DNA of 64,000 bases, taken from NCBI GenBank assembly GCA_021234155.1, contig JAJEKV010000035.1:4540224-4604223 (forward strand), written 5' to 3'. Source of the stretch: Isoetes taiwanensis (taxonomy: Eukaryota; Streptophyta; Lycopodiopsida; Isoetales; Isoetaceae). A program made the translations under genes and the position numbers. Shown here piece by piece: positions 1 to 64,000 of the stretch (the stretch's first letter is position 1; the number at the start of each line of letters is the position of its first letter). A model generated the notes under the pieces. That model had not been told where the DNA came from. It saw nothing but the letters and a program-made list of their open reading frames with translations, and made no database searches.

Positions 1-1655
1 GCTTTGTGGATTTCGCAAAGGCTTTTGACACAGTGCCTCGGGATAAGTTGTGGGACAGATTGAGACAGCTAGGGACCCCGTCAACTTGAGAATGCTATAT
101 ACCGACTATACGAGGCTTGCTCCGGTCGTCTCACACTGTCGGGGGAGCCCGTTGTTAGTAGCATTGGGGTGCGCCAGGGCTGCCCTCTATCCCCGACGCT
201 CTTCGGCTTGTACATTGACCAGCTAGAAGAATGGCTAGCCGAGCACCTGGGCAACTCATATATCTTGCCGATGATGTTGACCTGCCGCATATACCCTGTG
301 AGGACATGCAACGCCACCGGATGCTTTGGACACTTTCTCGCCAATTCAATCGACATGAGAGTTAACTTGGCCAAGACAAGGGTGTCAGCTGGTCCCATCA
401 TCCCTAAGACCCACGCCTTCCCTCATTCACTTATCGTAAGTGTGTAGTGGAGGTGGCTCAGCCTTATAAGTATTTGGGCATTGAGTTTTCTACTACCACA
501 CACCGGGATGCATCCATCGTTACGGGTCACTTCAGCCGAAAGCCCTATATGCAATGCAAAACAACAAATACAAAGGCGTAGTCAGATGCATGGGGTCACC
601 AGCACACTTGTTCAGGGCCTTGGTTGAACCGGGCCCTCCTCTATGGGGCGTATGTGGGGGGGCGGTGATATCCCTCACCACTTGGAACGATCTAGAGCAG
701 TACGAAGGCCTTCTTGGCCGGGCACCGGGAGTGAAGTCCACGGTCCCATATCGATCTTGCCCCAGAGACAGGCTTCCTTCCATTACAGAGGGCTACTGAA
801 CGTCACATTATTTACTTCCGTAAGGTGGTGGCTATGGATGAAGCCCGGCTGCCCAACCTTGCTTTGGCAAAGGGCGATGGGCCCGCAAATGACTCAAAGC
901 CCGGCCGGAAAGACAAGCAAGCCCGGTTCTTCGTTATGGAATGTGCGTGCACACCGATGTGGACCGCTGCATACACCAAGGAACGCTACGCCTTTGAAGC
1001 AAGATTTCGGATGCTTGCATCATGGCCAAGCTTTGGGATGCAGAGGCCCCACATGTCAAGGTGGCAAATTATCGACAAAGGTGTTAATCCCATGCTCACG
1101 AGGGGCCACACCACTACCGCCGCACCCATCTACACATGAAAAAGCGCCAGGGTGATTGCTTCCATTCGCGACAGTGCACACCACCTCGCGCATTGAGACA
1201 GGAGATGGATTCGGAGCCGCGTGAAGACAGAGTCCGCATCGCCAACGTGGCCATTGAGGATGAAAGTCACGCCCTCCGTGCTTTGTCTCTGTGTACCAAA
1301 GATATCCTGCCTCGGTATGCTCTAAGAAGTTGTGCCCCATCGGGCCTTGCATGAGCTATTGAGCATGGCCTCTGAGGCTTGTTGGGATCGTACCTCCCGA
1401 GGTAATGGATACGCTGACTTCGCTTATGCCCCCGTCCGGCATTAACCTCACCGCATTTGTGATTATGTATATAATCAGTGCGGTGTCGCGGCATCCTTAT
1501 TGCTACTAAGGTTTTTCCCCCAAAAACCCTTCGGGGCGGGGGTTTTTTAATCCTGGTAGTAATACGCCTGCTGCTCTCTCTTTGTACTTGGGTCCCATAG
1601 GTCAGTTGGTCTCCGTGGACGATAAAATCATATTCTATTCTATTTTACTAATTTG
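1..1655 (+). mobile_element. LINE (non-LTR retrotransposon), 3' part, decayed
   Basis: The window opens inside a LINE reverse transcriptase. Bases 2-70 read FVDFAKAFDTVPRDKLWDR, the RT palm motif that holds the first catalytic Asp. Bases 169-250 read GVRQGCPLSPTLFGLYIDQ, and near 260-283 another frame gives LADDVDL, the YADD-type catalytic box. Around 446-505 comes a PYKYLGIEF motif typical of LINE thumb regions. The motifs lie in different frames and are separated by stops, so this copy is dead. The 3' end has a GC-rich hairpin (about 1516-1545) followed by a conserved tail ending in GATAAAATC and an ATTCT-rich stretch. The same tail occurs at 1966-2066 and, inverted, at 29343-29470. The 5' end lies outside the window. 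Confidence 0.9.
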
Positions 1656-1965
1656 CTTCCCACTTTGTGTTCGAGGGTTGCCCAAAGCACCCTATTGTAT
1701 ATGCATTTTCAAAAGGCAATTTGAACTATATGTTGATTTGTGGATTTAATTTTCGTTGTGGTTGTCTTTGGTAGCTACAATTGTATATTATTAATTTTTT
1801 TATTTTGCTTGTTTTTAGGTGCTAAAGAATTGCTTGCATTTACTGGCTCACCTTTAGTGCTCATTAAATTTAACCTAATTGTCTGTGCTTGTAAAACTAT
1901 GATTTGCATTATACAGTCTTGAAATGGGATAATCTTGTGAAGTTGTGCAAGTTTTACAACACATC

Positions 1966-2066
1966 TTCTGGGTTTTTTAATCCTAGTAGTAATGGTTATA
2001 CTATGCCATTGTATGGGTCCCATAGCCTCTTGGTCTTCGTGAGCGTTAAAAAATCTATTCTATTAT
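1966..2066 (+). repeat. Isolated LINE 3' tail copy
   Basis: This stretch repeats the 3' tail of the LINE at 1-1655: a GGGTTTTTTAATCCTAGTAG block, then GGGTCCCATAG and a CTTGGTCTTCGTG-like block, ending AAAAAATCTATTCTATT. No RT sequence is attached, so it is either a severely 5'-truncated insertion or a SINE using the LINE tail. Bases 1656-1965 between the two tails are AT-rich and show no gene. Confidence 0.7.
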
Positions 2067-2424
2067 TCTTCTTCGAATGCATTTTCTTTAGATTGTGAAG
2101 CATGTTTGAAACAATATAGTCCATGAATGGCCCTATCTCATATATGTAATAGCATATATATATAGCTCATATGTAGTAGCATAGTTATCTATCAAAAAAG
2201 TTTGTTGTCATATTTTTTCCCTGTGCTTTAGGCACCAGTATTTCTTAGAGCTGGATGGGTTGCTCTGTAGGTTGTTGTATCCGTGTATTGTCGTGCTTAA
2301 TTTTGCGATGTAATTTTTCTCTAGTTTGTGTGCCTCTTTCTTATCTTGCGTTTATCGACTATTTCCATTTTCTATCACGAGATGATAGAGTTGTGTGTCG
2401 TTACCATTTTTATGTTTCATTTTT

Positions 2425-2545
2425 GGGTTGCCCCTAGGGGGCAAACCCTCGTTTATGTGGGTTTGTGGGATATACTGAGTATATGCTGGAATACACTCAA
2501 TATATGCTGGAATATACTCAGTATATGTTGATGACTGCTAAAAAC
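2425..2545. repeat. Dispersed repeat with TATA-rich short tandem units
   Basis: A block beginning TTTGGGTTGCCCCTAGGGG and continuing through near-tandem copies of a roughly 17-bp unit (TATGCTGGAATACACTCA-like) to GATGACTGCTAAAAACCC. A related copy lies at about 48505-48610, with the same opening block, a similar ATATGCC-rich middle and the same closing GACTGCT-AAAACC. The element class is not recognised. Confidence 0.6.
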
Positions 2546-2922
2546 CCTTTGTTCCCTGCAAATGCACAGTCAGTTGCGTTGTGGATCAAGGATGTTCTGG
2601 ACCGGGTAACTGGCAGCTCCAATCTGATGAATAAGAACACAGCAAGGAGCGATAAATTTGCTTATGGCTATATAGAAAAAAGAGTTCCAGAATTAGAAAC
2701 AGAGGGTGAGCATCCAATCTGGGTTCTCGTTTTTCCGGCTGTTTCTTCATATAGTAGCGTGTATAGCTAGCCTTGCCTTAGGTTTACATCTTTTCGGTGA
2801 ATCCATGCTTATATCTAAGAAGCCTCAAGCTTTTCTGGGTGTTCTATCATCAAGTATTGAGACATATAGCAGGGGAAATACTCCTTCGTTAAGCTATCTA
2901 CGATTCAGAGATTCGGCAGAAG

Positions 2923-3006
2923 AGGCTGTAAAACCCAGCACTGACCATGTCCATGTTGGTAGGCAGGCTGTAAAACCCAGCACTGACCATGTCCATGTTG
3001 GTAGGC
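2923..3006. repeat. Tandem duplication, 2 x 42 bp
   Basis: Two identical 42-bp units that start AGGCTGTAAAACCCAGCACT. The period is a multiple of three, so a surrounding open frame (2706-3071, +) contains the 14-residue repeat twice. The frame matches no family I recognise and may be accidental. Confidence 0.85.
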
Positions 3007-3388
3007 ATGATATTTTGGTCAGACCATGGCCACATCCAGATCCATTGGAACCCATGCTTCCTATATATTAACGAGATGCGAGACCATGATATAGTGTCAT
3101 AGAGGCTAGGCCTGGAATAGGTACCTTTTTCTCACAAATCTCATCTCAGGACATTCTAAAAGGCACAACATATCTCTGTAGTATTATAGAAATTGTGAAA
3201 TGCTAACGTTGTTGTGCACTGACCTTGTCTTGCTTAATTTCTAGTATTTGTGTAACAGATTCAATACTCCTGTATGTTGCGCAGTTGCCTTTCTTATTTT
3301 CAGGCGGGTTATTCGCTGTGTCAAGTTATGTTCAATTGCAACATGAAAGGGTTTAAGATGGAAGTTTCCATCTCTTCAGTTTTTTCAG

Positions 3389-3870
3389 GAAAAATGCCAA
3401 GATGATCCTCCTCGGGCTGGAGAAGTTCGAATTAAAAATTACTCACACTCCGCTCTATCACGTTACATGCTGGGAAGGATATGTGATTCTATTGTGCTTT
3501 GCACTTCAATCTCTGTTGTTATGTATCGGCACTGAAAGTAGTCCGCCATTGCAGTGAACGTCCTGTTAAGGTTTTTCAATTTATATTAAACGTAATGTTG
3601 CACATGTGCATTTTATTGACACAATTATTTTTATGCAGGTTATGATAGGTGCAAAAATGGCTGCTGCTTCCAGAATAATTGGCATTAATACCAACCCTGC
3701 CAAGTTCAACAAGGGTATTTATTTATCACTCTCATTCTTTACTGCAAAATAGAGATCATATCTTGCATATGTCTAGTTCGCATTTGTTTAACAGCCAAAG
3801 CTCTCAGGCAATTGATCTTTCAAATCCAAAGAACTGGATAAGCCAGTTGAACATGTAGTCTAGATTGTTT
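3389..3870 (+). pseudogene. Zinc-type alcohol dehydrogenase pseudogene
   Basis: Three fragments of the medium-chain (ADH1/class III) alcohol dehydrogenase family appear in order. At about 3400-3483 the frames give PPRAGEVRIK and then THTPLYHVTCWEGY, matching the N-terminal 'PPKAGEVRVK...TALCHTDVYxWEG' segment; the usual zinc-ligand Cys and His are partly lost. At about 3637-3717, after a TTTTTATGCAG acceptor-like site, the text reads MIGAKMAAASRIIGINTNPAKFNKG, the NAD-binding fold segment with its acidic residue replaced by Asn. At about 3815-3862 comes SKELDKPVEHV, matching the following segment. Frameshifts, a stop and absence of the whole central domain show that it is dead. The fragments were identified by eye from family knowledge. 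Confidence 0.75.
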
Positions 3871-4256
3871 AAAGAAAGGAGCCCCGCTGGAAGTTTATTT
3901 AACTCTATATATATTACAGGTAATTCAAACGATGACATAGGAGATGTAGACTACAACCTTGAGTGTCTCAGAAATAAAGAGGTGATGCAATCAACGTATG
4001 AATGCTATCACATAGTATGCTGTGAAAATTTGATGTGCCAGCAGCAAGCAGAAAAGATATTCTTTGTGCTTTTGCTCATTCAAAAGAACATATGGTAAAG
4101 TCTTCTTCAATGATTTATTTCCCATAATTGCTATGAATTTGAACATGTTAAGAAGTTGAAACGCAAATAAGAAATATTTATCTTACAAGCTAAGCATCAA
4201 ATGATGTATAAGGTTTGACAGCATTAGGTTACATGAACTTGAAGGTGGGACAACAT

Positions 4257-4805
4257 AAGGTTGTGTAAAGGAGTCTGGTAGCTGGGCTTTTGGGTCTAGT
4301 ACAGGCTGACTGATTCACATCCCGACAATGCAGCATATCTGATGGTTACATTCCTGACAATGCAGCATCTTTCCTGGTACATTCAGTGTTGATCAATCTG
4401 CAGAATGGGTTATTTGGAGCTGTGTTAGCTTCTCTGGGCAATGCGGGAGATTGCTCATGATTTCTTCATGCCTTTTTCTGTTCATCTCTATTCTTGCAAG
4501 AGGTGGTTCATAGAACATTCAAGGTATATTTGTAGCTTGAGAAAAATTTATATTTGTCTCCTGTAGTATTCCTCTAGCTGAGAAGATGTTGATTCTGATC
4601 CTGTAGTACTAGCTAGCTGGATGAAGAGGTTGAGAAAAAAATTATGAGTACCAAGTTTCAGATATTATATTTGATCCATAAGGGATCCTCTGTACTTCAA
4701 GATTATTTAATTCTCGTGGGATCTTTCTGATGTAATTCTTCCTATCTGAATATAAATTTATCTTTCCTTCAAAAAAAAAAAAAAAAAAAAAAAAGGTTGT
4801 GTAAA
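4257..4805 (+). mobile_element. Retroposed sequence with poly-A tail and 13-bp TSDs
   Basis: A 13-bp direct repeat, AAGGTTGTGTAAA, occurs at 4257-4269 and again at 4793-4805. The second copy directly follows an uninterrupted A-tract (4771-4794). This is the hallmark of LINE-driven target-primed reverse transcription. The body of about 500 bp (4270-4770) has no long frame and no RT motif, so it is either a processed transcript of an unknown gene or a short LINE 3' fragment. It contains two near repeats of TTCxTxACAATGCAGCAT (about 4318-4370). Confidence 0.8.
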
Positions 4806-4959
4806 ACTCACAAACAATGTGATGGAATAAATGTCTGATAGATATAACATCTCACTTGCAATTGCAATATGAAGTATTAGTGCAAAAAGAGCTTGGCTAT
4901 GGAAAAGCAATTGCTATTGTGGCAATAGATGTGTCTAGGGCCCAACTGATATGCAGGTT

Positions 4960-5340
4960 TCATTATATGCTCAACATGACAAGGCTTTTTTGCTTTACAA
5001 AGATGCAATGATATGCAAAATGAAATTACATCCTCAAGCATTTTCAAAGCATGTGGTAGCGTTGGAGTTAAAGAGCATGACAGGTGCATGCGTGAACTTG
5101 TTGCGAAACCGAAAATAATATGTTTGCAAGGCATGAAAACATGGAGGAGACTCGTGCAGTCTTTGATAAGCCACCTGAAGGGACGTGGCATTATGGCTGA
5201 AAATGATAACAGGATGTGATGACGATCTTGGCATGGCTGTAATTTGCCTCTAGAGTATGCAACACTATGACAAGATCGGGCGAAATATCTTGCTCACTGC
5301 AAACCTTAGTGCAATGCTAAAATGCCATAGCATAGACATA
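4960..5340 (+). pseudogene. Pentatricopeptide repeat (PPR) protein relic
   Basis: In one frame (from 5013) the sequence reads EITSSSIFKACGSVG, which matches the PLS-type PPR consensus 'FTFSSVLKACGSLG'. In a different frame about 130 bp on it reads NMEETRAVFDKPPEGTWHYG, matching '...ARQVFDKMPERNVVSWNAM'. The correct order and spacing support a decayed organellar RNA-editing/processing PPR gene. Stops and frame changes make it non-functional. Confidence 0.5.
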
Positions 5341-5344
5341 TATC

Positions 5345-6845
5345 TATATCATTGTATGCGCATGTTGCCCTTTTGGGTCATACTTTAGGGAAGCTAAAGG
5401 TATATTTGAAAGCTATAAGGCAACCCACATCTATACATGGATGATTTTACTCATGCTACAATGCATGGGAACATTAGAATTAGGAAGATATGAAGATTAA
5501 TTTTTTCTTAACACATTTCGTTCATTTAGATTAAAACATAATTTTTTTATACCACTCAAAATTTCATGGTCTATGGTGCATTAGATAAACCCGTAGTGGT
5601 AATAATGATAAATAAAAGTGGTGAACACAAAGCTTGCAGATTTTTTCCAATGCAAGATGTGTTAAGTGGTGGAGTTTAAGGTTTACTAAATGGAAGGCTA
5701 TCTTTGGAAGCATTTTAGATCCAATATTATTTTTCCTCTTGTTTAGATATTAGCCTGTTGCACTTATCTTTTAAGAGTCTAGCTTTGTGGATATATTAAA
5801 GTTTGCTTGCTTTATAAAGTACAGAGTCATAACTTCTAGGTACCATAGTTTTTGTTGATTCTCATTTCCTTAGCAAGTAGAGAGTTCAGATTTGTATTAA
5901 TACTTGTGGACTAGTTAATGTTTGTTGAATTTGCTTGTTTAATTGTGCAATTTCAAAGGGATATGATACGAAATACCGTGCTGTAAACTAGTCACTCAAA
6001 TCTGCTTATCTGACACAAAAAGACGAAACATGAAAACACACTTTCGGGCCACTGGAGGGCAACCCGTCATGCGCAACACCTTGTTTAAGGTGTTGGAAGA
6101 ATTTATTTGTTGGATGCTTCAATTGGCCTATGTAAATTTTGTTATTTCGTATGCAGGTTATTTTGTATATTTTGATTGGAGTTGGTGGTTTTGCACATGC
6201 ATCAATATGAGTTAGTTTTGTTATATATGTTTATAATACATTTTATCACCTTTACAATGTTGAACCTTACACCTAATCTATTTTTAATTGTTGAATGACC
6301 AATTATTTGTTTCAAAAATAAATTTGCAATATTGACAAACCACAAAGGACAACCTTATAAACAAAATTTATTATCTTCTAGAATGGTGCTTGGAACCATC
6401 AAAATGTGGAAAGAAGATTTAGAAACTTTATATTTTCAACGCAAAGTTAAGAAATGCCTAGCTCAACTTTTACACCTGTATTAACACCAATGTATCCTTA
6501 TCAATTCTTTTATCGCTTGTTTTTCTCATAGAAACTATACCTTGTGGTAGACTTGCACGTATCCTATGATACAGTCTTTAGGCATGATATCTGGCATGGA
6601 GGTTATTTTCGTAGATTAGTCTGTTTTTCTTCCAAGAGTGCTCACATTGTTTTGATCTAACCTTTTTTCATATATTTAGCAGCAGTATTGTTGGACTCGT
6701 TTTTCCCTAGTTCTATATAGTTTGATATTCTAATTTTCTATATCTTGAGTTTTGACATGATGCATGTCTCTATAACTTACAAGATAATCTTGCGGCGGCG
6801 TTGCCGCTGCTATAGTTTGAAGGGTTTTTTTGTGATGTGTGTCAA
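5345..6845. other. Intergenic AT-rich sequence
   Basis: No supported gene. A stretch near 6045-6100 (CGGGCCACTGGAGGGCAACC and its continuation) recurs in diverged form at about 53679-53720 (CGGGCCACCGAAGGGCAACC). The ORFs here match nothing I recognise. Confidence 0.6.
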
Positions 6846-7434
6846 TGTTAGTCCTGTGCCTCCTGGTACAGGACTATTCATGCATACGACGGACCAGGTC
6901 AAGAACAAGGACCCTGAGTGCACGTCGATCGTCAAAGGCCCAAAAAAGACCAAGCGGCGGACCAGCCCGGTCAAAGCCCTGGTCTCAAGTACCAAGAGGC
7001 CCGCCAGACAAGTGACGGCCACACCGCCTCGTCGGCGTCGGCGTGATTCCGGGCTTTTCAAGAGGCACCGCCAAAGATTCCTCAAAATCGGGCCTCCTTC
7101 CGTGAGTCGGCACCGAGATCGGTCGAGTGTCTATATTGGGCCAAAGGCCATTGTACTATATATATGAGTAGAGCTAGCACATGAGTTTTAGATGAGTTTT
7201 GAGTCTTGTCTCTTTTCGCCTCTTCTCTCGATTAAGTAGAGCTCATGTATGTTCATCATTGATATCAAGGAAGCTTATCATTTTCCCTCATTGTTCTCTT
7301 TATTCTCGCTTTCTTCTTCTTGTTCTCTTCTTGCAAATCCCGCGTGACATAGTCCCCGGATTCTCCCTGTTAGATCCATTGGTCCTCCGCAGAGGGTCAG
7401 TCTTCCAGAGTTCCCCGAACCCGGACCCCAAACA
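6846..7434 (+). repeat. 5' LTR of the Gag-protease element
   Basis: It begins TGTTAGTCCTGTGCC and ends CCGGACCCCAAACA. It contains a TATA-like TACTATATATATGAG near 7153-7167. Conserved blocks GACTATTCATGCATACGACG and GATATCAAGGAAGCTTATCA are shared with the 3' copy. Confidence 0.88.
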
Positions 7435-7540
7435 CCTGCATGCCGCTGCCGGGTCGATTCGATCCTCATTTCTTCGTCGCCGCCATGTTCCGTCCAGAGT
7501 TCACGCCCCGTGAGAACTCCTTTCTCAGACGGCATCTCGC

Positions 7541-8460
7541 TTGGAGCGACATCATCGAAGGGAAGCTGTTCGCGACATGTATGGATCTGCTTACGACATT
7601 GAGGGCGGCCACATTCGGTCTCGGGCTCAGTCGGCGCCACCCACCCCTCGTGTCCTGTCTCGTCCCAGTTCCCCGCCCCAAGCGTGCAAACATTGCTCAC
7701 AGCCTCAGTCACCTCATCACTATCAGGAGCCCTATCAGGCTCAACCTTCTCAACCTTACTTTCATACCCCTGATCATGCCTACATTCATCATTCTTCAAG
7801 CTATACGCCTCTTCCTTCACAACCATCATCTCCCCCGGGTGGGCAGGGATATCCACATGTCTCTTTTGCGCCTACCCAGGAATTTCCTTTCCCTACATTT
7901 CCCACCACTCTTCCTGTTTACAACCTTACCGACCTCAAAACCAATGCTCAGGCACCTTCAGTTCCTCAACCGCAGTCACCCCTTAATTAGGGTCCTTCAG
8001 GCACTATACCACCTACAACTCCACCTCAATATAATCCCTACACTGTTCCTGTTCAGCCAAGCACTTTCACTTCTACCTTTCAAACCCTTAAACTGACATA
8101 TCCCACCTTTGGCAACACGAAAGGCAAACCCTTAGACCAAAGTGCTCAGGCCCACATGGAAGAATTTGAGGCTCTGGCTGTCCTGAATGGTCATGCGCAA
8201 CCTCAACTGAAATTCCACATCTTTTCCACCACACTGCGTGGCTCTCCTCATCAATGGCTCATGTCCAACAAAAGCCACTGGAAACAAGATTGGTCCGAAA
8301 TGCGAACTGCTTTTCTTTCTCATTATGGGACCACGGATGATGATCAACTTCATCTCAAGCAACTCAATGACCTTCAACAAGAGCCCACGGAGTCTGCCCG
8401 GGATTTTGCAGATCGACTTCACATTCTGCTCAGTAAACTCAAGTACCCAACACAGAGCTA
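7541..8460 (+). pseudogene. Gag (capsid) region of the LTR element
   Basis: One frame is open from about 7541, broken by a TAG at 7988-7990 and ended by a TAG after 8458. The N-terminal half is Pro/Ser/His/Gln-rich. The C-terminal part (8156-8460) is a retrotransposon Gag core: it includes LKFHIFSTTLRGSPHQWLMS and later LKQLNDLQQEPTESARDFAD, the typical 'W..L...F...F' and 'L..L.Q...ESV..Y..RF' blocks. The protein would form the virus-like particle. The internal stop makes this copy defective. Confidence 0.8.
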
Positions 8461-8571
8461 GATCTTGGTCTGGTTTCTCCAAGGACTTCCTCCAAATATC
8501 GGACTCATGACCTAATACCAAGGCCAGAAGACTTTGGAGCAAAGCTATCGACCTTTGTCAATCACTCCGCA

Positions 8572-8961
8572 ATGTTTCCTCCCATGGTGTGGCTCTTCAG
8601 AGCTCCCTTTCATTCCACATGTCATGGTTCCACAGACGGGCGCCAAAATCAACACGCCAATCCGCAGCGCAGTCAGATCTGGTGCCATATCTGCAAATAC
8701 CAAGGCCACTTGGCAAATGAGTGCAACTCCACCAATGGCCCGCCTCATTGCAAAAGATGCAACATGTGCAATCATGCCACAGAAGAGTGCACTCGCGCAC
8801 TCATCCAACACCTTTCCGCAACAAAAACCGGGTTTATCAAGTGCAAACCACACCTCGGCAATAATCGCACTATCGCCACCACCACTACAGCGCAGCCCAA
8901 TCCACTTTATCGACAAGAATGTATAACAAACGGGGACCCAACCCACGTCCTCCTTTTTTGA
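8572..8961 (+). pseudogene. Gag zinc-knuckle region
   Basis: In a frame shifted relative to the capsid part, two zinc-knuckle-like motifs follow each other: WCHICKYQGHLANEC (Cx2Cx4Hx4C) and CKRCNMCNHATEEC (Cx2C...Hx4C). These bind nucleic acid in the Gag of LTR elements. The frame change relative to 7541-8460 indicates decay or a lost frameshift arrangement. Confidence 0.75.
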
Positions 8962-9345
8962 TCCTTCTAAAGCCCAAGTTATCACTTCATCCAAGAATGG
9001 GGTCATACCACCACCTGGCGTGTCCTCAACTTCCACAAGTTCAGGTGCAGCTTCCAGGCACCAATCAGACCACATCGGTCCGCCTCATGGCTTACCAACT
9101 CTGGATTGCTAATGGCAAACAAGGCCCGCGTCTTGTTCTTAAGAAGCCACCTCGCTACCAAAGAATCACGCGTTATCAACCAGCTCACGCCAATCAACCT
9201 CGGATGGATCAACAAGCACAGGGAAAAAATTTCCGTGCTCTTAATCCTCCATCCAAAATGCATCAAATTGGGTTGGTTTGGTTTCACGCCGCACCGTGGC
9301 ATCACGTCCCTTAACCATCATTCCTAATGGCACGCAACCCCGCCT

Positions 9346-10371
9346 TTGCGAAACGACACCATTCCTCATGACGAGGAAAAAAAGGTTCACTTTGCACCTG
9401 ACTTGGAGAAACTCATGCCGCATGTCATGCCTAAAGTTCGCCAAAGCATTTTGAACCTCATGCAAGCTGCTGAAGGCCGCACGTTGGCAAATGTTCATGC
9501 CATCACCAGAGCTGAACAAAGACAAGATACACCTTCCACATCTCAACCTCCACGCTCTCAGACATATCCCAATATTGCTGCAGAGGTTGACTTACTCAAA
9601 GAAGTTGCTGCTTCATTACCACGCACTCCAGCACCCGTGGAACCAGCAGATCCTTTTTCTCATGTGCCTTTGGAACTCCAAGAGGAGCTGGCAAAAATCA
9701 AAATCCCCTTAAGTTTGGCAACAATTTTGAAACTCTGTCCTGCTCTCAAGGACCAGTTACCACTCCCGACTGTTTTGGTTGGGGCTGTTGCTACCTCTAC
9801 CCCCACGGTCCATGCCACGGTGGGTAATCAGCAAGTCAACCATGTTCAAATAGACGGAGGTAGCGCAGTTAATCTCATCACGGATAAACTCCGCAAACAA
9901 ATGGACATCAAAGAACTTTATCGTGCCCCATATGACATCAAATTGGCTAATGGCCATATCACGAGACCTCAAGGCGTCACGCCTCTTCTTCACATCAACA
10001 TTGGTGACCTCCAATTCCCTTTGGAATTTGGAGTTTGGAAGGCTGGGGAAGATCCCGGTGATTATGAAATGTTGGTTGGCCGACCTTTTCTCCGCCAGGC
10101 CAAGAGTATCCATTACTGGGCCACGGATCAGTTAGTCATCACTGATGGACACCTCAATGCCACCATGGACTTGGAAACAGGCAAGATCATTTCTGTTGAA
10201 CATGCTGAACCCTCTCTCTCCGACACAGATTCTGAGGAAGCTCAGAATATCTATCAAGTTCAGGCTCTACCTGCGAGTCTGCCTCTGTCATCCTACCCCG
10301 AATATGCTGATCCTTGGGGTGAAATGACTCTTGATCAGGACCCACGCTCTTCATCAAGAGTACATGCCTGA
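9346..10371 (+). CDS. Retrotransposon aspartic protease polyprotein segment
   Basis: A 341-codon open frame; the annotated start need not be a real start, since the segment is part of a Gag-Pro polyprotein. Residues of about 145-280 form a retropepsin-like domain. NHVQIDGGSAVNLIT carries the catalytic Asp as D-G-G-S rather than the usual D-S/T-G. The downstream flap and second-half motif appears as DYEMLVGRPFLRQ, equivalent to the 'ILLGRPFL' block of plant Gypsy proteases. The N-terminal part is acidic linker. After about residue 320 the frame runs out without any RT sequence. The frame is intact, unlike the Gag part. Confidence 0.8.
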   Translation: MRNDTIPHDEEKKVHFAPDLEKLMPHVMPKVRQSILNLMQAAEGRTLANVHAITRAEQRQDTPSTSQPPRSQTYPNIAAEVDLLKEVAASLPRTPAPVEPADPFSHVPLELQEELAKIKIPLSLATILKLCPALKDQLPLPTVLVGAVATSTPTVHATVGNQQVNHVQIDGGSAVNLITDKLRKQMDIKELYRAPYDIKLANGHITRPQGVTPLLHINIGDLQFPLEFGVWKAGEDPGDYEMLVGRPFLRQAKSIHYWATDQLVITDGHLNATMDLETGKIISVEHAEPSLSDTDSEEAQNIYQVQALPASLPLSSYPEYADPWGEMTLDQDPRSSSRVHA

Positions 10372-10379
10372 GCTTGCAC

Positions 10380-11340
10380 ATCATTTACCTCTCTGGCAAG
10401 CGGAAGTGCTGCAACATATAAGGAAGTATCTGGGCCATCCTGAGGATCTTCCCTATGCACAAATTTATATGCAACACCTTGCCGGTTACAATCAATTACG
10501 TGCTCTTCTGGATAGCAAGACAGGTCCCCCACAGCCGATAGCCCTCCCCGTCAACTCTCAACTCTCTCGCCCTCGGGGGATCGTTGGTGTAACGCTCTTG
10601 ATCCGCCCCGGTCAAGAATTCGGGGCAAGCTCAAGAACCCACGCCCACGGGCATGGTTCCCTCTCCCTATGCCTCCCACGGGTGTTCCTCCACGCCCCGG
10701 GTTCCCCTCCTCGATTGGCGCCGCCTTTTTGGACCAAGGTCATGGATGGCCATCTTTGGATGGACTCCACCTCGGATCTCGACGGATCTCCTGGAATCCC
10801 CGTTTTGTTCGCCGCTCCAATTGGGAGGAGGGTGCCACTCTTGATAACACCATGAATTGGATCTATATTGCTAATGAGCGTGGTTGGCAACGCCCTGCTG
10901 ATGCGCTTCATGGTCTTGACACCTTCTTGCGAGAATCGCCACCTCACCGATCCTTGATCCATCTTCAAGCGGGTTTTGTGCTGCTCTCAAATGCATCTTG
11001 CTCAGCTCCTTAAATCGGCATCGTCCCATTTTTCACTGCAATCCGAATGCCAGTGTCAGTGCCTTCGGCCTCCAGACCTGCCTACTCATGGAATGTCAGT
11101 TCGTTTCTTCAGACGCCCATGCTGCCCTTGAAGACATGGTACGATCTCGTTTCCTCATTGATGCAGATCCTGCCCTTGGCCTCAACACTCCTCCTGCTCT
11201 ACAAACACGCTAGGATCTCATTGGCAAGTACCATAATGGTGCCCGTCCTCACTCCCGTGAGGATCACTTTCAGACAGATGGCTTCCCGCCCTCAGAAACA
11301 CTTCCTCCTTTTCTTCACTCTGAGTGTCGTTTGGTGGGGG
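10380..11340 (+). other. Internal region between protease and 3' LTR
   Basis: Several short overlapping frames exist, for example one at 10669-11013 rich in Pro, Gly and Trp. None carries RT, RNase H or integrase motifs. This is the non-coding or degenerated tail of the element. Confidence 0.6.
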
Positions 11341-11904
11341 TGTTAGTCCCACGTACACGGTGCAGGACTATTCATGCATACGACGGACCAGGTCAAGAAC
11401 AAGGACCCGGCAGCAAAAGACCAAGTAGCAGACCCAGCCGGTCAAAGCCCGGTCTACGCTACCAAGAGGCCCCTTCGAGACAAGTGGCGGCCCGCCACCG
11501 CAGCGTCGGCGTCGGTGTGATTCCGGCTTTTCAAGAGGCACCGCCAAAGATTCCTGCAAAATTAGGCCTCCTTCCGTGAGTCGCACCGAGATCGATCGAG
11601 TGTCTATATTGGGCCAAAGGCCATTGTACTATATATATGAGTAGAGCTAGCACATGAGTTTTTAGATGAGTTTTGAGTCTTGTCTCTTTTCAGTCTTCTC
11701 TCGATTGCGAGAGCTCATGTATGTTCATCATTGATATCAAGGAAGCTTATCATTTTTCCCTCATTGTTCTCTTTGTTCTGTTTTCTTCTTCTTGTTCTCT
11801 TCTTGCAAATCCCGCGTGACATAGTCCCCCGGATTCTCCTGTTAGATCCATTGGTCCTCACAGAGGGCTGTCTTCCAGGAGTTCCCGAACCCAGACCCCA
11901 AACA
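11341..11904 (+). repeat. 3' LTR of the Gag-protease element
   Basis: It begins TGTTAGTCCCACGTACACGG and ends CCAGACCCCAAACA. It aligns along its length with 6846-7434 but has several single-base and short deletions. The flanking ATCAA differs by one base from the 5' flank GTCAA. Confidence 0.88.
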
Positions 11905-11988
11905 ATCAACAAGAAATGGAAATTACATTGATAGTTGGAATAGAACAGAAACGTGGAAACGAGTCTAGAGGTTAAAGTCATGTATTTG

Positions 11989-12610
11989 TTTGAGTATGTT
12001 TCTGCATTCTGTAATCCAATCTACAGCAGCAACTTGTTGGATCGTGGTTCTCTGTCTTGGCTCGTTGTTGTATTCGATCTGAATGACAGCAAGACAAAAT
12101 AGGCGAGGTGTCCACGTTGCCCTTTTTAGTTCAGTGCGATAAGCTTGTTGGTTGGGGTCCTGTACAAGAAGGAATGTTTTAAATTGTTGGAGCAATGTTA
12201 GCATGTTGGTATGTGTTGGAAAAACCTAATTCTTGATAGTATGCAATTCGTCAGCGGTATGTCCGAGAATTTGTTGCACTTGGTCGTTGAATGCTGTTGC
12301 TTTTATTTCCCCGGTTGTATCTATAAGATTTGCTAATAACGTGTATCTGAAAGAGCGAAAAAGTGTTAGTGATGAGCTGAAAGAATGTATAAAGCTAGGT
12401 AGCTTCTTAGTACCTTCTAGATGTACTTGTTTTTTTATGACATTTATTACACCAAAAGTCTGAGTCTTGTTCGATGACTTTTTTGTTGCATAAGGTGCAT
12501 GCTTGATACCAAATAGGTTGGTCTGGATTGATAAAGCTTATCGAAGCTTTGATGTTGAAGAACAATGGCTTCAAAAAGTGATGCTGTTGGATTTTAGTGG
12601 ATGAGAACAT
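11989..12610 (-). pseudogene. RPA1-like (RPA70) C-terminal exons
   Basis: Three minus-strand exons join into the C-terminal DNA-binding domain of replication protein A large subunit. Exon a (about 12610-12414) reads ASISFINPDQPIWYQACTLC, with the zinc-ribbon Cys pairs C-x2-C and C-x2-C. Exon b (12346-12226) begins RYTLLANLIDTTGEIKATAF. Exon c (from about 12162 leftwards) reads LFCLAVIQIEYNNEPRQRT and ends in a stop near 11989. The first intron has clean GT and AG ends. The second intron's donor is preceded by TAG in frame, where CAG would be expected, so the copy carries a nonsense change. It may be a host RPA1 fragment or an RPA-like gene carried by a Helitron; no Helitron ends were seen. 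Confidence 0.75.
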
Positions 12611-12619
12611 TGAAGAGTT

Positions 12620-15600
12620 TTTTCGTTAATTCACACGTTTGTTGATCTCCCCTGGTAAAAAGACCAACTGTTTTTGAGTTATGGACCTCCAAATTCCTTA
12701 GGGAAATCACTCCTTAGACCCTTTTGTTATTGGCAGCTTAAATTTGACAAACTTAACAGCCTAAATATTACACCAAGTACCAATAAATTGGACACGCAAT
12801 CAATTTTCTTATATTCAAAGGACAAGGCAAGTTACATCATATGATACATCTTGTTTTCTCAAATAAGGTTCCTGTATTCATAATAGGTGCTGCAACCTCT
12901 GAACTTATATGCCTTTTCATCCCCTTCTTTGTTTTTTTGTACTAATGAATCATTTTAATCATTCCGTCCTGTCTGATCCAAACTTCACTACTGCACCATG
13001 TTTGTTAAAGCTAACCTGTGATTTGGAGCCTCAAAATATTTGCAACAGAAGCTTGCAGAGAATTTTGCTGTCATTATTCCATGTATGAGCATCACTGAAC
13101 CATGTTCATTCAAACAACCCTGTTATTATAGATCTGCCTGAGAAGCTTACATTAACTCCTGCATTCAGCCTTTCCTGAGTTTTTTGAAAGATGCTTGCAC
13201 AAAATTCTGTTTCCAATCCATAAGCTTTACTTCACGTCATTCATTACCTGAGTTTTTTGAAAGATGCTTGCACAAAGTTCTATTTCCCATCATTCCTGTA
13301 AAAGCTTCATTTCACGTCATTCATTCAAGCAATCTAAGTATGGAAGCCATGCAAAAACATTTGTTACAAAGCTTGCACAAATTTTGTCATCAAAATTGCT
13401 GTTACATATGAATGTTGATAGTATAAAATCCTGCCATCAAATCACTGCTATGCACAAAGAGATACACTGAACTAACACAATGGACCTGTGAAAATGATCA
13501 AAGTGAATGTTTTGATCTGCATGTGAGAAAAGCCGAGTCTTCTTCTCGCTCCCTTTTGTAATTCCTGCCTCCTTCTATTTCTCCTATTAGGTTGGGATCT
13601 GTGCCATGGGGATAAGATTGTGGAAAGTGGTGAAGCAAGGTTTAGATGGGTGCCATGAGTATTCTCTGGAGATTGGTGAGGCATGATTCAAGGCAAAATT
13701 TGGTGAAGAAGCGGTGAGAACAGGTTTTCTATAAGGCTGTATCTATGAGCCGTAGAAAAACATCATAGCCCTTCCTCTCTTTTTTGTTATTTTTTTATTA
13801 AGGGTATGGTCTACGAACCTTCCCTATTCTTTTTTGTGCTCATCTTCCATATGAAGCCTTACAAACAATTGGGTATGCCATTCCTATGTGGTTCCACAAT
13901 AAGCTAGGGATGGTCAAGGAAATTAGAATAGAATAGAATATGAGAAGAAAACAAGACAAAACGAGGGATGCCAGCTGACCATGTGCTAAGGGACAGATAA
14001 TGGAAAATAGCATGTTGAGCAACTGAATGCGGTAAAATGTGATAGTGGGCAACAGGAGAATAGGCAATCTAGGCACGGGTCCCAATATAATAGGAGAAAT
14101 AAAAAAAATCTTGAACTCAGTACACTTACGTATTCTGCTTCTGGTGATGCAGTCATTTCTTTACTGCTCCTTATCACAAGGTTGTCCCAGTCTCCGCACT
14201 TCATAATTTCTTGAGAATATATCTTCTTGATAGCACGTGTTTGTTCCCATTTTCCCTGCATTTTATTTCGTTCATTCCTGTGTACAAATCCTTGTCTAAT
14301 GTTGCAGAGAGCAACATTTATGCCCCAAAAGGGATTCTGCAACTTCATAATTGCGTGCAACTTCATAATTGCTTGGAAACAAGCATGTTATCGTCCATCT
14401 CCTGCATTTACTGCATACAAATCCTAAGAATGTTGCCAAGGGCAACATTTATGCCCCAAAAAAGAATGGCTGGTCCCGCATCCACCTAGTTTTTCCTTCC
14501 TCGTCTCATAGCTACTGCACAAGGTTGCGAAAACATAACTATACTGAACGGAGTACTTCTGGAACCATCAAGTACCTTGCCCTGTCTCAAGAATATAAGT
14601 CAATTGCATGCCTTTAGAAATGCTTGGCTGCGAAATTTGTTGCAATATTGAAAAACTGCTCTGATATAGAAGTTCCCAGAGAATAAAACGGCTTGAATAA
14701 TTTTGAGTCATATAAGCTGCACAGTCACTTATAAGGTGTTGGGAGTCTGCAAGTCCAGTGGAGCAAAGTGTAATCCACCTGTATAATTGCAGTATAGAAG
14801 AGCATTGTGACTATTTAATGCTTGTCCTGAAATGATGCCCTTGCAAATGATGTGATTTATAAAGTCCCTGACATGCCAATATGGTATGAGGTGGTTGGCA
14901 TGTGAACATGACCTGTAGATGGAAAATGACATGTATAGATAGAAGCATATGATATGAGGGTGGAGTTGGATGTAGTAATGATGACCTGCATGGACCCAGA
15001 TGGATTAGTAGAAAACATCCTCGTACATGGATCATCATGCCATTATGGAAATAAGTATGGCATGTAGTTGGACCTGCAAATGGGATGATGGAAAATATAC
15101 TTGGCAAAGGGAAGGTCAGGTGGACCTGCATGGCCCATGAGAGTCATTAGTATTTTCCCTTGGTAAGTGGGCAATGCCATATACATTGAGGGTGGCACTC
15201 AGCATCACATTAAAACCCGCTCTGAGCAATTATCTGCACTCAAATCGTGTTAGCACAGCTTGATCACATTACGTGCATTCCTAGCAAGATGTTCTAGATC
15301 ATTTGCGACTTGAAATGGAGATGCATATTCTATGGAACCTATAACTAGAGAATACCATTAAGTATTAGATGGGCAGACAACAACTAAATCTAATGCAACT
15401 ACTTCTTTAAGACGTTATGCTATTTTAACATGAACTCTATTACAGTAGAGTACTACAAGGTTTCAACAAGGATAAAGACAAAAACACTGCAACCTAACCT
15501 ATCGAAACATGTACTCATAATGCTTTCTAGACCTACTCTAGACTGTAATGCAATAACTTAACATAAAAACAACTCCTACCTATGTTACCTCTTTGACCTA
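12620..15600. other. Gene-free stretch with local duplications
   Basis: No supported gene. Two local duplications are visible: about 13172-13330 (a block starting CCTGAGTTTTTTGAAAGATG, twice) and about 14240-14460 (a block ending CAACATTTATGCCCCAAAA, twice). The part next to the Gypsy integrase (about 14700-15600) may be its 3' untranslated region or LTR, but I found no matching partner copy. Confidence 0.5.
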
Positions 15601-15601
15601 A

Positions 15602-16657
15602 TTATGGCCAATACTTCTTCAAGTGCAAGGAATTCTGGGGATTAGGTAACTCCACCATATCCATAGTTTGCAGCATATAAGAGTGCGTTCCAGCAATCCC
15701 TGTGATGATAAATGGGCCTTCCCATAGATTATCAAACTTGGCAACAACTTTCTCCTTCCTAGTGTTCCATTTTAAGACCAAGTCTCCAATCTTAAAGTTG
15801 CCTTGAAACCTTTGCTTCCTTGCTTGTGCTGCTATATTCTTAGCTTTTCTATGCCAATTTGCCTGTTCGGCCTGCTGCCTATCCTCTTCCAGTTTCAGCA
15901 ATTGGATTAGTCTTTCTTCAATGGCATCCTTATGTGGTACCTCAAGGCTGCATGCCACTTTAAGAGTAGGCACAATCATATCTATAGGTATTATAGCTTC
16001 TACTCCATATACCAATGCATATGGAGTGAATCCTGTGGCAGCTTTAACAGTAGTCCTATACGCCCAAAGTGCATTGGACAACATAAAATGCCAATTCCTC
16101 TTAGATGCAATGATCATTTTTTTAAGAATAGACTTAAGTACCTTATTGGTAGACTATGCCTGACCATTCCCCTGAGGATAATATGCACTACTCTTCACAT
16201 GCTTAACTTTTAACCGTGTTGTAAGCTCCTGAATAGTATCATTTATGAATGGAGATCCACGATCCGTGAGCAACTTCTTTGGTACACCAAACCTACAACA
16301 TATTTCAGAAAATATGAATTTGGCTGTTGTAACTGCATTGGCCTCTTTGAGAGGCATGGCTTCAGACCATTTAGTAAAGAGATCAGTAGCCACAATTATA
16401 TACTCATGTTGGTTACTTGAAGGTGGATTGACAGGCCCTATAAAATCTAATCCCCAAACTTCAAAAGGGGCTAGAGATAATATTGGAGTAAGAGGTGAAG
16501 CTAGCAACCTTTTCTTACCAAATATTTGACACTTGTGACACCTTTTGATATACTCGTGGCAATCACCAAACATAGAAGGCCAATAATATCCTGCCCGTAG
16601 TATTTTTTTTGCGGTGGTATCTGTGGCGAAATGCCCTCCACAAATGCCCCATGACAT
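15602..16657 (-). pseudogene. Gypsy integrase
   Basis: The zinc-binding part has RCHKCQIFGKK (the CC of HHCC). The core shows WGLDFIGP (first catalytic Asp), LLTDRGSPFIND (second Asp) and YYPQGNGQA. The next codon, where the catalytic Glu of the DD35E triad is expected, is TAG. The frame continues after it with STNKVLKSILKK, then WAYRTTVKAATGFTPYALVY and a C-terminal domain ending LKKYWP. So the copy is inactivated exactly at the third catalytic residue. Integrases insert the cDNA into host DNA. Confidence 0.88.
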
Positions 16658-18474
16658 TCACTGAGCACCTCAACTTGCTCTCCTTCATCAATACACCTCA
16701 ATAGGATGCCATCCCTATTAATCCTACAAAGGAATTCCCCTACCATTACAAAATTGAGGCAATCCAACTTGAACTTTCTTGCTGCTGCCCCAAACACTCC
16801 AGATGGGAGTTCTTGTGTAACAAGGTATTTAATGATAGGCGTCATCCAAGAAGTGTTTACAACAATAAACATTTGCTCAAGTTGCAATGGAACCTGCTGT
16901 TCCACCTTATTCTCGATCTGCTCATCTGGTTCCTCATGGTCAAAAAATGCATGGGGCACATAGGAGCTAGGATCCGTCACTCTAGTTATAGTCAGAACAT
17001 GCAAATCATATTCCTGCAACTTGACTGCCCATTTATGCCATTTAATTTTTTTCACATTTCTGCCATAGAGCAAAGGAAGTGGATTGTATTTCATATGAAC
17101 CTCTATTTTGTGACCTTGCAACATATATCCATGTTTATCAATCAAGCATACCAATGCAGAAGCATATCTCTCCAGCTTAGGGTATCTTTCTTCGATTTCT
17201 GACCACTGTTTACCTGCATAACCAATAACCTTCCTTTCTTGGGTGGTGGCAATTCCAGTGGCTTCTTTAGTTACTGTAACAAAAATTTCAAAGGGCACAC
17301 CTGACTTTGGACTCACTAGATTATGAGGCAGGCTTAAAATTCCAATCACATGTTCAAATGCTTCTTGGCATTGAGGAGTCCAGTTGATTGCTACCGTCTT
17401 GCTCACGCCTTTGGGTATGTTACCAATTCTCGTTAACTTGGCAATTGGGCTCATAACATGTGAAAAATTAGGCACATAAACTCTAAGGAAACTTACCATC
17501 CCTATCAACCTTTTTACCTCCTTAAGATTTCTTGGCCGTGGTAATTGCTTCAAAGCCAAAATCTTGTCCTCAGAAACTTCAATCCCTGCGCCAGAAATTG
17601 TGTGCCCCAATAACGTCCCTCTAGTGACCATAACGAGGCATTTCTTCGGATTCAAGCATATCCCTGATTGCTGGCACAATTTACATAGTTTGCCAATTAA
17701 TTCCAAGTGTTATTCTCGACTTGCTGCCAAACAAAAGTCATCAAGAAAAACTTTAAACAAATCTGATGGCATTGCCTTAAAGGCCACTGTCATGGCCCTT
17801 TGAAACGTGGAAGGGGCATTAGTAAGCCCAAAGGGCATCCATCTCATAGCGAAAGTACCCCAAGGAGTGATGAATGCAGTTTTATCTTGATCTTCCTCCC
17901 TAATGGCGACTTGATTGAACCCCGAGAAGCCATCCAAAAAGGAATAGAATTCTTTTCCAGCTACTGCATATAAAACATCCTGTATGAAGGGCAAAGGGAA
18001 GAAATCTCTTACAGTCGCTTTGTTCAATTCCTGATAATCCACACAAATGCTAAGAGAGCCATTTTTTTTTAGTACGAGTACTATGCATGAGACCCAAGAT
18101 GGATTTCTGCACTCAAAAATCAGATCAGCCCTTAACATTTTCTGCAATTCTTTCTCAATGAGTTCCATTAGGGCGTGGTTTATTCGCCTAAGCTTTTGAA
18201 TAACTGGCTTGGACCCTGATTTTAACTTAATTTCCAATTCACATACGTCTTTAGGTATGCCCTTCAATTCTCCATAGTCTCAAGCAAATATATCATTCGT
18301 CTCTTGAAATAAACCTTGCAAATACTTGAGCTCGCTTTCATTAAGCTGTATACCAACTGAAATTGTTCGTTTTTCTTCACCCTTAACAATAACGAGCTCT
18401 TGCACCTCTTTTTCTTGGGCTACATCAATGGTCAATATGGGATGCAATCCTTGCAACCATTTCTCATTAACTTC
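16501..18474 (-). pseudogene. Gypsy reverse transcriptase and RNase H
   Basis: Upstream linker and RT N-terminus read ELKGIPKDVCELEIKL with a stop where a Trp is usual (FA-stop-DYGELKG). RT motifs follow: LSICVDYQELNKATVRD, FLDGFSGFNQVAI, MPFGLTNAPSTFQRAM and VFLDDFCLA (the catalytic YxDD box as FLDD). After a stop the frame continues with GHTISGAGIEVSEDKI, FLRVYVPNFSHVMSPI and a Gypsy RNase H. In that RNase H the usual 'TDAS' catalytic block reads FVTVTKEATG, so its first catalytic Asp is missing. A second RNase H lies just upstream and could have replaced its function. Confidence 0.87.
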
Positions 18475-18936
18475 TTATTCTCTAATTGCGCCTTCACTTA
18501 AATGCTGCAACAAGGCTTTTCGACATACTGCATTAGCCTCATAATTTTGCGATCTAGCCACATGGTTAAGTTCCCAGACACTGAAGCATTCGAGGGCCTT
18601 GAGAACTTGGTTCCTATATCTAGCCGTCCCAATATCTCTTGTTTGATATTCCCCTAATATTTGCTTGCAAACCAGCTGCGAGTCCCCAAAGATCTTAAGC
18701 TCACTAACATCAGCTTTTTTTGCTTCCTCCAATCCCAACAAAAGTGCCTCATACTCGGCTGCATTGGAAGTAATTCCTGGTAACATTTTGCTGGCCTTTG
18801 CAATTATCAGTCCATCACTATCCTTAATCACAATCCCAGCTACTGCCATATTTGCCCTTCGTGATATTCCTCCATCAAACCATAAACTAGCTATTGTTTT
18901 ATTCATACCTTTATCTGGACAATCGCAGTCCACCAT
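18475..18936 (-). CDS. Archaeal/plant-type RNase H domain (aRH)
   Basis: A 153-codon frame with all hallmarks of the plant-type RNase H found in some LTR elements: SLWFDGGISRRANMAVAGIV (catalytic Asp in the first strand), NAAEYEALLLGLEEAKKADV (catalytic Glu), LKIFGDSQLVCKQILGEYQ (catalytic Asp) and LNHVARSQNYEAN (the His-Ala-rich last motif, with Asn where the last acidic residue is usual). It stops at 18475, but the next codons run on in the same frame into the RT N-terminus, so it was part of one polyprotein. Its position, between protease and RT, differs from the Tat arrangement that I know, where it follows the Gypsy RNase H. Confidence 0.85.
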   Translation of the reverse strand: MVDCDCPDKGMNKTIASLWFDGGISRRANMAVAGIVIKDSDGLIIAKASKMLPGITSNAAEYEALLLGLEEAKKADVSELKIFGDSQLVCKQILGEYQTRDIGTARYRNQVLKALECFSVWELNHVARSQNYEANAVCRKALLQHLSEGAIRE

Positions 18937-20547
18937 TGTGACGTTCCAACATAATATATGCCCCGAATACGTATATTATACTGCCACGTCACCCGTACAT
19001 GTCACGGATGACATGTACTTGCGAGACGTATAGGGTTGCACCTAGGGGGCAACATTGAATGTTGTGCATGTTAAATAAACATACACAATTAATAACCCCA
19101 TGGACCCCATTGCCAAATGGCTAAATCCCATTTGGCCAATATCTAACCTAACCCTAAGGGTTTCTATAAAAGGGCTTTCCCCTTAAACCCTAAACCTTTC
19201 TTCTCTTTGCATTTTAGGGTTTTTCCTAGAGCTCCTTTCCTCTCTCGAGTTCAGGGTTCTCTTGAACCATTTCGGCCAAGTATGGACTTCAATCCGCATT
19301 CTTGAAAGCTCGGAAAGCGGTTGCACAACAGATTATCGATTAGCGACCATCTTCAGCAAGATCAGAGCATGGGCGCCTTCGAGAGGGTCGAGCGGGTCAA
19401 GGAGCAGGTATCTAGTTGTTCTGTTGTGCAAAGCCGTCTTTGGGCAAGGCAATAGGCTGGTTTAGTATGTTAGATCAACTCTAGAGGCCTTATAGATCCC
19501 GAGATCATAAGCCCTAACTAAGGAACCTAACTCTGTTGTTTAGGTAGATAGATTAGATGATATTCTCTATTTCAGTTACGTGATGTTGTATGTATTTCAC
19601 TCTGTGATCTCCATGTATTGGGAAGGGGGTAGAGACCTAAAGCCGTGTAGCGTGATGATCCTAGGTAGCACCACTAGTTCCCAATTATATGCGCCCGTGC
19701 AATGGGAACCGCTTTGGTTGTGGGTGAAGGGGCTAGGCCGGTCGATAAGGAGGAACTTGTCTCATCACGGACCCCCCTCCGGGTAGTAAGGCCTATCGGG
19801 GGGTCTCGTGGGCTAGGCTTAATGGCTTGTCACCTGCGTGTGGGCAAGGCATGAGCTCGACACTCGTGGGGTGGTGAATATGACCTTCCAAAGGTGAGTT
19901 CAAGTCGAATAAGGGCGGTGGCCCTCTAGCCACTTTGTGATGAGCATGGATGCCTCGGAGGGGAGGCAACTCTCTTCCCCGCCTCATCGGGGCTGGGGAG
20001 ATGCAACCCAAGTAGTAGTAGCCCCTCTCGGCTATTCACCCGCAGGAGCTCGGCCAAGTCCCAACACTTTTCAGCCTACTCTGCAAAGTGTGCACGGGAG
20101 GGGCGGATGGAGTGGACTACCCTAAGCCATGTTCTATGCCAGCCAAATCCATTGCCATGAATTCTGTCTGCAATGAACTCTGGAGACCCTAGCCGTCAGT
20201 CATCCCCCTGGAGTCTGAGCCCTGGGTAGGATCTCCCCTCTTGTTATTTATGTTATGTGATGATGTTATTTCTATGGTATTGCTATCTCTGTGATGTTGT
20301 ATTGTATTCACCTCTTGAGGTACTTGTATTTGTTTACTGTTAGTTGTGTTCACGTTTGTTTATTCACGCTTCCGCAGATAGGTCGACCCGATGGAAGACG
20401 GGTGAATGACACGTCCATTCTTCCCTTGCTGGCTCATCCCGATGGGAGTGGAGTCAGGTGGATGGCCCCTGTCAGTGTAGCTGCCAGGGGGAATGCTCCT
20501 CCTTCGAATACGATGTGGGCATCGTATAAGGAGTAGGGGACGTCACA
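18937..20547 (+). mobile_element. Solo LTR related to the histone-carrying element
   Basis: It starts TGTGACGTTCCAACA and ends AGGGGACGTCACA. It is flanked by the 5-bp TSD ACCAT (18932-18936 and 20548-20552), so its boundaries are exact and it is 1611 bp long. A TATA-like TTTCTATAAAAGGGC lies near 19158-19172. Long blocks match the LTRs at 56511 and 61589, including TCAGCCTACTCTGCAAAGTG and CAGCCAAATCCATTGCCATG; the rest is diverged. It arose by recombination between the LTRs of an element that had inserted into the Gypsy pol. Confidence 0.92.
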
Positions 20548-20861
20548 ACCATCACCCCCCCAATGGTGTAAATCCCACAAGCCTTAGGCTGTAAATAATC
20601 CTCGGCATGAATTGTTAGTGTCTCCTTTGGAACGACAGTTTTATTACCCTCTTTATTGTATAATGTAACAGTTTTGACTCCATCAGAAATAGTACACATG
20701 CCTTGAGACCGTAAAGGTCTAGCATCCACGGTTTTCAGCCAAACTCTCCCAAGTAAGAGATCATATGTATCAGGATCACTACCTGGATGTCCAAAAGAGA
20801 CTACTAGAAAGTTTGTAGCTACTGTAATACCTTGAATGTTGACAGGCACCTTAGTGACCAT
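20548..20861 (-). pseudogene. Gypsy protease C-terminal part
   Basis: The frame reads DTYDLLLGRVWLKTVDA, which matches the 'YDVLLGRPWL' end of plant Gypsy retropepsins, followed by a short linker. It meets the inserted solo LTR at 20547; on the other side the polyprotein resumes at the aRH domain. The catalytic D-S/T-G part would lie to the right of 20861 but was not found, so the element is truncated. Confidence 0.65.
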
Positions 20862-21222
20862 TCCTATGGGACTTACTTTCCCATTGGTAAAGTTTTTCAG
20901 AATTAAAGACGTGCGTTTATCAATATCCCAATTGCTGCATCAAAAAATACATAGTAATCACAGTCCATCGCGGTGGCAGTCTAGTGGTCAAGCCATTAGT
21001 TATGGGCTCAAAACCCACTGACTACCATTGGGTGGTGCAAAAAGTACACATCAATCAAATTGAAACTAATGAGTTCAATAGTGGGAATCGCATGAACGTC
21101 AATTACAACACCCATCTATCCTATGGGCATGATAACACATGGCAGTAGTGTGGGTTCAAATCCTGCATGTTCTCAATTTGATCCAAGCAACTACCCCAAG
21201 AAGTTTGGCAATAAAGAAATGT

Positions 21223-21250
21223 TCGCGGCAGTCAAGGCCACCGCGGCGCA
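21223..21250. repeat. Imperfect GC-rich palindrome (copy 1)
   Basis: TTCGCGGCAGTCAAGGCCACCGCGG is an imperfect inverted repeat in otherwise AT-rich DNA. It is related to copies at 21607-21630 and 32510-32536. Confidence 0.6.
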
Positions 21251-21606
21251 TTTATTGTTAGGCTACCATTGCCTCTTTACAAGATAATATAATTCCTTTT
21301 TTTTTGATAAATCATGAATATATTTTGTCTGTTTCCACTTTGCCAAATTATCCTTGCGTAAATCTAACCATTATTTCAATGTATGCTATATATAAAGGAA
21401 AATTAGGTACATCTATCTTACACGAACTAAAGGATTTGGATGAGAAATGCCATATATGGCCAATTACTCTCTTTCACAAACCACATTCCTTATAGTCAAA
21501 GAAACCTAGAACGTGAGGGAAATTTGGGGTTTTTTTTTAGACTTCTTTCACACTATTCTCGAATTAACACAAAAGTTCTTTATGATGATTTTGGAAAAAA
21601 AATATG

Positions 21607-21630
21607 TTCGCGGCGACCAAGGCCGCCACG
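21607..21630. repeat. Imperfect GC-rich palindrome (copy 2)
   Basis: TTCGCGGCGACCAAGGCCGC followed by CACGATAAATTTCTTG. The reverse complement of 32500-32545 matches both the palindrome and the flanking ATAA-TTTCTTGTA, so the two are copies of one larger unit in opposite orientation. Confidence 0.65.
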
Positions 21631-21786
21631 ATAAATTTCTTGTATATTTAAGCCAAAGCCCTCCCCTACAAGGGTTTTTCGTTATGGGCAACCCCAAAAC
21701 ACAACATCATAATTGTCTATCATGGGGGTATCATGGAATATTTTATGTTTAAGCCAAACGCCTCCTCCAAGGGTTTTCGCATACAG

Positions 21787-21907
21787 GAATGACTTGCTGC
21801 TGCAAATTTGGGGATGGAAGCAGTGCTGATGCGCAGAGCGCGGAGGCACTGCTAACACCCCGGAAAGGCACTGCTGACATCCCGAAATTTGCAGCAGCAT
21901 GTCATTC
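21787..21907. mobile_element. Fold-back element (MITE-like), 121 bp
   Basis: The arms GAATGACTTGCTGCTGCAAA...GGGATG (21787-21816) and CATCCC...GCAGCAGCATGTCATTC (21878-21907) are inverted repeats of about 30 bp with two mismatches. The middle contains three GGCACTGCT or GCAGTGCT blocks. There is no coding capacity. It could be a MITE or the source of a hairpin RNA. Confidence 0.7.
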
Positions 21908-21947
21908 TTGCGACGTGAAAAAAGGGAGACAATCGATTCAGCTGGGT

Positions 21948-22035
21948 AAAATCAGTAGAATGTAGGGTGAAATCACTGGAATATCAGATAAAATCGTTGG
22001 AATGCCGAGTGAAATCTCTAGAACGGTGGGTTGAA
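21948..22035. repeat. Minisatellite of about 22-bp units
   Basis: Four degenerate units of the form GAAATCnnTGGAATnnCnGnGT run in tandem. Similar GAATG-rich wording recurs at about 47060-47130. Confidence 0.6.
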
Positions 22036-22357
22036 TCGAGAAACATTCTTGGAAAACAGGGAAACATTCTTGGAAAGAAGATATGACACGTGGCGTGTCG
22101 TGATTTGCGGATAAAGCTGAATCGTTGTCTCCCTGTTTTTACGTTATGAGCAACCCCAAAACAAAATGCTACATTTTGATATGGTAGATGTGATTAATGG
22201 CTGTGATGCATGTGAAATTGTAGGAAGTTTTAATCTTCAATAATAGATGAGCATTTGCAGTTAACTATAGACTCTAATATCACGAGTCCATCTATTGAAT
22301 GCTTAATGTCAATGTAGATCATCTATGACTGCAACTACAATATAATCTCAAGGTAGA

Positions 22358-23909
22358 TCATCTTCTAGATTTGAGAACCACAGAGATAGGGGTCCTCATG
22401 CACTGAACAATACCAAACTCCTCAACCATATCAACATCCCGAGCTTGGATGCCGGGGAACGACGAGCTCAAACTTGTGTAGCAAGTTGGCAAGGATGAGA
22501 GTGGAGCTGATTGGCGCGGTAGAAGACAAAAATCATAAACCCTCATATGACGTCTTCCGTCCCGTATCGTTCGGGAATAAATTTGTTCAGGGTCGTCCCA
22601 ATTGGCGGGGTCACGGTTGCTGGCAAAGACGTTGACGTGTACTGTCGTGTTGGCAGATATAACGTTAACGTGGAGTGTCGTGTTGGCAGGTATATCGTAG
22701 CCTGCGATCCGACAGTCCTGAATGCTGAAATGTGGCAGCATCAGGGCCGTCGGATGATGCAGACGTAGGGTTGATGTATGGCATCTTTTTCCAGGTCCTC
22801 TTCTTCCACAACCCTTTCTTTTCCCACTGCCGAATCTATTTCTTTGTGGACCTTTGCTTGTTTTTCAGATGCATCACAAGCTCGGCTATGGCCCACTCTG
22901 TGCTCCTTGCTATCGTGTCCGTGCCGGTGGCCATCAAATTCTGATGAAAACGAATTTTATCAGGTATTAATCACATGCTTTGTAAGTTATAGAATATCCA
23001 TACAAGAGTTTTAAGTCATAGAGAAGTAAGGAAAAGCCACATCTTTGCTAGGTGTCTGCTTTTCCATAGTATTTGTGCTATACATAAGAAACACACCAGA
23101 AAATGGCTAACTGTGTTATGCTTTTTCAAGGAAAGCATACTTTCATGTTTTTTTAAATTTTATATCATGCTTAAGCAGAAACCAAACAAGAGTTCTTACC
23201 TATATCATATTTCCAACAGTAGGATCATCAATCTGGTTTTGGTTGTTGAGCTGAAGTAGGGTGTCTACAAAAGAGTCCTCCTAACCGGCCTTCCAGCTTA
23301 CGGAGGAAGGGAATAAAATCACCAAGATTGAACATGTTGCCAATTCTGAGAGAGTCAGAAACAACTTGTTTCATCTCTTGAGCTTGAAGATTGTTGTTAG
23401 AGTAGTGGCTTCCTATAACCATTCTAGTCATGTTGTTCAACACAACATTCCAAAGATGTTTCCTCACCACAACGGGCGTTGAACTATAAGCAAAAGGTGT
23501 GAGATTCTCAATAAGTCTATCCATTTCCCTGCGCCTGCATTCCTTGAATCTTTTAAGGCTATTTGCAGACAGCAGCTCTGTGTTGCGCAGCTTTCTATTT
23601 TCTTGCCACTGTTTCATGAGTCTTCAAACACCTCCTTTGCTAATTTGGAATTGGAAATGATGACATTTGGATTCCAAGCTTGATTGTCATAATTGGCCCA
23701 TAAATTTTGGCCAGATCTCTCATAGATCTGTACACTGAAGGCTTGAGGCTGAAGAGGCATCCAAACAGAGGAAGGCCAAAGGGACCAGAGGCATTCTGTA
23801 CTTCCTTTTTCTGAAAAAAAGGAGGAGTAGGAGGAGGATAGCTGCAGGGATGGTCCATAAGGTGACATGCTTGAAAGTGGAACCAAGGTGAGCAAGTAAC
23901 ATGGCGCAA
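22358..23909 (-). pseudogene. Cytochrome P450 (CYP71-clan-like) pseudogene
   Basis: The N-terminal third (23909-23617) gives, over several frames, GPFGLPLFGCLFSLKPSVYR, SMRDLAKIYGPIMTIKLGIQ and NVIISNSKLAKEVFED, the P450 hinge and first sheets. 23617-23228 reads WQENRKLRNTELLSANSLKR ... NMTRMVIGSHY ... MFNLGDFIPFLRKLE, the helix C to F region. The central I- and K-helix region is missing. 22741-22358 resumes with FSIQDCRIAGYDIPANTT, FASNRDPANWDDPEQ and a C-terminus ending in MRTPISVVLKSRR. The heme-binding FxxGxRxCxG loop is scrambled. A 30-bp internal duplication repeats the ANTTxHVNV segment. P450s of this clan are ER-bound mono-oxygenases of specialised metabolism. Confidence 0.87.
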
Positions 23910-25635
23910 GAGATTAGCTAGACCGTAGTATGTTACACTGAGTTATGATTGATACAAAGATATGAAAGGAACCATTTATAGGCCTCGTACACTAGATGTT
24001 GAAATGGCTGAATCCTTTATTCTGGAGTTAGATGACTTTGGTACCTGTAGCAAGTGTTTTTCATCTGCAGTTAAGTGGTACATTACATGGTTCTGCTTAT
24101 CATATTGTTGACCCCGTATTTGTCTACTGTACTACTTGGCTCTTGAATAGACGTTAAAAAATCAAGCGAGGGATTCTTTTAATTGACATGTTAACGCTCA
24201 CATCCTCTTTATTTTGTCTGCTATTATTACTTGTTTCTCCTGTGGACTTCAAAAAAGAAACGGGGATCCTAAGAACTCGTAGTTGACATGGACCTGTGTA
24301 ACTAAGCTTGCTACACCATAAATGTTATCCAGTTGGAAACTATCTAATATGAGCAAGGAAGCCTGTGCTGAATCTTCGTTCACTCCAGCTCAGAGTCAAA
24401 TAATATGAACCCTATGGAGGTGTGGAAGAGATGGTTATACCAGATATGAAAATGGGTTTTATCCATCTCTGGTGTAACAGAACTATTATAATAATCATAA
24501 ATGTGATGGGACCAAAACCAAGTCATAGGTGAAAAAACCTGAAATGAGGAGGGAACATGGCAGAAGCGTGAGATGTAGACACAAAATCGCTTACCAAATT
24601 GGCTGTTTGTGAGGATGATGATCCGCGCGGGACAAGCGTGTGCCATAAACACAAAATTACTTAATCAACCACGTTGATAGTAATGTTGTATGTTGGCACG
24701 TCCCAAGTTCTTTGAATTTTGTTATTAGTCCGTCCAACACACACAAAATTAAAAAAAAAACAATTCATCTGGATCTTATACTCCACCTTAATTTATGGCC
24801 AGTTGGGCTTTGCCTATAACTTATTTAATTTATTATAATTTTCATAGACCAAATTAAGTTACTAAAACTTTCTCATAGGCCAGTTGGTGTCTAGTGGATG
24901 TTAAAAATGCTCTTCTTCTTTTTTCACTATTTTGTCATGTGCTAATTTCGTGGTGGCCATTGTGATGTGCAGCGATGTGTTTATGTTATCATCCACCTTT
25001 CACTGATATTTCTTTTACTAGTCATATAGGTTAACCTCATGGTGCCCATTGTAGTGTGCACTTTGCGTCACAACATCGAAACAAAAATATTTTGTTTTAA
25101 ATCACAGAATTAGACAGAAAAATCATTAGGTTTTGGATGAGGCCACAAGTAGTTAGAGGATACAATTATGTTCTAGCATGACTAACAATAACTAGGCTGG
25201 AAAGCATGTCGGTATTTGTAGGTTGATTGGATAGAAAAATGTTATAAATTACAGGACAAAGTAGGATGAACATGATACGATGACTATAACTATAGCACAG
25301 CAGTACTAAAGTCTGGCAGAATCCAAGACGGAATTTAGTTGCTACGTATCGTTTTTGTATGAGACTGGCATCTAAAATTTGACGTGAGCATAAAGCAACG
25401 GTTTGAATAAGTACACGTATGGGACCAATTACTTACTTGTACCTTTTTTTACGCTAACAGTAGTCCTGACAGGTACGCTTAATCGGCTGTGCTAATCTCA
25501 CAGAAAGTCAGTATTATTTGATTGACTGTAACAAAATTGTATAGAATAGAAATACATATTAACCTCTCGTTATCACTTGTACTTCATTGCCTGAATAAAT
25601 AGGCAATCCTATCATCTCATTTTAGTGGAAGGAAG
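23910..25635. other. Intergenic sequence upstream of the dirigent gene
   Basis: AT-rich, with no supported gene. The small frame at 24380-24652 (-) matches nothing I recognise. The last 100 bases should hold the dirigent core promoter. Confidence 0.5.
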
Positions 25636-26169
25636 ATGACAAAATCTGTGCAGGTTCTGCCATGTATTCTTCTGCTGTGTGCTACAATATTAGCTGCGGC
25701 ACGGTCTGTGCCGGACTCCGGCTGCACCAAATTCAAGAGCAGTACTATAGAATTCTACATACATGATAAATTTACAGAACCCAACAAGACATTGTTGCAG
25801 GTGGCAGGACCTGGAAGCTTAACAAGTGTGGCATTTGGGCTGCTGGGTGTTGTGGATGATCCCATAACAGAGGGCCAGTCTAACACATCCAGGGCTTTGG
25901 GCAGAATGAGGGGGTCCTTTACTTCTGTTTCTTTGGATGGAATTACCTTCCTCTTTTGTATGTCTGCAGTGCTGGATACTGAGAAGTATAATGGCACTAT
26001 TAGCCTTTTCGGATCGGCCCGTGAAAGCGATTCCGATCGATTTCTTCCTGTGGTTGGTGGCACCGGTGATTTTGAACGTGCCTCTGGCATTGCCCATGTT
26101 CGTGCTCTCTCTTCCTTTGATGGATTGACTTCCACTATCTATTATAACCTTCAAATAACTCATCTCTAA
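25636..26169 (+). CDS. Dirigent protein
   Basis: A single-exon 177-residue protein, the usual length for this family. Residues 1-22 are a signal peptide (LPCILLLCATILAAARS). The dirigent domain follows: STIEFYIHDKF, VAGPGSLTSVAFGLLGVVDD, ALGRMRGSF, a YNGTISLFGSA strand, RFLPVVGGTGDFERASGIAH and the C-terminal YNLQITHL. The conserved Asp of the IEFYIHD strand and the GGTGDF loop are present. Dirigent proteins are apoplastic beta-barrels that guide stereoselective coupling of phenoxy radicals in lignan and related synthesis; the particular substrate cannot be told. A TATA-like GAATAAATAGG at about 25592-25602 suggests a very short leader. Sequon-like N-x-S/T sites (NKT, NTS, NGT) fit secretion. 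The reading frame is intact. Confidence 0.95.
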   Translation: MTKSVQVLPCILLLCATILAAARSVPDSGCTKFKSSTIEFYIHDKFTEPNKTLLQVAGPGSLTSVAFGLLGVVDDPITEGQSNTSRALGRMRGSFTSVSLDGITFLFCMSAVLDTEKYNGTISLFGSARESDSDRFLPVVGGTGDFERASGIAHVRALSSFDGLTSTIYYNLQITHL

Positions 26170-26179
26170 GTTGGTATAA

Positions 26180-27790
26180 CTCATCTATAATAAGTATTAA
26201 GGATAGCCTTCAATTTTCACATGATGCTATTGCAACTCTGATTGTACAAGTTTCTTGTTAAATTCTCCAGTAAATTTGCATAAGCATAATAACATGGGGT
26301 TTTCTTTGTGTTGCAAACTTTATGACTTTTAGAATAATGGGATCAATCTGCTCTATCTTTATGGTAACTTTTACTTATGTTCTATTTGTTTTATTGTGAT
26401 CAAATTCAAAAGCTACAGGTGATGAAAGCCTCAAATGAATTCTAGTTTTTTTCTGGTTTGAATTCTAAAATTTTTGTCACACCCTGGGGTGATGTCCCTA
26501 AGGCCCCGAAGGGGCCAAAATTTTTTTTTTGCAACACAAACCATTAACATCCAACATATAAAAATTAAACCCCCCAACACATAACAACCATTGACATTAA
26601 CAACCAACACATAACTACCATTGACATTAATTAACACAACCATTGGGTCCAACACATTTAAATTAAGATCCCCCCTAAACCCCCTTTGGTTTGGGTGCAT
26701 ATTCACACGGGGGGTGACTCTGTAATGAATCAAGTTTGTATGTTACGGCATGGCTGTTAAACATTGCGTAAAGCAATTTTTCACAAATTCATAAGTGCAA
26801 CTTTGCTTTAGGATGGAGATAATTGGGTATAATGTAGCCGGCGAAAGCATAACGACATAAAGCATATGATGGAATATATGATGGAGAATGAAGGCATGCA
26901 GGCTCTCGGATTGGCTCCTACTTCTCAATATAGTTCTACTTCCCAATGATGGTCTGTTTCAAGCAATTTGTTGTGTATCTCCCACAAAATTGAAAACATG
27001 GGTCGGATATGTAGCAATCAAAGGCTGCAAAACGAAGGAGTTATCAAGGTACCTTTTTCCGTATTTTTCTGATATTCAATCTGCATATTCAACATGAGAA
27101 ATATCTGCATTCATCAGCTTTTAGTAATATGAGTATAGAGTTCTTTGTTTTTGCTTCATTTTAATCTTGGTGTTTAATAAGAACTTTTGGAATGGGTTCA
27201 TACATTTGGAGAGCTTACTGATTGTTGTAATAGCTGCATAATCTATCAACAGATGCATTTCCAATGTCAACATGATGTAATTATTACGGTTCTCTGTTTC
27301 CTAACATGCATACATATAGCAGTTCTCTTGATATGAAGAAAGCAAGTTCATTGCAAATAAGTTGCATGCAACTTGAAATCTGAATAAACTATAGCTTTAT
27401 GCTCCTGTATTGCTTGCCCTGCAAAACATTACATTGAAAATATATGCGTTTGGATGTTCTTAGACTTAAAGGATATGTTCTCTATAAATAGAATTTCTGT
27501 TGCTTTTGCATGATTCAGAGTGACTATCTTTGACAAAGATATGAGGTTTATAAATAAAACCTGAGTTTCAACAGCCTTGGATAATTCTGCATTGCATACA
27601 CTTATTAAGAACTTGGAAACTAGTTTAAACTGCCTAGGGAGGACAATTTTCAACATGAAAAATGACGATTTCCAACATAAAACGTGTGTTAATATGTCTT
27701 TTAAGAGCAACTCCATTAATTAAGTCAAAACGAAGACTATGATCAAATTGCAGTTGTCAAATGATAAAACTTGCAACAAATAAACGACCA
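26180..27790. other. Intergenic sequence
   Basis: No supported gene. About 26470-26710 is an odd low-complexity block that opens TGTCACACCCTGGGGTGATG and goes on with repeated ACACATAACNACCATTGACA units; it may be an LTR fragment. Confidence 0.5.
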
Positions 27791-27794
27791 AGTC

Positions 27795-28110
27795 TTAGAA
27801 TGCTTTGTACATTTTGTAAGGCCTCATTAAACAGCCATGATATAACATATAACATATTAGTGTCCATTATATACAATAAATGTCATATGGAAAATGCATC
27901 ATACACATTTTGGAGTCTTAGAACATTTTTTACATTTTTTATGACCTCATTAAACAAACATGATATAATATATTAGTGTTCATTCATCACACATTTATGT
28001 CTCAGAATATTTTGTACATTTTTTATGGCCTCATTAAACACACATGATACAACATATTAGTGTCTATTATACAACAAATTTCATATTGAAATACATCACA
28101 CATTTCGATA
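27795..28110. repeat. Tandem repeat, about 3 units of 105-120 bp
   Basis: Each unit contains TTTTGTACATTTTTTATGGC or a close variant, then CTCATTAAACAxxCATGATA, then ATATTAGTGTCCATT and a CATCACACATTT segment. No coding capacity. Confidence 0.75.
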
Positions 28111-28204
28111 TGTTTCACATCACCAAATACAAAAACAACAAAGTGGTGAAAACCAACAAAAAAGTCACATCAGTAACTTAACATATGCACTCAGATACAA
28201 TTTC

Positions 28205-28350
28205 ACAAGGGACCAATCTCTAGAAGATTGAAAGATTATAAAATCAATGCTTTTGCATAGATATAATTTCACAAGGGATTAGTCTCTAGAAGATTGAAAG
28301 ACTATAATACAATTTCACAAGGGATCAATCTCTAGAAGATCGAAAGATTA
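28205..28350. repeat. Tandem repeat, 3 units of about 55-60 bp
   Basis: Each unit contains TACAATTTCACAAGGGACCA-like sequence followed by ATCTCTAGAAGATTGAAAGA. No coding capacity. Confidence 0.8.
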
Positions 28351-28559
28351 TATTACGTTCACGGTGTGCATGACCAATGAAATGCGATATATTTGTGCTG
28401 CATTGAAAAAAAATTCTCAATGTAATTGTTATTGTGCAAATATACAAATACATTCCCAAATATTTATTCCCGGCAGTCAAATTGAAAGGGACAAGATTCA
28501 AAAACTTTTTAATTTTGGCTATTATTTTTGGATCATTAATTTCATTGTTGGCTTATTAT

Positions 28560-28690
28560 TTCCAAGTTAACAGCTTATGCCTAGCAACGCTGGGCACCAT
28601 AACTAGTATATCTCTATTGAGCTACTATACAAGAACCCACTTGTCTATTTTTAAGCTTCAATTTACTCATCTCTAGTAAGCTGGATGTTG
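28560..28690 (+). pseudogene. Possible dirigent 3'-end fragment
   Basis: The stretch ending TTCAATTTACTCATCTCTAG, followed by AAGCTGGATGTTGGTAT, resembles the end and downstream flank of the intact dirigent gene (TTCAAATAACTCATCTCTAA, then GTTGGTAT). A GGGCACCATAACT upstream may correspond to the GGCACCGGTGAT loop region. The match is short and could be chance. Confidence 0.3.
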
Positions 28691-28969
28691 GTATGTAATA
28701 AGAAAATCATCAGATATTTGCCACTTCTGTTTCCATATCATTTCACAACTCTAGAAGGACTGAAAAATATATTTTTGGTTCGGGGTTTTAAATTTGAGAT
28801 TTATATATGCATTCAACAAGATGATTAGTAATCAACTATTGTTTCATTTTTCTCAGATGCAACTCTATAAAGCTTTTAAAATGTCAAAATTGGAGCTTCA
28901 GCTTTTTAAAATTTGAAGTCGTGGTTTATAGTAAAGCTAGGGCATAAGCATGCTACTGTGTAGCACAAA

Positions 28970-29245
28970 AGGTATTATTTAGAAACCATAAAACTACCTA
29001 AAAAGGTATCCAATTCTCGGTACTGGGTACTTGTGTAAATGTCTCGATAACTAATATGTGTTAAATTCGATGCATTCATTTTGGTCTCTAATAGTATTGC
29101 CTTTATCTTAACCTTGAACATTAACATGCCACTTTTATTTTGAACTTCTGAATTAGTTTTGAAAAAAAAGAAAATAGTACCCAACCCCGAAGGTATCTAG
29201 TGTAGATACTTTGGCAGGTTTCAAAAATGTTTACATGTAGCATGC
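28970..29245. mobile_element. MITE copy related to 41178-41499
   Basis: It aligns along its length with the better-preserved element at 41178-41499: ACCTAAAAAGGTA, GGTACTGGGTACTTGTGT, ATTGGTCTCTAATAG-like, and a GAAAATAGTACCCA ... TATCTAGTGTAGATACTTT end. The outer ends (GCATAAGCATGCTAC and GTAGCATGCCCAC) are degraded inverted repeats. Confidence 0.7.
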
Positions 29246-29674
29246 CCACTAGCAGAGTATAACACTTGTTGTTGCATACATCATGTCCGATTATAAATGT
29301 TATTGGATGGTTAAAATAAGTTCAAGAAGGAAGGAAGGAAGGTATTTTTATCGTCCAATCGGTCTATGGGACCCAATACAAAAGCGCAGCAAGCGGATTA
29401 CTACTCGGATTAAAAAACCCCCGCCCTGAAGGGTTTTCGAGGGAAAAACCGTGGCAGCAATCAGCCTGCTGAGGGAACTCCACCCCTAGGTACTTGTAGG
29501 TGGGCGATTCCTCTCAGTCACGCCGATATCCGAAAGTGCGGGAGGCGGGGGTGGCGGAAGAGGATATGAGAACCACCCCGGTCTTGGCCAGATTCACGCC
29601 AGCATGTCCAGAGCCCGATGGATGTGTCTAGGGCATCCGATGAGACCGCATAGCTTCGGGGTGTGGGCGGAAGG

Positions 29675-30013
29675 TCAACATCGTCCCGCATAGATGAGCC
29701 GGATGATGACCCGTGCCAAAGTCAGATGCCATCCCCCCATGCTTAGTAAGCCGGGCTCTAACCGATCAATGTAGAGGCCAAAAGTGTTGGTGAGAGGGGG
29801 CAGCCCTGCCGACCCCGATACTACCGGGTGAATGCTTGGCCCGCCGGCCGCATCCCCGCCAAAACAACTCTCATACGTACCAGATATGGCATTCTCGCAC
29901 AGTGCAACGACAGCCCCCCTTGACGCCTTTTCCTGGGGACCGTGATCAAAAGCCTTCGCTAAGTCCACAAAGCAGCAATACAAGTCCCGGCCGATGGTTC
30001 CGGCCAGGTTCAA
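29675..30013 (-). pseudogene. LINE reverse transcriptase fragment
   Basis: The frame reads DLYCCFVDLAKAFDHGPQEK, matching the FVDFAKAFDTVPR palm motif seen at the window start, then GLYIDRLEPGLLS, matching FGLYIDQLEEWL. The catalytic box lies beyond in a broken region. Confidence 0.8.
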
Positions 30014-30799
30014 TTAGTGCCCTGAGTGTAAAGATTGGCCTGGACAAAGGTGGGTCGCCTCACTTTGGAATGGGGACAACCCCGCTTTGTGGTCCATTGT
30101 CTGGGAAACCTTCCCCGAATGCTCGCTGAATGTGGTGGTGAGGATCGGCACCGTGCTGCCCCCTGCCCATTTGAGTAACTCGGCCCGCATACCATCGAGG
30201 TCACCGCCTTCCCAAGCCAGCCGTTGCGTGCCCTCCACAACATCCTCCTCCGCGAGAACCAATGGGGGCCATCCCGTGGGGGTATGGGCGACGCGTCCCC
30301 TAGTGGGTCATAGAGCTACCGCAGTACCGCTCCCATCGCCTGGTGTGATGTCCCTTGTAGGTCGGGCTGGCCTTCAAGCACTCTCAAGGCCAAAAGGTTC
30401 GAGGATGAGTGTCCAAAGAAGCCAACATCTCCCCCTCGATGCACGGCAAGGTACCACGCCTTTGTCTCCTTAAGATGGGCGCCATCGTGGTGGTGGCCCG
30501 CAAGCCGGTACCGGATCCGCATGTGATGGAGCCGGCGCTATGCGTTCTTTACACTGCGCATCAAACCATCTGGTTACGCTAGAAATGTTGCTTGCCCCCG
30601 AGCGCGACGCGGGGAGGAGGTCCGCCAAAGCACCTGTCCGCCGCATCCCGTAAAGCTTAAGTCAACCGCATGTCCGCCGCTCTAGTGTGGGGGTCCGCAG
30701 AATTGTCGGGTGGCATCCATGAGCATCTCGGGCGAAGTCCTCTACCTGCTCATAATCTAGTCGCACTTGAGGATGGCGAGGGGCTGGCATAGTGAGGGT

Positions 30800-31634
30800 T
30801 CTGCCGGCTTGCCAAACCATGTCCAAATAAAGTGGGAGGTGATCTGAGTCGACCTCCTCATCCCGACCGGCTTCTGGTGCCCACCCGTAAACGGGCGATG
30901 AGATGCATATCTTGCGCGACCACGAGCACATAGTCGACCACACTAGACCCTCCCCCTCGATTGTCATGTTCCGTATGTGCACTTGCGGTGAAGCGGCCAC
31001 CGTGGATGCCATTGCAAATTATGAAGTAAAAAATACCACATAGCAGAGGCAACTGTCTGCCAAAGCGAGTGACCTGCCTGTCATCCGATCCTCGTGGCCA
31101 GGTTGCCTCTGCGGGGCGTAGCTACAGGACATCGTCAGCGAGGGGGTCAAGTCTCATCTCCTCTACTACTGTCCGTGCATTGAAATCCCCAAGAAGGACG
31201 ACCCTACCCAACTGCTTGTGCTGCTGTATGTCATCATATAGATCGACATAAGGGTCCATCCTATCCGCATCGGAGTGCTTGTGATAGAAGGTGCTCTCTG
31301 CGTGAGGGAAATAACAGCGCCGTAAAAAGAGGGTTGCCATCGGTATTATGCACACGGAACCCACAAGTACCGGCCAGGTTCGGTCTGCCTTCCGGAGGGT
31401 AACCAATGTGCCAAGGTTGTCCGGTAGCAAGCAACCCCACCATGACCCCTCCGGCCCCGCATGTATTGAAGATCGAGAAATGTTGGTAACCCTAAGCAGA
31501 TCGTAGCTCAGGCTCAAAGATGCTCCCCATGTCTCCATGAGAAAGATGAGATCCATATCGGCCGCCACTGAGTTGAGACTGCCCCCCTCTCGCCAAGGGA
31601 AGCCTCGACAATTCCATGAGACTACCCGAGGCAA
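30800..31634 (-). pseudogene. LINE apurinic-type endonuclease
   Basis: The first part reads VVSWNCRGFPWREGG, then DLIFLMETWG (catalytic Glu) and VVLLGDFNART (catalytic Asp-Asn). After a stop near 31122 other frames give ICNGIHGG, GGGSSVVDYVLV and finally SDHLPLYLD, the last catalytic Asp-His motif. All hallmarks of an exonuclease/endonuclease/phosphatase-fold nicking enzyme are present but split over frames. Confidence 0.85.
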
Positions 31635-31839
31635 TAATTCCTATTTGTCGCCAGCCTATGGTATGCGCACCGAAGTCGCAGGGGGAGGACGGGAAGCGAG
31701 GGGCCGAAAGTGAGAAGTAGATGGAGCGGAGGCAACATGTGGCCGAGAGGGCGGGCGGAGGGAGCAGGAGCAGGAGAAGGGGGGGGGGGTAGGAGAAGCG
31801 TAGGTGGCCACGCTCACCGCAGCTTTGGGGTCATGGGGT

Positions 31840-32184
31840 CTACAAAGAAGAGGCTGGCGGGCGGAAAATGTGCATCCTGCCCCGAACCAATCCTGCGGCA
31901 CCCCCTTGGTGGCGAATGCCTCTGACCCTGACAAGCTCCTGTCTGCGTGCCTCCTGTTGTGTGGGTGTGAGGTCCGGGTCCACGTACAGGGATGTCCCCT
32001 TCAGCATCTTGCCCTGGCGCAATATGGCATCACGCACCTGCGCATCCGCAACCGCGAATATGACAATGCGGTCACGACCCGGGCACTGAGCCCCATGGCG
32101 GGCTGCTCGGGAAATGTGAACTGGCCCCGGGAAGGAACACTCAAAGTCATGTACTTGCGAGTGCACGATCTTCACAAACATCAA
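31840..32184 (-). pseudogene. LINE ORF1-like nucleic-acid-binding segment
   Basis: The frame contains RIVIFAVADAQVRDAILRQG, then KMLKGTSLYVDPDLTPTQQ. This is the C-terminal part of the ORF1 protein of several plant LINEs, which typically read 'V..RILR..K.LKGT.I.V.EDLT..Q'. The frame is open but incomplete at its N-terminus. Confidence 0.6.
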
Positions 32185-32509
32185 TGTTCTTTGGAGATGT
32201 TATTGTTTGCTACAAGGGTGAGATTAATGAATCTTATAGCAAAGATTGAAGTCGCATTTAATTAAAGTGGGTCACACGTGATTCCCACTTTTTTTTGGAA
32301 CCCTGTTACTTTACACAAAAAGGACGAGCGAAAAGTTTTTGGCCTCTATAACTATCCAAAATTTGAGTATTTTTGTGTTAGATTGGGTCCAAGCATCCTA
32401 TATCTTTCCCTCTGTTTTCTTGGATCGTCAGTGGATAACACCAAGAATACAACTCAAATAAAGGAATTTCATTAGACATTGAAAACAAAGTTATAGTTAC
32501 AAGAAACTT

Positions 32510-32536
32510 ATCGCGGCGGCCAAGGCCGCCGCGAAC
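32510..32536. repeat. GC-rich perfect palindrome (copy 3)
   Basis: The core CGCGGCGGCCAAGGCCGCCG is part of a 22-base inverted repeat around AAGG. The surrounding TTACAAGAAACTTAT is the reverse complement of the flank at 21630-21645. Confidence 0.75.
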
Positions 32537-32954
32537 GTTTCTCTTCTCCAACTCGTCTATACATGCTAGAACATGCAGAATTTGAACCTGCATTTTGTTG
32601 CCTTGTGTTCGGTGCCCGCACATCAAGGCTGGAGCTTCCCCAAAATTGAATTTTGGATTTAGTATTTGAAACTCATTTTGATCTTTAAAATTTCAGTGCT
32701 CCAGGCCTTTGATTAAGGCTTCCCATGAAAACTTCTAGTTGTTAAAGACGGCTGCCTACTGGGAACTCAACATATTTTGATCATGACAACCACGGACAAA
32801 GTATTTCGATAAATCAAATACATAGATTGTATTAGCTCCTATACCATTTTCCGTGCTTTTATTTCTAACCATGTGTATAGAATATTTGGATATGGAACTC
32901 CAACTAGTACAGCTTGGTTGCATACATCTTCTCATTTATATCACTAACTACTAA

Positions 32955-33589
32955 TAGATTGCCTTCCTTATGGAACGCAACCAACAGTGCACAGGTATTT
33001 GCCTGAATATGTTGGATCCGAAGGCAAATACAGGTTCCTCAGAACTGGGTATGGAGGAAATGATCTGATGCAGAGTGACAATGGGACCTTTTGTTTGGCA
33101 TTTTACGAGTTCAACAACAATCTTGGAAACTTCAACTTGTCAGTTGTTGTGGGTTGCAGTAATAATGTAAGTCAGTTGTTGTGGCAGAAATGTGCTGCCA
33201 AAGAAAAATCTGCCCTGTTGCTTGGCAGAATTAATTCGAAGTTTATACTTTTGAACTCGGGCTCAGAAAATGGAGGTTTAATTTGGGAATCTTCAACTAA
33301 TGTATCTTCTACAGAGCTGAACGAGTCTGGCAACTGGATAATGTATAACAACGAGCGTCAAGTGATATGGCAAAGCTTTGATTTTCCTTCTGATGTTATA
33401 CTCCCATGGCAGAGCCTTGCAAGTCCCTACATGCTGATGAGCAGAAAAAACTCTTCAACTGGAGAACATGGGATCTATACTGCAACTATTGAACATAACA
33501 GGTTGGTTTTCTATCTCAACATAACAGGCAAAGTACAGCCTTATTTTGTTAAAGCCGTATTACAGAGGTCCCCTGTTTCTTGGGTTTAG
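32955..33589 (+). pseudogene. G-type (bulb) lectin domain of a receptor-like protein, partial
   Basis: The open frame (from 32987; related sequence starts about 30 bases earlier as LPYGTQPTVHRYLPEYVG) encodes a D-mannose-binding lectin domain. It contains SDNGTFCLAFYEF, KFILLNSGSENGGLIWESS, LNESGNWIMYNNERQVIWQS and FDFPSDVILPWQSL, the standard pattern of S-domain receptor-like kinases and EP1-like glycoproteins. The frame ends at 33589. No PAN/EGF domain, transmembrane segment or kinase follows in the window, and no signal peptide is seen in frame, so it is either a truncated gene or an exon of a broken receptor. Six sequon-like N-x-S/T sites suggest an extracellular origin. Confidence 0.82.
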
Positions 33590-33599
33590 GGTTTAAATC

Positions 33600-34930
33600 C
33601 TTCTGCCCAGAACATGACTTGGACTTCTCAAATTTGGATCTGTTATTGATTTTTTCCTTTGATCAGAGGTATGGAATAAGAGTTGAAATCCGGCTGATGA
33701 CAGAGCAGAAGACCCAAAAATGACAAAGATTATGCAGTTTTAGATTTAAACCTGGCATGAAACTGGGAATGAGACTCAATAAACAGAGATTTTGGATCAA
33801 ACAAAGCTCGAATTCAATCCGTTAAAAGCCATTAATAGATCAGCACTGCAATTATTTTGATGTATTGTTCTGATTCGACTCTGTTTTCTATCCTTTTCTG
33901 ATTTTTCTGATCATTCACTTTGTTCATGCCACATTTTGGATCAAACCCATCAAGCCCATCGTTTTGATTCTTGTGGAGCCGTTTTTCATAACCCAAGGCA
34001 GATTCAAGTGGATTGATAGGCTCTATAGAATCCACAGATGCTTTCCAACTCTTTGCAACAATAGATTTAAGCTTTTCAAAATCCTCACGAAGCCATTCTG
34101 CATCCAAGTCTTCAATCAAACTTTCTTCCAGGTATATCTCTTTTTAAGCCTCTGCATCACAAAAAGCTCTCAAAATTACCATGCACAGTATGTATCAGCC
34201 GCTTTGGTAATTTCAAAAATCGATGGTCGAGGAAACCCGCTCCAAGTTTGGGAAGTAAATCAAAATTATAGAGCCTGGATTTTCCCTTAATACGAATGCT
34301 CCTAAAGATTCTTGAAAACGTTTCTAAGAGGCAAAATTTGTCGCTATTATGCTGCTAGCATGAAAACACAGCACTCAAAAAGCCGCTCTCCATATTGCCA
34401 GGAAGGAATTCTCCCCTTTTAAATTATTTTGCCAAATCGGGCCTCAGACACAAATATTGTGTTCCAACGACTCCAGGCAAGAAACGGCAAACAGAGCAAG
34501 GCCATGAAGCAAAATCTCGCAGCATTTCCAGGTTTGATACTGGATTGACATGATTTTACCCTATTTCGACAGAAGTAACAGCGGTGACATTCGCAGAAGG
34601 ATGGACTGCAGGGCTTGATGTTGCCATAAATGCCATAAATGCACATGTGGCAGTGAAAAATTTTCTTTTTCTGATTTTAAGAAGACCAAAATTAGTAGAC
34701 GTGTCAAGCCGTGGGCTCTTCTCAGCCAGAAATATTAGACTTGAATTTTTATGAGAACAAATTATACTGCTTTATATAGGTAGTGAAAAAATAACTTTTA
34801 TAATAAATTATATAGTTACAACATATTTTACATTGGACGCAGAGACCATGGCGGTCTTGCTGTCACTATAATTACATCATCATGGTAGGTGGTCCACCTT
34901 ACAGAAAGAACATGCGGGGCTTCTTCTTAC
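33600..34930. other. Intergenic sequence
   Basis: No supported gene. A small minus-strand frame (33832-34119) is hydrophilic and has no recognisable domain. Confidence 0.45.
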
Positions 34931-35255
34931 CGTTTATAAGCTTTGGGGGCAACCTGAAGAACGTGAAATGCCTCACGAGGAGGTGCCTCGTGAGCCACCC
35001 GCTCGCCTGTCCAACCAATTTCTCCACCCTCCTCTCGCATCTTTTCATCAATCGCCGGGTCGAATATGCTCGAACCTCCGTGGATGTCATGCAATGCTTG
35101 CAAGATCCTTTAAGCTTTCTGGAGTTGCGAAATGTTCTTCCTCTCTTCCTCATCCCTTGAGGTCCCATAGCGTCTGCAATCACGAGCAAGCTTATCCCAA
35201 AGCCCTGGTAAGAGTGTAGCCTGAGCGGGATCTGTGCCATGTGTCAAGCCACCTA
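34930..35255 (-). pseudogene. Unrecognised coding relic, C-terminal exon
   Basis: Reading the minus strand after an acceptor-like TTTGTTCTAG, one frame gives GLTHGTDPAQATLLPGLWDK, then LARDCRRYGTSRDEEERKNI, a single TAA, then ILQALHDIHGGSSIFDPAID and a Lys-rich end before a stop near 34934. The sustained amino-acid character with only one stop suggests a decayed real exon. I do not recognise the family. Confidence 0.4.
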
Positions 35256-35426
35256 GAACAAAGAGAGTCTATTATTAACAATTACGGTGCCATTAGTCAT
35301 GAGTAACGAAGAAAAGGATGCAAAATTCAAAATAGATTGGAGAGCATTCATTCTATATAGGTGCATCCAATCACACACAGTAGCATACAAACGGTATCAT
35401 CATTGGGACAAGCAGTGCCTTTCTCG

Positions 35427-35446
35427 ACTCACGAGTCGAGAAAGGC
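35427..35446. repeat. Isolated CTCGACT...AGTCGAG palindrome
   Basis: TCTCGACTCACGAGTCGAGA differs by one base from the family consensus TCTCGACTCGCGAGTCGAGA. No other part of the palindrome-bearing satellites is present around it. The rest of 35260-36120 is AT-rich and shows no gene. Confidence 0.75.
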
Positions 35447-36120
35447 CCTAGGAAGTCAATGTGCAAGTATTTTCATTACAGAATATAATACAATTGTTCA
35501 TGTTTCTTTCAAAACGTTACAGAATTTTGCTATCTGAAATCATAGGTCACTGATCTTGATCACCATAATATTTAACCATCATTCAATTAGATTGGGATTA
35601 TGTCTATTCCAAAATCGCGCCGCATGACACCTTTTTGGGGCATTTATTGGTGTGAAGTTTTTTTTTTTAACTTTTACAAAACCATTGTGGATGCTGTATA
35701 TTTCTTTATTATTTTATATTTTCTTTAAATAAGGACTTAATTGGTTGCAATTAGCAATAATCAAACATATACCATTATAGTGAAAAAGAAGAGTTTTTTT
35801 ACATTAAGGAGCTGTTTCTTGTTTGTTTACTTCACTAAACTAAAAAAAATGAAGCAAATATTACAACATCATCCTAAGAAATGGTAATGTAGAACATAAA
35901 ATAACCTTTAATTGCAAGTTTTTAAGATTAAGTTAAGTTCAAATTTCATAATATACTAGGCAAATGAGGAGAATATGCTATACAAAACCATAAAAGATGT
36001 CATGTAAAATGATAAAAAGAACAAGAAGTTTACAAGAAAATGACTAAAGTAGTAGTTGTAAATCGCGCCAAGCGCGATTTAAGAATTGTGAAGAATTCTA
36101 AAAGTGATATGTTTCTGCTC

Positions 36121-36530
36121 ATTAGAAACCACCACCAACAGCAGAAATTTCTCGCTGCTTAAGGATCATGCAGCCTGCGCCATGGAAGCTAAGAGTTCCT
36201 TTCAAGGGATAATCCGGGCTAAACACTGCGGCAAATGTCATGAGGAGGCTGTTGGAATCCTGTGCTCTGCCCACTGCTTTGGAGTTTGGCGATGGCCCCC
36301 CGTTAATGCATCGTCTATAACCACAACAGTGCCAAATCCGACCGTGTTTGCAGCTCTCCCAGGCGCAGCTGCAACTACTATGCCCGTTTTAGTGGGCAGA
36401 TCGTGCATGTAAAACTGCAGATTCGTTTACCTCCAGTTTGATTGCCCCTTTGCCGCTGCAGCATACATTGCAAGACATAGTGTCATAACCCACCACGAAC
36501 TGAAGCTCCCATATCCTCTTTTCCATCGCT
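36121..36530 (-). pseudogene. Dirigent protein pseudogene
   Basis: On the minus strand, starting near 36530, one frame gives a signal-peptide-like WWVMTLCLAMYAAAAKGQS, a TAA, then NLQFYMHDLPTKTGIVVAAA and PGRAANTVGFGTVVVIDDAL, matching the dirigent 'FYMHD' strand and 'FGTVVVIDDALTEG' segment. After a frameshift another frame gives LLMTFAAVFSPDYPLKGTLS then FHGAG and REISAVGGG, the second half up to the VVGGTG loop, before a TAA. The dirigent match is clear; the stop and frameshift make it dead. It is more diverged from the 25636 gene than a recent duplicate would be. Confidence 0.8.
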
Positions 36531-36539
36531 ATTGTCCTC

Positions 36540-37585
36540 AAAAACATGTACTGGGTCTCCTAGATGCCCTGGCAGTGTCCTTTGCCAGTTTTATGATCCT
36601 GCTCTTCCTTCCCATTCACATTTTCTTCGTTTTTTTCATTCACATCAGAGAAGAAATCTGGAAAAGAGTCTCCAATCAGCTGTAAATAAAATGCCCAGTG
36701 CATCTATGGATATAAGTCTATCAAAAAGCAATGCCGAATAGACCTACTTACCAGACAATTTAGATCGACAGACTTGCAATCCTTCCTTGTGTGCAGAAAA
36801 ATATCAAAAAGAGGAGAGTTTGAAGATTTGGGGAGCTTCACAAGCTTTAACAAATGCTATAGCTGAAGGCCCTTATTACCTACGGTTCCTCCTGCATTAT
36901 TCTACATTTAGTTATCTGCTACCAAAATATATTCAAGCACTAATAGAGACTTCTAAAATCGTTTCCTTAGCTCTATTCATCATCCAGCTTGCTCCTGCAG
37001 TTTAACTGGATTGGGGAAATGATTTGGAAGCAAAAGAAATGCAAAATGTGAAGACCCATTGGGGAAAACCTTATAATCTCAGAAGAAGTAGTCGCTGCTC
37101 GCCATGGATTTACAAAAACCAAGCTGTTGCATTGCTCTACTGCAGCTCTTGCCCTGCACAACCAATATCGTCCACCAAATTATAAACCCAAAAACACAGA
37201 GGAACTAAAAGCGCAAACGATGAGAAGAAGGAAGAAGTCTCAGCTATGAATGTACTAGCAACAATCAAATGCTCTGGTTGCTTCCCTGCCACATCGCAGG
37301 AATTTTTAGAGGTGCCTGCCTCACGAAAAGAAAAAACAACCAGGCGCATGAAGCGCCTCACGAAAAGAAAAAACAGCCAACAAAAAAGAAAGAAAGAAAA
37401 GGGGGAAAAGGCCCACGAGGAAGGAAAAAAAAAGGGTGGGAAGAGAGAAAAAAGAGGGGGAAAAAGAGACGCACACCAGACGCATTTTGAAACTAAAAAA
37501 ACGGCGGACGCTTTTAAAATAGAAAAAAAAGCGGGCGTAAAAAATGTCCAAAAATAATGACATATTCCCAAAGTTCTTGAATGAT
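36540..37585. other. Intergenic sequence with a purine-rich block
   Basis: No supported gene. 37320-37550 is strongly purine-rich (GAAAAGAAAAAA-type) and contains two copies of GCCTCACGAAAAGAAAAAAC. The Lys-rich ORF over it is a composition artefact. Confidence 0.5.
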
Positions 37586-37587
37586 GG

Positions 37588-38386
37588 TTATTTCCCATCC
37601 ATAGCCCTCATGATCCCGTTGCTCTCCAGATCAACCCGCTTGAGGTTCGGATAGTTCCTTATCACATCGGCCAAGAAAATAGGGATTCTGCCAACACCAA
37701 AACGAGATTATAAGACAACCACTTATCCATTTCATGCTCTTCTGATCAATAACTCTTTGCAATAATTGTATTGTCCGAGTTATGATAGCACTTGTAGGCG
37801 GTGTCGTCTGTGATCGTCGTGTTGTGTTTGTTAAAATCCTGGTATACTTCATAAATTCTTTCCAGCCTTTTCACCATAATAGGCTCACCCTTCGTGATGG
37901 CCGGATCGAGGTCTGACACATGCTCGACCCTTTTGTTTCCCCAAACAAACTTGAACTTCAAAACGGACAGGCCGAGTACACCAAGGACATTGACAACATT
38001 TTTCTTTGCCATACAAGACCATATGGCCACTTTGAATCCCCGGTCCAGGCACCATTTCATAACCTCTTTCACTTAAAGCTGAGGATAGACGATCTTAGAC
38101 CCTACCATTGTCGGCTTTGTGAGGTGTTAAGCTCAGGGATATCACCATCGTAGTATACTGCAGCCAAGACTCCATTCACGTCAAAAATTACAAGTTTGGT
38201 GGACCCATTTGGATCCCAGTTCAAGCTTAGCTCTGACCAGATTTCTTGATCGAGATTCAGAGTCGAGATCTTTACTCTTTCAGGTCCTTTCTCGATGGTC
38301 CCACTGTCTTGTACTGGACTACCTTTGTTGGATGCAGTGTCCTCCTGTGCAATTGAATTGCCAGTACATCCTTGTGATTGTGACAA
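37588..38386 (-). pseudogene. FCP1/NIF-like HAD phosphatase domain
   Basis: At least three minus-strand exons. The first (38386-38102) has a Ser/Gly/Glu-rich leader and ends with KLVIFDVNGVLAAVYYDGD, the HAD motif I of FCP1-like proteins, with Asn where the second Asp is usual. The next (about 38075-37746) reads VMKWCLDRGFKVAIWSCMAK (motif II) and ITDDTAYKCYHN (the usual D-D-S-P-x-K block, here DDTAYK). The last (about 37690-37588) reads FLADVIRNYPNLKRVDLESN and ends at a TAA. Reading frames between exons are not all clean. The catalytic pattern is weakened, so it may be a pseudo-phosphatase or a pseudogene. Such proteins dephosphorylate Ser in nuclear or mitochondrial partners; the partner here is unknown. 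Confidence 0.65.
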
Positions 38387-38496
38387 TGATCCTGATTGAT
38401 TTCGCCTGATGTCCCTGGAATGATGAAGGCCATCAATTAAGAAAGGAGGTTTCCATGTGAGAAATGGAAAAAACGTTAAGACTTGGACGGTTTCTC

Positions 38497-38516
38497 AACG
38501 CGCGAGTCGAGAAACC
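38497..38516. repeat. Isolated palindrome variant in an intron-like stretch
   Basis: TCTCAACGCGCGAGTCGAGA is a two-base variant of the TCTCGACTCGCGAGTCGAGA family. Confidence 0.6.
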
Positions 38517-40187
38517 CTCGAAAAGGAAAATAAACTAACCTCATCAAAGATTCTCTATTATTTGCTCCTTCGATATGCGAGGGTTCATCCTGGCTATCAT
38601 CTTTATCTCCGTCATCTTCGTTCTTATTACTTTTGCCAGTCTTTCTGTCTTGAAAATAGTAATGAAGCAGATCCAGGTATGACATAATGGTCTCAACCAG
38701 GTCCTTGTTCCCAACCATAGATATTGTTTTTCATTCCATAGAGCATACCCCCTTGAGAGAATAGGCCATTCATATACCACTCACATACAATCTGATCTGC
38801 CTCGACCAAGCTTGTAATAAAGTACTTGATAACTCTCGACCGGATAGGAATTCTATGTATTGGACCTGTAGCACCATCAGTGCTGACTTTGTTAAGTGAT
38901 GGCACATCCTCCATAAATCTACCGCCCATCCAGGATTCCATATGCTCCTGAGAAATCATGAACTTATCGACATAGTGGTGCTCCCTTGACAACCACTTGT
39001 CCAAGTCTGCATTTGACCTTGAAACCAGAAACAAACTTATGTTGGCAAAACTTGGTGCCTTTGGCAGGCCAAGTCTACATTCATGTTCCAACTCGTATAT
39101 GGAATACAAGACTTTGTTGTTAATATTCGTTGCCCACTGTGACACAACAGTTGTCTGATTGCCCGACATGCAGAAGATAAGGAAACTGAAAGTATCTAGC
39201 TCAGGCATATCCAGACACGTCTTATACCATTGCTCAATGTCAGCTTTTTCATAAAATAGGGTGGGGTCTTCGATCATATTCACGACAAATAGGGCCACAG
39301 GTCCAGCCGCTAGTTCCAGACCATCGAATCCCTTGTGACCCAAGGTTACTAAGAAGGGAGGGGAGCTATCGTTCGTCTTAAATGGCACCACCTCGAATCC
39401 AAGCTTCCGCTTCAGAAGTGCCACAGCACGTTCAGGAAAGGGGGCTTTGACGTTCCATTTAAGCCTCATGTTGATGTAGGGTTGGCATAGCCAGTTCAAT
39501 TCCTTCATGTCATCCTCATCAAGCGCGGCCTTCTCCTTATTAATCAAAATCATGGCATGCATTGGATGTAACATTGCAGAATTCTGTAATGTCTTCTTCC
39601 AATGCACGTCGTCTCTTCAGGACTGTCGCATAGTCCTTTGCGTCCTACATTTTTGAACTCCTAGTCTTCCTTAGCAGGATTGGCCCATCCAGGATTTTGC
39701 CCTGTAGGTCGAGCGTTTCTTTGTCTGTGAGGCCCTGTATCCTTTTCATGAACTGCTTGTCAAACAACTTTGGATCTGGCCTTGTTGGCAATTCTCCATT
39801 GCTGTCCTTAAGCTTGCCTCTTGTCCAGAGAGCTCAAATCTCAGTCCATTTTATCCAGACTGCCTCACTGCACAAAATGAGGTCATATTGGTCCGATAGA
39901 GATTCCCTGCCCTTTCTTGGTGTTTTCTTCTTTTTCTCATCTTCATCATCCCCCTCGTCATCTTTCTGGCCTTCCAGAAGAACATATCTGCACAGTTTCT
40001 CGAAGGTTTTCCACTTATCTGAGGGAGCCCTGTTTCCTTTAGGCCGCTAAGGACAACCCAATGTCTTCCACTGTTGCCGAGCGTGTATGATCTGGTCAGG
40101 ATACGGGCTACAATGAATAAATGGAACTATGTTAGAACAGTTATTTAGATAATCCATGGGAAGAGAACATACAGAGGGTGTGGGGCT

Positions 40188-40660
40188 TTAGTCGAAAAAG
40201 TTCCCAAATACAAGGAAGCCCCTGAATAGCAATAAATTAACAATCCTGGGTATTCTCGACTCCGAGTCGAGAAAATCCATGGGAAGACAAAAAACAGACG
40301 CGAGTCGAGAAAGTCCTCAATTGCAAGGAAGCCGCTGAATAGCAGTAAATTAACAATTCTGGATATTCTTGACTCGGGAGTCGAGAAAATCCATGGGAAG
40401 ATAAAAAACAGAGGGTGCGAGGCTTTCTCGACTCGCGAGTCGAGAAAGTCTCCAATTGCAAGGAAGCCTCTGCATAGCAGTAAATTAACAATTCTGGGTA
40501 TTCTCGCGGAATCGAGAAAGCCCCCAATTGCAAGGAAGCCTCTGCATAGTAGTAAGTTAACAAATTCTGGGTATTCTTGACTCGCGAGTCGAGAATATCT
40601 AGAAGAAGACAAAAACCAGAGGGTGCGGGGGCTTTCTCGACTCGGGAGTCGAGAATCGCC
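40188..40660. repeat. Tandem array (about 115-bp units) carrying palindromes
   Basis: Units share TTGCAAGGAAGCCTCTGCAT, then AGCAGTAAATTAACAATTCT, then GGGTATTC, and carry copies of the TCTCGACTCGCGAGTCGAGA palindrome or variants at about 40255, 40299, 40367, 40430, 40501, 40573 and 40633. Some units hold two palindromes. The array lies between coding blocks of the ParB-like gene, so it would be intronic. Confidence 0.85.
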
Positions 40661-41177
40661 TTGGTGCAGGCTGAGAAAATACCTTATGTAGCTGGCACTT
40701 GCTGCTATTGTATTCTGGCAGTGGCTAATGCTGGCAACCTCGGTGGGTGGTGTATCCGCTGAGAGAATTCTGCACTCCCATTAGGAATACCGATCCTTAA
40801 ACCTCTGTGGGACCTCCTTTTCTGTCTGCAACACTTGTGCTGCCCTCACGGAATGCTGGCCATTCACAACCCAGAACCTCACATCTTTATCCTTCAGGTC
40901 TTCCTCAGTGCTCCACTTGAATAACTCACCTGTAGCTCTGCTGAATGGTATTACGTCTGCAGGCATTGGATCCGCAACAGGATGACGCACCATGAGGTTC
41001 AGTATCTTTAGCATGTGAGCTGGATTAAATTCCCTGTGGTTGAAGAGGACCGCATCATCAATGCAAACCTTCAAGCGTCTTATGTCCAGTAGCAACTTGT
41101 AGCCAATCCCCAGTGGATAAAACTGAGCCAGGCGCACCATCTTTTGGGCCCCCTCTGCGACTTCTTTATTTGGTCGT

Positions 41178-41499
41178 GGGTAAAAGCATGTTAGGGTGTC
41201 CCTTAAAAAGTATTATTTAGTGACTAAAAAGGTACCTAAAAAGGTAGCCAGGAATGGGTACTGGGTACCTGTATAATATCTCAATATAAGGTATGTTTTA
41301 GAACTTTTTATATATATATTGGTCTCCGATAGCATTATCTTTACCTTAACTTTGAATATTACCATGTCCTTGACTTTTATTTTGGATTTTTGTATTAGTT
41401 TTAATGAAAAGAAAAATGAGAAAGTACCCAGTTCAGAAGTACCTAGTGTATGTACTTTTGCAGGTTCCAAAAGTGGTACACCCTAACATGCTTTTACCC
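41178..41499. mobile_element. MITE with 22-bp perfect terminal inverted repeats
   Basis: The left end GGGTAAAAGCATGTTAGGG and three more bases are perfectly complementary to the right end. It is flanked by TCGT on both sides (41174-41177 and 41500-41503), a likely 4-bp TSD. The element is 322 bp, AT-rich and non-coding. A diverged relative lies at 28970-29245. It interrupts a coding block of the ParB-like gene, since coding-like sequence abuts both ends. Confidence 0.85.
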
Positions 41500-42864
41500 T
41501 CGTCTGGATCCAAGAAGTAGCAGTCTACCATTTCATCATCTTTCGCATCGGAATCCTCGCTGGAGCGCTTTCAGTTTTCCCGCTTGCACTCTTCTCTGGA
41601 CTTTTCTCCCTCTAAACAACATCTGAGTGCTTTAAACTCTTAAGCACGTTGGATGCGAACATCCCTGTGTTAAAGGGCTTCTTCTTCACCCTGGAAATTT
41701 CCCTTCAATCTCCCTTGAAGTGTGCATCCCAGCCTCCTTCATCCCTTCCAAATCCTTCCAGCCCAAGTTCTGGCAATTTAAAGGCATTGGCCTTCTGTCA
41801 GTCCCCTTGGCCTTGCTCATCGATGTAGAAGAATAATTTGAGACTGACAATTTCCTGGTGTGGTAAAAATTTTCCTTCACTACGTCTTCCACATATAAAG
41901 TGACATGTCTTGGATCATGGGTAGCAACAGATAGGACCACACCGACCTTCTTATACTTGTCGCCGGAACTTCTTTTGTCCTTGTGCCAGAAAAACAATTC
42001 TTTTTCTTTCCCACAAGATGTTACTTCCACATACCACCAGCAATCCGCTAGCAGTTCTTTCTCCAATCCTTCAAGGACGAAGAATGGAGTTCTACCAGTG
42101 ATGACGAATGTTTCTGCCGTAAATAATGCAAGGCTAAAATATCGTCAGAACAGGTAGACGAATTGAATCAAATTTGAGTGCTTACCGGGAGGCATACAGA
42201 TAATAATGATAGTCAGTAGGACAAAAAAACCAAGCACATATAATGATAGTGTGCATGAAAAAAACTCAAGTTAGAGTTCTTTATGGAAAAAACCAGCATG
42301 CCCTTCTTTTCTTTTCTTTTCTTTTTTCCTTTTTTTTTTGGGCCGAGGGGTGTACGTGTATGATCCAAAGTTGCCATATTGGAATGTTTGTCTTATATTT
42401 TGTATTGGCTCGTTTCTTCTACGTTATGTTGAAATACGCAATATTTCTTTGGCGAAACCAAAATCATTGAGGAGGGGGCTTGATCTGGACGGCCTTCTTT
42501 GCCTACGTGCTCAGATATTGTTCCCGCAAGGGGATTTACATCATTTACCTATTATTATGCCTTTGAAATGTTTCTCGATATGTAGTCCTAATGCTCTGAT
42601 TTGCAAACCAAAAGCTTTTTTTTTTTTTTTCAGAGCTTAAATAACAATTTCATCCCTCCAACCTTCCTTCAATCTTTCCATATCTTTGCAGCAAGTCTAA
42701 GCTACTATTAAATTTTTATTTTTTTCATTGATAATGATATTTGATCTCCATCTTAAAATGTAATGTATGCATCAAAATTTATCTTATCAATATGTTCCAT
42801 TCATTGAAGGTTATAGTCCAATATTTCTGAAAGATGAACTTTAGAACATCATTGAGTTAATTTA

Positions 42865-44277
42865 CTATGATTCTTCCTGCGTTATTTCAAGTGCCGATTG
42901 TGCTAAAACACCTTTGGCTAAGATTTCATTGAAATGATCTGTAAAGTGGACCTCATCCCAATAGATATATTTGGAAGGATCAGGGCACGATTCAGCTTTG
43001 ACAAGCATTCCGTTTATGAATGCAGATGTACCACATGGTACCTCTGGATTATAGTTGTAAGGTCCTCCAGCTCCACAACAAGCCGACAGCGTATTTGTGA
43101 TTCCTGTAGATTTTCATAATTGATTAGTTTTTGTTGCTACAATAATGCAACTAAAGAATCTTATAAAAGTCGTACCATATTTTAACGGATTGTTCAAGAC
43201 TTCAGTATATATGCCAAATAAGTCTGCATAGACGATGCATGCATCTTGTAACACCTTTTTTAATTTTTCTATTTCGGCTTTCAACAAACGATTATGGTAC
43301 ACATCAATACTATTATAGTATTCTAAGCATCCATATTGATCACGTAAAGGAAAAAGGGTTCCCAATAATGTTAGATATAATGGGGTGCAGCCTTCTGGAG
43401 GAATATTAACCACAAGAAAATTGCGTGCTCCAGAATCATAAAGAGTCTGCTTATAAAATTTCAACAACAAAGTTAGCTATAATTTTAATTCTAAAGGCAT
43501 GAAGATGACAAAGGAAAGAAGGGACCTTTATAGCCGTGGCGATACTTCCCACTACCAAAGGAACTAAACTTGATATATTAGAGTAACCGGATAGAGCAGC
43601 AAATGTATAGTCATTGCCACCTATTTCTCCCACCACATGTAGTCCTGTCTCAAATGCATAAAGGGGAGGGCTACGACCATCTAAAAGGAAGAAAAAAAAT
43701 GGATGCAATTAGAGGTGGATTCTTTCCATATATTTTAACAATGCAACATCATTACCTGCTCCTTCTGCGACAAGAAATTTGAACCTCAAGTACCATTCAA
43801 CCTGTTTACCAAGGTAAAATGGAACAAGCGCAGAAATTCCAAGGGTAGCTAAAAATGTATTATTAAGAGCTGTGGCGCCAGCAACAGCAAAGTCAACTCC
43901 ATGCTTAAAATCAACACCTAAGGATTGTAGATAAGGACTTAGAAGAGGGAGTTTGAAGAATTGAGCTGCATCATCAAACAAATGTCCAAATTGTCAATCT
44001 TTGTTATAGCACGTTAAAAAATGTCACAAATCGACAAATATATACCAATATGGTCTATCATGAGACGCCCATCAGAGTATCGATTTGCGGGATGCTTAAA
44101 GAAGGTGCGGCCATAAGGGGGTGTTTGAGCACGTTTGGTTTCTAGAGGAAATGCGGCCACTGCATTTCCAGTGTCAGACAACGAATCCCCAAATTGAAAA
44201 AGGGCTGCATCAAATTTACATGCATAGCATTGCATCACCATAAACAAAGACACCACCAAGACCCATCTCATTGCCAT
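42865..44277 (-). CDS. GDSL esterase/lipase, five exons
   Basis: Exons on the minus strand are 44277-44046, 43965-43756, 43680-43526, 43446-43176 and 43103-42865. All four introns have GT-AG ends, and the total of 1107 bases gives 368 residues, typical for the family. Residues 1-20 are a signal peptide (WVLVVSLFMVMQCYA). Block I is ALFQFGDSLSDTGN with the nucleophile Ser. Block II lies in VDFAVAGATALN (Gly). Block III is VGEIGGNDYTFA (Asn). Block V is YIYWDEVHFTDHF, with the Asp and His that complete the catalytic set. Such enzymes are secreted SGNH-fold hydrolases acting on esters of lipids, cell-wall acetyl groups or specialised metabolites; the substrate is unknown. No break was seen, so this appears functional. 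Confidence 0.95.
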
Positions 44278-44387
44278 TTTTAATCTTTATCCCTCCCTTC
44301 TATGTGATAGCCTATTTTATATTGAAGAAAAATATCTATTGCATGAACCGAATTTCCTGGCATTTTGCAAGTCTCTTTGTGTAATAG

Positions 44388-44508
44388 AATTGCACTTTAT
44401 AGTGCAGATTCTCGGGGAGGAATCCCCGCTGACGCGGGTCAGCGCAGAGGCGGATGACTCCCCGGGAATTTGATGACTCCCCGGGAATTTGCACTAAAGC
44501 GCAATTTT
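44388..44508. mobile_element. Small fold-back element
   Basis: The left arm AATTGCACTTTATAGTGCAG...CTCGGGGAG and the right arm CTCCCCGGGAATTTGCACTA...GCAATT form an imperfect inverted repeat of about 30 bp. The inner part contains a direct duplication of GATGACTCCCCGGGAATTT. No coding capacity. Confidence 0.6.
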
Positions 44509-44859
44509 GTTAACGTGTATGCAACTTATGTTGCATTTAGCGAATCAGGTTGTGCCACATGTCCACACCAATTTCAAGGCCGTGATCGACCATTTCTTCC
44601 TCTCTTTCCTTGGCCATGGCGGAGCATGCCGCTATGGCGCCAGGCTGCCGATCTTCAATCTTGCTTGATTTTTTGTTCCTTGTAGCGTTTATGGGCTACT
44701 CTGTTGTGCAGGCGCCAGCTATGGCGCCGATGGCGCCAGTGATCTTGTGTGACTATGACAAAGGCGATAACTTCTCCGATGATCTTTTTTGCAGATCTTG
44801 ATGTCAGATCTAAAGTCTATTATCTACTTGCGTTTGTGTTTTCAGGAAAATTTGCTCTA

Positions 44860-45275
44860 TCTTTGTCTGGTAGGTTTTACTCCTTCGAAGCTCTCATGTT
44901 TTCTGTTGTGTTTTCAGGAAAATTTGCTCTATCTTTGTCTGGTAGGTTTTACTCCTTCGAAGCTCTCATGTTTTCTGTTGCTCTATCTTTGTCTGGTAGG
45001 TTTTACTCCTTCGACTCTCATGTTTTCTGTTTCTTTCTGTATAGCATGTTGGTAGGTTTTACTCCTTCGAAGCTCTCATATTTTCTGTTTCTTTCTTTAT
45101 AGCATGTTTTCTGTTCCTTTCTTTATAGCTTTGTATTTGTCGTCTTTTCTCTCTTTCTGTATAGCATGTTGGTAGGTTTTACTCCTTCGAAGCTCTCATA
45201 TTTTCTGTTTCTTTCTTTATAGCATGTTTTCTGTTCCTTTCTTTATAGCTTTGTATTTGTCGTCTTTTCTCTAAT
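44860..45275. repeat. Complex minisatellite
   Basis: Repeats of GGTAGGTTTTACTCCTTCGA AGCTCTCAT occur six times. The first units have a period of about 72 bp with GGAAAATTTGCTCTATCTTT; later ones have a period of about 130 bp with TATAGCATGTTTTCTGTTCC. The frames open here only because units are multiples or near multiples of three. Confidence 0.85.
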
Positions 45276-45279
45276 GTTC

Positions 45280-46335
45280 GAATGTTCGCTTTTTTTTTTT
45301 CATTGTTTGTGCAGGTCTACATATTAGCTTCTGCATTTTTCGAGAATGAACCGCATTCCAAGTCTGGCTCTTCTATGCATGGAAGAACATGGAAAATGGG
45401 TCGCAAATTCCATATGATCGTTAACCCTGTGCTACCACCTGGCACCTCCCTACAACCCGGAATGGAAAAGGGCAAGCAAATTCCCTACAACCCGGAATAG
45501 AAAAGGGCAAGCAAATTCCGTGCACATCAAATTTAACAGAGGCCGAGCATATTAACACAAGTTTTACATTTTCAAATCATCGATTACATTACAGTTCCAA
45601 GGCCCTGCATCTAACTATTGTTTCCAAGCTCGGCCAAGACCCTGCAAAAAGATTCATCTACCTAACATTATGCAAAACCATCCATCTGTTGCAGAAGCAA
45701 AATCCACGAATTGAGTTGCAGAACTCTGTGCTCTTAACCTTTTCCATCAAGCCCTGTTGTAGAAGAACCAGAAACCAAGTAAAGAGCTGCCGGATTTGCT
45801 GCCAAAGCCAGGCTAAAGTAAACCCAAATGACCCATTTTCTTTATAAAAGCATCTCAAAGCAAAAACATGACGCTGTACGTAAGCAAAAGATCTGGATGG
45901 CCGAATACCTGCATGCCATAAAATATAACATCAAGAATCTTGAGGCGTGGAAACAGAGCAGAGAACAAAGAGCTGGACTCTTACCTCGACTTTTGTGGCC
46001 ATGACACTCTTACCTGCGCGCCGATCCAAGCAACAAGCATCCACAACAAAGGTCTGGCTGCTGTAAGCTCCTTATTTTTTGAAGTTTACATGCAGCAAGA
46101 TCGGCAAGCCGGCATGCAAGAACGCATGGTCGCCAGATAAGGAAAAACAGGGATCAACAGGAAAAAAAAACATAGGAAAGACGGATTAACATGCAAAAAC
46201 TTAGGGGAAAACAGGGAATCAACAACGAAGGCGCCATGGCCATCATCTCCATAGCCGCAGCTCCGCCCTAACAGAAAACTGGCGGAGAAAAGAATGCGGG
46301 GCAAATTCGCTCCCCATTTCCATTTCCATTGTTGT
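45280..46335. other. Intergenic sequence
   Basis: No supported gene. A short direct repeat (CCCTACAACCCGGAATxGAAAAGGGCAAGC) lies near 45449-45515. Confidence 0.45.
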
Positions 46336-46443
46336 GGGGGCGTGGACATTGGTCCCGGTGTGGCCGGTGACCGCTCCCCGCTGCCGCCGGTCGCAGGGCC
46401 CCACTGGTCCACACCGGAATGTGGTCCCAATGTCCATGCCCCC
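46336..46443. repeat. Long inverted repeat (hairpin)
   Basis: The left arm GGGGGCGTGGACATTGGTCC, continuing CGGTGTGG (46336-46363), pairs with the right arm CCACACCGG...GGTCCCAATGTCCATGCCCCC (46409-46443) with a small bulge. The loop itself is GC-rich and partly self-complementary (GGCCGGTGACCG, CGCCGGTCGC). It could be a fold-back element or hairpin RNA source. Confidence 0.75.
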
Positions 46444-46616
46444 ATTCATATATGTGCATTTTGTTGTTATCGGAAGCTGAGTAGTCTGGGACAGTAAATA
46501 GGTTTCAGATTTGAGTTACGGGCTGATTTAGGAGCACTATTTTGAAATCCACTGTAAAAATGCTAACAAATGCCAAAGATTATTGATTTTTGACCATTCT
46601 TTCTTGATTTTGATGA

Positions 46617-46722
46617 GGGGGTTAATTCCCCTTGCGAGCCTGTTATGGCAAATAAACAGGCGAGCCCGGGAGGGCGAGCCTGTTTATTCGCCATAACAGG
46701 CAAGCAAGGGGGATTAACCCCC
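46617..46722. repeat. Near-perfect 106-bp fold-back
   Basis: The left arm (46617-46667) starts GGGGGTTAATTCCCCTTGC and continues through CCTGTTATGGC and AATAAACAGGC. The right arm (46672-46722) carries the complementary GCCTGTTTATT, GCCATAACAGG and ends GGGGGATTAACCCCC. Only a few positions mismatch and the loop is minimal. This is compatible with a MITE or an inverted-repeat small-RNA precursor. Just downstream (46785-46860) a block starting GATCGTTTATTGCAGGCT is directly duplicated. Confidence 0.8.
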
Positions 46723-46869
46723 TTAACCGGCAGGCAAGCTGCCTCATCCGAAGCTGCACCCACAGCTGCATTATCAGCTCAGATCGTTTATTGCAGGCTC
46801 GGCATTGCCCATTCCTAGGCCAGATCGTTTATTGCAGGCTTGGCATCGCCCATACCCAGGTTATCAGTT

Positions 46870-48050
46870 CCCAGCCTGGATTATTAGGATCCGAGGCTAA
46901 ATCTTGGGCTCAGGGATGCATCCGGGGCTCCCTACGCTCACGCTGCTGCCTGTTATGCTCTATCACAGAGCTTGAATCAACGGCAGGGATATCTTGGATT
47001 AGAAAGCCTGCCGGTTAAGATAGAATATTGATCAATCGACCATTATTTCTTGGGATTGCAGAATGAAAACTGGAATGTCAAATAGAATGCAAAAATAGAA
47101 TGAAATATCGGAATGCTATTTAGAATGTGAAGTAAATATTCAGAATGTAATTCAAGTTAACTTTCCTAGAGAGGAATATAGGACACGTGGCAACATACGA
47201 TAGGCCTAGAGGGCTGAATGCAACATAAGCTGCATTTACGCATTTTGCATGTCTCTTTCCATTCGTTAGGTCCTAGGTCCTTCATCATTAGGGTATCATT
47301 TGGTTCCATTTAGCCAGAAGAAAACAGTCAAGCAAAATAAGGGTCGGCTATTCGAATATGGGCGACATTTTCCCAATAAACGGACATCCATCTTGTTCAA
47401 ATGGCTCTGTATTTTGCTTCTACTGAAGAGTAGTGTTTTTTTTTTTACTTTTAAAGCATGTCATTTACTGTCCTAGCAGATGCGTGATGATGACTCCAGA
47501 AGAGATGTGCTCAGACTAAATGCAATACAGTATTCAGGTTCAATTTGGAGAACTTTTCTTGACATTTCTTGTTCCTTAAGATAGCAGGCTTAAGCTAGGC
47601 AGCTGCATATATATATTTGCATAATGCAACCTGAGTGTACTAATAGTAAACCGCATTTATATATGAAACATTCAAATATGAAAGCAAAGCTCAAGATTGC
47701 AGTTTGGAAAGATGATCAGGTTATGCCAAGTATTTATTGCAGGTATGCATGTTTTGTAGATTGGTTGTAGATCTTACACATATCAGATGTTATGCACATG
47801 CTGCACTTGATATACCAGAATTTATAGACTCATCAAGCGTGCACACACTATCAGGTTGTCTTTAAGTGATTTTGAGATTCTCTATATAAATATCTATATC
47901 AGGTGCTTGCATATCTGTACATTCCATTTTTTCACCATCAAGGTTGATCTTCACATAAACAGCAACCGGTCGTGTAAATTTGGCAGAAAGTAGTATTTGT
48001 TCTTCATCCTCTACCACAAGTAGTGGCTCCCCAGATTTGGGCAGAATTAT
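46870..48050. other. Intergenic sequence
   Basis: No supported gene. A minus-strand frame at 47862-48074 (PLLVVEDEEQILLSAKFTRP) has protein-like composition but no family I recognise; it could be the last exon of a lost gene. Confidence 0.4.
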
Positions 48051-48059
48051 GTTAAGACA

Positions 48060-48610
48060 GAGCAGTTGGTGCATTCTATATTTAACTTTCTTGGTGCAGA
48101 GGTCTTGCCCTTCTCACAAAAGTGGCCTTGAACGACAGTCATGGATCAATAGAAAGCAGTTTGGAAATGGGTTTGTGATAAGTTACTCCATTCCAAGTTG
48201 CCAGTTTTGTGGTGGCAAGTCATCCACAGATGTGCGTGCGTCAATATTTTGGTCCACAAATTCTGTCCTCAGGTGCCTGCAGCATGCTCTTTATGTGCTT
48301 AAAGGGATAAGACAATTGAGCATTGTTTCTTCGTGTGCCAGCATGCTAGACCGGCTTGATTGTGGGTTCAGAATCTCTTCAATTGCAATTTGAATAGTCA
48401 GTAGGTCTTTCAGGCAGCGTATTCAAGTTCTTGGGACAGTCTAGCAAAGCGAGCATTTTTTGGCTTAAAGCATGGATCTGATCAATTTGGAAATGAATAA
48501 ATCTTTTTGGGTTGCCCCTAGGGGGGCAAGCCCTTATTGATGTGGGTTTATGGCATATCCTAGGTATATGCCAGTATATGCTAGGAATATGCCAATGACT
48601 GCTCAAAACC
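48060..48610. repeat. Dispersed repeat, copy A
   Basis: It shares ordered blocks with 53740-54110: TGCAGAGGTCTTGCCC, TCACAAAAGTGxCCTT, GCAGTTTGGAAATGGGTTT, GACAATTGAGCATT, ATCTCTTCAATTGCAATTTG then AATAGTCA, CTTGGGACAxT and GCAAAGCGAGCATTTTTTGG. It ends in the TATA-rich repeat seen also at 2425-2545. The class is unknown. Confidence 0.7.
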
Positions 48611-48619
48611 TGCTATCGA

Positions 48620-50045
48620 GTGTAAAGTGGCGGTAGTGGCTGTTCTTGTGCAGCCACTTTGGAAACCGGCTAACCGGTGCTTGGTCCTCCTAAGCAATTG
48701 ATCTCTTTCTCCACGACTTGATTATCTTGGCAGAGCAAACAAGCTGCGAAATAGGGATGCTTGTTTGGATTTGCAATTGCTCGATGAGTCGAATTCATGG
48801 CCGATACATTAAAATCCCTGGACGATTAGGATCTTGAGCATTTTAACAACAAAGTAAATGCATCTCTGCCATCTCGACCATCTTGGAAAATGTAAGCTCA
48901 TGTTCCTCTGTATGTTTTGCACACTAGAACATTCTAAAACTCTTACTTTTAGACTGTTACTTTTCTTTTCTGTTTTTCAAACGGAACTTCCAATCGAAAT
49001 TGCAAAGCTGTGCACTTTATTGTCTTACAAAACAAAGCTGAACATGTCAAACAAATGATGACAGAAGTGGATGGTTAATAGAGCATACAGTTTATTTGGC
49101 CGCTATCTATCATTCACCCAAGGTTGGTATTGTTACTTTTTTCAAATCTCTCATAGTTTAGCTTCGTTGCAGCTTAGGTGGTGCATTTGCCTCTGCAGGT
49201 GAGCCTTTGGAATGGAGGGCCTCCATCATCCCTGCTATCCTGCTGGGTCATGCAATGTCCGTAAGTCAATCGATTTTAGACGAACCTGTAGTTAGACTTG
49301 CTTGCATTTTATGTTCCTCATGTATCTTGCATATTAGAACCCTGCTTCAACAACAATGTTTAAATGTGTCATTAACATTGAATTTATGCTTGGTGTGGCT
49401 ATATCTGCATTCCATAAATGCAATTTTTTTTTTTTTTTTGAGGGTAAGAAATTTTTTGATTAATATAAAATGGTACACGACCTTCTTGTGGGCTCCACAA
49501 TAGGCCAGATAGGAAGTGTAATAAGCACATGGTCACCAGATAGAAAAAATTAATTAAAAAAAACAAGACAGATATCAGCCTAAACGCCAATATATAATGA
49601 TGTCTCTGTACTCTGTTAATGCATCCTCAATCCTTCCATATAATAACAGGAAAATCTGTATCTCTCCACTCTTCTCATTCAGTACTAGGGGGCATGGCCC
49701 TCTTCCATCCATTGCAGGTACTATAGAAAGTTTGTTGCATCAGCAGAGCCCTACTATAAATGAAGCTCCAAACCATGAAGCACACGCCCGAATGCAAATT
49801 TGAATTCAAGTTTCAGCCACATAATGTCAATATCTTGTATATGTTGCGATCTGGCCTTCCAAAAGGCTTCAATCGCTGTTTTCATAGACATTACACAAAG
49901 ACGACAAGTAGTTGTCATGATCTCTTGGTGTAGATTTCATGAAATGCAGACATGCTTGCATAACTTCTATACGTCTATTGTTAGGAATAAACCATATATT
50001 GCACTGTCGGGTCTTATAACCTTGCTTTGTCTTATATCTACATGC
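48620..50045. other. Region upstream of the RING gene
   Basis: No ankyrin repeats or other XBAT exons could be recognised with confidence. An acceptor-like TTTGCCTCTGCAG at about 49187-49199 is followed by a possible short exon up to a GTAAGTC donor at 49261, but its translation matches nothing clearly. Confidence 0.4.
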
Positions 50046-50048
50046 AGG

Positions 50049-51215
50049 TCTCACAACCTAGGGCAGTTATAGCATTATCAAAAGCTTGATTTGAGGAACC
50101 CAACTTTAGTATACCAGATCCTGTGCTGTTTATTACGGATAAAGGCTCTAGTATGCACTTTATTGCAAAAATATATTTTATTTTCTGATTCTTTTACTTA
50201 AACATGTGTTTTTTTTATATCAGAGTCCAAATTTAAATTTCTTGCCGAACATGAGGGAGACAAGGTTCAATTGGAAATTTTTTACAAAGCTTGCAAGGGT
50301 ATTGCACAGGTATAATATTCTTCAATGGAATTTATCTTTAAAGACGTAATTTTCAGGTATTGCATCCTTGGTCTAATGTATTCATTTCTTATTCAGGATA
50401 GTGGGCTACAAGCTGCTTATTCTGGACCTGTCTTAGTCCCTGCCAATACTGTAGTTGCACCTGTCTCTAGGGCACAAGACGAACCTATCACCAAGAGAAC
50501 ACAATGCTGTGGCACAACCTACAAGTAAAAAATTATGTAGAAAGGAGGAACAAGTGGCAGAAGATATAGCCTTAACCTTAGCAATTGATGCATCTATAAG
50601 TCAGCTTTAGCTGAAGGTGTGTTAATTCCTCCTTGTGAGACAGAGTCATCTCTTTCAGATGAACAAATTGATAGCAGGGAAGGGAGCTTGAGAAGGAGAA
50701 GTTCAGTAGATTCCAAAAGAAGCAAGCATGGCAAAAGAACTACTTCAAATGGATGCAGAGCTGCAGAGGCAGGTCCAAACAGGATTCAAGATCTACTAGA
50801 AACTTCTTTACAAGCATCCAGTGCTTCATCTATGTCTATTCTTTCACTTTTATCATCAAGCAGAGCAAATGATCATCAAAGAACAAGCAGTATAAACGAT
50901 GATTTGCTAGTGGATTCCCCTACAGTCCTGCCTTTCCTTTCTGATTATGTTTCTGGTGAGAAAGAACGATTTGCTGGTAAGGGAGGTTCTCTTCCTTTAG
51001 GTGTAAAAAGGAAAGGATTGTCTATTGAGAAAAGTGACGAGAAAGCTATAGGCCAGTGTGTTGTTTGCCGGGATGCTCCAGCACGGGGAGCGTGCATTCC
51101 ATGTGGTCACATGGCTGGTTGCATGAGCTGCTTGTTGGAAATCAAGGAGAAGGCCTGGGGCTGCTCTGTTTGCAGAACTTCTATTGAGCAAGTTGTAAAA
51201 GTATATGCGGTATAA
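50049..51215 (+). pseudogene. XBAT34/35-like RING E3 ligase, C-terminal exons
   Basis: Exon pieces: about 50049-50151 gives EEPNFSIPDPVLFITDKGS; 50224-50309 gives KFKFLAEHEGDKVQLEIFYK; 50397-51215 holds the rest. The last part has a Ser-rich linker and a C3HC4 RING: CVVCRDAPARGACIPCGHMA, then GCMSCLLEIKEKAWGCSVCR and a VYAV C-terminus, closely following ankyrin-RING E3 ligases of the XBAT34/35 type. The RING zinc ligands are complete. Two compensating single-base shifts (near 50500 and 50606) put the segment AVAQPTSKKLCRKEEQVAED out of frame, and a TGA lies in the first piece. It is either a recently broken gene or one with residual assembly indels. The N-terminal ankyrin repeats were not found. 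Confidence 0.75.
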
Positions 51216-51229
51216 GAGTGCATTTAAAT

Positions 51230-53735
51230 CTAGACGTGCCTGTCCAAGACTTCCTGTTATTGGAGTCTAGCCAATGGCAAGTTCTACAATCTTGCATATT
51301 TATTACAGGCAGAAGCAGAGAATTTGATCGTTGTATTTGGAATTTTTTCTTTGATATAGAGAATTATATCAATTGTTGCGATCGTGGGTAGACATCTCCC
51401 CATTCTGTCAGCTCTTATTCCTAGCCTGACCATTACAGTTGCTTGAACTATCCAATATCATGAAATCTCCATGGACAATAAAAATGATTCAATTCATTTC
51501 AATATCATGAAATTCAACAAACCCAAAGAAATTAACATACACAAAAATGTGTGTGGGAACATTTTTTCTGGTGTCAAGCGACCTTTGTCAAGTTGGTCAT
51601 TTTTTCTTGTGTCTACTGACAATTTTGGGAGAGACGGCACGGACGGTTGAAAAGTTTTAAAAGTAGAGGGTAGGACAAGTCCAATTCAATATTGAAATAT
51701 TAATTAAAACTAACAGGTAGGGGAGAATAGGGGTGGCCACATGATCATTTTTTTGCTTTTAACGGCATATTTTGATGAAAAAATGGAGGTGGCCTCCATT
51801 TTGAAGTCGGAGGCCAATTTTCAATCTTTCACTCCGACAGGGCGAGCATCCACGAAAACTAGTTCAATTTGCTGGTCCCTCTCTCTTCTGAAGCTGTTCC
51901 CCCTTTATTTTGCCTCTCTTCACCTCTCTGGTATTCGAGCTCGTATCAAACTGAGATATGGAGGTGGAGGCAGCAAAGATTGCATGTGACCATTTCTTTT
52001 CCTTAGCTCCAGATGCAGCATCGAGGTGGCTTCTGGGAAGGGGCCCACGTCTTAATCATCTCAAATAGGTTTTGGCGCCTTCTTTTCTTCATACAAGTTT
52101 TGGCTCTTCTTGTTTCAAATGCCGCTTGGTGTTGAGCGGCAGAAATTCTAGGAATTTTTGATGATTTAGCAGACAAAATCAACATGCAGTAGCAAAGTTA
52201 GTTTACTAGAAACATCTCCAGGCAAAAACATTAGAATGACCTTTAAATGTTGGTAGGCGTTTCTAGCGTTGTTGAACACATTAGAGCTAAATATGAACTA
52301 CTAGAATCCCAGAACTAAGTTGTACAATCAGTGTAAATATGAAAAAAATTATAGGTGTACGCGTTTTAGCCCATTTGCGTGCATTTGGAAGTTGTACCAC
52401 TGTTGCTGCTTCAGAAAAGATGTTTCAGAGAAGAATGAGAATGTTTCTACATAGCATGAATAATCTAGTGGTACTAGTAATTTAATATTGCCCCATTGGT
52501 AACGCAGTTAAAAACCTTAAAAAAGCGAATGAAGTTCTTATACAATTAAATAATGGGGAACCAAAATCCTATCTTTTACAATCAGCTTCCACATTAGCAA
52601 CTGATGTCTAAGATACAATCTCATATGGATACAAATAATCAGCTCCTGAAATGGTTGCTATTAAATGCAATAGCCTTGGAGCTACTAATCTATAACATGT
52701 GCTAATATATAGTAAATGTAAGTGCTCAACTTCTCTACATCATCAATCAATATTTCAATGACAAAATGTTAAGATGGCACTTGAACGTTTGATTTGTCTA
52801 GAGTATAGTATATAGCCTCATTTTTATACTTGTGTTGATTAGAAGAAATGAACATGCCTTCAACAATGTGGAGATTGTTTAAGAGCTTCATGGATTAGGA
52901 ATAATTAATAAAATACTTTCAAAATACATATTCAAATCCACCATCAAAGAAATTTTGCTATAAACGGCTTTAGCCCTCATTATAACAAGTTTAATTGAAG
53001 TCGGTTTCCTACCTTCCTTCACCTATCCTTTGCCCCAAGCCTGCTTTACTGCTAGTTCTCATTGCATTCACTTAGGTTCAACCTTCTTGTCATATTTGCC
53101 ATATAGTTCTTCATCTAGAGATCAAGTTCTAATTTAGAATAACTGCATAGTTTGTATTCTATATGTAATTGTAGTAACATTCATTTTCTTGTATCATTTT
53201 TTGGCCAAGAGCTTCAATCATGTTATTCCATTTGAAATAGTAAAAGCCGCGAATAAGCTGTATTAATCATAAGTTGAAAGCTCAGCTTATATTGAGATTG
53301 TTCCCCTCTTTCACTTCTACATTCTGTTGTTAAGGTGTGTGCTAACTTATCCTTGCTGCAGGCCAAATATATCATTAAAGAGCATCTAGATGAGGTCTAT
53401 ATAATGTCAAAATGCATGCTCAGTCTGTTCTGTCACATCTTCAGAATGCATGCTGAGGTTGTTTCTTGCATTTTCTGCCTTTTGCTAGTAACTTTAACTT
53501 CTCCTTCCTAATTTCATAATCATTCTTACAAATTTTACTATACCTTCAAAAGTCTAAAATTATTAGCATTTACATATTCTATCAAAAGTCTGAATTTATT
53601 AGCGTTTACATATTCCACCACCCCAAAAAACACCCGACATGAAACAATGAAATAGAAACTATAAAAACACTCTCTCGGGCCACCGAAGGGCAACCCCTTG
53701 TGCGCAGCACCTTGTTCATTTTTCTAGGGTAATAG
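51230..53735. other. Intergenic sequence
   Basis: No supported gene in about 2.5 kb of AT-rich DNA. A block near 53679-53720 repeats the CGGGCCACnGnAGGGCAACC stretch of 6045-6100. Confidence 0.5.
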
Positions 53736-53739
53736 ATGC

Positions 53740-54110
53740 CACGATGCTCAATCAAGTGCAGAGGTCTTTCCCCTCTCACAAAAATGACCTTTAATAGCAG
53801 TCTGTGATCTAACAGAAGGCAGTTTGAAAATGGGTTTCTAATATGTTACAAATTTCATCCTCAAGTGCTTCAACATGCCCTTTATGTGCTTAGAGCGATG
53901 AGACAATTGAGCATTTATTTTTTCGTGTGTCAACATGTTAGACTGGCTTAAGTGTGGCTTCAGAATCTCTTCAATTGCAATTTGAATAGTCAATAAATCT
54001 TTTTAGCAGTGTATCTAAGTTCCTGGGACAATATAGCAAAGAGAGCATTTTTTTTGCTTAATCATGGATCTGATCAAACTGGAAAAGAAGAAATCTTTTC
54101 ATTTTCAAGG
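53740..54110. repeat. Dispersed repeat, copy B
   Basis: A diverged second copy of 48060-48510 in the same orientation, with the same order of blocks and an internal deletion. Downstream (54180-54250) a block of about 35 bp (TATCTTCATCAATGGGxAAT, then GAAGTGAAGAGTCATAT) is directly duplicated. Confidence 0.7.
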
Positions 54111-55133
54111 GCAATTGATGTCCTGATGCTCATCAAGTGCTTATTGACGCTAAGTAAAACATTGCCGAAGCATATATATCTTCATCAATGGGTAATGAAG
54201 TGAAGAGTCATATTATCTTCATCAATGGGCAATGAAGTGAAGAGTCATATTTTGGAGCATTATCTTCAGATATGCATGACTCATCTAAATAATATTGTAT
54301 GCTGCAAAGTTGGTGGGTGGTTCTACTAGGGGACATTTTCTCCACTAGTGTTTCAATCCCCATCTATGTTTATTATTTCTTCTCTTCAATAAAGTTTTGG
54401 GGCCTTCAAAAAGAAAAAGAAAACGATTGCTTTGCATATTCTTTATATTGTATTCATTTTCAATGTGAAAGCTCAATAAAAGTCCAGGCACAAATTAAAC
54501 CAGTTGCAGTACCTACTCTATATTCACACCTACAAACTCCAATGTGGATCCACTAGCAAGGAGATTCAAAGTAATGGCCATTCTCATAGCGGTATGCTTT
54601 TTTCCCTTTTTTTTATTCAAACCAAAAAATGGATGTAAATTGAGTTTACCCAATCAAAGACTGTCGTAGATACCCTCATTTTTGCGGTCTTTCATTTCTT
54701 CGTTCCACTAGAACCCAGCTCCGATTCAACGCCCCACTTTGGAGTCGCCATGTCTTGATGCTGGCGCTGTCTCTTGCTGCTCGAATTCCCTTCTAAACTT
54801 AGTCTCTTCTGAGACTTTGTAATTTTGGGACTGCATATAAAAACAGGTTCCGGCATGTTCTTAAATTTCAAATTAAGAATATACAATCATTCAAGGGAAA
54901 AAAGTGTGCTAAGGGTACAACACGATCATCTTTAGCCCGCCCAAACACTAATTCAAACTTTTTTATTTTGAGAGACTGTGTATCGGGCGTAGAGGAGTTT
55001 ATCGGGCACAGAGTTTTATCAGGTCTTAGCAGTTGGAGGCAGAGAGAGATTTCGAACGACTTCTCGGCATGGTGCCATGACGTTGTAAGTTCCTAACAGC
55101 AGTTTAGTTTGTAGCTCCATATAACTGAGTGTT

Positions 55134-55370
55134 TTGTTGAAACTAGATGATTTGATCGATGTATGTGGGGCCAAGGTAGCAGTGGGAGATGAGCTAGAGG
55201 ACAAGGGCACTTTTCATTGCAGCGCCATGGAGAAGGGATACACAAGAATCACGTTAACACAAGTTTTTGAAGGAGATGCCTTGCTGATGAGGCTGAAAGC
55301 AAAAGCAAAGACCCTCGGAGAGGCTGCGGGATCTTTGATACAATGGCCCAAAGAATACTCGCGAGAAGAG
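55134..55370 (+). pseudogene. DUF8039-like segment, probably from a CACTA-type transposon
   Basis: The frame reads VCGAKVAVGDELEDKGTFHC, then GYTRITLTQVFEGDALL and KTLGEAAGSLIQWPKEYSRE. This follows the pattern of a domain common in plant En/Spm-type transposon proteins ('G.......HG....DCVRVTVDQV..GALL....EE..TLGDA.G..VAWP'). Only this domain is present and the frame ends shortly after a donor-like GTGAGTA. The family assignment is from memory of the pattern. Confidence 0.5.
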
Positions 55371-55554
55371 GTGAGTACTTATCACTGTTTTATTAGGATG
55401 CTTGTTTCCTGTTAGGCATGTTAGACTTGTTTAGAATGTTGAGCATATTTCAGCGTCGAGACACTCTCTGGGTTGAGAGATGTTGAGCAAGGGAGCAATC
55501 AATCAGGGTAACTCACGAACAGCTCCATGTTTTCGTAGTTTTGATTGGAATGAA

Positions 55555-56510
55555 TTCCCCTGTGATTAGTCGCAAAGGCCTCCACAGGGTCTGAGCCCCT
55601 CCCCTTTGCAATATTCGACGAAGATGGTTCGAAGGAGAGTGGCTCCGACTGGCTAGAGGCACCTGCGACTCGACACTGGAGAATGCACTAGAGCTTGGGC
55701 AGGTCAAGAGAGGATGTGAAATAAGCAGTATGCATTGTTGTGTGTAAGACTCGAGGGCCTTCTCGACTTACGAGTCGAGAAAGCCCCCCAGCCCTACTTA
55801 GAGATGGAGTTCAAATGAATTCCCGTGTGGTTAGTCGCAGAGGCCTCCACCTAGTTTGAGCCCTTACCCTTCGTAATATTCGAGGAAGATGGTTCGAAGG
55901 AGAGTGGCTCTGACTGAGTAGAGGCATCGGCGACTCGAATTGGAGAATGCACTAGAGCTTGGGCAGGACACGGGAGGATGTGAGATAAGCAGTCTGGATT
56001 GCTATGTGTAAGACTCGAGGGCCTTCTTGTCTCGCGAGTCGAGAAAGCCCCCAGCCCTCCTTAGAGATGGAGTTCAAATGCATTCCCCTGTGGTTAGTCG
56101 CAAAGGCCTCCACCCAGTCTGAGCCCCTCCCCTTTGCAATATTCGAGGAAGATGGTTCGAAGGAGAGTGGCTCTGATTAGGTAGAGGCACCGACGACTCG
56201 ACACTGGAGAATGCACTCAAGCTTGGGCAGGAGAAGGGAGGATGTGAGATAAGCAGTCTGCATTGCTGTGTGTAAGACTCGAGGGCCTTTTTGACTCGCG
56301 AGTCGAGAAAGCCCCCTAGCCCTCCTTAGAGATGGAGTTCAAATGCATTATTCTGTGGTTAGTCGCAGAGGCCTCCACCCAGTCTGAGCCCCTCCCCTTC
56401 GCAATATTCGAGGAAGATGGTTCACAAAAGACTGGCTCTGACTGGGTAGAGGCACCGATGATTCGACACTGGAGAATGCACTAGAGCTTGGGCAGGTCAA
56501 GGGAGGATGT
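55555..56510. repeat. 264-bp satellite, left part of the array
   Basis: Units starting near 55555, 55819, 56082 and 56350 (period 263-268 bp) share GGTTAGTCGCAGAGGCCTCC, GAAGATGGTTCGAAGGAGAG, GACTCGACACTGGAGAATGC, TAGAGCTTGGGCAGG and GTGTGTAAGACTCGAGGGCC, followed by the palindrome at about 55760, 56024 and 56288. The fourth unit is cut at 56510 by the LTR element and resumes at 63160. ORFs over the array are repeat artefacts. Confidence 0.9.
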
Positions 56511-58082
56511 TGTGACGTTCCAGCACAGTATACGGTCCCAGGACATATACTGTACTGCCTCGTCACGCGTATACGCCACTCCGACCGACGTGTACGCCGA
56601 CGGATAGCCAGGTAAGTAGCCCTAGGGGCAACTTGCTAGGTATATTCATATGTTATTAATGTGCACATGTGCACATTAATGTGGGCACACCTTTCCATGT
56701 AGACATATTTTGCCACCTAGCCATTAAAGGCAAGTGGGGCCTTTCCAATTATCCCACATGCTAAAATGGGTAATTGGAAACCCTAGCCCTAAACCCCATG
56801 TCTATTTAGGGTAGGAAAACCCTAACTTGTTAGTTTTCGTCCATAGGGTTTTAGAGCTCTGTTTTGGCTGCCCCAGGAGCCAAAACCGCCTCCCAGACGC
56901 TGCCCAAGCGAATTGCGCCATCAGTTTCCCTGAATTCGATCAGCTCAGCAGGATGGTTGAACTCAGGTCAGGAGGAGCCACTCAAGGATCAGGTATTTGG
57001 TCAATTTAATAGCTTAATCCGTCTTCTAGTCATAGAATCAGTAGGCTTAACCTATTAAATTGCCCATAACAGCTATCTAGATCTCTAGATCCCAGACACT
57101 AACTAAAGAACCTAACTCTATGATATAGATTAGATCTAGTTCTTTAGTTCTTCTATGATATATATGGATGATGTATCTCTGTGAACTCCTTGTATTGGGA
57201 AGGGGGGTAGAGGCCTAAGGCTTTGTAGTTGATGCTCCTAGAGTAGCCTCTCTAGCACACTGTAGATTCGGCCTGTGTACAAGAACCACACCTGGTTGTG
57301 GGTGAAGGGGCCAGACTGGCTAAGAAGGAGGTTCATGTCCTGACTCTTGAATGATCCCTCTGGTGTGTAAGGCCTACCAGGGATCATTGTGACTAGGCCT
57401 AATGGCTTACTACTGAGTGCGGGTAAGGCATGGGCTCGACACCCGTGAAGTGGTGTACACTTTCCAGTGGGTTCAGTCGAATACGGGCAGTGGCCCTCTA
57501 GTCACCTTGAGTCAGCATGTAGATCTTTGGAGGGAGTGATCCCTACCTGCCCCATCGGAACTGGGATGATGACCCCAGGAATAGCCCTTTTGGCTATGCA
57601 TCCGGCGGGCTACAGTCAGGTCCCGACACTTTTCAGCCTACTCTGCAAAGTGTGCACAGGAGGGGCGGATGGAGTGGACAACCCTATGCTATGTTCCTAT
57701 GCCAGCCAAATCCATTGCCATGAATTCTGTCTGCAATGAACTCTGGGGACCCAAGCCGTCAGTCATTCCCTTGAGTCTGAGCCTTGGGTAGGACTCCCTA
57801 TGTGATGTGCTGATCATTGTCTGTCTATGCAGATGTTGATGCACCACCCTTCTGGGTGGGAGGAGGATTATGTTGTATACTGACATGTATGTTTACGCTT
57901 CCGCAGCTAGGTAGGCCCTGAGGGAGACAGGGTAGAATGACACCTTCACTCTTCCCACTGGGACTCGTTACGGGTGCAGTGATGTGTGGAGGGCCCTGTA
58001 TCAGTGTGGAGCTGGTATGGGGGAAGAACTCCTGTTTGTATACGGCGAGGGCACCGTGTATCTCGCAGTAGGGGCGTCCACA
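56511..58082 (+). repeat. 5' LTR of the histone-carrying element
   Basis: It begins TGTGACGTTCCAGCACAGTA and ends GGGGCGTCCACA. It is 1572 bp long, and the start and end (TGTGACGT...ACGTCACA in the 3' copy) are short inverted repeats. The three ORFs visible here recur in the 3' LTR and are not genes. Confidence 0.95.
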
Positions 58083-58083
58083 G

Positions 58084-58095
58084 TGGTATCAGAGC
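58084..58095 (+). other. Primer-binding site
   Basis: TGGTATCAGAGC, one base after the 5' LTR, is the standard plant PBS complementary to the 3' end of initiator Met tRNA. It primes minus-strand cDNA synthesis. Confidence 0.93.
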
Positions 58096-58289
58096 AATGT
58101 TCTTGGAGACCAAGAGCAAAGCACTGGCCATGCTCCCAGTAGTACTAACTTGATAGGATCCTCAAGCCTCGAAAAGTGGGAAAATTTTTTTTTCTCATCT
58201 TTGTAGTTTATGCTAAGCTAGTAACAATTAAGTGAATTGGAACCTAATAAGATTAAAAATAATGAGCCAAAAATTTTCCAAGTGAGGTG

Positions 58290-58356
58290 GTCTCACAGCT
58301 CGCGCCTGGTCGAAGAACTAAAATTTAGTTTTGGAGCGAGGCGCAAGCTGTGAGAC
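58290..58356 (+). repeat. Hairpin copy 1
   Basis: GTCTCACAGCTCGCGCCTGG at the left pairs with AGGCGCAAGCTGTGAGAC at the right; the middle ACTAAAATTTAGTTTT continues the palindrome, so nearly all 67 bases can fold into one stem. Confidence 0.9.
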
Positions 58357-58479
58357 ATCGAGCCAGGATCACCAAAACATGATGAATTTGGGAAAAGTAA
58401 TGTGGTAAGGCTAGTTCTAAGGTAGGAATTAATTAGAATAGCATGTTTTAAGTACCTAAATAACCTAGAAATGTATGAG

Positions 58480-58546
58480 ATCTCACAGCTCGCGCCTGGT
58501 CTAAAAACTAAACATTAGTTTTTTAACGAGGCGCAAGCTGTGAGAC
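58480..58546 (+). repeat. Hairpin copy 2
   Basis: Same arms as copy 1, with TCTAAAAACTAA opposite TTAGTTTTTTAACGA in the middle. Compared with the other copies the inner stem shows paired changes (T-A where copy 3 has C-G) that keep pairing. Confidence 0.88.
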
Positions 58547-58648
58547 CAATAGGTAGAAAAAGTCTGAAATAAGTGTAAATTTTAACTAAATAGGTGCCTT
58601 AGCATGTTAAATAGAGCAACTTGAACTTTGACCTAAAATTTTCCAAGC

Positions 58649-58656
58649 TATAAATA
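58649..58656 (+). promoter_or_regulatory. TATA box of the histone-like gene
   Basis: TATAAATA in the context AAGCTATAAATAGATG lies about 102 bases upstream of the ATG at 58758. It is well inside the element, so the gene appears to have its own promoter apart from the LTR. A similar box follows the second hairpin pair at 60635. Confidence 0.7.
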
Positions 58657-58757
58657 GATGTAAACCCCCCTCATTTCCTCGTCCCAGCCCTAGAAATCCG
58701 CTCTCCCGCACTTAGGCGATCTTTGGGCGCTTTTATCCGATCGACGATCCGTAAAAC

Positions 58758-60032
58758 ATGGCCCGAACCAAACAGACCGCCAGGAAGCGTCGCCCAGGCG
58801 AAACCACCAGCGCCACTGATACTGACATCATTCGGCAGATGCTTCGCGAGAGGCTCGCGAGAGGGGGTCGTTCGCCTTCGGACGAGGAAGATATCTCAGA
58901 GGAGCAGGACACATCTGATCTGATTGATGTCTTCAATCAGCAGGCAGAGCAGGACGAGGCCACATCACCAACCTCCATGGACGAGGAGACAAGGGAGGTA
59001 TATGAAGATATAGAGCGAGAGATCCGGCAGCAGGAAAGAGCAGAAGACCATTCTGAAGCAGCCACGGAGATCCTCGAGCATGAAGAGCAGGCGACAGGTC
59101 TGGAGCCAGCGGAGGAAGCAGATCTCGCGAGGTTCATTAGGAAATATGAACGCCGGGAGAAGAGGAAGGAAGACAAAAAGAGGAAGAGGGAAGAGGAGGA
59201 ACATAAGGCGACATAAGAGAAAAAGAAGGCAAAGGGGATGTTTGTGGACGGCACAAGAAAGCTGAAGGACGTCCCGCCAAGGAAGAGGCCTAACCCCAAG
59301 ATCGTCATCAAGGAGCGACAAGCCGACGAACCTCCGAACCCCTCCGACAACTCTTCTGATGGGGACTTCAACCCTAATGCTGCAGGTGGAAGCTCTTCTA
59401 AACCCCCAGGCGACGAACAGGTAGTACCTGAGCAGCCCGGACCGAAAGCAACCCCAAAGAAGATCAAGTCACGTAAGCCCCCGAAAACCCGGCGTGGGAT
59501 AGGAAGAAGCAGCCACGACCTGCCCGGGAAGCCTACGTCACCGACAGGGTCAAGATATACGAGAGGAAGATGAGGGAGCACGAGGCGTATATGAAGAAAT
59601 GGGAGGCCTACAGCAAGTACTACGAAGAAAACAGGGTCCCATTTGTTGAAGGAGGACGGCCCACGAAGGAGCAGACCTTGAAGCCGCCACCACCAAAGCC
59701 CAAAGCTCCCAAAGCCACCACCCAAGAAGAAGAGGCTCGACAGGAAGGAGGTGGAGAGGAGAGCGCTAAGGGAGATTAGGCACTTCCAGCGCAGCTACGG
59801 ACTTCTAATCCCCCGTGCCCCCTTTGCTCGGTTGGTTCGAGAAGTGATGCAGGACTACAGGATGGACTTCAGGGTCACGGACGAGGCGCTGCTAGCAATG
59901 CAAGAAGCGGTTGAGGCAAAGATAGTGCAACATTTTGAAGATTCAACAGCTTGCACTGTTCACGCCAAGCGGGTGACCCTCATGCGACAAGACATGAGTC
60001 TTGCGAGCCGCATAAAGGGAGAACGCCCTTAG
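58758..60032 (+). pseudogene. Histone H3-derived protein with long charged linker
   Basis: The ATG (context AAAACATGG) opens MARTKQTARKRRPGE: residues 2-10 are exactly H3 residues 1-9, with Lys4 and Lys9 kept and Ser10 replaced by Arg. Residues of about 15-150 are acidic then Lys/Arg/Glu-rich and probably coiled coil. A TAA at 59214-59216 interrupts the frame, which continues to 59573 with Pro/Lys-rich sequence. A shift moves it to another frame near 59500 (KIYERKMREHEAYMKKWEAY) and a second shift returns it before about 59720. The end is an H3 fold: ALREIRHFQRSYGLLIPRAP, RLVREVMQDYRMDFRV, LLAMQEAVEAKIVQHFEDST and HAKRVTLMRQDMSLASRIKG, ending GERP. By hand about 49 of 89 residues match canonical plant H3 without any gap. 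EIRHFQ and LLIP recall CENH3, but the loop-1 length is that of H3. The total is about 424 codons against 135 in H3. Confidence 0.93.
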
Positions 60033-60178
60033 AACGTTTTTTGTAAATAATTAAAAATTTTGTAATATAGAGCAATTTTGTGTACTTTAATTGCATGAAC
60101 TTGATTAATTAGGACAAGTTAGCAGGTTTTAGTTTTTATTTCAGTAAAATAGGACATTTGCAGACCGAAAGACGTGAT

Positions 60179-60245
60179 GTCTCACAGCTCGCGCCTGGTC
60201 AAGAAACTAAACTTTAGTTTTTGAGCGAGGCGCAAGCTGTGAGAC
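60179..60245 (+). repeat. Hairpin copy 3
   Basis: GTCTCACAGCTCGCGCCTGG opposite AGGCGCAAGCTGTGAGAC, with AAACTAAACTTTAGTTTTT between. Same 67-base design as copies 1, 2 and 4. It lies about 150 bases after the histone stop codon. Confidence 0.92.
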
Positions 60246-60378
60246 CTTGCCTGAACTTGCCCAAAACAGCCCCAAATTGACCAAATAAGGGGTCAATTCT
60301 ACCTGATTTGATGAGCCCATCATCTTTACACCATTAGTTTACCCAAATTGGACACCTTTTGATCGAAATGAGACTGAT

Positions 60379-60445
60379 GTCTCACAGCTCGCGCGTGGTC
60401 GAAGAACTAAACTTTAGTTTTTGAGCAAGGCGCAAGCTGTGAGAC
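60379..60445 (+). repeat. Hairpin copy 4
   Basis: Same arms (GCGCG for GCGCC in the left arm) and the same middle as copy 3. Spacing from copy 3 is 200 bases, close to the 190 bases between copies 1 and 2. Confidence 0.92.
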
Positions 60446-60634
60446 CTCCTACCATTTCTTCACCAGAACTTGTCCAAATCATCTTCAACCTGTTGTATAG
60501 CATCTTTAGGTAATCCAGCCATGTTCAAACACTTGATCTAGTCTTCAAATTGCCATTTTGACCTTAGATAGACTAGAATTACCCAACCCCAGGAATTTTC
60601 CAAGTCACCCAAAAATTAGGGTTTCCCCCTTTTC

Positions 60635-60642
60635 TATAAATA
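60635..60642 (+). promoter_or_regulatory. Second TATA-like box
   Basis: TATAAATA in CTATAAATAGACCCCTCATTCCTC. The context is similar to 58649 (CTATAAATAGATGTAAACCCCCCTCATTTCCTC), and both follow a hairpin pair and a TTTTCCAAG block. This suggests that the promoter module was duplicated. Confidence 0.6.
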
Positions 60643-60659
60643 GACCCCTCATTCCTCAA

Positions 60660-61575
60660 ATAGCACCCTACAAATCTGCTCCTGTCCGAAGAAATCGGCT
60701 CAGGCATGTCGATTTGTGTAGGTTAATTCTTGTATAGTTAGGATTAATCTACGCATGCAACCTATGCTTGGTATGGGTCGCATGCGTTGTACCGATGATG
60801 AGACCACTACGGTGATCTCTAGGGCGTGGTGTAATGTCAATGTAGGCATGACCGCGTTTCCGCTTGGATGAGTGGAAGGTAGATTAGAAAGTCTACTTCT
60901 GTCCCACGGAAGTAGACGACCTCGAGAGAAAGGAGGTCATTAAGGAATGCATTGATAGGAAAGGCACCTTTAGCCCCATATATGCTTTGATAGGAGGAAT
61001 CTATCCTTCACGCCCCCCACGCAAGAAGGATATCCTCCACGCTGGGCAACTAGAGGTGTAGGCATGAGCGGCATATAGGCATATAGGCGCTGTCTCCACG
61101 GCCATTATGGAAGATTCATCCTCTTCCTACGCCGGGAGATTAGCCATGCATTCATGTAGATAGGTGGGGTGGTCACCATATAACCAAAATTTATTAAATA
61201 ATTAAAATGGTACTAACGTAGTGTCGACCTGCAGGCCAATAGAGCACTCCGGAGGGCAAGGAGGTCGAGCTACGAAGACTTGCAACACAAAATTTTGTTG
61301 GAATGTGTTGCAAGGAACGAAGAGTACCTCGAACAATAATTATAGATATGAAATGTTGAAATTTTGTCTAACTTAATGTCGTATTAACTAAACTAGGAAT
61401 AACTTGTTTAATGAAGTTATGAATGGATAAGTATTCCATAGTATAATGACATAATAATGTGGTAATCTTGGTAAATGTATAAATATTATATTGTATGCAT
61501 CACGTTGATTGCAGATTGCAGATTAGGAAGATCCCAAGGTGGGGAGACCCACGATGCTGCGGACAACATCATTTC
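60660..61575 (+). other. Internal 3' region of the element, no frame
   Basis: Downstream of the second TATA-like box there is no long open frame. The sequence has short inverted and direct repeats (AGAAAGTCTACTTCTG...CGGAAGTAGAC; GCATATAGGCATATAGGC). It may be a non-coding transcript or a decayed second gene. Confidence 0.5.
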
Positions 61576-61588
61576 AAGGTGGGGAGAA
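61576..61588 (+). other. Polypurine tract
   Basis: AAGGTGGGGAGAA directly precedes the 3' LTR. It is the expected primer for plus-strand cDNA synthesis. A near copy, AAGGTGGGGAGA, lies about 38 bases upstream at 61537. Confidence 0.9.
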
Positions 61589-63159
61589 TGTGACGTTCCA
61601 GCACAGTATACGGTCCCAGGATGTATACTGTACTGCCTCGTCACGAGTATACGCCATTCCGACCGACGTGTACGCCGACGGATAGCCAGGTAAGTAGCCC
61701 TAGGGGCAACTTGCTAGGTATATTCATATGTTATTAATGTGCACATGTGCACATTAATGTGGGCACACCTTTCCATGTAGACATATTTTGCCACCTAGCC
61801 ATTAAAGGCAAGTGGGGCCTTTCCAATTATCCCACATGCTAAAATGGGTAATTGGAAACCCTAGCCCTAAACCCCATGTCTATTTAGCGTAGGAAAGCCC
61901 TAACTTGTTAGTTTTCGTCCATAGGGTTTTAGAGCTCTGTTTTGGCTGCCCCAGGAGCCAAAACCGCCTCCCAGACGCTGCCCAAGCGAATTGCGCCATC
62001 AGTTTTCCTGAATTCGATCAGCTCAGCAGGATGGTTGAACTCAGGTCAGGAGGAGCCACTCAAGGATCAGGTATTTGGTCAATTTAATAGCTTAATCCGT
62101 CTTCTAGTCATAGAATCAGTAGGCTTAACCTATTAAATTGCCCATAGCAGCTATCTAGATCTCTAGATCCCAGACACTAACTAAACAACCTAACTCTATG
62201 ATATAGATTAGATCTAGTTCTTTAGTTCTTCTGTGATATATATGGATGATGTATCTCTGTGAACTCCTTGTATTGGGAAGGGGGGTAGAGGCCCTAAGGC
62301 TTTGTAGTTGATGCTCCTAGAGTAGCCTCTCTAGCACACTGTAGATTCGACCTGTGTACAAGAACCACACCTGGTTGTGGGTGAAGAGGGGCCAGACTGG
62401 CTAAGAAGGAGGTTCATGTCCTGACTCTTGAACGATCCCTCTGGTGTGTAAGGCCTACCAGGGATCATTGTGACTAGGCCTAATGGCTTACCACTGAGTG
62501 CGGGTAAGGCATGGGCTCGACACCCGTGAAGTGGTGTACACTTTCCAGTGGGTTCAGTCGAATACGGGCAGTGGCCCTCTAGTCACCTTGAGTCAGCATG
62601 TAGATCTCTGGAGGGAGTGATCCCTACCTGCCCCATCGGAACTGGGATGATGACCCCAGGAATAGCCCTTTTGGCTATGCATCTGGCGGGCTACAGTCAG
62701 GTCCCGACACTCTTCAGCCTACTCTGCAAAGTGTGCACAGGAGGGGCGGATGGAGTGGACAACCCTATGCCATGTTCCTATGCCAGCCAAATCCATTGCC
62801 ATGAATTCTGTCTGCAATGAACTCTGGGGACCCAAGCCGTCAGTCATTCCCTTGAGTCTGAGCCTTGGGTAGGACTCCCTATGTGATGTGCCGATCATTG
62901 TCTGTCTATGCAGATGTTGATGCACCACCCTTCTGGGTGGGAGGAGGATTATGTTGTATACTGACATGTATGTTTACGCTTCCGCAGCTAGGTAGGCCCT
63001 GAGGGAGACAGGGTAGAATGACACCTTCACTCTTCCCACTGGGACTCGTTACGGGTGCAGTGATGTGTGGAGGGCCCTGTATCAGTGTGGAGCTGGTATG
63101 GGGGAAGAACTCCTGTTTGTATACGGCGAGGGCACCGTATGCGAGTAGGGGACGTCACA
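61589..63159 (+). repeat. 3' LTR of the histone-carrying element
   Basis: It begins TGTGACGTTCCAGCACAGTA and ends AGGGGACGTCACA, 1571 bp. It is nearly identical to 56511-58082. It keeps the intact ACGTCACA end that is altered in the 5' copy. Confidence 0.95.
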
Positions 63160-63480
63160 GATGTGAGATAAGTAGTTTGCATTGCTGTGTGTAAGACTCG
63201 AGGGCCTTCTTGACTCGCGAGTCGAGAAAGCCCCGCATCCCTCCTTAGGGATGTAGTTCAAATGCATTCCCCTGTGGTTAGATGCAGAGGCCTCCACCCA
63301 GTCTGAGCCCCTCCCCTTTGTAATATCAGATGAAGACGGTTCGAAGGAGAGTGGTTCTGACTGGGTAAAGGCACCTGTGACTCGACACTGGAGAATGCAC
63401 TAGAGCTTGGGCAGGTATAGGGGAATGTGGGATACGTAGTCTGCATTGCTATACGTTGGACTAAAGGACTTCTCAACTCG
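63160..63480. repeat. 264-bp satellite, right part of the array
   Basis: The unit cut at 56510 resumes with GATGTGAGATAAGTAGT, then the palindrome at about 63208, and a further unit begins near 63266. The last unit diverges after about 63430. Confidence 0.88.
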
Positions 63481-63890
63481 CGAGTCAAGAAAGCTCCTCT
63501 CGACTCGCCTATCTAGTATGCGACCACCAAGATTGAGTCCCTATCCTCAAAAGTGTTGGAGTAGAGGGATCCGGTCTGGATGGCCGCATTCTCGACTCAC
63601 GTTTCGAGAATAGGGGGAGTAGACTAGTGTTGGCTGGCTGAGGCATTCTCGACTCGCGAGTCGAGAATAGGGAGTATAATAGCAACTTGTTGGATGAGAA
63701 ATTCTCGACTCGCGAGGCGAGTATAAGGGGAGTAGATCCTGGAGTCTTGGGTGGGAGATGCATTCTCAACTCGCGAGTCGAGAATAGAAGTGTCGGCTAT
63801 GTAAGGCATTCTTGACTCCCGAGTCGAGAATTCAGAGTAAGAGCCGGTGCTTGCTGAGTGAGAAATTCTTGACTCGCGAGGCGAGATTGC
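63470..63890. repeat. Short-period palindrome array
   Basis: Palindrome copies or variants at about 63472, 63592, 63648, 63702, 63763, 63808 and 63866, spaced roughly 45-120 bp apart. Most are followed by a variable spacer that starts ATAGGGGGAGTAGA or similar. Several are exact (TCTCGACTCGCGAGTCGAGA at 63648); others keep one arm intact. The ORFs here are repeat artefacts. Confidence 0.85.
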
Positions 63891-64000
63891 AGGGTGTAGA
63901 CTGCACCTTTCCTGCAAGGGAGAATGTATTATGTGTTAGAAAGGTATGTGCAATGCTCTAAACTACCTAACATCTTCACAATTCAACTGAATGAAACATT

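Follow-up and report, generated by a model that had tools for sequence, protein, structure and literature searches.

A Ty3/gypsy retrotransposon family of Isoetes taiwanensis with a conserved, remodelled histone H3 as its first gene

Results

An H3-like gene inside an LTR element

The window analysed here (the whole 64,000-nucleotide stretch, positions 4,540,224 to 4,604,223 of the forward strand of Isoetes taiwanensis contig JAJEKV010000035.1) contains an LTR element at window positions 56511–63159 that is marked by two LTRs, a pair of target site duplications, a primer binding site (PBS) and a polypurine tract (PPT). The 5'-LTR (56511–58082, 1572 bp) and the 3'-LTR (61589–63159, 1571 bp) are both on the + strand, as are all internal features described below, and they are flanked by the duplication GATGT at 56506–56510 and 63160–63164. 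The PBS TGGTATCAGAGC (58084–58095), which we take to be of the initiator-tRNA-Met (iMet) type, begins one base past the end of the 5'-LTR, and the PPT AAGGTGGGGAGAA (61576–61588) lies directly 5' of the 3'-LTR. The original prediction, made from the letters of the window, had recognized the element with its PBS, PPT and target site duplication, as we do, and had called the LTRs exact; they are in fact near-identical and differ at 26 of 1568 aligned positions (K2P distance 0.0168). The element is inserted at the margin of a tandem array of 265-bp units (55549–56510), and a further copy of the array unit is present behind it at 63160–63422.

The interior of the element contains an H3-like gene, ORF1 (58758–60032), which is disrupted in this copy. 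Its frame starts with the histone H3 tail MARTKQTARK (58758–58787), as had been predicted, and ends with an H3 histone fold (59763–60029) that is identified by Pfam, solved chains and alignment and has no gaps relative to canonical H3: the piece from 59685 to 60029 matches the Pfam Histone family PF00125 with an E value of 5e-28 and solved H3 chains, without gaps, with an E value of 5.5e-27, and the αN, α1, α2 and α3 helices are all present. The fold is 55% identical to plant H3.1 (a reference sequence entered by hand), in line with the earlier hand count of about 49 identities in 89 ungapped residues. The tail tip and the fold are thus both kept, with roughly 320 residues between them, and the view of this gene as a captured and remodelled H3 is upheld. 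The predicted one stop and two frameshifts are also present, the former a TAA codon at 59214–59216 and the latter at about 59490–59510 and about 59700–59780, where the second shift restores the first frame. AlphaFold models the window fold with four helices, at modest quality (pLDDT 67.9). In a Foldseek search with this model nucleosome H3 chains rank first (TM ~0.46) and nearly all of the best 50 rows are nucleosome entries, which adds little to what the sequence shows.

ORF1 is bracketed by four near-perfect hairpins of about 70 nt each with calculated energies of -38 to -44 kcal/mol. One pair is in the leader 5' of ORF1 (at about 58288–58358 and 58478–58547) and a second pair is 3' of it (at about 60177–60246 and 60377–60446). 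All four are present in 13 of the 20 homologous loci that were fetched (below), one to three in 3 and none in 4 (L046–L049). An Rfam scan of 58080–61590 gave no match, and the idea that the hairpins are specially conserved was rejected, as they are barely above their flanks (means of 92 versus 90% and 90 versus 87% in 11 loci). Roles in packaging, dimerisation or expression of a downstream ORF are guesses. At window 63573–63900 a palindromic motif centred on CTCGACTCGCGAGTCGAG occurs five times at intervals; it resembles the element hairpins in style and differs from them in sequence.

The H3-like gene is present in many copies

The genome assembly of 1,658,258,908 bases in 1110 contigs was searched for copies with the 86-residue fold of the window as the query, and the best 150 of 8756 candidates were scored. 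We call window-like H3s type A. There are at least 150 type-A fold places (the window's own included); each place listed is at least 84% identical to the window fold, and a stop lies inside the fold in only 4 of the 150. We fetched 43 distinct type-A copies other than that of the window, and 20 loci of 9.9 kb each. An open full-length H3 frame, defined as one that begins at an ARTKQ-type start and runs unbroken to its stop codon, is present in 14 of the 43 copies (13 of the 14 with an ATG); the remaining 29 fail this test, which undercounts open genes because L038 and L046 are open and have an altered tail. In an alignment of the 14 open copies the fold hardly varies, and insertions and deletions are frequent in the connection between tail and fold.

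LTR sequence homologous to that of the window lies 5' of the H3 frame in 19 of the 20 fetched loci; L040 is the one locus in which no window-like LTR was found upstream of this frame. Copy L034 is a mosaic relative to the window, with 79% identity in the LTR, 93% in the leader, 69% in the ORF1 linker, 91% in the fold and 92% beyond ORF1, as if elements swap segments through recombination.

The full element carries ORF2 and gag-pol

Homology to the window ends at window position 60671–60687 in 18 of the 20 loci (earlier in L046 and L050), and beyond this breakpoint the relatives continue with a second gene, ORF2, and then with gag-pol. The remaining interior of the window element (60688–61588) has no match to ORF2 and no long frame. 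The gene order in the relatives is 5'-LTR, leader, ORF1 (H3, ~420 aa), ORF2 (~515 aa) and gag-protease-RT-(RNaseH)-integrase. The homology ends where the relatives carry ORF2 and the Ty3/gypsy gag-pol genes, and the claim that H3 is the only gene of the element does not survive this finding. We infer that the copy in the window arose by deletion and is a broken member, lacking part of its interior, of an autonomous-looking Ty3/gypsy family in which H3 is the first gene.

Gag, with a Ty3-type capsid, aspartic protease and RT follow one another in this order in L041 (7617–9899) and in the L033 frames, where RT is cut short by the end of the fetched sequence. The L041 gag matches the Pfam families Retrotrans_gag (3e-17) and Ty3_capsid (2e-14), and its CCHC knuckle is clear by eye with a Pfam E value of 0.03, which does not pass the cut-off. 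A gag segment was usable in 12 of the 20 loci and a protease segment in 10; the window element has neither. In L048, a locus with an internal deletion, RNaseH-like sequence is followed by integrase sequence, both assigned by their motifs. An integrase query found at least 150 places in the genome, and when the best 150 of each list are compared, 21 of the 150 H3 places are followed on the same strand, at no more than 15 kb, by an integrase, which lies 5734–5869 bp away in 16 of the 21. Among these listed places none has an integrase downstream on the opposite strand, and one has an integrase upstream.

ORF2 is 515 aa long in L033, where it starts with MATSDFRRWYSASAHAAEAD, and it matches no Pfam family. 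In a search of 5.8 billion proteins, of which the best 8000 candidates were scored, the one relative at an E value of 0.001 or better was P0121 (48% over 99%, source lgn). The AlphaFold model of P0121 alone has a pLDDT of 31.6 and is unusable.

The H3 tail tip and fold are under purifying selection

Nei-Gojobori dN/dS values pooled over the 91 pairs of the 14 open copies are 0.070 for the tail (codons 1–14), 0.267 for the linker (codons 15–237), 0.111 for the middle segment, 0.063 for the fold and 0.189 for ORF1 as a whole. The tail value was recomputed without the motif because the 14 copies were chosen by that tail motif, which biases the tail. All but one (L046) of the 43 copies can be aligned across the tail; 12 of these 42 have an indel in tail codons 1–10, and the 30 indel-free copies have a dN/dS of 0.012 in these codons (pS 0.47), with all ten tail residues retained in 27 of them. 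The H3 tail, where it is unbroken, is the most constrained part of the protein and is outside the stretch by which the copies were chosen. The copies with tail indels are L003, L010, L017–L019, L021, L022, L024, L028–L030 and L040, and several of these indels are at much the same place, which would fit either decay common to one subfamily or a genuine variant.

The fold, in copies open or not, has a dN/dS of 0.065 over all 20 loci and of 0.071 over all 43 copies, none of which has a stop in it. The corresponding values for other genes are 0.173 for gag (12 usable loci, 6 with a stop), 0.141 for protease (10 usable loci, 2 with a stop), 0.160 for the start of ORF2 (14 of 20 loci, 1 with a stop) and 0.276 for its end (15 of 20 loci, 3 with a stop); these segments come from differing subsets of copies, synonymous divergence between copy groups is near saturation, and the choice of copies by fold similarity biases the fold dN and stop counts downward relative to gag-pol. 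The above values (fold 0.06–0.07, tail 0.01–0.07) show that purifying selection has maintained the H3 tail tip and fold in many copies. Since other copies, open frames and purifying selection are all present, the claim of an H3 capture is left standing.

These values also bear on the idea that the gene is a passenger, that is, a one-off capture of a non-functional H3 that hitchhikes and decays. The window copy and many others are indeed broken, and the H3 genes captured by hAT elements in the fungus Pseudocercospora fijiensis are all inactivated according to the available part of the report (PMC6710886). A fold dN/dS of 0.06–0.07 at near-saturated synonymous divergence, 14 open genes among 43 fetched copies, and an H3-ORF2 order that is found again in a second family (below) argue against it and make it very improbable. 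The number of copies, their open frames and the dN/dS values all contradict a one-off pseudogene capture.

Residues kept and changed in the type-A H3

Of the 88 fold positions, 42 have the canonical H3 residue in every one of the 14 open copies. They include D106, C110, H113, D123, L126, A127 and I130, which together with R116 (kept in 13 of 14) we take to form the H3-H3' four-helix interface, and R52, R69, R72, R83, K115 and T118, presumably DNA-facing residues, all kept in 14 of 14. Fixed changes in the 14 copies include K56R, R63P, L65A, P121R, K122Q and R131K, and K64 is replaced in every copy (by R in 13 and H in 1). In positions 87–90, which we assume to be the chaperone-recognition patch, S87E, V89L and A90L are fixed and position 88 is M in 8 copies and A in 6. 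Tail residues 1–10 with K4 and K9 are retained, and the region of K14, K27 and K36 is replaced by the linker. Judged from the residues, this is the pattern expected of a functional H3 variant in which modification and chaperone sites have changed, and not of decay. The retained residues are compatible with entry into nucleosomes with H4; host chaperones may not handle the type-A H3, because the 87–90 patch and R63 are changed.

A second H3 family has the same H3-ORF2 order

With canonical H3 as the query at least 150 places were found, and those listed comprise 15 host-like H3 genes (96–98% identity) and 135 others (71–86% identity). We call these 135 listed places, which were grouped by similarity and not checked singly, type B. 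Their open frames reach 567 aa. Proteins of the same type are found among the public 'ena' matches, where they are mostly 360–440 aa long and have, between MARTKQTARK and the fold, a long linker of another kind; some places in this genome match the 'ena' linker too. In a decayed type-B locus, L060, a frame 210 bp past H3 can be aligned to the type-A ORF2 (hhalign probability 89, E value 2.2e-6, 20% identity over 122 columns). When this ORF2-like frame was used as a query (best 150 of 151 matches scored), a match was present on the same strand 179–264 bp (~208 bp) downstream of 32 of the 135 type-B places listed, and no listed place had one downstream on the opposite strand. The two families thus have the H3-ORF2 order in common, where type B is known from its H3-ORF2 pair. 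Two stretches of the window (6846–7434 and 11229–11905) contain, in opposite orientation, a repeat with about 82% similarity to the 3' portion of L060.

Kinship between the linkers of type A and of nine long-H3 database proteins was rejected, as the fold alone matched the window. A pattern search for type-B context in contigs of viruses and prokaryotes gave 47 matches, of which none was confirmed in viral contigs, and at 9 loci in genome contigs the fold was the best-matching segment. Five proteins from other sources (P0002, P0003, P0085, P0104 and P0115) are H3s of 272–596 aa that have MARTKQTARK and other inserts or extensions, and they may represent further element-encoded H3 lineages. The 'ena' long-H3 proteins and P0121 suggest that relatives of the H3-ORF2 module may occur elsewhere.

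Origin of the type-A fold

Could the type-A H3 derive from the centromeric variant CENH3 and act like it, so that the element targets or rides on centromeric chromatin? The type-A fold has motifs in common with plant CENH3 (LLIP.APF.R.VRE, T.EALLALQEAAE and VTLMR.D), and a FastTree tree of folds groups type A with three angiosperm CENH3s at 0.90 support, two of the three CENH3 sequences in these comparisons having been entered by hand. Loop 1 of the type-A fold, however, has the canonical length without a CENH3-type insertion, and the tail MARTKQTARK is canonical. In IQ-TREE under the LG+C20 model type A is a clade (100/100) outside CENH3, where a union of the two is unrejected (AU p 0.42). 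No protein named CENH3 is present among the best 120 of 7306 proteins matched by a type-A fold profile (42–61% identity), most of whose rows are nameless. Taken together, these observations make a CENH3 origin and role improbable. The seed-plant setting of the original prediction is probably wrong, as Isoetes taiwanensis is a lycophyte.

Discussion

What might an element-encoded H3 do?

The conservation of its H3 suggests that the element uses it to deal with host chromatin. The reading that we favour, at a probability of roughly 0.55, is that ORF1 encodes a functional H3 variant that is paired with host H4 and serves the element's own chromatin. Such a variant would borrow the host's H3-H4 handling and would be deposited on the element's own DNA, either nuclear cDNA or new insertions. 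The resulting nucleosomes would retain the K4/K9 tail tip without the K27/K36 region and with K56, K64 and K122 replaced, and we propose that chromatin altered in this way, in the tail and at these three positions, might resist silencing or be flagged for machinery that the element itself encodes. By way of its charged linker the protein could tether another element protein, perhaps the product of the adjoining ORF2.

The extreme constraint on residues 1–10 with K4 and K9 (0.012 in the 30 indel-free copies versus 0.27 in the adjoining linker) and the replacement of the canonical 87–90 patch in 14 of 14 open copies would also fit a tail mimic or targeting adaptor, a protein that binds readers, chaperones or the element's own integrase without building nucleosomes. 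Its purpose might be to guide the pre-integration complex towards particular chromatin, or to sequester silencing factors. We consider such an adaptor, and with it these purposes, unlikely, as the fold too is under strong selection and the retained H3-H3' interface and DNA-facing arginines would be needless for a bare tail mimic. The position of ORF1 as the first gene past the 5'-LTR and its retained basic DNA-facing residues bring to mind a packaging protein that condenses nucleic acid in the particle beside gag, alone or as an H3-type dimer. The element has a gag of its own, however, with a Ty3-type capsid and a CCHC knuckle that is seen by eye and does not pass the Pfam cut-off, and packaging leaves the conservation of the K4/K9 tail unexplained, so we would be surprised if this were the function.

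If the preferred reading of ORF1 as a variant that enters nucleosomes is correct, it may extend beyond type A. We tentatively suggest, at odds short of even, a class of self-chromatinising retrotransposons: two long-diverged families in one lycophyte share an H3-ORF2 module, and variant nucleosomes on their cDNA or insertions could escape or redirect silencing.

Relation to known systems

We found no retrotransposon with a histone gene among the titles and abstract openings listed by searches of 5.39 million open-access papers, and the word 'histone' is absent from the Isoetes sinensis genome paper (PMC10541799). The nearest parallel, and the one instance of H3 capture by a transposon that these searches brought up, is in fungi: hAT DNA transposons of Pyrenophora tritici-repentis, Pseudocercospora fijiensis and relatives captured a host H3 coding sequence, according to the available part of that report, and amplified it to tens or hundreds of copies, much as here (PMC6710886). 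The carrier there is a DNA transposon and no long linker is described in that part, whereas here it is a Ty3/gypsy element with a linker of ~320 residues; RIP has inactivated every copy in P. fijiensis, and most of them are truncated (PMC6710886). Unlike the fungal hAT elements, the element here shows long-term purifying selection on H3 and a fixed order with ORF2 and gag-pol. A plant Ty3/gypsy lineage that retains a captured host gene as an extra ORF has been described, in the portion of the source available, in Phalaenopsis orchids, whose elements carry an ORF for an AlkB m6A RNA demethylase (PMC9289625); that enzyme acts on RNA, and the protein here is a structural chromatin protein whose gene comes first, ahead of ORF2 and gag. 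Histones are also encoded by viruses, such as bracovirus H4 and the single viral H3s of DNA viruses (PMC9145170, PMC5423620, both in their available parts). These are again parasitic elements with a histone, the carriers there being DNA viruses, and words in retrotranspos- or retrovir- are absent from the available text of the review of viral histones (PMC9145170). Additional ORFs of plant LTR elements are, as far as the available text of their review goes, most frequent between pol and the 3'-LTR; ORF1 here is in sense and upstream, a position that the review mentions, and the word 'histone' is absent from that text (PMC7264820). Already known, then, are the capture of H3 by transposons and LTR elements with extra ORFs; what is new is a Ty3/gypsy element that has a conserved, remodelled H3 as its first gene.

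Hosts normally use histones to silence transposons, and an LTR retrotransposon that conserves its own H3 reverses this usual relation. The type-A H3 is a natural variant with altered mark sites, and as such could serve to test which H3 lysines silencing requires. H3 genes borne by elements are also a possible route to new histone variants. With well over 100 H3 places listed for each of the two families, the question is within reach of experiment.

Possible parts of other retroelements are present elsewhere in the window. A long frame at 9328–10371 (+ strand) resembles, by eye, a retropepsin region, and another at 16501–17709 (- strand) resembles, again by eye, an RT/RNaseH region.
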